Source: an uncultured Phocaeicola sp.
GTDB taxonomy: Bacteria > Bacteroidota > Bacteroidia > Bacteroidales > Bacteroidaceae
Assembly (NCBI GenBank): GCA_947626525.1
Contig: CANQSM010000019.1
Location: forward strand, 1-43,870
Direction of reading: 5' to 3'
DNA: 43,870 bases
Part shown: positions 1 to 43,870 of the stretch, piece after piece
Layout: every line of letters begins with the position of its first letter
How positions within the stretch are numbered: position 1 is the stretch's first letter
Position numbers and translations under genes: made by a program
Notes under the pieces: generated by a model
The model's database searches: none
Seen by the model: the letters and a program-made list of their open reading frames with translations, nothing else
Told to the model about the DNA's origin: nothing

Positions 1-15
1 AATTTTTTAACATTT

Positions 16-1011
16 CTAGTTTAAGGCACGGATAAAGTGCCTTAAATCAAGGGTATGCCCTAAATTGAGTACTAACAGCAGATGGAGGAAGCCTTTCGTT
101 TCGGCCTGTACGGATACAAAATATTTGCGGGTATGCTCAAACTGATTGGGATATTTGGCGCTGTAGAACGTGTTGGCGCCATAATCTTTGTCGGAATAAC
201 CGGCTTGCCATTTTACATCCGCCTGCGGGTGGGTAAACATTCCTTGGTAAAAGGCTTTCCGGGTCTTGAAATCACTGTTCGCCGTGGCGCCGTCACTTCG
301 GTTCAGGCTTCCGGACAGCTGGTTGCTGACTTTTCCCGTGGTATAGTTGAAACGGGCTCCTCCGCCAGCCAGGCCGTATGAACCGCCTCCCATATATGCG
401 GCGACATGGCTTTTCGAGTCTGTTTGGGTCACGATATTGATGGCGCCCGACAAGGAGGATGTACCGTAGACGCGTCCTGCGGGCCCTTCAAGAATCTCGA
501 TGCGTTCAATGTCATTTAAGTCAACCGGAAAATCCGCGGCGTTGTGTCCTGTTTGCGGGTCACAGATGTTCACGCCATTTAAAAGGAGAGTAATTTGATC
601 GAACGTGCCTCCACGTATGCTGATGTCTGTTTGAATTCCGAGATCACCCCGTTGGCGGACATCTACGCCCATGACATACTTCAGTAAGTCGTTTACACTT
701 TGCGCCGGCGCGGCGGCAATGGCCTCGCGATCCAGTACTGTCACCATTCTCGCCGCCTGGCTCAAAGGGAGCGGCACGCGTGATGCGGTCACTTCCACCT
801 CCCGCATCTCCACATCCGTATCCGATGATGAGTCTGAAACATGGTGCACGGTCTGGGCCGAGACGCTCTCCGTATTGGCAAATGCCAAGGTGGCAAAAGC
901 CAGCACGCCTATGCGTACTTCTTTTTTCAAACTACAGAACACGGAATACGGTTTGCGGTGCAGCTGGTGAAACCGTACAGTCATCTGTTGGTTTTGTCTT
1001 TGTTTGTACAT
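16..1011 (-). pseudogene. TonB-dependent receptor, truncated (BtuB-like plug and start of barrel)
   Basis: Outer-membrane active-transport receptor fragment of 331 residues; intact relatives are usually 600-700. After a signal-peptide-like N-terminus ending near residue 53 (SVSAQ) comes a plug domain, about residues 70-195, with the typical ISIRGGTFDQITLLLNG and RIEILEGPAGRVYGTSSLSG stretches, then the first barrel strands. After ...VSVQAETKG (about residue 307, near base 90) the sequence stops looking like a barrel, and the last 24 residues, ending HFIRALN, are unrelated low-complexity sequence. I infer that an insertion, deletion or rearrangement cut the gene near base 90; most of the barrel is absent from this window. 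The ligand is unknown. It is transcribed divergently from the BASS transporter. The plug identification is strong; calling it broken rests on length and the change in character at the end. Confidence 0.8.
20..46. repeat. Perfect 10-bp inverted repeat beside the receptor break
   Basis: TTTAAGGCAC (20-29) and GTGCCTTAAA (37-46) form a perfect stem with a 7-base loop, inside the foreign tail that ends the truncated receptor. Going out on the minus strand it is followed by A-rich rather than T-rich sequence, so it is a poor terminator. It may be the subterminal part of a mobile element lying left of the window, but no transposase is visible to support that. Confidence 0.45.
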
Positions 1012-1045
1012 AAATAATTGGTTTTAGTTTTGCAAAATCGCATGG

Positions 1046-1053
1046 CAAAGATA
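1046..1053 (-). promoter_or_regulatory. -7 element TATCTTTG for the TonB receptor
   Basis: The minus strand reads TATCTTTG here, a perfect match to the Bacteroides TAnnTTTG element, 35 bases before the receptor ATG. It mirrors the identical element on the other strand at 1074-1081. No clear -33 TTTG was found at the expected spacing. Confidence 0.5.
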
Positions 1054-1073
1054 GGTCATTCGGGATTTATATC

Positions 1074-1081
1074 TATCTTTG
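1074..1081 (+). promoter_or_regulatory. -7 element TATCTTTG for the BASS transporter
   Basis: Perfect TAnnTTTG match 33 bases before the chosen ATG at 1115. Together with the element at 1046-1053 it makes a head-to-head promoter pair whose -7 boxes are inverted copies 20 bases apart, so the two transcripts would compete for or share bound polymerase. Confidence 0.5.
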
Positions 1082-1114
1082 CGCGCTGAAAAATAATCTT
1101 CATTTTTGCCGTTT

Positions 1115-2053
1115 ATGTGGAAGCTGCTTAAAGATTGGACCTTGCCTGTGGCCATGCTGGCGGGTACGTTGGTTTATTTCTTGTTTGTCTGGATTCCTTT
1201 GTTGGAGCCGCTCAAGCCTTTTGTCCGTTCGGTCATCGATTACCTGACGCCTACGCTGATATTTGTCATGCTGTTTGTTACTTTTTGTAAGGTCTCGCCG
1301 CATGAGTTGCGTTTGCGGCGCTGGCATGTGTGGTTGTCCGTATTTCAGGTTATAGCCTGTGTGGTGGTGTACTATTTGCTTGCTCCGTTCGACAAGATCG
1401 TGGCGCAGGCAGCCATGGTGTGTGTCATCTGCCCCACTGCCACGGCCGCGGCGGTGATTACCGGCAAGTTGGGAGGCAGCTCGGCAAGTCTTACCTCTTA
1501 CACTCTGTTGTCCAATCTGTTGACCACCATTATCGTGCCTGTCATCTTCCCGATGGTGGAGCCTCATGCCGGCATCGGTTTCTTTATCTCTTTCCTGCTG
1601 ATACTGGCCAAGATATTTCCCTTGCTGATATGCCCTTTCCTGGCCGCGTGTGTCATGCAGTACGTCTTTCCGAAGCTGAACGCCCGCATTACCTCTCTGC
1701 GCGACCTGGCTTTTTACCTGTGGGCCATATCGTTGGCCATTGTCACCGGAGAGACCGTAAGGTCGCTTATGACCAGCCATGCCGACCCTAATGTGGAACT
1801 ATGGATAGCTTTGGCCTGTTTGGTGATTTGTTGCCTGCAATTCCTTTTGGGCAAAACCATCGGCAGCCGTTACAACGACCGCATCAGTGCCGGACAGGCT
1901 TTGGGACAGAAAAACACCGTGCTGGCTATCTGGATGGCTTATACATTCTTGAACCCGTTGTCATCGGTTGGACCTGGTTCGTATGTATTGTGGCAGAACA
2001 TTATCAACAGTTATCAGTTGTGGAAAAAGCGAAAGAACAGGCTTAGGCAATAG
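1115..2053 (+). CDS. BASS-family (bile acid:sodium symporter-like) transporter
   Basis: Integral inner-membrane protein of 312 residues with about nine or ten hydrophobic segments. The stretch CPTATAAAVITGKLGG and the C-terminal GQKNTVLAIWMAYTFLNPLS resemble the two crossover signatures of bile acid:sodium symporter-fold transporters (BASS, PF01758-like), which move organic anions with Na+. The substrate cannot be told from sequence, and bile acids should not be assumed. I chose ATG at 1115; an in-frame TTG at 1106 would add three residues but is less likely. It starts 33 bases after a TAnnTTTG element, runs divergently from the truncated TonB receptor, and ends before a strong hairpin at 2089. 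Fold assignment is fairly sure; function is inferred. Confidence 0.72.
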   Translation: MWKLLKDWTLPVAMLAGTLVYFLFVWIPLLEPLKPFVRSVIDYLTPTLIFVMLFVTFCKVSPHELRLRRWHVWLSVFQVIACVVVYYLLAPFDKIVAQAAMVCVICPTATAAAVITGKLGGSSASLTSYTLLSNLLTTIIVPVIFPMVEPHAGIGFFISFLLILAKIFPLLICPFLAACVMQYVFPKLNARITSLRDLAFYLWAISLAIVTGETVRSLMTSHADPNVELWIALACLVICCLQFLLGKTIGSRYNDRISAGQALGQKNTVLAIWMAYTFLNPLSSVGPGSYVLWQNIINSYQLWKKRKNRLRQ

Positions 2054-2088
2054 TTGTAAAATGATGAAATGAAGTGCTTGAATAAATT

Positions 2089-2160
2089 TGACGGAAAGGG
2101 AACCTTTCATGAAAAGTATGATCTTATTCAGTCATGAAAGGAACCCGATCCGTCATTTTT
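2089..2160 (+). terminator. Long-stem terminator between convergent genes
   Basis: Two 24-base arms (2089-2112 and 2132-2155) pair at 20 of 24 positions, with a 19-base loop, followed by TTTTT at 2156-2160. It lies between the transporter stop (2053) and the end of the convergent small gene (2208), so it can end the transporter transcript and possibly act in both directions. Confidence 0.75.
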
Positions 2161-2207
2161 AGAGTGGAGGGCCCGGCTTTTTGATTGGTCGAGCTTTCCC
2201 GGTACAG

Positions 2208-2549
2208 TTATCTCGCTCTTTTGTGGCGGCCTTGCGGACGCATGCGCATGCTTTGGTATTTTTTGTATTGTTCTTCAGTCAAAATACTCTTTATTTTCTC
2301 ATCCGTTTGCTTCCTTTTAGCTTCCATTTCCTCGCGTGAGGGCCTTTGGCCTGAATCATTTTTGGAAGGTCTCATTTCTTCCATGGCTTCTTTGAACTGT
2401 TTGGCTTGTTTCTCATCCAGTCCTAATTCAGTGACTATTTTCTCGATTCTTTGCGAGCGGTCCGGTCTTTCCCTTTTCTTGTCTTGTGCCATGCATGCAG
2501 CCGAGCTGATGAGTATCGCAACGGCTAAACTGAAAATTTTTTTCTTCAT
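2208..2549 (-). CDS. Small periplasmic Spy/DUF4890-like protein
   Basis: A 113-residue secreted protein: signal peptide about 1-21 (ending ACMAQ), then a highly charged helical body rich in K, R, E and Q. The pattern of two LTxxQ-like helix turns (LGLDEKQAKQF and ILTEEQYKKY, near residues 43 and 92) is that of Spy/CpxP-like and Bacteroidetes DUF4890 proteins, small periplasmic helical proteins often tied to envelope stress or metal-responsive systems. The C-terminus is very basic (GRHKRAR). It converges on the transporter, with a terminator hairpin between them. The family assignment comes from this pattern, and no partner gene is adjacent. Confidence 0.7.
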   Translation of the reverse strand: MKKKIFSLAVAILISSAACMAQDKKRERPDRSQRIEKIVTELGLDEKQAKQFKEAMEEMRPSKNDSGQRPSREEMEAKRKQTDEKIKSILTEEQYKKYQSMRMRPQGRHKRAR

Positions 2550-2792
2550 AACTTTTGTAATTTAATTGGTTTCATGTAACATACTTATGACTCTATTTGC
2601 CGGAAAACGTTTACTCTGTATTTTTTATTATCTACGAATGAGGAAACTCTGTCGACAAAATAGGAGTTTATGCCTCAAAAAAAACATGTAAATTGGAAAA
2701 GACTCGTTGTCTTTTAGCGGCGAGACTGATTTATTTGTAATATTGCACAAAAATACAGAAACATTGTTCGTGTCCATAAAAAATAGAAAGAA

Positions 2793-3329
2793 ATGAATGT
2801 ACTTTCCATAATTGATTCTTATTATAAAGAGAATGACAGACTCAGAGACATTTTGTTGATACATAGCCGTGCGGTGGCTGACAAGGCTCTGCATATTGCG
2901 GAAGCTCATCCCGAGCTGCGATTGGATACTGTCTTTCTGGAAGAGGCGGCTATGCTTCATGATGTAGGCATATTTTTAACGGATGCATCCGGTATTGCTT
3001 GTTATGGCACGGAACCTTACATCTGTCACGGTTACTTGGGTGCGGAACTGTTGCGGAAAGAGGGTTTTCCCCGGCATGCTTTGGTTTGTGAACGACATAC
3101 CGGTGCCGGCATTTCATTAAAGCAGATTATAGAGCGGCACTTGCCTATTCCACATCGGGATATGATTCCGGTCAGCATGGAAGAACAGGTTGTTTGTTTT
3201 GCAGACAAGTTTTATTCGAAAACTCATCTGGAGCGGGAGAAGAGTGTAGAGGCGGCATTGAAAAGCATCTCCAGATATGGGGAGGAGGGTGTTATGCGTT
3301 TTAGAACATGGTGTGGGCTCTTTCTGTAA
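2793..3329 (+). CDS. HD-domain phosphohydrolase
   Basis: A cytosolic 178-residue protein with a complete HD metal-site pattern: H24 in the first helix, H56-D57 in AAMLHDVGIF, H79, H95 and H102 in the middle, and D138 in VVCFADKFYSK. Single-domain HD proteins of this size usually hydrolyse phosphate esters of nucleotides, but the substrate cannot be read from the sequence. It precedes lptD on the same strand by 90 bases, a gap that holds a TAnnTTTG element, so lptD probably has its own promoter. Start ATG at 2793 fits the first conserved helix. The C-terminus (WCGLFL) is unremarkable. Confidence 0.85.
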   Translation: MNVLSIIDSYYKENDRLRDILLIHSRAVADKALHIAEAHPELRLDTVFLEEAAMLHDVGIFLTDASGIACYGTEPYICHGYLGAELLRKEGFPRHALVCERHTGAGISLKQIIERHLPIPHRDMIPVSMEEQVVCFADKFYSKTHLEREKSVEAALKSISRYGEEGVMRFRTWCGLFL

Positions 3330-3386
3330 CTCTAAAAAATAAATTAAAATACTTTGCATTCTTCTTTTTTATTGACTGATATTGTG

Positions 3387-3394
3387 TAATTTTG
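3387..3394 (+). promoter_or_regulatory. -7 element TAATTTTG before lptD
   Basis: Exact TAnnTTTG match 26 bases before the lptD ATG, in the gap after the HD-domain gene. Confidence 0.45.
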
Positions 3395-3419
3395 CCATCC
3401 GATGTGTAAAGCCTGACTA

Positions 3420-6149
3420 ATGTCATCATTAAGAATCTATATAAACATATCTATATTATTGGTGTTTGTGCTATGGCTATGGCCTCGAAGCGCCGACGCG
3501 CAACGTCGGAAAAGACAAGATACTCCGGCGGATTCTGTCAGGGTGGAGCGTGCCGTGTCGGATTCGTTGGCTGTGGATACTGTAGCTGCCAAACCTAAAA
3601 AGGAAGCCTTGGACGCGCCGGTTATCTATGAATCGAACGATTCTACTATCTTTTCGGGCAGGAACGCCACGTTGTATGGATCGGGAAAGGTGAATTATCA
3701 GAAGATAGAATTGACGGCTGAAGTAATTTCCATGAATATGGACAGCAGCACGGTGTATGCCAACGGTATCAAGGATTCGTCGGGAGTAATCAAGGGAAAG
3801 CCGATTTTCAAGGACGGTGAGACTCCTTATGAGTCGGAAACCATGAGCTATAATTTTAAATCGAAGAAGGGATTTATCAATAACATCACCACAGAACAGG
3901 GCGAAGGGTATATAACCAGTCAGAATGCCAAAAAGGGAGCGAATGATGAGTATTATATGGAGCATGGGCGTTATACCACTTGTGATGATCATGAACATCC
4001 GCATTTTTATCTGGCATTGAGCCGCGCGAAAGTCCGTCCTAAGAAAAACGTAGTGTTTGGTCCGGCTTGGCTGGTTGTGGAGGATGTTCCGTTGCCTTTG
4101 GCCATTCCTTTCGGTTTTTTCCCTTTTAGCAGCAAATATTCATCAGGGTTCATCCCCCCGAGCTATGGGGACGAGACAACCAGAGGATTTTATTTGCGTG
4201 ACGGCGGTTATTATTTTGCCATCAGTGATCAGATGGACTTGAAGCTGACCGGTGAAATCTTCACAAAGGGCTCATGGGGATTAGGGGCTGTGTCGAATTA
4301 TAATAAGCGTTATAAGTTTTCGGGAAGTTTCAATTTGAGTTACTTGGATACTAAGACGGGTGACAAGAATATGCCTGACTATTCGGAAACGACGAGCTTT
4401 AAAATAATGTGGACACACAGACAGGATCCGAAAGCCAATCCCAATACCATTTTTTCGGCTAGTGTCAACTATGCGTCAACTAGTTATGAAAAGTCGAATT
4501 TGGGTAGCTGGTATGACCCCCAACTTTATTCGCAAAGTACACGTACATCGAGTGTCAGTTATTCCCGTACTTTCCCGAATCAGAATCTGACTATTTCCAG
4601 TACATTCAATATTTCACAGAATACACGAGACTCTGTCGTCTCCATGACTATGCCCGACCTGAATATCTCTTTAGGGCGTATCTATCCTTTCAAACGTAAA
4701 AAGGTGGTAGGGAAAGAGCGTTGGTATGAAAAGATCTCCCTTCAGTATACCGGACAGTTAAGTAACAGCATTACGACCAAGGAGGATTTGCTCTTGAAAT
4801 CTGATTTGATGAAGGACTGGCGTAACGGTATGCGTCATGAAATACCTATCAGCGCCACTTTTACTTTATTCAAATATATCAATGTCGTGCCTTCGTTCCG
4901 ATATACTGAGCGTTGGTATACTCATAAGATAAAGCGCGGTTGGGATGAAGTGAACAGGGAAGAAGTACGTGATACGATTTATGGTTTCAACCGGGTTTAT
5001 GACTACAGTCTGAGTCTGTCCGCTAATACTACTTTATATGGATTTTATAAGCCTTCGAAGAGGATCTTCGGTGACAAGATTGAAATGATTCGTCACGTGT
5101 TCAAGCCTTCTATCAGCTATAGTATGACTCCCGACTTCGGGGCGCGCAAGTATGGTTTCTGGGATAGTTATGTTTATACAGATGAGAACGGTGAGGTACG
5201 TCAGGTAGAATATACTCCGTATGCCGATGCCCTGTTCGGGTATCCTGGCAGAGGTAAATCCGGAAGTATCAGTTTTGATGTGTCTAACAATTTGGAAATG
5301 AAGGTTAAGTCGGATAGGGATTCTACCGGTGTAAAAAAGATTAGCTTAATTGACGAATTGTATGCGGGCATATCCTACAATACCGCCGCGAAGGAAAAAC
5401 CTTGGAGTGACCTGAATATGCGGTTGCGTTTGAAATTAACTAAAAAATATACTTTCAATCTGAGCGCCCGGTTTGCCACGTATGCCTACACGTTTAATGA
5501 GAACGGGCAGGTAGTGGAAGGTAACCGTACGGAATGGTCTTACGGACGGTTCGGACGTTTCCAGGGGATGAGCCAAAACTTCTCTTATACTTTTAATAAT
5601 GATACGTGGAAAAAGTGGTTCGGCAAGGATAAGGATAAAGAAACGGCTTCGAATAATGATACCTCAGATACGGAGGCGGACAACACGCAATATGACGAAT
5701 TCGGGAATCCGATAGAAGAGGAACCCAAGAAAAAGACAGAAGTGAAGGCGGATGTGGATGAAGATGGCTATCTGCGTTTCAAAATGCCATGGTCTTTTAC
5801 GGTTTCGTATGGTATTACCATGAGTGAAGACCGCAGCGCAAAGATTAATATTAAGACCATGCGTTATCCATACAAATTTACGCAAAACATGAATTTCTCC
5901 GGTAATGTGAAATTGACTGATAAATGGAATATTTCCTTTTCGAGCGGTTATGATTTCGAAGCGAAAAAAATCTCCATGTCTACGGTGAACATTTCCCGTG
6001 ATTTGCATTGCTTCCAGATGACGGCAGGTATGGTATTTGGTCCGTTTACTTCATATAACTTTACTATCAGCGCTAATGCCAGTATGTTGAAAGACGCTTT
6101 GAAGTATGATAAACGAAGCAGTATCAGCAGCAACATTGAATGGTACTAG
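3420..6149 (+). CDS. lptD: LPS-assembly outer-membrane protein LptD
   Basis: A 909-residue outer-membrane protein. Signal peptide about 1-27 (ending SADAQ), a low-complexity linker, then an OstA/LptA-like beta-jellyroll (about 60-200) with the repeated pattern YGSGKVNYQKIELTAEVI and SETMSYNFKSKKG, then a barrel rich in alternating aromatics ending in IEWY. This domain order is LptD's, the beta-barrel that with an LptE partner inserts LPS into the outer leaflet. A short conserved YTTCDDHEHPHFYL segment sits at the jellyroll/barrel junction. A low-complexity acidic insert (about residues 745-775) probably forms an exposed loop. The partner LptC is encoded in this window at 11935-12555. Bacteroidetes relatives are annotated as putative LPS assembly protein LptD; the call is by architecture. 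Confidence 0.85.
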   Translation: MSSLRIYINISILLVFVLWLWPRSADAQRRKRQDTPADSVRVERAVSDSLAVDTVAAKPKKEALDAPVIYESNDSTIFSGRNATLYGSGKVNYQKIELTAEVISMNMDSSTVYANGIKDSSGVIKGKPIFKDGETPYESETMSYNFKSKKGFINNITTEQGEGYITSQNAKKGANDEYYMEHGRYTTCDDHEHPHFYLALSRAKVRPKKNVVFGPAWLVVEDVPLPLAIPFGFFPFSSKYSSGFIPPSYGDETTRGFYLRDGGYYFAISDQMDLKLTGEIFTKGSWGLGAVSNYNKRYKFSGSFNLSYLDTKTGDKNMPDYSETTSFKIMWTHRQDPKANPNTIFSASVNYASTSYEKSNLGSWYDPQLYSQSTRTSSVSYSRTFPNQNLTISSTFNISQNTRDSVVSMTMPDLNISLGRIYPFKRKKVVGKERWYEKISLQYTGQLSNSITTKEDLLLKSDLMKDWRNGMRHEIPISATFTLFKYINVVPSFRYTERWYTHKIKRGWDEVNREEVRDTIYGFNRVYDYSLSLSANTTLYGFYKPSKRIFGDKIEMIRHVFKPSISYSMTPDFGARKYGFWDSYVYTDENGEVRQVEYTPYADALFGYPGRGKSGSISFDVSNNLEMKVKSDRDSTGVKKISLIDELYAGISYNTAAKEKPWSDLNMRLRLKLTKKYTFNLSARFATYAYTFNENGQVVEGNRTEWSYGRFGRFQGMSQNFSYTFNNDTWKKWFGKDKDKETASNNDTSDTEADNTQYDEFGNPIEEEPKKKTEVKADVDEDGYLRFKMPWSFTVSYGITMSEDRSAKINIKTMRYPYKFTQNMNFSGNVKLTDKWNISFSSGYDFEAKKISMSTVNISRDLHCFQMTAGMVFGPFTSYNFTISANASMLKDALKYDKRSSISSNIEWY

Positions 6150-6170
6150 ATAGGGACAGCCGGAAATGCC

Positions 6171-6833
6171 TTACCATTGGATGGGCTCTTTGCCGTGCGC
6201 TGCCAGATAATCATTGGTCCGGCTGAAATGTTTATTTCCAAAAAAACCATTGTAGGCGGAAAGAGGAGATGGGTGGGCGGAAGTCAGTACAAGATGTTTG
6301 TTACGGTCGATAAACGCTCCTTTTTTTTGGGCATAACTTCCCCATAAGATAAATACCAGGTTCTCTCTTTCTTCCGCCAAACAGCGTATGGCAGCGTCGG
6401 TAAATTCTTCCCAGCCTCTTCGTTGGTGCGAACCTGCCTGATGTGCTCTCACCGTCAGAGTGGCATTGAGCAACAGCACCCCTTGGCTGGCCCACCGGGT
6501 CAGGTTTCCGGTAGGGGGTACCGGAGTTCCTAAATCATCTTGTATTTCTTTGAATATATTTACCAAGGAAGGAGGGAAAGGCACACCGTCGTTTACGGAG
6601 AAGCAAAGTCCGTGTGCTTGCCCGGGGCCATGGTAAGGGTCTTGTCCGATGATGACAACTTTGACTTTATCGAATGGGCAAAGATTGAACGCGTTGAAAA
6701 TAAGTTTCCCCGGTGGATAGATTGTACCTGATTTGTATTCGTTTCTCACAAAATCTGTCAGAGCGATGAAATAGGGTTTGTCAAATTCAGTGGTGAGATG
6801 TTTCTTCCAGCTTTCTTCTATTTGTACGTTCAT
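6171..6833 (-). CDS. ung: Uracil-DNA glycosylase, family 1
   Basis: A 220-residue cytosolic repair enzyme that cuts uracil from DNA to start base-excision repair. The water-activating loop [13 protein letters not shown] is at residues 63-75 (D65 the general base), the [17 protein letters not shown] segment follows, and the [13 protein letters not shown] leucine-intercalation loop lies near residue 187. All are intact and the length is normal for the family. It converges on lptD with only 21 bases between the stops. Upstream is its own TAnnTTTG element. Confidence 0.97.
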
Positions 6834-6858
6834 GGTAATTTATTTTTAGATATCCGTA

Positions 6859-6866
6859 CAAATATA
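6859..6866 (-). promoter_or_regulatory. -7 element TATATTTG before ung
   Basis: The minus strand reads TATATTTG, an exact TAnnTTTG match, 26 bases before the ung ATG. Confidence 0.5.
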
Positions 6867-6895
6867 CGGTTATTTAATGAAAAAGAAGAGTCTGC

Positions 6896-6948
6896 AAAAT
6901 AAAAATTGAAAACAGAGAGCGGTACACAACCCGGTTCTCTGTTTTCAA
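6896..6948 (-). terminator. Terminator after asnA
   Basis: A perfect 13-bp stem (6906-6918 with 6936-6948) and a 17-base loop. On the minus strand it is followed by an AATTTTTATTTTG tail. It lies 28 bases beyond the asnA stop and upstream of the ung promoter, which suggests that asnA and ung are separate transcripts. Confidence 0.8.
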
Positions 6949-6976
6949 TATGTCTGACTTCTACATTATAATAGCC

Positions 6977-8014
6977 TTATATAAGCGGAATGCTTGCTTC
7001 CATGCATTCTTTCCGCATCTCATCCGGCCAGATGCTTGCCTGGATTTCTCCGATGTGCGCTTTACGCAGGTAAATCATGCAGAGCCGTGATTGACCGATG
7101 CCTCCTCCTATGCTTAGAGGCAGGCTGCCTTCCAGCAACCGTTTATGGAAATAAAGTTCCATACGCTGTTCTTGGCCGGCTAGTTGGAGCTGGCGTATCA
7201 GAGCTTCCCGGTCTACCCTTATACCCATTGATGACAGTTCAACGGAGCGGTCGAGGATACTATCCCATATAAGCAAATCTCCGTTCAGTCCCGGGAGCCC
7301 GTCAAGACCAATACTTGTATAGTCATCGTAATCAGGTGCCCGCAGGTCGTGTTCTTTTCCGTCAGCCAGTTTGGCACCAATGCCGATGATAAATACGGTA
7401 CCGTATTTTCTGGCAATCAGATCTTCCCGTTCTTTGGGGGTCTTGTCGGGATAAAGCTGGCGTAACTGTTCCGAATGAATGAAGTAGACCTTTTCGGCCA
7501 GAAATGGTTTGATTTGCGGATAAGCTTCACATACCATGAATTCAGTGCGGAGCATAGCCGCATAGATGCGATTGACTATTGTCTTCAAAAAGTCAATGTT
7601 TCTGTCTTCTTTGGTAATCACTCTTTCCCAATCCCATTGGTCTACATAAAGTGAATGTAAATTGCCCAAACGTTCATCGGCCCGAATGGCATTCATGTCT
7701 GTATAAATACCATATCCGGGCTCGATATGATAGTCAGCTAGCGTTAAACGTTTCCATTTGGCAAGAGAATGTACTACTTCGGCTTGTACATCGCCTAAAT
7801 CTTTGATGGGAAATGATACGGGGCGTTCCGTTCCGCTTAAGTCATCATTGATACCCATTCCTTTCAATACAAAAAGTGGAGCCGTTACTCTGCGTAAACG
7901 TAATTCTGCGGAAAGATTCTGCTGGAAGTATTCTTTTACCTTTTTGATACCTAACTCCGTTTGTTTCAAATCGAGCAAAGGCGTATAGTGCAGGGGCTTT
8001 ATAAAATAACTCAT
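6977..8014 (-). CDS. asnA: Aspartate--ammonia ligase (asparagine synthetase A)
   Basis: A 345-residue cytosolic enzyme making asparagine from aspartate, ammonia and ATP (AMP-forming), related to class II aminoacyl-tRNA synthetases. Recognisable conserved stretches include GINDDLSGTERPVSFPIK, VVHSLAKWKRLTL, LYVDQWDWERV, HDLRAPDYDDYT, ELSSMGIRVD and the class II motif 3-like IGGGIGQSRLCM. Length and motif order match E. coli AsnA. It has its own promoter and terminator, so it looks monocistronic. The sequence shows nothing about regulation beyond the -7 element. Confidence 0.97.
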   Translation of the reverse strand: MSYFIKPLHYTPLLDLKQTELGIKKVKEYFQQNLSAELRLRRVTAPLFVLKGMGINDDLSGTERPVSFPIKDLGDVQAEVVHSLAKWKRLTLADYHIEPGYGIYTDMNAIRADERLGNLHSLYVDQWDWERVITKEDRNIDFLKTIVNRIYAAMLRTEFMVCEAYPQIKPFLAEKVYFIHSEQLRQLYPDKTPKEREDLIARKYGTVFIIGIGAKLADGKEHDLRAPDYDDYTSIGLDGLPGLNGDLLIWDSILDRSVELSSMGIRVDREALIRQLQLAGQEQRMELYFHKRLLEGSLPLSIGGGIGQSRLCMIYLRKAHIGEIQASIWPDEMRKECMEASIPLI

Positions 8015-8072
8015 ATTTTTCGAATGCTTATTTTAGTTAGTTAATTTGTTTAATTGATTCTCTAATGGTTTG

Positions 8073-8080
8073 CAAATATA
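8073..8080 (-). promoter_or_regulatory. -7 element TATATTTG before asnA
   Basis: Exact TAnnTTTG on the minus strand, 59 bases before the asnA ATG. The rest of 8015-8239 is AT-rich and I see no gene in it. Confidence 0.45.
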
Positions 8081-8239
8081 CTAATTAGATTGAATAATGA
8101 AACTAAAATAAGATAAATAAGTGGTATAAAGAAAGAAAATTATAAATATGACGTGCATTTTATTATTTGTTGAATGGCATAAGGTGACTTTGTTGAAAAA
8201 AATAATGTCTCAAGTATAGGATGTAATCATAATATTTTG

Positions 8240-8247
8240 TACTTTTG
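8240..8247 (+). promoter_or_regulatory. -7 element TACTTTTG before tRNA-Arg
   Basis: Exact TAnnTTTG ending 10 bases before the tRNA 5' end, a natural promoter distance for a tRNA transcript. Confidence 0.55.
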
Positions 8248-8257
8248 TACTCCATAA

Positions 8258-8330
8258 GGCTCCGTAGCTTAGTGAATAGAGCGTCAGATTCCGGTTCTGA
8301 AGGTCGTGCGTTTGAATCGCACCGGGGTCA
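8258..8330 (+). tRNA. tRNA-Arg (anticodon CCG)
   Basis: A 73-base cloverleaf: acceptor GGCTCCG/CGGGGTC (two G-U pairs), D-stem GCTT/GAGC, anticodon stem TCAGA/TCTGA around the loop TTCCGGT with anticodon CCG at 8291-8293, variable AGGTC, T-stem GTGCG/CGCAC with loop TTTGAAT, discriminator A. It reads the arginine codon CGG. The 3' CCA is not encoded. The T-loop begins TTTGAAT rather than the usual TTCGAAT. Confidence 0.95.
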
Positions 8331-8337
8331 CAAGTAG

Positions 8338-8373
8338 AAAGAGGAATTTCCAGACTGAAATTTCTCTTTTTTT
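8338..8373 (+). terminator. Terminator of the tRNA-Arg transcript
   Basis: A 13-bp stem with one G-U wobble (8338-8350 with 8357-8369), loop CAGACT, then a run of T to 8373, starting 8 bases after the tRNA end. Confidence 0.85.
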
Positions 8374-8402
8374 AATAGGCTTTATAAACTAAACCGTAAA
8401 TA

Positions 8403-8450
8403 AAATATCCCCAAAAAGCAAATTGTAGCTTTTTGGGGATATTTTTATTT
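8403..8450. terminator. Perfect 17-bp hairpin, probably bidirectional terminator
   Basis: Perfect arms at 8403-8419 and 8428-8444 around an 8-base loop, T-rich on the right and A-rich on the left. It lies between the plus-strand tRNA unit and the minus-strand ppiD-like gene (stop at 8477), so it best serves as the terminator of the ppiD-side operon and a back-up for the tRNA. Confidence 0.8.
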
Positions 8451-8476
8451 CCTTTCACTTTGATTTCAAATCCTTT

Positions 8477-10567
8477 TTAGAAGAAAAGATAACGGGTGTC
8501 TTTTACTTTGCTCTTCAGGTACAGATCATTAACGAAACGACTCATAAAACGCATATTCATATTTGACAGGTTCGCTTCTTCTGTCTTAGGATCGAATGTA
8601 TCGTTTGTTTTTTCTCTGTTATATATTTGGAATACGAATACGCCTCCGTTTCCTTTGACTGGTGCACTTAACTGGTTCAGTTCTGCATTCATCACTTCTC
8701 CACCTAATACTGGTTCGCTGGAGTGAGTCATGGAAACATAAGTAGGAGCAGAGAATGTAACGTGTTTTACGCTGTCGGTTATTACATTTGCAATAGACTT
8801 TGCTTCGTTAAAGTCCTTTGCTTCTTTAATCTGGTTAGTCAGTATTTCAGCCTTCTTATCACGAAGTATTTCTGCTCTTAACATTTCGGCTACTTTTTCA
8901 ACAGGACGATATCCTTCTTCGTTAATATCTGAAACTGCAACAACCAACAAGTGGTCATTGTTGCCACAATCATATAAAGGAGAGACTTCGTTTTTCTTCG
9001 CATCGAATATCCATCTCAATGCGTCATGTGTCCCACGAATTCCGCATACGGTATGTTCGTTACTCATAAATTCATTGCGTTCTAGTAAACGATAACCGTT
9101 TTCTTCCGCATTTTTTACAAGTTTATCCAATGTCCCGTTAGAAGCGACGAACTGACTGAAGTCATTGTATGCTTTCGTATAGGTTTCCTTGCTGAATTCT
9201 ACCGGACGTTTTACCACGGCTACTCTATACTTGTTCGTCATCGCTTTTCTGTCTACTACCTGTACAATCAGATTTCCTTGTCCAAACTCAATGTTGGCTA
9301 TGCCTTTAGGGGCGAGTGTATTCAGTGCATTGAATATTTTCAAGTAGTTGGCATCCATCTGAGCCGTTTCGTAGTTGCGTGATGCTGTCCAATTGCTTTC
9401 ACCTGTTTGACCGTATTTTTTTGCCACTTCTACAAAATCAGCACCGTCTTTTATCGCATTGTTAATACTGTCTGCTAAAGTTCTGGTTGCTTCTGGAGTC
9501 GCGGCTATGACTTGAATCTGACGGAATTGAATGGAATCCGGAGCCAGTTGTTTCGAGAGTACTTTGAATGCATTATAAGAATCGTCTGCCTGGTTATAGA
9601 ACGGACCGTATATTTCTCCCACAGCTACAGAATCCAAACGATTGGCGATGTCTGTCGGAAGTGCGGCCTTCGTAACAGGTAAGTCGAGGAAAGGTACAGT
9701 AGAACCTGTAGAACGGATGAATGAAGCAAATTCATTTTCCGTTTTAGCCAGTTCATTGCTATATTCCGTAACATCGTTGAAGACGGCATTCCGGTCCGCT
9801 TCACTAGGAGTAATCTGGACATCTATGTATTTGATGTCACGGGTTTCTACTGTATTCTTGAATTGCTCTTTTTTCTTCTTATATAAATCTTTGATTTCTG
9901 AAGAAGATATGGTTATGGTAGAGTCAGCTACGGAAGAGTAGGGCAGAGCCGCTAATAAAAGATCGGATTGATTGGTGCGTGCGTTAAATGAATATTCTGC
10001 TTCAATAGGATTGGATATAACAGACTTCATTAATAGATTCTGGAACTTATTGACCAATAAAGCTCTTTTCAATTGATTTTCTGTATAATTCATAATCAAT
10101 GATACATCTTCCGGATTGCCTTGGTGTACAAAATAATCCATAATTTCTTTATCAAACCGGCGTGTTTGCGGATTGATAAAAGGAGTTTGATTTAGTATCG
10201 GGCTAGTTCCTTCTTTAATTAGTGCTTTGATTTCCGCATCAGTAACGGTTAAACCTAATTTTTTTGCTTCATTTTCAATCAGGGTATATTGGACATAGGA
10301 TTCCCAAATGAAATCTTTGGCCTGAGTAAGTTCATCATCATTTGTGTTGCGTCCATATAATTTTTCCTGAACTTTCGTATATTCGTCCACCATAGACTGA
10401 TACTCTTGTGCGGAAATAACTTTACCGTTGATTTCACCAACATCTTGTTTGGTTTGGTGAGGTTGAAAAGCTTTCCATGCGTCACTTGCAATGAAAGCAA
10501 AAAGTGCTAGACCGATAACAATGACCAATAAAGGCCCTTTGTTTCTGATTTTCTGTAATGTTGCCAT
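8477..10567 (-). CDS. PpiD/SurA-like membrane-anchored peptidyl-prolyl isomerase
   Basis: A 696-residue periplasmic folding factor held by one N-terminal membrane helix (about residues 13-31, GPLLVIVIGLALFAFIASDAW). A SurA_N-like domain follows (GEINGKVISAQEYQSMVDEY and onward), then parvulin/rotamase-like segments in the middle and C-terminal halves, as in PpiD, the SecYEG-associated foldase. Length is typical of Bacteroidetes PpiD-like proteins. It is the last gene of the minus-strand series after the gldE-like gene, with a 106-base gap that could hold its own promoter. The best candidate there, TATCTTCG, is one base off consensus. Whether it has isomerase activity or only chaperone activity cannot be told. 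Confidence 0.87.
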   Translation of the reverse strand: MATLQKIRNKGPLLVIVIGLALFAFIASDAWKAFQPHQTKQDVGEINGKVISAQEYQSMVDEYTKVQEKLYGRNTNDDELTQAKDFIWESYVQYTLIENEAKKLGLTVTDAEIKALIKEGTSPILNQTPFINPQTRRFDKEIMDYFVHQGNPEDVSLIMNYTENQLKRALLVNKFQNLLMKSVISNPIEAEYSFNARTNQSDLLLAALPYSSVADSTITISSSEIKDLYKKKKEQFKNTVETRDIKYIDVQITPSEADRNAVFNDVTEYSNELAKTENEFASFIRSTGSTVPFLDLPVTKAALPTDIANRLDSVAVGEIYGPFYNQADDSYNAFKVLSKQLAPDSIQFRQIQVIAATPEATRTLADSINNAIKDGADFVEVAKKYGQTGESNWTASRNYETAQMDANYLKIFNALNTLAPKGIANIEFGQGNLIVQVVDRKAMTNKYRVAVVKRPVEFSKETYTKAYNDFSQFVASNGTLDKLVKNAEENGYRLLERNEFMSNEHTVCGIRGTHDALRWIFDAKKNEVSPLYDCGNNDHLLVVAVSDINEEGYRPVEKVAEMLRAEILRDKKAEILTNQIKEAKDFNEAKSIANVITDSVKHVTFSAPTYVSMTHSSEPVLGGEVMNAELNQLSAPVKGNGGVFVFQIYNREKTNDTFDPKTEEANLSNMNMRFMSRFVNDLYLKSKVKDTRYLFF

Positions 10568-10673
10568 TTAACTATTCGATTGTTTTATTGTTTATTATTC
10601 CTTGTTTTATATTTAGCGCACGAAGATACAAAAAATGATTATATTTCTCTATTAATTAGATGGAAAAAATGCA

Positions 10674-11930
10674 CTAATCAACGACTTTAAGTCTTACTAG
10701 TTCAATTTTTGTTGTCGCTACTTTAATTATTTTAAATTGATAATTATCGATGGTTATAATTTCGTGTAATTTAGGAAAGCTTTGGTATTGGTGTAGAATC
10801 AGCCCTCCGATAGTCAAGTATTCATCAGACTCAGGCAAGTTCAAGTTGAACATTTCATTTACTCGCTCTATTTCTAACCGGGCAGAAAGGATGTATTCGT
10901 TTTCTTCTATTTCTTTTGCGATATAAGAGGTGGTATCGTGTTCATCTTCTATCTCTCCGAAAATTTCTTCTACCAAATCCTCGAGCGATACGATACCTGA
11001 CGTTCCTCCGAATTCATCAACGACTACCGCCAAAGATTTTTTCTGTTGCATAAACAGCTTCATCAGTTTTTGGGCACTCATTGTTTCCGGCACAATAGGC
11101 ACTTGCTGGATGTAGTGCACCCAATCGTCGGCGTGACGGAACATTTCAGAGGAGTGGATATACCCAACAATGTTGTCAATATTGTCTTTATAGACGATAA
11201 GTTTGGAATTTCCTGATTCTATAAAGTGAGATTTCAGCTCATCTATACTGGCCGTGATGTCCACCGCTTCTATTTCTGTTCGCGGGACGATACAGTCTCT
11301 GATTTTTATGTTGGAAAAATCCAATGCATTTTGGAATATTTTTACTTCAGTGTCAATGTCGTTTTCGTTTTCGGCGATACTTGATTGGATAAAATAATCC
11401 AAGTCTGTTTTAGTGAAGGCTTTATTGGCAGCTTCTTTATTTATATGTATACCGAACAGTTTCAGCAGACCTTCCGAAATACTTGAAGTGAATTTGGATA
11501 TTGGATATAAAATAATGTAGCAGATGAATATAGGGATTGCAAAAAACTCCAGGGTGGAATTCGGATTTATTTTAAACAGCGTCTTAGGAAGGAATTCTCC
11601 GGTTACCAGGATGATGAGTGTGGAGGCAACGGTTTCTATTAAAACCAGAAGAAAGTGATTCTCAATAATGCCTTGCAGAAAATATTGTTCAATAACTTGG
11701 GCCATTAGAATGCCATAGATGACCAATGCTATATTGTTTCCAACTAATAGGGTAGAAATAAAATTATTGGGGTTCCGATAGAAGATGGAAAGTATTTTTG
11801 TTGTGATACTTTGATTGCTTTTGTCCATTTCGAAGCGTAGCTTGTTGGATGAAACAAATGCTATCTCCATCCCTGAGAATAGTGCGGAAAAAGCCATTGA
11901 AATAAGGATATAAATGAAAGTGCTGCCCAT
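10674..11930 (-). CDS. CNNM/CorC-family membrane protein (GldE-like)
   Basis: A 418-residue protein: an N-terminal DUF21 (CNNM) membrane domain with about four helices (residues 1-185, starting GSTFIYILISMAFSALFSGMEIAFVSS), a CBS-pair (about 200-330, including RDCIVPRTEIEAVDI and LAVVVDEFGGTSGIVSLEDLVEEIFGEIEDEHD) and a C-terminal CorC_HlyC domain (about 340-415). Such proteins are linked to Mg2+ or Co2+ efflux; in gliding Bacteroidetes the relative is GldE. Gliding genes are not seen here. The start is 4 bases after the lptC stop, so the two are probably co-translated. Confidence 0.88.
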   Translation of the reverse strand: MGSTFIYILISMAFSALFSGMEIAFVSSNKLRFEMDKSNQSITTKILSIFYRNPNNFISTLLVGNNIALVIYGILMAQVIEQYFLQGIIENHFLLVLIETVASTLIILVTGEFLPKTLFKINPNSTLEFFAIPIFICYIILYPISKFTSSISEGLLKLFGIHINKEAANKAFTKTDLDYFIQSSIAENENDIDTEVKIFQNALDFSNIKIRDCIVPRTEIEAVDITASIDELKSHFIESGNSKLIVYKDNIDNIVGYIHSSEMFRHADDWVHYIQQVPIVPETMSAQKLMKLFMQQKKSLAVVVDEFGGTSGIVSLEDLVEEIFGEIEDEHDTTSYIAKEIEENEYILSARLEIERVNEMFNLNLPESDEYLTIGGLILHQYQSFPKLHEIITIDNYQFKIIKVATTKIELVRLKVVD

Positions 11931-11934
11931 GTTT

Positions 11935-12555
11935 TTAGTTTATAGAATCACGGCGGATAGAATCTTGGGGTTGCTCTTCAACTGGGAAAATTCCAGCCGT
12001 ATTGCGTATGACATAATCTGTAAATTGCTGGTTTGAATTAAAACCGTAGCCTGTTATGATTTTTTCTTCTTGTTCGATGTGTATGAATTTGTCGGAATAG
12101 ACTTTTTCCGTACTTTGATTCCAGTAGAGTTGCTCTGTGTCGAACTTTTCTCCTTTTTGATTTCTGATAGATACATGGCCTCTTAGATCCCACAACTTTT
12201 GTTTGTCGTAGTAGTAAGCCGTATCAGCCTTGATTTTGGCGTCTACACGCATCTCGTTGTCGAATTTTTCAAGAAAGATACCTTTCTCGAAAGCCCATTT
12301 AGGGGGATTGGTTTTGTCAAATACCATCCATTCTTCTGATATGATTTTATATCGTATGACTCCTGAGTCGGAAATGAGTGATGACACACCTATTGTCGTC
12401 ATGGAAGGGAGAGAGTCCCTGCAAATAGTAGAAACAGCCGAATTTTTCTTTTTTCCACTACATGAGGGGAATAAAACAAGCATAACAGTTGCCCAAAGAG
12501 CAACTGTTATGCTTATATAAATAAGGTTTTTGTAGTTTTTATATATGGTGGTCAT
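11935..12555 (-). CDS. lptC: LPS export periplasmic protein LptC
   Basis: A 206-residue single-span protein. The N-terminal helix (about 11-31) ends in LFPSC, which could be read as a lipobox, and a beta-jellyroll follows (about 60-180: RYKIISEEWMVFDKTNPPKW, DAKIKADTAYYYDKQKLWDLRGHV and EQLYWNQSTEKVYSDKFIHI) characteristic of LptC, which takes LPS from LptB2FG and passes it to LptA. It sits one base after the TPR gene and 4 bases before the gldE-like gene, inside a close-packed minus-strand cluster. Together with lptD at 3420 it puts two ends of the Lpt bridge in one 10-kb stretch. Confidence 0.88.
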   Translation of the reverse strand: MTTIYKNYKNLIYISITVALWATVMLVLFPSCSGKKKNSAVSTICRDSLPSMTTIGVSSLISDSGVIRYKIISEEWMVFDKTNPPKWAFEKGIFLEKFDNEMRVDAKIKADTAYYYDKQKLWDLRGHVSIRNQKGEKFDTEQLYWNQSTEKVYSDKFIHIEQEEKIITGYGFNSNQQFTDYVIRNTAGIFPVEEQPQDSIRRDSIN

Positions 12556-12556
12556 A

Positions 12557-13933
12557 TTATCTGATGACAGTGCTTTCCCCTATCCATCCGCCAATGGTGA
12601 CTGAATCTCCTTTTTTAAGATTCAGGAAGAACAAGTCTTCCGGTTTCGGGGTATGTGCGGCATAAGTTCCGATTAGCTTGTTCGCCTCTTCAGTAACACT
12701 GGGATCAACACTTTTTGCACGTTGCAGTTTGTCAATTGCCAGATAATAAGTACATCTGTTCAATGCGCTTTCTTCGCTCCAATTTGGGCTTGAAGCGTAC
12801 ATATTGGCAATAAGTATGTAGGCTTTCCCATTTTTGTCATTGAATGAAATTGCTTTGTTTGCATATGATTTTGCTTTGCTTAACTGTTTTTTTGAGAAGA
12901 GAACTACTGCCGCATTATAAGCATCTTCTGATTTCTTAATCGGATCCTCTTCCAGTTCAATTGCCTGGTCAAAGAATTGGAGTGATTTATCCAAATTTTC
13001 TTTTTTATAATACATGTATGCACATCCTATAGCGGTTTCTGCTGTAGGAGATACAGCATGGGCATATTCTGAAGCTTTGAAATAGACTTCTTGTTCTGTG
13101 CATTGGAACATTCTCATCAATGCGACTACATTTTTTAAGTAATCTAAGTTATCCTTGTTTTCTTCAATCTTCGGTGCATACATGGCTTGCAGATTCTCGC
13201 AACTCGCTGCACCGCTGTTGATGAAAATTCCGTCTACATAATCTTTAGTCAGCTTAGTCGCCTTTTTTAAAGCCTCATTTGCTTTGGGATTGTTTTGAGT
13301 ACGTTCGTTTACTGCATTGGCATACTCTGCGGCCAATTGATAATCAGCTATAAATTTCTCTTTGTGATTCGCATCTGTTTTGTATTTCTTTTCTGAGATA
13401 TTGATAAAGTCTTGCAAGATATAGTAATCAGCTTTTTCTTGCTCAAGGCTCAGCACTTCCGATAACATGTCATAAGCTTTGTTTATATCAATTTGTCCTC
13501 CAAATACAATATAATCGTGCGCTTTCATACCTAACACTTTACCTTTGGATACCGGAGTACGTACCAATGAATTCAAATCGTCCAAATATTTCAGACGTTG
13601 GTCATATACATCCATTAGCTCACTTACGTATTCAGCACGTTTGGTTGCATCTTTCTCATTATTGATGAGCCATTGCAGAATTTTAGCCCCATTTATATAG
13701 GTTGAAACTTGGGCTTTTGGGCATTCAGTGTAAGCTGCTTTCCACGGTAGATAAGCATCTTTGAAGTTTCCCGTTTTTACATACTCAGCATAAATGCTCA
13801 AATTTTGTAAGCATCTTAAACTGTCTTCTCCATGTCCGAATCTCGAACCGTCATCTATTCCCTTCTGTGCAAATGTGCTTGTTGTCCCGAGTGCAAAAAC
13901 AAGTAGGGTTGCGGTAATCATCTTCATTTTCAT
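12557..13933 (-). CDS. Secreted tetratricopeptide-repeat protein
   Basis: A 458-residue protein with a signal peptide about 1-22 (ending STFAQ) and a largely helical body. TPR-like helix pairs are clearest in the C-terminal half (about 290-400: AIGCAYMYYKKENLDKSLQF, and ASYANKAISFNDKNGKAYIL-type turns). TPR modules bind partner proteins; the location next to an outer-membrane protein and lptC suggests a periplasmic scaffold, but no specific function can be claimed. It ends 1 base before lptC and begins 64 bases after the outer-membrane protein gene. No lipobox is seen. Confidence 0.8.
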   Translation of the reverse strand: MKMKMITATLLVFALGTTSTFAQKGIDDGSRFGHGEDSLRCLQNLSIYAEYVKTGNFKDAYLPWKAAYTECPKAQVSTYINGAKILQWLINNEKDATKRAEYVSELMDVYDQRLKYLDDLNSLVRTPVSKGKVLGMKAHDYIVFGGQIDINKAYDMLSEVLSLEQEKADYYILQDFINISEKKYKTDANHKEKFIADYQLAAEYANAVNERTQNNPKANEALKKATKLTKDYVDGIFINSGAASCENLQAMYAPKIEENKDNLDYLKNVVALMRMFQCTEQEVYFKASEYAHAVSPTAETAIGCAYMYYKKENLDKSLQFFDQAIELEEDPIKKSEDAYNAAVVLFSKKQLSKAKSYANKAISFNDKNGKAYILIANMYASSPNWSEESALNRCTYYLAIDKLQRAKSVDPSVTEEANKLIGTYAAHTPKPEDLFFLNLKKGDSVTIGGWIGESTVIR

Positions 13934-13997
13934 CGTATAGAATTTTAGTTGTTATTATTAATATTATTATTCGTGTAATTTTCTGCTTTTCATTATA

Positions 13998-15365
13998 TTA
14001 TTGAACTTTCCATTTGAAGAACCATAATTCGTTGAAAGTCAATCCTACACTTAGCTTAAGGTAGTTTTCCTTGATAAGGTTGTTGACTTTTGGGTCCACG
14101 TTCACATATTCGGCAGAAAGTGTAAGGAATGATGTCTTGCTGCTATGTGTGTTGAATATGGGAACGACTATAGCTCCTCCTACACCGTATTCTCGTGTAT
14201 CAGCTTCTTTTACTTTTATATACGGATCAGCATAGTATGCTCCTAAACGATATCTCATTCTTTTGAATAGGCTTCTGGCTGTGTAACTTGGGACATATTC
14301 CGCACCGATAGCTATTTTATAGGCGTTGTTGAATTTCCAATTCTCATAGTCTGTACTTGAATTTGTGGTGTGCTCAATAAGCTTTGGAGGCAAAACTGTT
14401 TGGCCGCCTCCAATAGAAGAGGTAGTGAAATGCGGATATTTTACATTGGCCCATTTTTGTAATGTATAGTCGATTCCCACTGTCAGGCGGTTGTCATAAA
14501 CATAAGTGAAGCCTATACCGAAACAGTGTGGTATCTGATATGCATTACTGATTGTATCAACCCTTGAATTCAGTGGTGTGGAAGAACTGGAGCTTTCCGT
14601 TGTCCGTTGTATTTTGTGTGCGTCTGCGTTGACATTATGCCCAAGTGAGTAGGTCGCACCTACCGTCACTTTGTTTTTCGGACCGAATTCTTTTGTGTAT
14701 TGTATGCCGAAATCCGCTTTGTATGTTTTTATCTGGGAAGAGTAGGAACGTATGTTGGCGTAGATATTTTCAGTATTGTAGCTATTGGTAATGGAGTGGT
14801 TCAGGTCTCCCCATAAATATGAAACATTTGCTCCGACGGAGAGTCCTTTAAATATTTCTCCACCGACTCCTAAAAAGGCTTGGCTCAAACCTCCGTCCCC
14901 TGCGAATGTTTCATAAGAAACAATCTTTCCTTCTTCATCCTCTCTTATGGTTTTACTGGAAGAAAAGCTATAGTTGATTTTAGAATAAGGCAGAAATCCA
15001 GCGGTCATACCGATATTTTTAAATATCCGGAATTGAAGAGCCAGATAATCGAGGCTTGAATTCTTGGCATTCATTTTTACAGTTCCGTTGTCAAAGTTCG
15101 CATTTTGCAATGTTACACCGGCATCAAATAAGAATGTCAAAGAGTCGATTGCTGAATAAGAAGCAGGGTTACCCACGTTTATCTGGTACTTGTTTCTAAG
15201 TCCGAAAGATAGACCGCCCATACCTTTGTTTGCGCTTGTACTCTGATCAGAAAGAAGTCCGAATCCATATCGGGAATAAGGGGAGTTCACGCCGTTTTGG
15301 GCCACCATTATTCCTCCTATCATCGTAAACAATAGCATGCAAAGGGTCTTGTTATATTTTATCAT
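13998..15365 (-). CDS. Outer-membrane beta-barrel protein, unknown substrate
   Basis: A 455-residue protein with a signal peptide (about 1-22, ending IMVAQ) and then the Bacteroidetes opening [15 protein letters not shown], followed by alternating hydrophobic strands rich in Y, F, G and S, with a C-terminal strand ending [12 protein letters not shown]. This looks like a monomeric barrel of the loose FadL/OmpP1 or PorV-like group. No substrate can be inferred. Its start overlaps the end of coaX by 14 bases, so it is probably translated from the coaX message, and the same message may continue into the TPR protein and lptC. Confidence 0.78.
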
Positions 15366-16080
15366 TGTATTCTAAAATTCTGTTTAAGCCTTTCAGCACT
15401 AAAAATTTATCTGCAAAGATGATATTTTTTAGGTTTGTATCAAAAGAAAATTCATCTCCCCCCGTTAAAAAAACCAAAAGTTCGGGATATTTCTTTTGTA
15501 AATGGGTGATGTAGCCGCTTATTTCAAACTCCATGCCTTTAATTACCCCTGATCGGATAGCTGTTTCCGTATTGTAGCCCAATTCGGGTATGTTACCTTC
15601 TGCCTCAATAAGTGGTAGTTTGGCTGTATAAGAATGAAGCGCTTTGAATCGCATTAATTTTCCCGGTGCGATGTTGCCGCCATGGTAGTTCCCTTGTGCA
15701 TCAATAAATTCGTATGTAAGGCAGGTGCCTGCATCGATGACCAAAAGATCTTTTCCAGGTTGGAGTAATTGGGCTCCTACCACTGCGGCAATGCGGTCGC
15801 TGCCTAACGTTTCAGGCGTTTCATATAATATTTTTATGGGAAGAGCGGTTCGGTTGCTTACTCGTAATATCTTGAAATCTAGTGTTTTCAGCTGTGTTTC
15901 TATCATATCACTCAAATAAATGACTGTTGATAGAATCCCTTTTTCTATGGGATATTGTCGGCAGATTACCGGTAATAAGTTCAATGATTGGTTGGAATCG
16001 TAAAAGATATCAATCAATTCGTTCTGATGAAAAAGGGCAAGCTTGGCTGCAGAATTTCCTATATCAATAATTAAATTCAC
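15352..16080 (-). CDS. coaX: Type III pantothenate kinase
   Basis: A 242-residue cytosolic enzyme of the ASKHA fold that phosphorylates pantothenate, the first step of coenzyme A synthesis. Visible motifs: N-terminal [15 protein letters not shown] (phosphate-binding loop), [11 protein letters not shown] near residue 97, [14 protein letters not shown] near 114 (the conserved Asp of the DxGT motif), [15 protein letters not shown] near 134 and LTGGD near 209. All are intact and length is normal. It is the first gene of the coaX-OMP-TPR-lptC-gldE-ppiD series. The best upstream element, TTACTTTG (minus strand), is one base off the TAnnTTTG consensus. Confidence 0.95.
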
Positions 16081-16495
16081 GGTTCTCTTTTAATTGGATC
16101 TGCAAAGTAACGTAAAATATGTCATACTTATAGTCCTTTCTTCTACGTTTTTGTGATTTTTATTTAAGTTTGGCGTTCGGTTTTGCTGTGTATATGAATT
16201 TAATTATCTGTTTATCTTAATATGTAAATCCCGGCTCTCTCCTTCGATGGTGACATATCGTTTGTTGCGGAAATAGATAATCTCCGTGAGAAAGAATGTT
16301 TTTTCCAAAGCTTTCGGAGCCGACAAGGTGCACCCACTTGGACAGTGCAAGTTGCCACAGGATCGCCATGCATGGCGGTTCTCATTCCTAACACAAGATA
16401 CCCGGATTGAATGGAAGCACTGGCATGAAAAGAATCAGTGTGAAGCTGGTTATAGATAATCTGAGTAATTTGGGTTAGGAATGAGAACACATTGG
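16081..16495. other. 415-base gene-free stretch with an inverted repeat and possible coding remnant
   Basis: No convincing gene. GTTCTCATTCCTAAC (16378-16392) and its exact inverse (16474-16488) enclose 81 bases; the right arm ends 8 bases from the GH3 stop. On the minus strand one frame reads, without stops, a peptide ending TEIIYFRNKRYVTIEGESRD about ten residues before a stop at 16204. It looks like the natural end of a lost protein but I cannot name it. An overlapping 102-residue frame (16212-16520) runs through the GH3 end and is probably chance. No TAnnTTTG element was found inside the repeat. Confidence 0.4.
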
Positions 16496-19093
16496 CTATT
16501 CTATCTTTATTTCTATGCATTGCAAGTCTTCTTCTCTGGAGCTTCCTCCATAGAGAATCTCGTAGCTTCCGGTGATAGGATGCATGGAGTTGGTTTTTGT
16601 ATCAAACCATTCGAAGGCGGAGTAGGGAAGCGGTATTTCTACTTCTTGACTACTTCCTTTCGGCAGGCTGATACGGCGGAACTCTCTGAGCGTCTTGATA
16701 GGACCCTCCGTGTCGTCCGGACGGCGCAGATAGACTTGCACCACTTCTTCCCCGTCGCGTTTGCCGATGTTCTGTACGGGAATCGTCAACATGGCAGATT
16801 CACCGTACTTCAATCTGGTTTTGTCCAAGCGTGCCGGCTGATAAGCATACTGTGTATAGCTCAGTCCGTAGCCGAAGGGGAACAGAGGGGTTCCGTTGAA
16901 ATAGCGGTAAGTACGTCCTTTCATGGAATAATCTTGAAAATCGGGCAGTTGTTCCGTGCTTTGGTAAAATGTGACCGGAAGGCGTCCGGCTGGATTGTAA
17001 TCACCGAAGAGTATGCTGGTTACCGCCGTGCCCCCTTCCTGTCCCGGATACCATGCTTGTAGGATGGCATCGCAGTTTTCGGCTTCGGGAGCCAAAGCAA
17101 TGGCGGAACCGGAATAGTTGACATACACCACTTTTTTGCCGGCCTTTTTCAAGGCTTGCAGTACTTGTCGCTGTGCATCGGGTAGTTCGATGTGGTCACG
17201 GTCTCCTCCATGGAATCCCGGTGCGTCAACGCTCATCTGCTCTCCTTCGAGCAGTGGCGAGATTCCGCCGGCAAACACAATGACATCCGCTTTTTTCAAT
17301 CGTTTCAGTAAATCCTGCATATCAGTTGGTTGCGCTTCCACCAAATCGAATTTCAGGAAAGCGTCTTCCCTTGTTTGGATGGTTTTCAATTCAATCTCGT
17401 ATTCCTTTCCTTGTTCGAACGTAAAGGGATAGTAGTTGGCCGGCTGTTTCTTATTGACAATTTCCTGTCCGGTTTCTTTTCCGTTTACCCATACGCCAGC
17501 TTTTCCGTTGGTCGCGATGCGGAAATAAGCCGTACCGGAATGAGTGGGGCGGAAAGTGGAACGGTAAGAGGCCGAAAATTCCCGCGTGTTCACTCCCGGG
17601 GCAAATACGGTGGCACCGGCGGCTTGAAAGGCAAAAGGTGTGGCCTGTACGGCTTGTGCGGAAGGAGTCCCTTGATAGGTTGTGTTGTTCCAATAAATTG
17701 CTTCGAAACCATTTCCTTTTGGAGAGTGACATTGGTCAAAAAGGCTACCCCAGATATGTGCGTTGGTATGTTCGCATACTTGTTCGTATATGATTTGTGA
17801 TTCAGGGAGTTTCTTTTGTATGCCTTTCAATAACGTCACCGTGTGTGACGGAGTACCATTGTAGTTACCCCATTGCATGACCGAATCGTTAGCGTTCGGA
17901 CCTATGACGGCAACAGTCATCTTTTTGTTCAGAGGAAGCAGGTTGCGTTTGTTTTGCAGAAGTACCATGCTCTCTTGTGCCATCTTTAAAGCCAAATCAT
18001 TGTGCTCGGCGGAAGCTACCACTGAATAGGGGATATGGCTCCACGGATGAATGCTGTCCATTTCACCTAATTCGAAACGGGCTTTCAACAAACGGCGTAC
18101 AGAAATATCGATGCGTTCTTGTGAAATCAATCCTTTTCGCACAGCGTCAGGCAATTTCCCGTAATTGGATCCGCATTCTATATCCGTTCCACTCAGTACG
18201 GCACTGGCCGAAGCGTGCGTGGCATCAGGGTGGGTATTATGTTTTTTTTCTCCGTAAAAGTCGGAAATGGCGCTACAGTCGGATACGACAATACCGTTGA
18301 ATCCCCATTCGTTGCGCAGAATCTGGGTGAGCAGTCGGTTACTACCGCAACAAGGGTCTCCTTCGTAACGGTTGTAGGCACACATGACTTCTTTTACCTT
18401 GGCTTTCTGTACCAGTTCCTTGAACGCCGGGAGATATGTTTCCCACAAATCACGCAGATCGATGTTTTCGGCATTAAAGCTGTGGCGGTTCCATTCTGGT
18501 CCGGAATGTACGGCAAAGTGTTTGGCGCAGGCATGGAGCTTGTTGTATTTGCTATTGGCTGGTCCTTGAAGGCCTTTTACCACAGCGCTTCCCATGCGTC
18601 CTGCCAAGTAAGGGTCTTCCCCGTAGGTCTCTTGTCCACGTCCCCAGCGTGGGTCGCGGAAGATGTTGATGTTTGGTGTCCACATGGTCAGCCCTTGATA
18701 ACGTTTGTACTGCCCCTTTTCATTGAAATCACGGTTTTTTGCACGTGCTTCATCGGAGACGGCCGTAAATACCTTGAACAGGAGACTGTCGTTGAAAGAG
18801 GCAGCCATGCCGATGGATTGCGGGAAAACCGTCGCCAATCCAGCACGCGCCACTCCGTGGAGTGCTTCGTTCCACCACTCATACGGTTTGATTCCAAGTC
18901 GGGGAATTGCTTTCGAATCGTTTTGCATTAATAATGCTTTTTCTTCTAATGTAAGACGTTCCAGCAAGTCTTCCGCCCGTTGATCGGGCGATAGTTGCGT
19001 ATTCTGGTAAGGCGGTAGTGTTTCAGAAGTAGTCTGAGCCAAAGCACCGCACGAAAGAAGAGTGACTAGGTAGGTAGATAAAATTTTTCTCAT
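16496..19093 (-). CDS. Glycoside hydrolase family 3 with PA14 insert (beta-xylosidase/glucosidase type)
   Basis: An 865-residue secreted enzyme: signal peptide 1-19 (ending CGALA), GH3 N-terminal barrel (about 30-355) with YEWWNEALHGVA (71-82), KHFAVHSG (191-198) and nucleophile D272 in IVVSDCSAI, then the GH3 C-terminal sandwich (from about 370) interrupted by a PA14 carbohydrate-binding module (about 462-583), with a likely acid/base Glu at 615 or 617 (LLEGEQM), and a fibronectin-III-like tail (about 755-860). The YEWWNEALHGVA pattern is typical of beta-xylosidase or arabinofuranosidase-like GH3 enzymes, so xylan-type oligosaccharides are a fair guess, but specificity cannot be read out. 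No SusC/SusD genes or sensor adjoin it, so it is not in an obvious utilisation locus here. Confidence 0.93.
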   Translation of the reverse strand: MRKILSTYLVTLLSCGALAQTTSETLPPYQNTQLSPDQRAEDLLERLTLEEKALLMQNDSKAIPRLGIKPYEWWNEALHGVARAGLATVFPQSIGMAASFNDSLLFKVFTAVSDEARAKNRDFNEKGQYKRYQGLTMWTPNINIFRDPRWGRGQETYGEDPYLAGRMGSAVVKGLQGPANSKYNKLHACAKHFAVHSGPEWNRHSFNAENIDLRDLWETYLPAFKELVQKAKVKEVMCAYNRYEGDPCCGSNRLLTQILRNEWGFNGIVVSDCSAISDFYGEKKHNTHPDATHASASAVLSGTDIECGSNYGKLPDAVRKGLISQERIDISVRRLLKARFELGEMDSIHPWSHIPYSVVASAEHNDLALKMAQESMVLLQNKRNLLPLNKKMTVAVIGPNANDSVMQWGNYNGTPSHTVTLLKGIQKKLPESQIIYEQVCEHTNAHIWGSLFDQCHSPKGNGFEAIYWNNTTYQGTPSAQAVQATPFAFQAAGATVFAPGVNTREFSASYRSTFRPTHSGTAYFRIATNGKAGVWVNGKETGQEIVNKKQPANYYPFTFEQGKEYEIELKTIQTREDAFLKFDLVEAQPTDMQDLLKRLKKADVIVFAGGISPLLEGEQMSVDAPGFHGGDRDHIELPDAQRQVLQALKKAGKKVVYVNYSGSAIALAPEAENCDAILQAWYPGQEGGTAVTSILFGDYNPAGRLPVTFYQSTEQLPDFQDYSMKGRTYRYFNGTPLFPFGYGLSYTQYAYQPARLDKTRLKYGESAMLTIPVQNIGKRDGEEVVQVYLRRPDDTEGPIKTLREFRRISLPKGSSQEVEIPLPYSAFEWFDTKTNSMHPITGSYEILYGGSSREEDLQCIEIKIE

Positions 19094-19370
19094 GTGTATA
19101 TAGATTTAAGTGATATATAAAATTAAGATGTTGCAATATTACCATAATTTTGCCAATGATAGGTATAAGAATTGTTCAAAATAGTGCAAAAAATGTAAGA
19201 ATCTTGCTGTTTGTATTCGTTTGGGATGGGCTTATTATCCAATCGTTTTGCGTTTGCAAAAATAGAACACCGCATATTACGCCGATTCCGACTTGATGAT
19301 TTTGATTAGTTTTTCGGTAGAGAGCGATAAAATAATCTGTGAAAATCTGCGTTATCTGCATCGAAACCCC

Positions 19371-19378
19371 TACCTTTG
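19371..19378 (+). promoter_or_regulatory. -7 element TACCTTTG before the DUF4105 gene
   Basis: Exact TAnnTTTG, 25 bases before the ATG at 19404. The rest of 19094-19370, between the divergent GH3 and DUF4105 genes, shows no gene. Confidence 0.55.
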
Positions 19379-19403
19379 CTCCATCGATTGGAAAAATAAT
19401 CTC

Positions 19404-20585
19404 ATGAAACGATACCTGATATTATTATTGGCAATAAGTATAGGATTTGGAAAGTTACTGCCATTGTCGGCAGCAGAAGATTCCATACGTGTCAGTCTGC
19501 TTACCTGTTCTCCGGGAACGGAGATTTATGCTTTGTTCGGACATACGGCTATCCGCTATGAGAATAAAGCCAAAGGGGCCGATTGGGTGTTTAATTACGG
19601 GATGTTCAGTTTTCGGACTCCTAATTTTGTTATGCGTTTTATAAAAGGAGCAACGGACTATCAGTTGGGAGTGATTCCATATACTTATTTTGAGGAAGAA
19701 TATATTGAACGAGGTTCGTATGTGGAGCAGCAAGTGCTGAATTTGACCTTCGAGGAGAAAGTAAGACTATTCCAACTGTTGGAGGAAAATTATCGTCCGG
19801 AAAACCGGACTTACCGTTATAATTATTTTTATGATAATTGTACCACGCGTGCGCGTGATAAAATAGAGGAGAGTGTAGAGGGACAGGTTGTTTATTCTGA
19901 AGATGGAAAAAAACGCTCTTTCCGTGACATTGTTCATCAATATACAGCCGGACACGAATGGTCGGAACTGGGTATAGACTTCTGTTTAGGCAGTGAGGCT
20001 GATCTTCCTATAGGTGAACGTTTACAGATGTTTGCGCCTTTTTATATGCTTCATGCGGCCGATGAGGCAGTCATCAGGCAAGCGGATGGGGCGGAACGTC
20101 CGTTGGTTTTGGATAAGCAGAAAATCGTCCATCTTTCGGTAAAGGTGCCGGAAAAGGAATTTCCCGTTTCGCCGATGCAGGCCGCCCTTATTTTGCTGGT
20201 GTTCACTATAGTGATGGGATGGGCGGAAATGCATTATAAGAAATATTTTTGGGGAGTGGATATTCTTCTGTTCGGTGCACAAGGCATAGCCGGATGTGTG
20301 ATTGCTTTTTTATTTTTCTTCTCCCTACATCCGACAGTAGGTTCCAATTATCTGTTGATTCTTTTTAATCCCTTGCCACTCATTTATCTCCCGATGATGA
20401 TTTATAAGACGATAAAAGGGAAGAAAGATTTGTATCATTGGATAAATACTACTGCTTTAACACTTTTTATAGCGTTTTGGGGCGTTATACCCCAAGAATT
20501 CAATTTGGTAGTATTACCTTTGGTCCTGAGTTTGTTAATAAGATCTCTGACTCATATAATCATATATAGAAAACGACATAAATGA
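19404..20585 (+). CDS. DUF4105 membrane protein
   Basis: A 393-residue protein: signal peptide about 1-23, an extracytoplasmic DUF4105 domain (about 28-215) and five or six C-terminal membrane spans (from about residue 260). The domain keeps H47 in LFGHTAIRYEN and C146 in FYDNCTTRARD. This spaced His/Cys pair recalls NlpC/P60-LRAT-type thiol hydrolases, but that is inference; DUF4105 has no assigned reaction that I know. A frame extends upstream to 19293, but ATG 19404 starts the signal peptide and follows a -7 element. The last four bases (ATGA) overlap the start of the phosphatase-fold gene, so the two are translationally coupled and probably act together in the envelope. Confidence 0.85.
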   Translation: MKRYLILLLAISIGFGKLLPLSAAEDSIRVSLLTCSPGTEIYALFGHTAIRYENKAKGADWVFNYGMFSFRTPNFVMRFIKGATDYQLGVIPYTYFEEEYIERGSYVEQQVLNLTFEEKVRLFQLLEENYRPENRTYRYNYFYDNCTTRARDKIEESVEGQVVYSEDGKKRSFRDIVHQYTAGHEWSELGIDFCLGSEADLPIGERLQMFAPFYMLHAADEAVIRQADGAERPLVLDKQKIVHLSVKVPEKEFPVSPMQAALILLVFTIVMGWAEMHYKKYFWGVDILLFGAQGIAGCVIAFLFFFSLHPTVGSNYLLILFNPLPLIYLPMMIYKTIKGKKDLYHWINTTALTLFIAFWGVIPQEFNLVVLPLVLSLLIRSLTHIIIYRKRHK

Positions 20586-22171
20586 AAGGAAGATTATTCA
20601 CTTCGCTTCTTACGGCTTTAACCCTTGCAAGTCTTCAGGCGCAAACGATTCCTGCTGCTCCCAAATTGGTGGTAGGTATTACTATCGACCAGTTGCGATC
20701 GGACTATATGGAGGCTTTTTCGGCTCTATATGGTGAAAAGGGATTCAGACGTTTGCTGAAGGAAGGACGGGTCTATTGTAGTGCCAATTATAATTTTGCA
20801 CAGCCGGACAGGGCATCGGCCATTGCTTCCATTTATACTGGAACAATTCCTTATAATCATGGTATTATTAGGGAACAGTGGATGGACCGAAATACATTGC
20901 AAATGGTTCAGTGTGTGGATGACAAGGCATTTATGGGCGTTTATACTGCCGAAAACACTTCTCCAAAGAATTTGTTAGTATCCACTATTTCGGATGAGTT
21001 GAAAGTGGCGACATTGGGAAAGGCATTGGTCTATGCGATCGCTCCGTTTCGGGATGCGGCTGTTTTTTCTGCCGGACATGCGGCCGATGGGGCTTTTTGG
21101 CTGAATGATGACACGGGAAAGTGGGCCGGTTCTACTTTTTACGGAACGTTTCCTACATGGGTCATGGCTTATAATGACCGAAACGGACTGGATACCCGCA
21201 TTCAGGATTTGGTATGGGAACCTTATCATGTTTCCGGAGCTTATACCTATTTTTCTGCATTGAATGCGGAAGGATTTAGACACCGTTTTACGGATACTTA
21301 CCGGAAGTATAGGGACTTCAAGACAAGCGGACTGGTGAATGAAGAAGTGAATCGTTTGGCTACTACTTGTCTGAGAAATACGGCTATAGGAACTGACAAT
21401 GTGACCGATTTTTTAGCGGTAACTTATTACGCCGGTAATTTTGAGCATAGGTCGGCGTTGGAATATCCTATTGAGATTCAAGATACGTATGCCCGGCTTG
21501 ACCGCCATATTGAAGAATTATTGGAGGCAGCGGAAAAGAAAGTGGGAATACAGAATCTGCTGGTATTCATAACTTCTACCGGTTATGCGGATGCGGAGGT
21601 TAGCGATTATTTGTCGGAATACCGGATCCCTACCGGTGAGTTTTACATGGATCGTTGTACGGCATTGCTGAATATGTTTCTGATGGCTACCTATGGGCAG
21701 GGACAATATGTGGAGGCATATAACGGACTGCATATTTATTTGGATCAGAAGCTGATAGAGAAGAAACAGCTGGACTTTGTGCAGGTGATGAATAAAGCTG
21801 CCGAGTTTTTGGCTCAGTTTAGTGGTGTGAAGTCGGTATATACATCTCAGAGTTTACGGTTGAATACCTATACGGCAGAGGCCATGCGCATGCGTAACAG
21901 CTACAATGGAAAATGTTCCGGCGATATTATTTTAGACATTGCTCCGGGCTGGAAGTTGATGAATGAAGATGTAACAAAAGATTATTCCTATAAGATTGTA
22001 CGTGATTCTTATTTGGAATTTCCTTTGATTTTCTGGGGAATCGGTACGAAACCGGAACTTATTCATACTCCCACATCCGTGGACTGTATCGTGCCCACTT
22101 TAGCCCATTTTATGAGGATACGGGCTCCCAATGCCTGTTCGGTACCTCCTTTGACAGATTTGAACAAATAA
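20582..22171 (+). CDS. Alkaline-phosphatase-superfamily protein, apparently catalytically dead
   Basis: A 529-residue secreted protein, signal peptide 1-20. The PafA/nucleotide-pyrophosphatase fold is clear: LVVGITIDQLRSDYM (29-43), ASIYTGTIPYNHGI (82-95), QDTYARLDRHIEELL (300-314), KCSGDI and PLIFWGIG (481-488). D36 keeps the first metal ligand. The nucleophile position, normally Thr in the TxxGH segment before ASIYTG, is R77, and the paired Gly-His are A80-I81. The usual ADHG metal ligands read STGY (332-335), and the His of DTHVP is E479. By these alignments at least the nucleophile and three or more ligands are lost, so I infer a pseudoenzyme with a binding or structural role. It overlaps the DUF4105 gene by 4 bases. 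The alignment was made by eye. Confidence 0.85.
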   Translation: MKGRLFTSLLTALTLASLQAQTIPAAPKLVVGITIDQLRSDYMEAFSALYGEKGFRRLLKEGRVYCSANYNFAQPDRASAIASIYTGTIPYNHGIIREQWMDRNTLQMVQCVDDKAFMGVYTAENTSPKNLLVSTISDELKVATLGKALVYAIAPFRDAAVFSAGHAADGAFWLNDDTGKWAGSTFYGTFPTWVMAYNDRNGLDTRIQDLVWEPYHVSGAYTYFSALNAEGFRHRFTDTYRKYRDFKTSGLVNEEVNRLATTCLRNTAIGTDNVTDFLAVTYYAGNFEHRSALEYPIEIQDTYARLDRHIEELLEAAEKKVGIQNLLVFITSTGYADAEVSDYLSEYRIPTGEFYMDRCTALLNMFLMATYGQGQYVEAYNGLHIYLDQKLIEKKQLDFVQVMNKAAEFLAQFSGVKSVYTSQSLRLNTYTAEAMRMRNSYNGKCSGDIILDIAPGWKLMNEDVTKDYSYKIVRDSYLEFPLIFWGIGTKPELIHTPTSVDCIVPTLAHFMRIRAPNACSVPPLTDLNK

Positions 22172-22321
22172 GATTTCGTGCTGGAAGAGATTTTTGTTCA
22201 TCACAGATGAACTGGGAAAGTGTGGCGGAAAGCGATTTTCTTTTCGGTCAATGGGGATAAACTTAAGAATAGTCTTTCTAAAATAATTAAGGTGAAAAGT
22301 TAAATGAATCAGCATTTTATT

Positions 22322-22329
22322 TAACTTTG
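22322..22329 (+). promoter_or_regulatory. -7 element TAACTTTG before secA
   Basis: Exact TAnnTTTG, 44 bases before the secA ATG. The gap from the previous gene (22172-22321) contains nothing else recognised. Confidence 0.55.
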
Positions 22330-22373
22330 CAGCCCGTAAATCATTTTATAGATAACAATAAAAACAGAATATA

Positions 22374-25300
22374 ATGGGATTTAATGAGTTATTGAGTAAA
22401 CTTTTCGGTAACAAGTCTACTAGGGACATGAAAGAGATACAGCCTTGGGTGGAAAAGATTAAGGCGGCTTATCCGGATATAGAAAAATTGAGTAATGATG
22501 AGCTTCGTGCCAAGACGTTGGAGCTAAAGCAGTATATACAACAATCAGCTACCGAGGAAAAGGAAAAAATAGAAGAACTGAAGGCTTCCGTGGAAAGCAC
22601 GGAGATGGAAGACCGTGAAGAACTTTTTGTCCAAATTGACAAATTGGAGAAAGAAGTGCTGGATAAATATGAGAAAGCATTGGACGAAGTGTTGCCTGTG
22701 GTTTTTTCTATTGTAAAAGATACAGCCCGTCGTTTTACTGAAAATGAGGAAATCGTTGTGACGGCTACTGATTTCGATCGTCAGCTGGCTGCTACGAAAG
22801 ATTTTGTACGGATTGAAGGTGATAAGGCTGTTTACCAGAATCATTGGATAGCCGGAGGAAATGATACGAAATGGAATATGATACATTATGATGTACAGTT
22901 GTTTGGAGGTGTCGTATTGCATAAAGGTAAAATTGCCGAGATGGCAACGGGTGAAGGTAAAACGTTGGTAGCGACCTTACCGGTTTTCCTGAATGCACTG
23001 ACTGGAAATGGTGTACATGTGGTGACGGTGAATGATTACTTGTCCAAGCGTGACTCAGAATGGATGGGGCCTTTATATGAGTTCCACGGATTGAGCGTGG
23101 ACTGTATTGATAAACATCAGCCCAATTCCGATGCTCGCCGGAAGGCTTATCTGGCAGACATTACTTTCGGTACGAACAATGAATTCGGTTTCGATTATCT
23201 GCGTGACAATATGGCAGGAAGCCCGAGAGACTTGGTACAACGTCAGCACAATTATGCCATCGTCGATGAAGTGGATTCTGTGTTGATTGATGATGCGCGT
23301 ACTCCGTTGATTATTTCCGGTCCGGTACCTAAAGGGGACGACCAGTTGTTTGAAGAACTTCGTCCGTTGGTGGAGCGTCTGGTGGAAGCACAGAAAAAAC
23401 TGGCCACCCAATATTTGGCTGATGCGAAAAAGTTGTTGGCTTCTGATGATAAAAAATCCCAAGAAGAGGGATTCCTCGCTTTATTCCGAAGCCATAAAGC
23501 TTTACCGAAAAACAAGGCATTGATTAAGTTCTTGAGTGAGCCAGGTATAAAGGCCGGAATGCTGAAAACTGAAGAAATCTATATGGAACAGAACAACAAG
23601 CGTATGCCGGAAGCGGTAGAACCTTTGTTCTTTGTGATTGATGAGAAGTTGAACAGTGTGGATATGACCGACAAAGGCGTAGACTTGATTACTGGAAATT
23701 CTTCCGATCCTACGTTTTTTGTGTTACCGGATATCGCTGCACAGCTTTCGGAACTGGAAAATGAAAAAGAATTGAGTAACGAAGACAAACTGGTCAAGAA
23801 AGACGAGCTGTTGACTAATTATGCCATTAAATCGGAACGGGTACATACCATTAATCAGTTGCTGAAGGCATATACCATGTTCGAGAAAGATGATGAATAT
23901 GTAGTGATGGACGGGCAGGTGAAGATTGTGGACGAGCAGACCGGTCGTATTATGGAAGGCCGCCGTTACTCCGATGGATTACATCAGGCTATTGAGGCCA
24001 AGGAGCGTGTGAAAGTGGAGGCTGCCACACAGACTTTTGCTACGATTACATTACAGAATTATTTCCGTATGTATCACAAATTGTCAGGTATGACTGGTAC
24101 GGCAGAAACGGAAGCCGGAGAATTTTGGGATATCTATAAGTTGGATGTGGTGGTGATTCCAACTAATCGTCCGATTGCACGAAAAGATATGAATGACCGT
24201 GTCTATAAGACCAAGCGTGAGAAGTATAAGGCGGTGATTGAGGAAATTGAAAGACTGGTAGATGAAGGCCGCCCAGTGTTGGTAGGTACTACTTCTGTTG
24301 AAATCTCTGAAATGTTGAGCAAGACGCTTAAAATGCGTAAGATTGAGCATAATGTGTTGAACGCAAAGTTGCACCAGAAAGAGGCTGATATCGTTGCAAA
24401 AGCCGGTTTGACAGGCACTGTGACGATTGCTACCAATATGGCCGGTCGTGGTACTGATATTAAGTTGAGTCCGGAAGTGAAAGCTGCCGGAGGTTTGGCT
24501 ATTATCGGTACGGAACGGCACGAATCCCGTCGTGTAGACCGTCAGTTACGTGGACGTTCCGGTCGCCAAGGAGACCCGGGTTCTTCTGTATTCTTTGTAT
24601 CTTTGGAAGATGATTTAATGCGTCTGTTTGCTTCCGATCGTATTGCGCATGTGATGGATAAGCTGGGCTTTAAGGAAGGAGAAATGATTGAAGCCAACAT
24701 GATTTCAAGCTCTATTGAGCGGGCGCAGAAAAAGGTGGAAGAGAATAACTTCGGTATCCGTAAGCGGTTGTTGGAATACGATGACGTGATGAATAAACAG
24801 CGTGCGGTAGTATATACTAAACGTCGCCATGCTTTGATGGGTGAGCGTATTGGCATGGATATCACCAATATGATATGGGAACGTTGTAGTAATGCAGTGG
24901 TGAACAATGACTATGAAGGGGCGCAGATGGATATTCTGAAAACCTTGGCAATGGAAGCACCGTTTACTGAGGATGAATTCCGCAAGGAAAAACCAGAAAC
25001 TTTGGTAGAAAAAACTTTTGATGGAGCCATGGCCAACTTTAAGCGTAAGATGGAACGTATGGCTCAGGTAGCTCAGCCTGTCATTAAGGAAGTATATGAA
25101 AAACAAGGCCAGATGTATGAGAACATTTTGATTCCTATTACGGATGGCAAACGTATGTATAATATTCCATGTAATTTGAAAGCTGCTTACGAAAGTGATT
25201 GTAAGGAAATCATCAAAGCTTTCGAAAAGGCCATATTGTTGCATACGATAGACGAGGCCTGGAAGGAAAATCTGCGTGAATTGGATGAATTGAAACATTC

Positions 25301-25667
25301 CGTACAGAATGCAAGTTATGAGCAGAAAGATCCGTTGTTGATTTTTAAATTGGAATCTGTCAACTTGTTTGATAACATGGTGGATAAAATTAATAATGAG
25401 ACTATTTCAGTGTTGATGCGTGGACAGATTCCGGTACAGGAACCGGAACAAGTGAGGGAAGCTGCTCCGGAGAGGCCGGCTCGCCGCCAGCAATATCGTG
25501 AAACAAAGCAGGATTTGAGCGATCCGAACCAACAGGCTGCAGCTGATCGGGATACCCGTGAAGTGAAACGTGAACCGATTCGTTCGGGAAAGACGGTGGG
25601 GCGTAATGACCCATGTCCATGTGGAAGTGGCAAGAAATATAAAAATTGCCATGGCAAGGGATTTTAA
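22374..25667 (+). CDS. secA: Preprotein translocase ATPase SecA
   Basis: The motor that pushes secretory proteins through SecYEG; 1,097 residues, the long form usual in Bacteroidetes and longer than the roughly 900 of E. coli. Walker A is MATGEGKT (residues 190-197). [20 protein letters not shown], the helicase motifs [10 protein letters not shown] and [14 protein letters not shown], and the C-terminal zinc finger [14 protein letters not shown] are all intact. A charged helical insert (about residues 55-105) within the first nucleotide-binding domain and a longer preprotein-binding region (about 325-500) account for the extra length. It has its own -7 element and a strong terminator, so it appears to be transcribed alone. 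Confidence 0.98.
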
Positions 25668-25701
25668 ATAGTTTTGTACTATGCTTTAATTTATCAATGA
25701 T

Positions 25702-25738
25702 AAAATGGGGAGTTCGGTGAAAAGAACTCCCCATTTTT
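25702..25738 (+). terminator. Terminator of secA
   Basis: A perfect 14-bp stem (25702-25715 with 25724-25737), loop GGTGAAAA, ending in TTTTT, 35 bases after the secA stop. Confidence 0.88.
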
Positions 25739-25844
25739 CAGTTCGGGAGGTTCAGAGTTAAACGTAGTTAATCTGCGTATATTCTTTCGTTTTATGTCGA
25801 GAATCAGGTTATTTTTGTCTTCCCAATATAAAAACTATATGGTT

Positions 25845-26834
25845 ATGAGAAAGTATGTGGCATTGATTGCATGTTTCGGTCTGTTTTCTTGTTCTTCCAT
25901 CGGTTATATATCAATGGATTCTCTATACCCGGCAGAGCTGAGTTTTTCTTCAGATGTGAGGACGGTAGGAGTGGTGGACAATACGGTGAACCATGATACA
26001 TTGCTGGCTACAGGTATTACGATAGGGACATTGGAAGGAAATGGAAAAATAATGGCCAGACAGTTAGCTAACCATATAGCTGACGGAGATTATTTTGATG
26101 AGGTGATTCTATGCGATACCTCCTTGCGTTCCAGCGGTCCTGTAAATGTGGAACCGAAATTACCACAAGAAGAGGTACAAGCTTTAACTTCCGATTTGAA
26201 TGTAGATATGCTGATTACGGTAGATGGTGTGTGCGTCAAGACATGGCTTGACTTACAGATATATTGGGGCGCTCCGGATCCAGTAGAAGTTGTGGCTGGG
26301 GAGATTTCATCGGTAATAAGTCTCTATGTACCTTCCCGAAAGGAGCCGATGCGTCTGGCTCTTGGTGCCCAAGATACGTTGTATTGGGATTTGGGTGATA
26401 GCCGCCTGACAGAGAGGAAACTGGTGGAAGAAGCTTCCTTGCATGCGGCTTTGTTATCTATGAAATATCTGGTTCCTCAGTGGAAAGCGGAAGAGCGTTT
26501 TTACTATTCGGGAGGGAATGTGGATATGCGTGATGCGGCAGTTTACGTACAGGAAAATAATTGGGACGAGGCCTTCCAGTTGTGGAAACGAGTCTATGAT
26601 TCCTCAAAGGTCAAATCGAAGAAACGGATGAGAGCGGCATTGAATCTTGCCCTTTATTACGAGATGCAGAGCAATATTTCTGAAGCGCTTAAATATGCCA
26701 AAGAAGCCATGGACATTGCTAAACCTTGGAGTACGGATAAGAACTTCATTACTTCTTATTCCGGACAATTAAGTGACAAGTCTTTGAAAATACAGAAACT
26801 GAATCTGCAAATGGAACGCTTTCATGAGAAATAA
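25845..26834 (+). CDS. Lipoprotein of unknown function (DUF6340-like)
   Basis: A 329-residue predicted lipoprotein. From ATG 25845 the N-terminus is MRKYVALIACFGLFSCSS, with lipobox LFSC and Cys16 as the lipidated residue. The frame opens earlier (25794), but those codons do not improve the signal, so I chose the inner start; ATG 25839 is also possible. The middle domain has alternating strands (RTVGVVDNTVNH, VDMLITVDGVCV), and the C-terminal quarter has a TPR-like helical region (NNWDEAFQLWKRVYDSSKVK, ALNLALYYEMQSNISEALKY). It resembles Bacteroidales lipoproteins I recall as DUF6340; the function is unknown. The upstream side is separated from secA by a terminator. Confidence 0.75.
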   Translation: MRKYVALIACFGLFSCSSIGYISMDSLYPAELSFSSDVRTVGVVDNTVNHDTLLATGITIGTLEGNGKIMARQLANHIADGDYFDEVILCDTSLRSSGPVNVEPKLPQEEVQALTSDLNVDMLITVDGVCVKTWLDLQIYWGAPDPVEVVAGEISSVISLYVPSRKEPMRLALGAQDTLYWDLGDSRLTERKLVEEASLHAALLSMKYLVPQWKAEERFYYSGGNVDMRDAAVYVQENNWDEAFQLWKRVYDSSKVKSKKRMRAALNLALYYEMQSNISEALKYAKEAMDIAKPWSTDKNFITSYSGQLSDKSLKIQKLNLQMERFHEK

Positions 26835-26847
26835 TCGTTATTGTATG

Positions 26848-26876
26848 TTGCAGGTGCTAAATTTTTTGTACTTTTG
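26848..26876 (+). promoter_or_regulatory. Promoter TTG-N18-TACTTTTG
   Basis: A -7 match TACTTTTG at 26869-26876 with a TTG at 26848-26850, 18 bases upstream, close to the Bacteroides -33/-7 layout. It lies 36 bases before the next ATG. Confidence 0.55.
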
Positions 26877-26912
26877 AAGTGCATTAGCAAAGATATAAAA
26901 TAAAGACTCTAT

Positions 26913-27365
26913 ATGAAACTTAGCTCACAATCTTATTCGCTTATCGAACAGACACTAAAAACTGTATTGGAGGCATTTCCCGCAGGAGCGGAAAGACTTG
27001 CTGTAACGGATATACATATCCAACCGAGGTTTGATTCGGGTGAGTTGATTATTTATGACGATGATGACAATGAACTGGCTCGTGCCGTAGTGGAAGAATG
27101 GGCGGAAAATGAATGCACGGATGAGAAGTTTTATAAGGAAACGGAGACTTTGTTTCGTGAACTATTGAGTAAATGGCAGGAGGCGGGTGCATTGGGAGAT
27201 CTGTCTATCATGAAGCCCTATTCGTTTGTGTTGGTGGATGATGAAAAAGAAACCATAGCAGAGCTTTTGCTGGTAGATGATGATACGATGGTGTTGAGCG
27301 AGGAGTTGCTGCAAGGATTGGATAAAGAACTGGATGATTTCTTGAAAAAACTTTTGGAAGAATAG
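26913..27365 (+). CDS. Acidic protein of unknown function
   Basis: A 150-residue cytosolic protein with no signal peptide or membrane span. It is strongly acidic, with D/E clusters (IIYDDDDNELAR, LVDDEKETIAELLLVDDDTM) and a very acidic C-terminal helix (GLDKELDDFLKKLLEE). I do not recognise a family. The pattern of a small beta-rich core (LIIYDDDDNELARAVVE, YSFVLVDD, IAELLLVDDDT) with flanking helices suggests a compact single domain. It has its own promoter, and 68 bases separate it from the YdeI-like gene downstream, so co-transcription is possible. Coding is supported by promoter placement, base composition and the matching start. Confidence 0.75.
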   Translation: MKLSSQSYSLIEQTLKTVLEAFPAGAERLAVTDIHIQPRFDSGELIIYDDDDNELARAVVEEWAENECTDEKFYKETETLFRELLSKWQEAGALGDLSIMKPYSFVLVDDEKETIAELLLVDDDTMVLSEELLQGLDKELDDFLKKLLEE

Positions 27366-27433
27366 CCTCATTCTCTGATTCAAAATTTTAATATGAGATA
27401 CGGAACTATGATGCGAGAATTCATAAGATATTA

Positions 27434-28009
27434 ATGGAAGCGACCAATCTGTTACATGCGAAAAATCGGGATGAATTACGTACTTGGCTCATTCAGAACC
27501 ATGACACTGAAAAAGAGTGCTGGGTCATAGTGAAACGAGGGAGAATATCCAAAGATGAAAACACCTTTTGGTATATTGATGCAGTAGAGGAAGCTCTATG
27601 TTTTGGTTGGATTGACAGTACTACCAAAACACTTGATAATGGTATCACAGCTCAAAGACTCACTCCAAGAAGAAAAGGAAGTCAGTGGTCTGAATTAAAC
27701 AAAGAGCGTTGTCGTAGAATGGAACGTCTCGGACGCATGACGGACGCTGGAAGGAAAGTGTTACCGAATATGTCTCCCAACGGATTTATTATCGACAAAA
27801 ATATATTGCAGGCTCTGCAACGAGAACCCGCAATATGGGAAAATTTTCAAAAGTTCCCCTCCTTGTATCGGCGCATACGAATAGACACCATCCAGAGAGA
27901 AAGGCGGCATCCGGAATTGTATCAAAAGAGGCTGCTAAAGTTACTCGAGAACACAAAGAAAGGCATTATGTACGGAGAATGGAATGATAACGGCCGCTTG
28001 ACAGAATAA
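27434..28009 (+). CDS. YdeI/OmpD-associated family protein
   Basis: A 191-residue cytosolic protein. Family hallmarks are visible: ELRTWLIQNHDTEKECWVIVKRG (14-36), YIDAVEEALCFGWIDSTTKTLD (47-68), then RLTPRRKGSQWSELNKERCRRMERLGRMTDAG (about 75-106), matching the YdeI family seen in E. coli and many others. Members have been linked to bacteriocin or antimicrobial-peptide tolerance, but the biochemical action is unclear. The C-terminal helix set (IRIDTIQRERRHPELYQKRL) is also typical. Length is normal and the gene looks intact. Confidence 0.88.
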   Translation: MEATNLLHAKNRDELRTWLIQNHDTEKECWVIVKRGRISKDENTFWYIDAVEEALCFGWIDSTTKTLDNGITAQRLTPRRKGSQWSELNKERCRRMERLGRMTDAGRKVLPNMSPNGFIIDKNILQALQREPAIWENFQKFPSLYRRIRIDTIQRERRHPELYQKRLLKLLENTKKGIMYGEWNDNGRLTE

Positions 28010-28043
28010 TAAATTCTCTAATTATTATAGTTTGATTTTTGTA

Positions 28044-28172
28044 ATGAATGGCACTATTTTTTCAGCCTTTATCAAGGTTGCTTTTGGTAGGGCGATGTGG
28101 AATGTCACTGATGTTATTGTTGCACTTGGATTGATAGGCTTATACCTATATGAGAAAAAAGAGTGTAGATAA
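28044..28172 (+). CDS. Possible 42-residue single-span membrane peptide
   Basis: ATG at 28044 opens a frame of 42 residues, MNGTIFSAFIKVAFGRAMWN followed by VTDVIVALGLIGLYLYEKKE and CR, with one hydrophobic span and a charged tail. It starts 34 bases after the YdeI-like stop on the same strand. It could be a small membrane protein or the tail of a decayed larger one. No promoter or homolog is recognised. Confidence 0.3.
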   Translation: MNGTIFSAFIKVAFGRAMWNVTDVIVALGLIGLYLYEKKECR

Positions 28173-28397
28173 TTGAGGAAGGTGTTACAGCCCTGTTTTT
28201 CCTATTCATTTAATATTGAGATAGCTTTTGTTACATCCTTTTCACTGATGCCTATGATTGGATTTGTCAGAACAAGATGTGTTAAAAACCAAAGTATTCC
28301 CATGAAGATGACACAACAATATTAGATGTACCAACGTTCTGTGTTCAAAACATCGTCTATATATCTAAAAGGCGATTTTTTTTCATAAGAATTTCCC
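28173..28397. other. 225-base stretch without a supported gene
   Basis: AT-rich. A minus-strand frame of 33 residues (MGILWFLTHLVLTNPIIGIS onward) can be read near 28204-28305 but has no supporting signals; it may be decay debris downstream of the secreted-protein gene. Confidence 0.3.
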
Positions 28398-29078
28398 TTA
28401 TTTATAGAACGTAATCCAGTTTGTACAATAATTATGGGTCTTAGGATGCAGCTCAACTATTTTACCATTATCTCTATACCAAGCATGGTTCCATCCGCTA
28501 CCCATATCAAGGTACAGGGCATTAGTCACTTTATATGCTTTCAGACATTCTACAAAGAAAGAGTATTTCATTATTTTTTTCGATTCAACAATGCACAGTT
28601 TTCCGTTTTTCTCACATAATGCTCTGTAGATGTTTTTGTTGCTCGCCATTTTGGTGCCAATAGGTTTTGCTGTTCCATCCTTGATTATCAGTAACTGGCA
28701 AAATCCCATGTCCCATCCGTTAGCAGAAGTCGGAAAATCCGTTTTCCTCATAAATTTCCATTTCCCTTTACCCCAGACGAATCCTCCTGTGTTTGCTCTA
28801 CAGCGATAGCCTTTTTTCATCTCACCATGGCAGATGTGGTTATCAGCAATGTTTGTATGTTTAAATTCCTTCAGTAATTCGCCGGTAAAAGCAGCCTCAC
28901 AGCAAAACTCAACATTTTTTTGTGTAGTCTTTGGCATTTGGCCACATTCCAAATCAATTTTTGTGTATTCAGGATAGTACACTTTGAGATTGGCAGTTGT
29001 TTCTACTGTCACGGCTAAACTCTTAACCGTAAAGGTTAACAAGGTCGCTATTAAAAATATTTTGTTTCTATTTGCCAT
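28398..29078 (-). CDS. Secreted protein with phosphodiester-glycosidase (NAGPA)-like C-terminal half
   Basis: A 226-residue protein counted from the ATG at 29078 (an ATG two codons earlier, 29084, is possible). A signal peptide (about 1-22, FLIATLLTFTVKSLA) precedes a Cys-rich exported domain with eight or more cysteines. The C-terminal half, with GKLCIVESKKIMKYSFFVEC then KVTNALYLDMGSGWNHAWYR, follows the pattern of NAGPA-type phosphodiester glycosidase domains, where a short LDGGGS-like loop follows an Al-rich strand; here it reads LDMGSG. That family identification is tentative. The decayed IS982 element begins at 29088, 4-10 bases before the start codon, so the native promoter region has been replaced, and expression is doubtful. 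Confidence 0.65.
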   Translation of the reverse strand: MANRNKIFLIATLLTFTVKSLAVTVETTANLKVYYPEYTKIDLECGQMPKTTQKNVEFCCEAAFTGELLKEFKHTNIADNHICHGEMKKGYRCRANTGGFVWGKGKWKFMRKTDFPTSANGWDMGFCQLLIIKDGTAKPIGTKMASNKNIYRALCEKNGKLCIVESKKIMKYSFFVECLKAYKVTNALYLDMGSGWNHAWYRDNGKIVELHPKTHNYCTNWITFYK

Positions 29079-29087
29079 GATCATCTT

Positions 29088-29105
29088 TAACGTGAGTTCG
29101 ATATA
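29088..29105 (+). repeat. IS982 left terminal inverted repeat
   Basis: Eighteen bases, exact inverse of 30002-30019. Fourteen of them recur in the same orientation at 42861-42874. Confidence 0.85.
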
Positions 29106-29199
29106 GGGAATGAAAGATTATTCATTTGAAAATTAGGAACATAGCGATAAAAGCATTAAATTCATAGTGTTCAATTATAACATTTAGACGATTACCACT

Positions 29200-29996
29200 A
29201 TGTTCTCAGAGTCTAAAATTATAGAAATTTATTGTATGGGAGATGATTTTTGCAAGAAATTTGCGTTGCAATAAGAAAAGTATATGATTGAAGATAAGAA
29301 GAACAGGTATCGTACAAGCCCAACCGCTGGAGCGATGCGGGAATTATGGTCATCCTGATCCTGTTCCATTCGGGATGATTCAGATGTTTCAAGCATTCTT
29401 ACAAGGAATATGTCTGTAAACATTTGACGTATCTCTTTCCTAGGCGTATGTCCTATAACCGTTTTGTAGAACTGGAAAAGGAAATGTTGTTACAATTGAC
29501 CGCTTTTATCATGGAGGTTTTATTGAGTAGTTGTACCGGAATTAGTTTCTTGGATTCCACTCCGCTGTGCGTATGCCGAAACCAACGCATATTGATTCAT
29601 AAAACTTTTAAGGGACTTGTAGAACATGGAAAATGTTCCATGGGATGGTTCTTCGGCTTCAAACTGCACTTGATCATCAATGACAAAAGGGAAATTCTCC
29701 ATTTTATGTTTACGCCTGGTAATGTGGATAGCCGTGAACCGTTAAAATCGGACAAGTTCCTGAAGAACATAAAGGGCAAGCTCCGTGCGGAAAGGGGGAT
29801 ATCGGACAAACCCTGTTTGAGAAAACGCACTTTGATAGAAACGGTCCATGATGAATTGAAGAATATCGCCTAGATTGAACATTCCAGACTTCGTTCCTTT
29901 AATAATTTTATTGCCAACTCGCTTTCTGCCATAGTAGCATACTGCTTCTTCGGAAAGAAGCCTGCCATTGACCTGTGTTTTGTCAGAGGCGGGTAG
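29200..29996 (+). pseudogene. IS982-family transposase, broken
   Basis: A DDE transposase that cannot be made whole. ATG 29200 begins MFSESKIIEIYCMGDDFCKK, the usual IS982 start, but an in-frame TAA follows at 29272-29274. A frame change occurs near 29340, and a TGA interrupts the HSG-FRCFKHSYKEYVC stretch. A longer open part (29424-29873) carries the catalytic-core landmark SFLDSTPLCVCRNQRI and the KCSMGWFFGFKLHLI and FTPGNVDSREPL segments. A TAG at 29871-29873, where relatives have a CAG Gln codon (NIAQIEHS), cuts off the C-terminus IEHSRLRSFNNFIANSLSAI, which continues to 29996. With at least three nonsense changes and a frameshift, it is long inactive. Confidence 0.88.
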
Positions 29997-30001
29997 CTGA
30001 T

Positions 30002-30019
30002 TATATCGAACTCACGTTA
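30002..30019 (-). repeat. IS982 right terminal inverted repeat
   Basis: TATATCGAACTCACGTTA, the exact inverse of 29088-29105. Confidence 0.85.
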
Positions 30020-30130
30020 TGTTACCTCCTCTGAAGTAATTCCATTGGTAAGACCTGCGTAATGTATTGGGTAGAAACCCTTTTGTATCTGTTATATGCG
30101 GTATGGGGATTGGCAATGCTGGGAATAGTA

Positions 30131-30164
30131 AACGGCGCATCATCCAGAAAGACGATGTGCCGTT
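30131..30164 (-). terminator. Hairpin downstream of valS
   Basis: Arms 30131-30144 and 30151-30164 pair over 14 positions with one mismatch and one wobble, loop of 6. It lies about 70 bases past the valS stop on the minus strand, followed by TTTACTATT, a weak T-tract. It could be the valS terminator; the rest of 30020-30232 shows no gene. Confidence 0.5.
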
Positions 30165-30232
30165 CATACATATAAGTCGTGTGCAAATTGAAGTTGCAAA
30201 GGAGCGAAATTACAGTGAAACCAAATAGCAAC

Positions 30233-32932
30233 TTAGGATAGTTTCTTTAACGCCGCGATGTTCTCTTTCAGCGAAGCGATTTTGCTTTCGGCATCAGCTT
30301 GTTTTTTGTGTTCCATCTCGATAACGTTGGCCGGTGCTTTGCTGACAAATTTCTCGTTGCTTAATTTCTTCAACACGCTTTGCAGGAATCCTTCCTGATA
30401 TGTCAGGTCTGCTTCCAGTTTTGCCAATTCCTCCTCCACATTAATCATACTTTCTAATGGAATGAAATATTCGGTAGTTCCTACCATGAATGAGGCGGCT
30501 CCTTCGGGTTTATCCGTTACTGTTTCTACAGAAGAGATATTACCGAGTTTTTTCACTACATCCTCATAGATGTATAGGTTCCGGTTGTCATCCATTACCC
30601 TTAACTCCAATAGTTCTTTCTGGGCAATGTTTTTTTGAGCACGGACATTGCGTATGTTTGTGATGATTTCTTTTACCTCTTCGAACCGTTTCACTTTGGC
30701 GCAACTCGTTTCGTAAGTGGCCGGATTGACAGGAAGCAATCGAGTGGTCATGATACTTTCATTCTCTTGGCGTTCATCGATGTGTTGCCACAATTCTTCG
30801 GTGATGAATGGCATGAATGGATGGAGCTGCTTTAATAATATTTCGAAGCAGTCAAGTGTCTGAAGGTAAGTAACCCGGTCGATAGGTTGGCCGTAAACTG
30901 GTTTGATCATTTCCAGATACCAGCTTGAGAACTCATCCCAGAAAAGTTTGTATATAGCCATCAATGCCTCGCTCAGGCGGTATTTGTCGAAAAGATTCTC
31001 TATTTCGAGGGAGACCTTGTCCAGCATGTCGGCAAACCACTCGACGGCTAGCTTTGCGTATTTTGGTTGCTCTATGTCGGCTACTTTCCAACCTTTAACC
31101 AAGCGGAAAGCATTCCATATCTTGTTATTGAAGTTACGGCCTTGTTCGCAGAGTGTTTCATCAAATAGGATATCATTTCCCGCAGGGGCGGACAACATCA
31201 TACCCATGCGAACACCGTCTGCTCCGAAGCGGTCGATGAGCTCCAATGGGTCGGGTGAGTTACCTAACGATTTACTCATTTTACGTCCCAGTTTGTCACG
31301 GACAATACCGGTGAAGTACACATTGCGGAACGGCATTTTTCCTTCATATTCGTAGCCGGCCATAATCATGCGTGCTACCCAGAAGAAAATGATGTCCGGT
31401 CCGGTGACCAAATCGCTGGTAGGGTAGTAATAGTTGATTTCTTCGTTGCCCGGATAGTTGATACCGTTGAATAATGAGATAGGCCATAGCCATGAGGAAA
31501 ACCAAGTGTCCAGACAATCACCATCCTGACGCAAGTCGTCCCGTGTCAAGGTCTGATTCCCGCTCTTCTCTTTCGCCAGTTTCAATGCCTTTTCCGGTGT
31601 CTCGGCCACTACATAGTCACCTCCCGGAAGGAAGTATGCCGGGATGCGGTGTCCCCACCAAAGTTGACGGCTGATGCACCAGTCTTTGATATTCTCCATC
31701 CAATGTTTATAAGTGTTTTTGTATTTGGCTGGATAGAACTTGATGTCATCTTTCATCACGGCTTCCAAAGCAGGTTTTGCCAATTCTTCCATTTTCAGGA
31801 ACCATTGCATGGAGAGTTTGGGTTCGATGGCTACATTGGTTCGTTCGGAGAATCCTACTTTATTGGTATACGCCTCTGTCTTTTCCAATAAATTGGCTGA
31901 AGCCAAGTCTGTTTCAATTTGTTTACGTACTTCGAAACGGTCCATGCCGATATAAAGTCCGGCGGCTTCGCTGAGTGTTCCGTTGTCGTTGAAGATGTCG
32001 ATACTGGGCAAATTGTACTTTTCGCCGAGCATATAGTCGTTCACGTCATGAGCTGGAGTGACTTTCAAACATCCCGTACCGAATTCGATGTCCACATACT
32101 CGTCTTCTATCACCGGGATGGTGCGATTCACTAACGGGACGATTACCTTCTTACCACTTAACCACCGGTTTTTCGGATCGTTCGGGTTGATGCACACGGC
32201 CGTGTCGCCCATGATGGTTTCCGGACGGGTCGTAGCGACTACAGCATAGTAGCGTCCTTCTGCGTCGCGGTGAACCACTTCGCCTTCCGCACCTGTTTCT
32301 TCCGTGCCATTCTCTTCGGCTACATAATATTTCAGGTAATAAAGTTTGCTATGTTCCTCTTTGTAAACTACCTCTTCGTCGCTTAAGGCTGTAAGGGCTT
32401 TCGGGTCCCAGTTCACCATACGTACACCGCGGTATATCAGTCCTTTATTATACAAGTCGACGAATACTTTCAAGACACTTTCGCTGCGCTCTTCATCCAT
32501 GGTGAAAGCCGTACGATCCCAGTCGCATGACGCGCCTAACTGGCGAAGTTGTTTCAGGATAATCCCTCCATGTTCTTCTGTCCAATCCCAAGCATGTTTT
32601 AGAAACTCTTCTCGTGTAAGATCTGTCTTTTTTATTCCTTGTTGTGCCAGTTTATTCACCACTTTTGCTTCAGTGGCAATGGAAGCATGATCAGTTCCAG
32701 GTACCCAGCAGGCATTTTTGCCTTTCATACGTGCGCGGCGTACCAGAATATCTTGAATGGTATTGTTTAGCATGTGTCCCATATGGAGCACTCCCGTGAC
32801 ATTAGGAGGGGGGATGACGATGGTATAAGGTTCTCTTCCATCGGGTTTAGAACTGAATAATTTGTGATCCAACCAGTATTGGTACCATTTTCCTTCCACC
32901 TCTGCAGGGTTGTATTTACTTGCTAATTCCAT
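30233..32932 (-). CDS. valS: Valyl-tRNA synthetase
   Basis: A class Ia synthetase of 899 residues that charges tRNA-Val. The HIGH-type motif is in [18 protein letters not shown] (about 42-59), the editing (CP1) domain with [13 protein letters not shown] lies about 235-247, [15 protein letters not shown] about 414, [12 protein letters not shown] about 555, and a C-terminal coiled-coil arm (about 835-899, [20 protein letters not shown] and [20 protein letters not shown]) ends the protein. All catalytic segments are intact. It has its own -7 element and lies between two IS-related regions without damage. Confidence 0.98.
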
Positions 32933-32977
32933 GAGTTATATGATATGTATTTTATTGATTTTGCGAATAATTGCGTG

Positions 32978-32985
32978 CAAAAGTA
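32978..32985 (-). promoter_or_regulatory. -7 element TACTTTTG before valS
   Basis: Exact TAnnTTTG on the minus strand, 46 bases before the valS ATG. Confidence 0.5.
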
Positions 32986-33203
32986 ATAAAAAAGAGAGTT
33001 ATATGCTTTAACATGAAGGCGGAAATGTGAAAGGAAAGGTGAAATAAGTTCCTTTTTAAGAGAAAAATATCTTTTTGTTCCATCATATTTGAGGAATAGA
33101 CTTACGCGAAATCTCTGGAAAATTCACTTCTTGTTTTTGCAATGTTACTGTTACATAGATAAAATAATTGCTTGAGAGATGATGTGCAATAATTAGTTTT
33201 TTG

Positions 33204-33211
33204 TAATTTTG
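33204..33211 (+). promoter_or_regulatory. -7 element TAATTTTG upstream of the efflux operon
   Basis: Exact TAnnTTTG, 30 bases before the small frame at 33241 and 204 before the TolC start. A transcript from here would carry an unusually long leader of about 190 bases. The rest of 32986-33203 shows no gene. Confidence 0.4.
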
Positions 33212-33240
33212 CCTCGCAATTCATAAAGAGTTGTATTTTT

Positions 33241-33342
33241 ATGACTATTAAGAATAAACGTATTACAATTATTGGTATTCCTGTAAGAAATTGGGGATAT
33301 TTAGAGAACTGGAAAAGTACAGCTTCGATTCATGGCTTGTAA
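33241..33342 (+). CDS. Possible 33-residue leader frame before the efflux operon
   Basis: ATG 33241 opens MTIKNKRITIIGIPVRNWGY followed by LENWKSTASIHGL, ending 33342, 72 bases before the TolC start. It follows a -7 element closely. It may be a leader peptide or the stump of a lost gene. It matches nothing I recognise. Confidence 0.3.
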   Translation: MTIKNKRITIIGIPVRNWGYLENWKSTASIHGL

Positions 33343-33414
33343 ATTTCAAGTGAAGTCCAGTCGTGTATCTTGACTGGCAAAATACTCTTTTCATTATTAA
33401 AATTTAATTCTTAT

Positions 33415-34728
33415 ATGAACAATTATCAATTGCTCGTAGGGTTGTTTTTTGTGGCCTTGTCGAGCGGTAGATTGCATTCTTATGGTCAGTCGGCAATTAC
33501 TTTGGAAAAAATTTTCGAGATTGCCGAGGTGGGCAGCGCGCGGCTCCGCCCTTCGTTTGCTGCGCAAACCGAAGCCGAGCATGCTATAAACATTGCACGT
33601 GCAAGTCGTCTGCCGGATATCAATGCGTCCCTGTCATTCAGTTATATAGGCGACGGCTTTACAACAAGACGTGATTTTAGTGACTATCAAAAAGCTTCTA
33701 TACCTCATTTAGGAAGTGGACTGTCGTTGCATGTCACCCAACCAGTTTATACGGGCGGTGCCGTGACAAATACCATAGAACTTGCAGGGCTGAAATCAAC
33801 GGCCACACGTTACGCTACTGATTTTCAACGGGATAATATTCGTTTCCAACTTGCAGGATTCTATTTTGATATCTATAAATATACGAATCTGCGCCGAGTT
33901 GTAGAAAGCAATATGTTCGTTGCCAGAAAGGTACTGAAGGAAATGCGGAATCGCTATGAACAGGGCACTGCTCTCCAGAATGACATTACACGTTATGAGC
34001 TTCTGGTCTCGAACTTTGAATTGCAGCTTGTCAAGATAAACAACACTCTTGACATTCTCAATGCCAATCTCGTAACAACTGCTGGGTTGCCCGAGGGGAG
34101 TGTCATTGTTCCGGACTCTACCATTCTGGCCCGTTCTTTACCGATGGAAGGGGAACAATGGTGGTTGCAGGAGGCTGCCTTAAACTCTCCGTCATTAAGC
34201 CTTGCGCGTTCCGGTGTTGACATAAGCCGCAAAGCGGAGGATATCGTCCGTTCCGAGCGTCTGCCCAAGTTAGGGCTTCAGGCATGTTGGAACGTTGACG
34301 GTCCCATCCTTGTGGAAGTACCGCCAATCAACCGTAACCTGAGCTATTGGTATGTCGGGGTCGGAGTCAGCTACAACATCTCTTCACTGTATAAAAGCAA
34401 TAAATCTTTGGCAAAGAGCCGTGCCGCTACACAAAGGGCGACAGAAGAGCTTGCCATTACGTGTGAAAACATCTCGCTCGCCGTGAGGGCTGACTATGCA
34501 CACTATTTGGAAGCCTATGAGGAACTTCGGACACAACAAAAAAACGCGGAGCTTGCCGGACGGAACTACCGTACGGTTTCTACGCGATATTCGGCAGATA
34601 TGGCATTGATTACCGATTTGCTTGACGCGGCCAATGCGAAACTCGATGCAGAGGAACAGCTTGTTAATGCCCGTATAAACATTATCTATTATTATTACAA
34701 ACTTTTATTCATTACCGGAAAAATATGA
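33415..34728 (+). CDS. TolC-family outer-membrane efflux protein
   Basis: A 437-residue outer-membrane channel of a tripartite exporter. I chose ATG 33415 because MNNYQLLVGLFFVALSSGRL starts a normal signal peptide (cleaved near SYGQ); the frame opens at 33370. It has two OEP halves: long helices with ARASRLPDINASLSFSY and the conserved TQPVYTGGAVTNTIE in the first, and QRATEELAITCENISLAVRA plus YSADMALITDLLDAANAKLD in the second. Its last four bases (ATGA) overlap the membrane-fusion gene, making one operon with the two genes after it. Confidence 0.93.
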   Translation: MNNYQLLVGLFFVALSSGRLHSYGQSAITLEKIFEIAEVGSARLRPSFAAQTEAEHAINIARASRLPDINASLSFSYIGDGFTTRRDFSDYQKASIPHLGSGLSLHVTQPVYTGGAVTNTIELAGLKSTATRYATDFQRDNIRFQLAGFYFDIYKYTNLRRVVESNMFVARKVLKEMRNRYEQGTALQNDITRYELLVSNFELQLVKINNTLDILNANLVTTAGLPEGSVIVPDSTILARSLPMEGEQWWLQEAALNSPSLSLARSGVDISRKAEDIVRSERLPKLGLQACWNVDGPILVEVPPINRNLSYWYVGVGVSYNISSLYKSNKSLAKSRAATQRATEELAITCENISLAVRADYAHYLEAYEELRTQQKNAELAGRNYRTVSTRYSADMALITDLLDAANAKLDAEEQLVNARINIIYYYYKLLFITGKI

Positions 34729-35759
34729 AACACCGTAACAAAAAGATACTTTCTTATATCATCACTATTACAATAATCGCAGCTGCGGCATTATGGGTCG
34801 GTAGCAAGTTTATTCATCTTGGCAACATAGAGTTCACCGATAATGCGCAGGTACGCAGGCAGATAGTGCCTGTCAATAGTCGCGTTCAAGGTTATATCAA
34901 GGAGGTCCGTTTCAATGAATACGAGAGGGTCAGAAAGGGGGATACGCTTGTAATCATTGACGATGCCGATATGCGTCTTAATGTAGCACGCGCAAGTGCT
35001 GATTACCAGAATGCCCTTGCCGGACGTGGTGTTGCCGACCGTACGGTTACATCAGCCTCGGCCAATGTGGCTGTCAGCGAGGCGTCTATTGCCGAGGCGA
35101 AAGTGCTGATGGACAATGCGGCGACCGATTTGGAACGATACGAGAAATTATTGGCGCAGGAAGCTGTCACCCGTCAACAGTATGATGGTGCCAAAACGGA
35201 CTATGGAGTAAAAAAAGCCCGTTACGAAATGCTTGTTCGGCAACGTCTTGCCACATCATCGGTCGTTGATGTCAATCGTCAGCGTATCTCCCAGTCGGAA
35301 GCCGGAATTGGGCTTGCCAAGGCTCTCCTTGAAATTGCGGAGCTTAACCTCAGCTATACCGTAATTACCTCCCCGTGTGATGGACACGCTTCGCGCAGGG
35401 AGATACAGGTCGGTCAACTTGTACAACCGGGTCAGATACTGCTCGATGTGATTGACTCGGGCGACGTGTGGGTTGCCGCCAACTACAAGGAGACCCAACT
35501 CTACCATATAGCTCCCGGGAGTAAGGTAGAGATAAGGGTGGATGCCATTCCGGATGTTGTTTTCAACGGGAGTGTCCGTTCAATTTCCACAGCCACTGGC
35601 GCTTCACTTTCACTGATTCCTCAGGACAATTCGGCAGGGAACTTTGTGAAGGTACGCCAGCGGATACCTGTGAGGATTGAATTTACGGGGGATAACAAGC
35701 CGGAAGACATGGAAAGGCTTCATGCTGGCATGAATGTGGAATGCAGGGTAATGTATTGA
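34725..35759 (+). CDS. HlyD/EmrA-type membrane fusion protein
   Basis: A 344-residue periplasmic adaptor: one N-terminal membrane helix (about 9-27), a split biotinyl-lipoyl domain (VNSRVQGYIKEVRFNEYERVRKGD near 47-70, and SPCDGHASRREIQVGQLVQPG near 213), a coiled-coil hairpin between (about 85-205), and a beta-barrel that contacts the pump (about 240-340). This is the EmrA layout for an MFS partner rather than an RND one. It starts inside the TolC stop and ends 1 base before the MFS gene. Confidence 0.93.
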   Translation: MKHRNKKILSYIITITIIAAAALWVGSKFIHLGNIEFTDNAQVRRQIVPVNSRVQGYIKEVRFNEYERVRKGDTLVIIDDADMRLNVARASADYQNALAGRGVADRTVTSASANVAVSEASIAEAKVLMDNAATDLERYEKLLAQEAVTRQQYDGAKTDYGVKKARYEMLVRQRLATSSVVDVNRQRISQSEAGIGLAKALLEIAELNLSYTVITSPCDGHASRREIQVGQLVQPGQILLDVIDSGDVWVAANYKETQLYHIAPGSKVEIRVDAIPDVVFNGSVRSISTATGASLSLIPQDNSAGNFVKVRQRIPVRIEFTGDNKPEDMERLHAGMNVECRVMY

Positions 35760-35760
35760 T

Positions 35761-37350
35761 ATGGCAGACTGGCATGTTTCGCAAGGACCATTCGATATTC
35801 CGGATGTTCCTAATTTCATTCCACGGTGTCTGAAACCGTACTTGTTCATTTTTTTTGTACTGATAATCCAATTCTCGGGCGGAGTCTATCTTGCAGCAGC
35901 CTCCAACATGGTAGGTACAAAGGCGTTGATGCAGGAGGATATCCTCATGGCTGGCTATGCCTCATTGATAGGTATGGCTATCAATTTTGCCGTTATGTTC
36001 CGCATTAAGTTCCGTTTCTCTACTCGAATCCAGTTGATTGCTGCCGGCATAGTCTTGATTGCTGCCAATGTAGTATGTGCCCACACCACTTGTGTACCGT
36101 TGCTTGTCGGTACCTGTTTTGTGGCAGGATGGTTCAGGATGCAGGCAACTCTTGCCTGTAACTCCACAATACTGTTGTGGTTGACCCCTATGCGTGATAT
36201 GGCGGTATTTTTTTGTTACGTTTATGTATTAGTCGACGGCGTGATACAATTGAACGGTATCGCTACCATCTATACTGCATTCTTCTCGCAATGGGAATAT
36301 ATGCATTGGATTATGATCGGGCTGCTCGTTTTGATGATACTGTTGGTAATAATATTAGTGAGGCCTGTGCGTGGACCAATGTTCATTCCTTTGCTTGGCA
36401 TTGACTGGATAGGCGCAATCTTATGGGCGGGATTTATGCTTTGTTTTACTTTCATTTGCGTTTACGGCAATTTCTACGACTGGTGGAATGCCAAGGAGAT
36501 AAGAGGTGCAACATTTATAGGGCTTGTCTGTTCCGGCATAAACCTGTGGAGGACCACATTCCTTCATCATCCTTACATATCGTTCCGGGCGTTGAAAAAT
36601 CATAACGTGATACGGGCGACGGGCATCTATCTCATTTTCTTCACCCTGATTGCCACTGAGCATGTGTTTGAACATAATTATACAGCAAATATACTTGAAT
36701 ATGATGAAACTAATCAAATCGACCTGAATTGGTATGTATTTGCTGGAATTATCGCAGGATGTGTGTTTACATATTTCACTTTCGCGCTACGTAAATGGAG
36801 GTATAAGACCATGGCGGCAATAGCATTTGTTCTTGCCGCTGGTTATCTTGCCTGTTTCTATTTCTTCATCGACTATGGTGTTGAGAAAGAGCTGTTTTGC
36901 ATTCCACTGTTGTTTCGTGGCGCCTCATCTGTGATAATCTCCATTGTTTTCCTGACCTCAATTGTGCAGAGTGGGCTTCCGTTTCAGATATTTCCGCAGG
37001 CTCTTACTATCAACGGGTTCACGGGTGCGGTAATGGGAGCAACTTTCGGACCAGCGCTTATCGGAGAATTCCTAAAACATACGATGGCTAAAAACATCTC
37101 GTTGCTCAGTTCGAATATCGTAGATTTTAATCCCGATATAGCTCATATATCTTTCGGTCAACTCTACGGGATGGTGCAGAGGCAAGCTCTGATTGTTTCG
37201 ATGAAGGAAATTTACGGCTGGCTACTTATTGTGGCTTTGATGTCGTTGCTGACGATAATTGTCAGTTATGGAAATGTTCGCCCATTTGCAATATTTCCGA
37301 AGTGGAGTACGATTCGGCGAGGGATGAAGCATATAGTACGAACCAAATAA
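35761..37350 (+). CDS. MFS efflux transporter, DHA2/EmrB type
   Basis: A 529-residue inner-membrane pump with about 14 hydrophobic segments, as in EmrB-like DHA2 drug/H+ antiporters, starting with a soluble GPFDIPDVPNFIPRCLKPYL before the first span. It carries the full fold, although the usual DHA2 motif C around residue 150 is not obvious by eye. With the TolC and EmrA-like genes it completes a tripartite exporter. The substrate is unknown; Bacteroides homologs are linked to bile salts, drugs or fatty acids, but nothing here decides. No regulator gene adjoins the operon. The stop is followed by a hairpin at 37360. Confidence 0.9.
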   Translation: MADWHVSQGPFDIPDVPNFIPRCLKPYLFIFFVLIIQFSGGVYLAAASNMVGTKALMQEDILMAGYASLIGMAINFAVMFRIKFRFSTRIQLIAAGIVLIAANVVCAHTTCVPLLVGTCFVAGWFRMQATLACNSTILLWLTPMRDMAVFFCYVYVLVDGVIQLNGIATIYTAFFSQWEYMHWIMIGLLVLMILLVIILVRPVRGPMFIPLLGIDWIGAILWAGFMLCFTFICVYGNFYDWWNAKEIRGATFIGLVCSGINLWRTTFLHHPYISFRALKNHNVIRATGIYLIFFTLIATEHVFEHNYTANILEYDETNQIDLNWYVFAGIIAGCVFTYFTFALRKWRYKTMAAIAFVLAAGYLACFYFFIDYGVEKELFCIPLLFRGASSVIISIVFLTSIVQSGLPFQIFPQALTINGFTGAVMGATFGPALIGEFLKHTMAKNISLLSSNIVDFNPDIAHISFGQLYGMVQRQALIVSMKEIYGWLLIVALMSLLTIIVSYGNVRPFAIFPKWSTIRRGMKHIVRTK

Positions 37351-37359
37351 TATATTATT

Positions 37360-37404
37360 TTGATTTGTCCTAAATAACAGTAATGGCTATTTAGGACAAA
37401 TCAA
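37360..37404. repeat. Perfect 17-bp inverted repeat
   Basis: Arms 37360-37376 and 37388-37404 match exactly (core TTTGTCCTAAATA) with an 11-base loop. It sits 10 bases after the MFS stop, at the point where the IS1595 transposase fragment is cut off. It has no clear T-tract. It may end the efflux operon, or mark the end or scar of the IS. Confidence 0.7.
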
Positions 37405-37655
37405 CAAAGTTGATTGTGCAAAGCCACATGTGCAAGTCAAGTGAGTTCTCTTGAAAATCGTGCTTTTCAATGCGGAGAACTCGCTCTTGCAGTTGTTGCA
37501 GTACAACTTCCTGTGATCGTAATTCTCCGATATACACTTTCGTGTACGCATCCGCACTTCGGGCATGCATAACCGTTCTTGTACTTCGCTGACATGATAA
37601 AATCAATGGCACTGTTTTCGTCCGGAAATTTCTTTGTAAATTCAAAACAGTTCAT
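37405..37655 (-). pseudogene. IS1595/ISXO2-type transposase, N-terminal fragment
   Basis: From the ATG at 37655 the minus strand reads MNCFEFTKKFPDENSAIDFI and continues to a zinc-ribbon half YACPKCGCVHESVYR, the standard IS1595-family opening. A frame change follows, after which KLYCNNCKSEFSALKSTIF (second zinc-ribbon half) is readable, then a second shift before ENSLDLHMWLCTIN. Similarity stops at the inverted repeat near 37404, so only about a quarter of the transposase (the DNA-binding N-terminus, without the DDE core) remains, with two frameshifts. Confidence 0.82.
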
Positions 37656-37663
37656 TATCTTTG
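37633..37663 (+). promoter_or_regulatory. Promoter TTTG-N19-TATCTTTG into the zincin pair
   Basis: TTTG at 37633-37636, 19 bases, then TATCTTTG at 37656-37663: an exact Bacteroides -33/-7 arrangement, the best in this window. It lies on the plus strand at the 5' edge of the IS1595 fragment (whose own ATG is at 37655 on the other strand) and about 100 bases before the first zincin gene, with no other gene between. Confidence 0.65.
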
Positions 37664-37766
37664 TTTTGCTTTTGATTACGATGCGACTTATGAGCATAAG
37701 TTTTCAAATATGCAAGCCTAAAACAGATAATCCCGTTACAGAATATAAATTAACACTATTATCAAA

Positions 37767-40358
37767 ATGAAAAGAATTTGGGTGGCTCTTTTAGTGTTTT
37801 CTATACTAGGAGGAAGTGTATCAGCAAATACTATTTCTTTTAAACGCAAAAGGCCAAAAAAGAAGGAGTCTGTTGAGAAAGAAAAAACTGTTTATGATAA
37901 ACTGTTTTCATCTAATCATTCAAAAGCAGAAGGTTTTATCACTGTACATAAAGTAAAGGAGAAAATTTATTTTGAACTTCCCTTATCAATGTTGCAACGT
38001 GATATGTTATTAGGTTCTACAGTAACAGAAATTAGTGATAATAAGAACGCTATTATTGGTTCGAAACCTACTGAACCTCTTCATTTTCGTTTTGAGAAAT
38101 TGAATAATAAAGTCTGTTTGTCGGCAGTGCAGACCAATAATGTGGGTGATGACAGTGGCCATCGATTGAAGGCAGCTATTGAGATGAGCAATATAAATGC
38201 TATTCTGCAAGTATTTGATATTTCGGCTTATAATAACGACAGTACAGCAGTTGTTTTTGATGTTACCGATTTCTTTGTAGGTGACAATAAATTAATGTCC
38301 CCATTCGATAAATACAGCGTGAATACATCCGGGGGACGTAAACGTTTGACCTCATTTCAAAGTAACAAATCATTTATTGATAGTTTTAAGGCGTTTGAAG
38401 ATAACATATCAGTTCGTAGTTGCTTGAATTATACTTATTCGTTGACAGGGGGCAAAGGGAAAGACATAAAAGACGAACCTTTGACCGCAAAGGTAACCCG
38501 TTCGATTATATTATTGGATACGATTCCTTATCGTCCTCGATTGATGGATAGTAGAATTGGCATTTTTCCTACAATGAAAAATGAATATTCAGTTGCTAAA
38601 CAGACAACCCGTTCTATCTATTATGCAAATCGTTGGCGTTTGGAACCTTCAGATTTGAGAGGTTATATTGAAGGAAAAAAAGTGACTCCTATTAAACCGA
38701 TTGTATTCTACATAGACAGTTGTTTCCCTGAAAGTTGGAAAGCATCTATATTTGAAGCTGTCAACCAATGGAATGAGCCATTTGAAAAAATCGGTTTTAC
38801 ACAAGCTATCCAGGCTAAAGAATTTCCGAAAGACGATCCTGAATTTGATCCGGATAATTTGAAATATTCATGCATTCGTTATGCTCCGATAGAGATTGAG
38901 AATGCAATGGGACCATCGTGGGTTGACCCTCGTAGTGGGGAAATATTGAATGCTTCGGTATATCTGTACCATAACGTCATAAAATTGTTGAATAATTGGC
39001 TGTTTATTCAAACTGCTCAAGCCGATAAGCGTGTACGTCATAAAGTAATTCCAAGAGAGGTGATGGACGATGCTTTACGTTATGTCGTTTCTCATGAAGT
39101 GGGCCATTGTTTGGGATTTATGCATAATATGAGTGCTTCTTCCGTAATTCCCGTAGATTCGCTCCGTTCTCCTTCATTTACGCAGAAGCATGGTACTACC
39201 ACTTCCATTATGGATTACGCGCGTTTTAATTATGTGGCACAACCTGGTGATATGGAACGGGGAGTACGTATGATGCCGCCATATTTTGGTTTGTATGACG
39301 ATTATCTGATTCGCTGGAATTATACACCTGTGCTGGAAGCTAAAACTCCGGAAGAGGAATATGCCATCACTTCGAAATGGATTACGGATTTGTCAGATAA
39401 TCCTGTATATCGGTATGGCAAGCAGCAGTCGGATATACTCGACCCTCGTTCTCAAACGGAAGATTTGGGAGATGATGCAGTGAAAGCAACCCGATATGGA
39501 GTGAAAAATCTGAAATATATTCTGGCTAATCTGAATCAATGGTTAGGAGAAGAAGATGTGGATTATACATATCGGTCAGATATTTACGATGGCATAATTA
39601 TGCAATATCTGACTTATATGTTGCATGTATATCATAATATAGGAGGAATCTATTTGCATGAAAAATTGGTTGGTGATAAAGTGGAAGCCTTGCAGGTTGA
39701 ACCTAAAGAAAAGCAGAAAGAGGCAATGAATTACTTTTTGGAGCAATTGGCAACTTTGGATTGGCTGGATGATGAGAATGTGCTGAAGGTACTGCCTATG
39801 GTAGGGAAACCGTCGGATGCTTTGCGGGATGTAATGATGAAATTATTGATGAAAGCTCCTGCCCGGGTAGAATTTTCGGCATTAAAAGTCAGTAAGGAAG
39901 AGGGATATGATATTGATGAATGTATGAATGATATTTATACATATATATGGAATCCTACTATACAAGGACGTAAATTGAGTGCTATTCAAATGAAACTACA
40001 GAATTTGTTTGTCAAACATCTGGCTTCGACTGCCGGAATTCGATTGAGTAAAGATACTAAATCATTGAAAAGTGAAGAAGATGCATGGGGACAGTTAGTT
40101 CCTTTTTATCATAAAACAGGTGTAGGGTATAAAGGATGTTGCTGTGCGTCCGACCTTGGGCATATGTTTAATCCAGTGGCTGGATTTGATGAACCAATGG
40201 CAGAGTATTTTGTTCCCAAAAACCAGGATAGTCTATGTTATGGTTATTTTTTGCGCATACGCAATTTATTAAACAGCCGGAAGCAGCATGCTGATAAAGA
40301 TACACGGCTTCATTATCAATTATTGCTTCATCAAATGAACAATGCATTAAACAGATGA
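37767..40358 (+). CDS. Secreted zinc-dependent metalloprotease (DUF5117/DUF5118 type), intact active site
   Basis: An 863-residue exported protein: signal peptide about 1-20 (ending GSVSAN), a DUF5118-like segment (about 50-100), a DUF5117 domain (about 105-300), and a catalytic zincin domain with HEVGHCLGFMH at 443-453, where H443, H447 and H453 would bind Zn and E444 activates water. SIMDY at 480-484 fits the Met-turn of metzincins. The C-terminal region (about 490-863) carries a Cys cluster GCCCASD near 790. Substrate is unknown; relatives are widespread in gut Bacteroidales. A good promoter lies 104 bases upstream, and the last four bases (ATGA) overlap the next gene, a paralog. Confidence 0.9.
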   Translation: MKRIWVALLVFSILGGSVSANTISFKRKRPKKKESVEKEKTVYDKLFSSNHSKAEGFITVHKVKEKIYFELPLSMLQRDMLLGSTVTEISDNKNAIIGSKPTEPLHFRFEKLNNKVCLSAVQTNNVGDDSGHRLKAAIEMSNINAILQVFDISAYNNDSTAVVFDVTDFFVGDNKLMSPFDKYSVNTSGGRKRLTSFQSNKSFIDSFKAFEDNISVRSCLNYTYSLTGGKGKDIKDEPLTAKVTRSIILLDTIPYRPRLMDSRIGIFPTMKNEYSVAKQTTRSIYYANRWRLEPSDLRGYIEGKKVTPIKPIVFYIDSCFPESWKASIFEAVNQWNEPFEKIGFTQAIQAKEFPKDDPEFDPDNLKYSCIRYAPIEIENAMGPSWVDPRSGEILNASVYLYHNVIKLLNNWLFIQTAQADKRVRHKVIPREVMDDALRYVVSHEVGHCLGFMHNMSASSVIPVDSLRSPSFTQKHGTTTSIMDYARFNYVAQPGDMERGVRMMPPYFGLYDDYLIRWNYTPVLEAKTPEEEYAITSKWITDLSDNPVYRYGKQQSDILDPRSQTEDLGDDAVKATRYGVKNLKYILANLNQWLGEEDVDYTYRSDIYDGIIMQYLTYMLHVYHNIGGIYLHEKLVGDKVEALQVEPKEKQKEAMNYFLEQLATLDWLDDENVLKVLPMVGKPSDALRDVMMKLLMKAPARVEFSALKVSKEEGYDIDECMNDIYTYIWNPTIQGRKLSAIQMKLQNLFVKHLASTAGIRLSKDTKSLKSEEDAWGQLVPFYHKTGVGYKGCCCASDLGHMFNPVAGFDEPMAEYFVPKNQDSLCYGYFLRIRNLLNSRKQHADKDTRLHYQLLLHQMNNALNR

Positions 40359-42853
40359 TTACGAAGAATAAATATATCTTTTTGCTCTTTTTATCCGTAT
40401 TTGCTGTATTTGTCTTTTCTCCTTTGAAGGCTGTTGCCAAAAAAAAGAAAAATGGGAAAATAGAGCAGGTTAAACCCAAAAGCGCATACGAAAAGCTGTT
40501 GAAGGATAAACCGAATAGTGTCGAAACTAAAGGACTGATGAATCTTTATTGGGTAGACAATAAAGTATATATGGAAATACCCAGAGATGTGTTGGGTAAA
40601 CGTTTGCTGATGGGAGGTGTGGTCGATAAACTAAGTAACCCGCAGGAGTCATTTGTTGGCTTTTGTCCTGCTACACCTGTGCAAGTGAAATTCTGCCGGT
40701 CTGATTCTTTGGTCAGGTTATATCAGATAGCGGATCGTCCGGTGACGGAACAAGGTTCCAGTATCGGAGATGCGCTAAAAAAAAGTTTCAGTGATGTCAT
40801 TTTAAATCAATTTTCTATAAAGGCTTATTCTCCAGATAGTGCTTTGGTGATTGACGTCACATCTTATGTCTTCCAAGATGATAAATATATGAATCCGATT
40901 GATCCGAAAGCATACAATACAATGGATGGTTGGGTGAAGCGTAAAGCTTCTTTTAAACAGAAGCAATCAATGATATCCGGAATAGCTTCTTATCCTGACA
41001 ATGTATCTATTTCATGTTATATGAGTTATGAATTGGCGATGTCATTATTCGGTATTTTTCCGATAGCAGAAAATATTCCTTTCAGTGCAGTTGTGAAGCG
41101 TACTTTTATGTTATTGCCAGAAGAGGGAGATTATTGCCCTCGTTTGGCTGATCCTCGTGTCGGAACTATATGGAGTGGCAAGATGAATTTTTCGGATAGG
41201 GAGCAAGGTAGCAACATGCAGCATAGGGTGAATCGCTGGAACCTGACTGCTGATAAACCTATTGTTTTCTATGTGGATTCGCTGTTGCCTGAAAAATGGC
41301 AGAAGTGTGTGTATCGTAGCGCTGAGATATGGAACAAAAGCTTTCAGAAAATAGGTTTTTCTAATGCGTTAGATGTGAAACCTTATCCTAAAGATATAGG
41401 GTTTGATGCTAACAGTATTACTAAGTCTTGTATCCGGTATGTCGTTTCACCTTCCGGGCAGATTACGGATAATTATTGGAGTGATCCGTTGACAGGGGAA
41501 ATAATAAGTGCCAATATTTATATCCCTCATAATTTAGCTTCGAAAATTCAGCTGAATTATTTCTTACAGACAGCTTCTTTTAACGAGAAAGCCCGTACGT
41601 TGATGCCGGATGAAGATTTGGTGGAAGAAGCATTGACTTCGTTATTGTTGAGGCATTGGGGGCATTGTTTGGGGTTGACGGATAATATGGCAGGATCTAT
41701 TGCTTATCCGGTAGATTCGCTTCAATTGAAAGAGTTTGTAAAAAAACATGGGTTATCTGCGTCAGTCATGGATAAGTTGCCGATGAACTATTTACTTTCG
41801 GTTGATAATTATAGTGATGATACACCTTTGACGCAACAAGTGCTGGGAGAATATGACCATTGGGTGATTCGTTATCTTTATCAGCCCATGAATAAGAAAA
41901 CACCGCAGGAAGAATTATTGGATTTACGGGAGCTGGTTTCTGAACGGAATCAGAATCCATTATTACTTTTTAAACGTCCTCAGAGTAAGAAAGCTTATTA
42001 TGATCCTCGTGGGATGGAGATGGATTTGGGAAATGATGCTATTCGTGCGGCAACTATTGCTTTTGAGAATTTAGGTAGAGTAGTGGCGAATGCAAACCAA
42101 TGGTTGGACAAGGAAGATTTCAACTATGAAAAACGATCCTCACTATATGGGGAAATTATCAATCAGGCGGATGAATACGTGAAACATGTATTACAGCAAG
42201 TTGGTGGAATCTATCTGAATGATAGTTATCAAGGGGATAGTTACCCTTCTTATCAACCGGTATCCAAAGAGTTGCAACGTCAATCGTACCAGTGGATGAT
42301 GGAAGCTATCAGTAAGATGAACTGGTTGGACAATCGGGAACTGTTGAATCATTGTGCGCTGACAGGTAGTGCTGCTGACTATTCACAGAAATTTTTTGCC
42401 AATTTGCTATTAATACAGCTCAATAACCTTTGGCTTAGCGAAAGTAAATCAGATGACCCTTATACGCAACAGCAGGCTTTCGAAGATTTGAAGAATCATC
42501 TTTTTAAGGAAACAAGGGCAGGAAAGGAACCCGACGATTGGAAACGTTTCTTACAAGGACAATTGCTGAGTTCTGTCATTTCTTGGTCGAATGTAAATGT
42601 GCCAGAAGGGAAAGATGAGACAGCTAATATTTCTTCTAAACAGACTATTCAGACTGTCTGTCCTTATCGGGGTATGACGGCTATTGAGAGCATTCCTTAT
42701 TCTTCTGCTCCTGAACGGGCTTCATTCTGGTATGGTTGTTTGTTGGATTTGAAAAGTGAGTTTATGAGGGCGAAATCAGTAGCACCTAACCAAGAAATGC
42801 AAGAGGAGTATGATTACCGGTTGTTTACGATTGAGAAGGCATTGCGGAAATGA
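40355..42853 (+). CDS. Paralog of the upstream metalloprotease with a degenerate zinc site
   Basis: An 832-residue exported protein with the same domain order as its neighbour: signal peptide about 1-28 (ending KAVAK), DUF5118/DUF5117-like region, zincin-fold region, C-terminal domain. Conserved landmarks between the two include YEKLL/YDKLF near the N-terminus, PIVFY, the SC[IV]RY stretch, GHCLG and YPVDSL/IPVDSL. The zinc motif HEVGHCLGFMH of the first protein is RHWGHCLGLTD here (433-443): first ligand H to R433, catalytic E to H434, third ligand H to D443; only H437 survives. The Met-turn reads SVMDK (M472). It should not hydrolyse peptides, so I infer a pseudoprotease, perhaps a partner or regulator of the first protein. 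The frame is fully open, so it is maintained. Confidence 0.9.
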   Translation: MITKNKYIFLLFLSVFAVFVFSPLKAVAKKKKNGKIEQVKPKSAYEKLLKDKPNSVETKGLMNLYWVDNKVYMEIPRDVLGKRLLMGGVVDKLSNPQESFVGFCPATPVQVKFCRSDSLVRLYQIADRPVTEQGSSIGDALKKSFSDVILNQFSIKAYSPDSALVIDVTSYVFQDDKYMNPIDPKAYNTMDGWVKRKASFKQKQSMISGIASYPDNVSISCYMSYELAMSLFGIFPIAENIPFSAVVKRTFMLLPEEGDYCPRLADPRVGTIWSGKMNFSDREQGSNMQHRVNRWNLTADKPIVFYVDSLLPEKWQKCVYRSAEIWNKSFQKIGFSNALDVKPYPKDIGFDANSITKSCIRYVVSPSGQITDNYWSDPLTGEIISANIYIPHNLASKIQLNYFLQTASFNEKARTLMPDEDLVEEALTSLLLRHWGHCLGLTDNMAGSIAYPVDSLQLKEFVKKHGLSASVMDKLPMNYLLSVDNYSDDTPLTQQVLGEYDHWVIRYLYQPMNKKTPQEELLDLRELVSERNQNPLLLFKRPQSKKAYYDPRGMEMDLGNDAIRAATIAFENLGRVVANANQWLDKEDFNYEKRSSLYGEIINQADEYVKHVLQQVGGIYLNDSYQGDSYPSYQPVSKELQRQSYQWMMEAISKMNWLDNRELLNHCALTGSAADYSQKFFANLLLIQLNNLWLSESKSDDPYTQQQAFEDLKNHLFKETRAGKEPDDWKRFLQGQLLSSVISWSNVNVPEGKDETANISSKQTIQTVCPYRGMTAIESIPYSSAPERASFWYGCLLDLKSEFMRAKSVAPNQEMQEEYDYRLFTIEKALRK

Positions 42854-42860
42854 TATAATC

Positions 42861-43030
42861 TAACGTGAGTTCGACGAATTTTAATTGTCTGTAGATTGAG
42901 TGATTAGCGAAATGAACTTATGAATATTGTACAGGTGGAACATTCAGGACACAAGTTGTCCGACAACTTTATTGTCAACCAATCGGGGGTATAGCTGTGG
43001 TTGCTCCCCTTTTTTCCGCATGGGGATGGC
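42861..43030 (+). mobile_element. Second IS982-family remnant, internally deleted
   Basis: The first 14 bases of the IS982 end (TAACGTGAGTTCGA, 42861-42874) recur here, 8 bases after the zincin-paralog stop. About 20 bases on, decayed transposase C-terminus can be read: NELMNIVQVEHSGHKLSDNF (42908-42967), matching the region after the premature stop of the first copy. Most of the transposase and the right-hand repeat are missing. The right limit is uncertain. Confidence 0.7.
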
Positions 43031-43099
43031 AGTACCTGCCAACCTATATGAATCGCCATGGTTACGGACGTGTTTTGTCTGTTTCTTGTATCTCCGTTC

Positions 43100-43123
43100 A
43101 CCGTCCAGCGAACGCTGGACGGT
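43100..43123. repeat. Hairpin repeat, copy 1
   Basis: ACCGTCCAGCG, two bases AA, then CGCTGGACGGT: a perfect 11-bp stem with a very tight loop, GC-rich within AT-rich surroundings. A second, imperfect copy lies at 43166-43190. Perhaps a REP-like intergenic element. Confidence 0.75.
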
Positions 43124-43165
43124 CCATGCAGATAGGTGCATCGGCTTTCGCAGCTATCTAACTTC

Positions 43166-43190
43166 ACCGTCCAGCGGACTGTTGGACGGT
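43166..43190. repeat. Hairpin repeat, copy 2
   Basis: ACCGTCCAGC, loop GGACT, GTTGGACGGT: a 10-bp stem with one G-U pair. It shares the outer ACCGTCCAGCG core with copy 1, 66 bases away, both preceded by TTC. Confidence 0.72.
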
Positions 43191-43243
43191 GCGAGATGCT
43201 TCCTTATTATTACTATGTAACCATCTTCTCTGTGTCTTTAATA

Positions 43244-43268
43244 TAGGGATATTTACTGAATATCCCTA
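43244..43268. repeat. Short perfect hairpin
   Basis: TAGGGATATT, loop TACTG, AATATCCCTA. Near-identical AATATCCCTA recurs on the minus strand at 43801-43810, inside the truncated frame. Role unknown. Confidence 0.5.
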
Positions 43269-43276
43269 ATATATAA

Positions 43277-43314
43277 AAGCCAATCAATTCATGATAAGAT
43301 GGATTAATTGGCTT
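43277..43314 (-). terminator. Terminator of the truncated minus-strand frame
   Basis: A 12-bp stem with one mismatch (43277-43288 with 43303-43314), loop of 14, followed on the minus strand by TTTTATAT. It lies 33 bases past the stop of the frame at 43347. Confidence 0.6.
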
Positions 43315-43346
43315 ATATTTTTAATGATGCTTTTTTTCTGTTTTGT

Positions 43347-43820
43347 TTATTCTACTACCCTTGTGAATGCATAGGTTATACCAAAGAAACTCGCATCGAA
43401 ATAAGAACCGTACTCTTCGTACGTTGAACTGAAGAAATCAGTAGGTATAAAATCGTGGAAGTAAATGATGATATTATTGTCATCTATCTTATCCAATCCT
43501 ATAAATGCATCTCCAAGTTCTGTTTTTTTCTTTGAGAAACAACGATTCACTTGAGAGGTGATGAAATAAGGAGCGTCATATTCCTCATCAGCTATCCAAT
43601 TATAGATACCTTTCTCTATATGGTCGAAAACGACAGTGTGTCCTTGAGGGTTGCAAAAGAAGTTCTTTAAATCTCCCGTCAGGTATGGGATTATTTTATC
43701 TGTACCATCTTCTTGATGTACAAATTCTAGGTAGTCATTAGCTCCATTGTTTTCCGGAAGACTATTTATCCAGTCTTCGTCAGGTACGCCAACATATACA
43801 TAGGGATATTCAGAATTTAG
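43347..43820 (-). pseudogene. 5'-truncated gene of unknown function
   Basis: An open minus-strand frame of 157 codons plus stop runs from 43820 to 43347 with no ATG; it begins right after an in-frame TGA at 43821-43823. The only near-start in the body is a GTG about 67 codons before the end. The translation looks like real protein (NSEYPYVYVGVPDEDWINSL near the start, GDLKNFFCNPQGHTVVFDHI in the middle, FFGITYAFTRVVE at the end) and is followed by a plausible terminator. I infer it is the C-terminal part of a gene whose start is lost or lies beyond an interrupting stop; I do not recognise the family. Alternatively it starts further right in another frame after a frameshift. Confidence 0.55.
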
Positions 43821-43870
43821 TCAACTAATTATTTGCCAATATGATAGATATTTTGTAACTTTACAAAGAA

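Follow-up and report, generated by a model that had tools for sequence, protein, structure and literature searches.

Tandem zincin genes with and without a catalytic site in Bacteroidales: a candidate group of two-chain proteases

Background

Why a bacterium should keep, overlapping the gene of a secreted protease, a second full-length gene of the same family that has lost the catalytic site is the question raised by two genes near the end of the window, a term that refers here to the whole stretch of 43,870 nucleotides analysed (contig CANQSM010000019.1, from an uncultured Phocaeicola sp.). The host is a gut-type bacterium. Among the DUF4953/DUF5117/DUF5118 Met-zincins of Bacteroidota, the first of these genes (gene 1) is an ordinary member, while the second (gene 2), although homologous from end to end, is without the site. 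No paper naming DUF5117, DUF5118 or DUF4953 was found in the open-access full text, in which few subscription papers and preprints are covered, and no description of dead members or of active-dead pairs in this family was found in the part of the open-access literature consulted. Throughout, "active" designates copies with the complete motif and "dead" those that have lost it.

Two overlapping paralogues, one without the active site

Gene 1, at positions 37767..40358 of the plus strand, encodes a secreted Met-zincin of 863 aa with the full motif, according to its open reading frame (ORF), its Pfam matches and the motif itself, and gene 2, at 40355..42853 of the same strand, a full-length pseudozincin of 832 aa, recognised from its ORF, its Pfam matches and the alignment with its paralogue. 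By the ORF coordinates, the stop codon of gene 1 and the start codon of gene 2 share the ATGA at 40355..40358 (plus strand), through which translation of the two genes may be coupled. The proteins are 30% identical over about 790 aligned residues (E 9e-119) and both match the Pfam families DUF5118, DUF5117 and DUF4953 (Met-zincin) above the cut-off, DUF4953 (PF16313) scoring 341 bits in gene 1 and 253.4 bits in gene 2 for a cut-off of 24.2. Inspected by eye, both N-termini, like those of most other pairs examined, have a signal-peptide-like stretch in which no lipobox was evident. The coordinates, the Pfam matches and the level of identity bear out the initial annotation, which had described two full-length paralogous secreted zincins overlapping by ATGA.

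The motif of gene 1, HEVGHCLGFMH (H443, E444, H447 and H453; residues 443-453, codons 39093..39125 of the plus strand as computed from the residue numbers), is accompanied by the Met-turn SIMDY. In the same columns of the alignment, gene 2 has RHWGHCLGLTD (residues 433-443, codons 41651..41683 of the plus strand, computed likewise) and SVMDK. The first zinc ligand is replaced by Arg, the catalytic Glu by His and the third ligand by Asp, the second His being retained; R-H-H-D thus stands where gene 1 has H-E-H-H, confirming the loss of two zinc ligands and of the catalytic Glu that had been read from the sequence at the outset. According to the available part of the literature on Asp-zincins, an Asp in the third position serves there as zinc ligand; despite this residue, a working site is not expected in gene 2 because its first His and its Glu are gone. 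Moreover, no HExxH was found anywhere in the sequences of the 34 dead copies tested, gene 2 included. The combination of HExxHxxGxxH and a Met-turn that characterises catalytic DUF4953 members is present in gene 1 and missing from gene 2. Judged from its motif, gene 1 is predicted to be active, and gene 2 is, as far as its sequence tells, a DUF4953 member by descent and not a metallopeptidase by its site.

A Cys/His-rich insert is located near the C terminus of gene 1 (40125-40163, residues 787-799). The CC pair of this type of insert occurs in five of the six aligned active partners, L079 being the exception, and the insert is absent from their dead partners; it perhaps constitutes a second metal site.

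The search of solved structures gave for gene 1 a weak match to EcxA (E 0.0098), in the region of the zinc motif, and a second weak one to a thioredoxin (E 0.86), and zero matches for gene 2. No NCBIfam model scored over its cut-off, no Rfam family matched within 37300-43870, plasmid records held no match at the near-identity DNA level and viral contigs none to the peptide patterns. AlphaFold single-chain models, computed from alignments of ten rows each (the window proteins and the proteins of L034-L037), have mean pLDDT values of 50.4 and 43.3, too low for structural use.

Purifying selection on the second gene

The closest homologues of gene 2 that were found belong to five Bacteroides relatives and are 74-95% identical to it: those of B. 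xylanisolvens XB1A, Bacteroides sp. STD2_73 (a MAG), Bacteroides sp. GM023 and B. faecichinchillae (74-94%) came from a scan of named genomes, and a further one (G107, 95%) from a survey of 119 genomes drawn around B. xylanisolvens. All five are dead, with the sequence [RK]HWGHCLGLTD, all five have an intact frame and each is directly preceded by a gene with HEVGHCLGFMH. In B. faecichinchillae (L036/L110), gene 1 is split near its N terminus into frames of 122 and 758 codons beside a whole gene 2, the result either of a sequencing fault or of a lineage keeping only the dead chain intact.

Pairwise dN/dS, calculated for 15 pairs by the Nei-Gojobori method with an own script, ranges from 0.066 to 0.141 for gene 2 and from 0.042 to 0.23 for gene 1, the latter maximum being reached between two near-identical copies; in seven or more of the 15 comparisons for each gene dS exceeds 1, which makes the values of those comparisons rough. 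In 13 of the 15 comparisons the gene 2 value exceeds the gene 1 value by a factor of 1.1 to 1.5, and between the window and G062 the proteins are 75% identical for gene 2 and 85% for gene 1, gene 2 being the faster-changing of the two. Gene 2 is under purifying selection. Among the findings that the initial annotation had named as speaking against a selected role are a dN/dS near 1 and a recent local loss among mostly catalytic homologues; what was found is the low range given above, five dead sequences among the five closest, and dead copies forming old clades. With its catalytic residues lost, its frame intact and its sequence under purifying selection, gene 2 has the attributes of a pseudoenzyme, and purifying selection on a protein without the site supports the selected non-catalytic role originally suggested for it, which may be that of a heterodimer subunit, a regulator or a substrate binder.

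Dead copies adjoin active ones

Similarity to gene 2 or to the family was the criterion by which homologues were gathered, in the genome that contains the window and in its relatives, in the Bacteroides survey, and in 392 genomes of the order plus 247 genomes of the phylum; such a collection is not a random sample, and very divergent dead copies may be missed. Motif columns were read by alignment, activity being assigned by motif, and duplicates were merged, including copies from different genomes that do not differ over the compared stretch. The resulting 253 distinct copies consist of 181 single active, 38 tandem active and 34 tandem dead copies, with no single dead one; 37 of the 181 single copies have fewer than 500 bases on one side, where a neighbour could be missed, and all 181 are active. 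An active copy is present in each of the 33 clusters that contain the 34 dead copies, one of these clusters (L081) combining one active and two dead copies, and two other tandems (L098 and L158) are made of two active copies. The order survey scored the two best candidates per genome, and dead copies are under-counted in it. The phylum survey provided 54 distinct copies that were read, all active and single, and among the matches listed no tandem was seen by eye outside the window's own genome.

This genome holds a second active-dead pair (L092:4799-9241, on its own contig C15), of 787 and 691 codons and belonging to the lineage II defined below, with genes for SusD, a DUF4843-like and a PKD-like protein upstream. 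For annotation, these counts mean that a match to the Met-zincin family goes with absence of its site in 34 of the 72 collected tandem copies.

The dead gene is downstream in 31 of the 33 clusters, L156 and L157 having the reverse order. Loss of the first His is the only one common to all 34 dead copies, 18 of which have Arg or Lys instead; a Glu still occupies the catalytic column in 14 and the third His is kept in one. Altogether, the four motif columns display 24 different patterns among the 34 copies.

Gene 2 could be a regulator, a decoy or inhibitor silencing gene 1 until both are exported or the substrate is met. The overlap of the two genes would suggest coupled amounts, and the available parts of two papers indicate that dead paralogues regulating active ones are known in general (PMC5201418, PMC11266112), but the single active copies of the family manage without any such regulator, and we consider this role improbable.

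Apparent repeated loss of the site and parallel histories of the partners

On a tree of 83 rows, obtained from 138 by collapsing near-copies (above 90% identity for dead, above 70% for active ones) and putting partners back, the dead state requires five changes, four of which are forced by starred branches. A tree of 49 rows inferred under a simpler model, from which eight near-copies and the long-branched dead row L154 were removed by hand and in which only eight of the other solitary rows were kept, requires three changes, and a single dead clade is rejected on it (p-AU 0.00025). The dead state therefore appears to have arisen several times, with at least three changes on the tree; fewer losses combined with regains of the site would also fit the number of changes but are unlikely. 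The initial annotation had asked whether degenerate copies form their own clade, always adjacent to an active copy: the adjacency holds in 33/33 clusters, whereas the single clade gives way to several.

Two large lineages were recognised. In lineage I, 12 dead rows constitute a single clade (SH-aLRT 99), whose neighbour is a clade of 11 active rows, partners or kin of the dead ones (88), the joining fork having a support of 81; in lineage II, eight dead rows (99) are sister to their eight partners (98) and joined to them at 97. L081 and L156 fall outside both. Within each of these lineages the trees of active and dead copies mirror each other, 8 of 9 splits agreeing for 12 pairs (Mantel r 0.94) and 6 of 6 for 9 pairs (Mantel r 0.997), with 0 of 5000 permutations as good in either case. 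This mirroring demonstrates a stable pairing without exchange and not a contact between the proteins, since physical linkage alone would produce it. L098 and L158, the two tandems made of active copies only, group in one clade with the dead copy of L156; pairing can therefore precede loss of the site, and these tandems look like intermediates before the loss. Their position suggests that the site was lost after the pairing had arisen.

Evolution is faster in dead than in active copies, with total tree lengths of 9.90 versus 6.16 in lineage I and 5.87 versus 4.97 in lineage II, as in a decaying duplicate without function. The dN/dS of gene 2, its intact frame in the five relatives and the existence of 18 groups of dead copies at 60% identity are opposed to decay, and the data speak so strongly against it that we give it next to no credence.

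A candidate two-chain protease

The reading we favour, at about even odds, is that gene 1 and gene 2 together make one secreted two-chain protease with one catalytic and one dead half. Gene 1 would be the catalytic chain, and gene 2 a paralogous chain still of full length which, having lost zinc binding and catalysis, is now a partner, completing or gating the cleft, binding the substrate, or holding the enzyme near the outer-membrane SusCD importer encoded in the neighbourhood. Such an enzyme would have originated from the tandem duplication of a zincin that was already dimeric, followed by loss of the site in one copy, a succession repeated within the family. Mutual dependence of the two chains is favoured because dead copies were found only beside active ones, because gene 2 is under purifying selection, because the dead state recurs and because pairing can precede the loss. 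The mirrored trees, the joint transfer of the pair with its SusCD genes and the lack of a residue set pointing to a new catalytic site in dead copies (both described below) were also counted in favour. Gene 2 is thus probably a partner of gene 1; the activity of gene 1, its physical contact with gene 2 and its need of it, the substrate, and a location at the surface or in the periplasm are the inferred parts of this reading.

Several observations were counted against this two-subunit reading: the 181 solitary active copies that have no dead partner, the reversed gene order in L156 and L157, the Glu retained in 14 and the third His retained in one of the 34 dead copies, and the split gene 1 of B. 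faecichinchillae beside a whole gene 2.

Conservation within the dead copies

Among ten pairs of lineage I, at a conservation of 90%, 56 columns are shared by active and dead copies, 186 are conserved in active copies only and 23 in dead copies only. Gene 2 might have gained another catalytic activity, as a full-length protein under selection could; the dead-only columns are few, and inspected by eye in these ten pairs they contain no evident triad or metal set and no signature of a new site, which together with the 24 motif patterns among 34 copies makes this very improbable.

The best-conserved stretch of 40 residues in the dead copies of lineage I is the former active site (gene 1 residues 441-480), and this area is therefore not simply decaying. 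Its mean identity is 46% in dead copies, against 14-41% elsewhere in them and 79% for the same stretch in active copies, which fits with a cleft still binding something or with a structural core. This conservation, though far below that of active copies, is also in line with gene 2 being a stand-alone substrate binder, which would have kept the cleft to capture peptides or glycopeptides and pass them to SusD or to the protease without any stable complex. A binder of this kind needs no adjoining active paralogue, yet all 34 dead copies have one.

Genomic neighbourhood

Neighbouring genes were counted around copies flanked on either side by at least about 3.6 kb of sequence, namely 18 of the 33 clusters and 32 of the 155 single copies then known, using SusC, SusD, DUF4843 and PKD profiles built from the genes of these loci. 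The gene order SusC, SusD, DUF4843, PKD-like protein, active zincin and dead zincin recurs. SusC or SusD was found near 16 of the 18 pairs and 26 of the 32 single copies. A special tie of the pairs to SusCD was considered and dropped, single copies being near SusC or SusD about as often; since pairs and single copies are alike in this respect, the SusCD linkage is a trait of the family. SusCD importers have mostly been studied for sugars. DUF4843 and PKD-like genes accompany active-dead pairs (11/18) more often than single copies (4/32), and we would guess that their products are surface binding proteins. Both the proximity of SusC or SusD to the pairs and this enrichment agree with the substrate binder, while the single active copies near SusC or SusD weaken the argument; on balance, we regard a stand-alone binder as possible but rather unlikely beside the two-chain protease.

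Variations of this arrangement were seen in L159 (lineage II), where a prolyl-oligopeptidase-like protein follows the pair, and in B. xylanisolvens, where the pair faces c7, SusD and SusC on the opposite strand. The latter locus (L111) qualifies as a SusCD utilisation locus, as does the own contig C73 of the window's genome by its DNA identity to L111.

Origin of the locus

The segment 37730..42862, which contains both genes, is 95.2% identical in DNA to Bacteroides xylanisolvens XB1A, and 43275..43803 (minus strand) holds the 3' part of c7, a gene of the donor locus, with a DNA identity of 94% to B. xylanisolvens, where c7 has a weak BT_3987-like match below the cut-off. A further 5.9 kb of the donor locus, comprising SusC, SusD and most of c7, is on the own contig C73 with 93% identity. 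Synonymous sites of the neighbouring valyl-tRNA synthetase gene are saturated relative to Bacteroides (pS 0.78-0.80; protein identity 77-80%), and no homologue of gene 2 above 31% identity was found in the 14 other genomes of the window's genus (absent from 14/14); taken with the identities above, this means that the locus came by horizontal transfer, from a Bacteroides-like donor. The SusCD genes accompanied the pair in this move between lineages.

Directly after gene 2 lies a repeat of up to about 390 bases (42856-43251), which is present in at least 19 other places in the genome with 84-99% identity and entered the imported segment after the transfer. Contamination or a chimeric contig was also considered and is unlikely, because a repeat spread over the same genome is inserted in the imported segment. 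The c7 gene is interrupted (at 43801-43870, and near 18259 on the own contig C73), its two parts, on different contigs, overlapping by 7 bases. The final 70 bases of the window are also found at ends of C15 and C121 and within C191; an insertion element with target-site duplication could account for the interruption. Just before gene 1, 37409-37737 matches one place on the own contig C32 at 78%, so that repeated DNA flanks the two-gene segment on both sides. Farther upstream (33370-37350) are genes for an outer-membrane efflux protein, an adaptor of the HlyD type and a protein of 529 aa that matches no Pfam model, probably forming an efflux-type operon outside the imported segment.

Comparison with known systems

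Pairs of an active and a dead protease are already known as a kind; their repeated rise in this zincin family was not found described in the open-access literature consulted. If the two-chain reading is true, two-chain proteases with one dead half have evolved separately several times within an uncharacterised family common in Bacteroidota. These would constitute, together with the two active-active tandems, natural replicates for the study of how duplicated enzyme subunits divide their work and dimers turn asymmetric, and would add a protein- or glycoprotein-handling arm beside SusCD importers. The likeness to RagAB/SusCD importers is one of gene positions, SusC and SusD being near most of the well-flanked pairs; in the available part of the source, RagAB is described as having been implicated in the uptake of proteins (PMC11817032).

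Another parallel is the trypanosome prozyme, described in the part of the source available as a dead paralogue activating its partner (PMC5201418), which differs from gene 2 in being of another enzyme class and eukaryotic.

The M16B proteases differ from the window pair by their HxxEH motif, and no M16 model matches gene 1 or gene 2 at E 0.001. Their fold also differs from that of the family of the window pair. Furthermore, most members of the DUF4953/DUF5117/DUF5118 family were found solitary, unlike M16B pairs. The organisation is otherwise close: in the available sections of two papers, M16B heterodimers (the mitochondrial processing peptidase or MPP, Thermus TTHA1264/TTHA1265, Sphingomonas SPH2681/SPH2682 and AlbF/AlbE) are composed of two paralogous chains, only one of which has the zinc motif, and are encoded in prokaryotes by a two-gene operon (PMC11266112, PMC12731061). 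As reported there, TTHA1264 was a monomer without activity in solution and is active as a heterodimer with the protein that the adjacent gene encodes (PMC12731061), and the alpha chain of MPP is needed although it is without the zinc motif (PMC11266112). Adjoining paralogues with and without the zinc site are likewise what was found in all 33 clusters with a dead copy. It is possible, if somewhat short of probable, that the DUF4953/DUF5117 zincins of Bacteroidales have a repeatable path from tandem duplication to an obligate heterodimer in which one site was lost several times, and that the resulting two-chain proteases form with SusCD peptide-handling machines, as a zincin counterpart of M16B and MPP.
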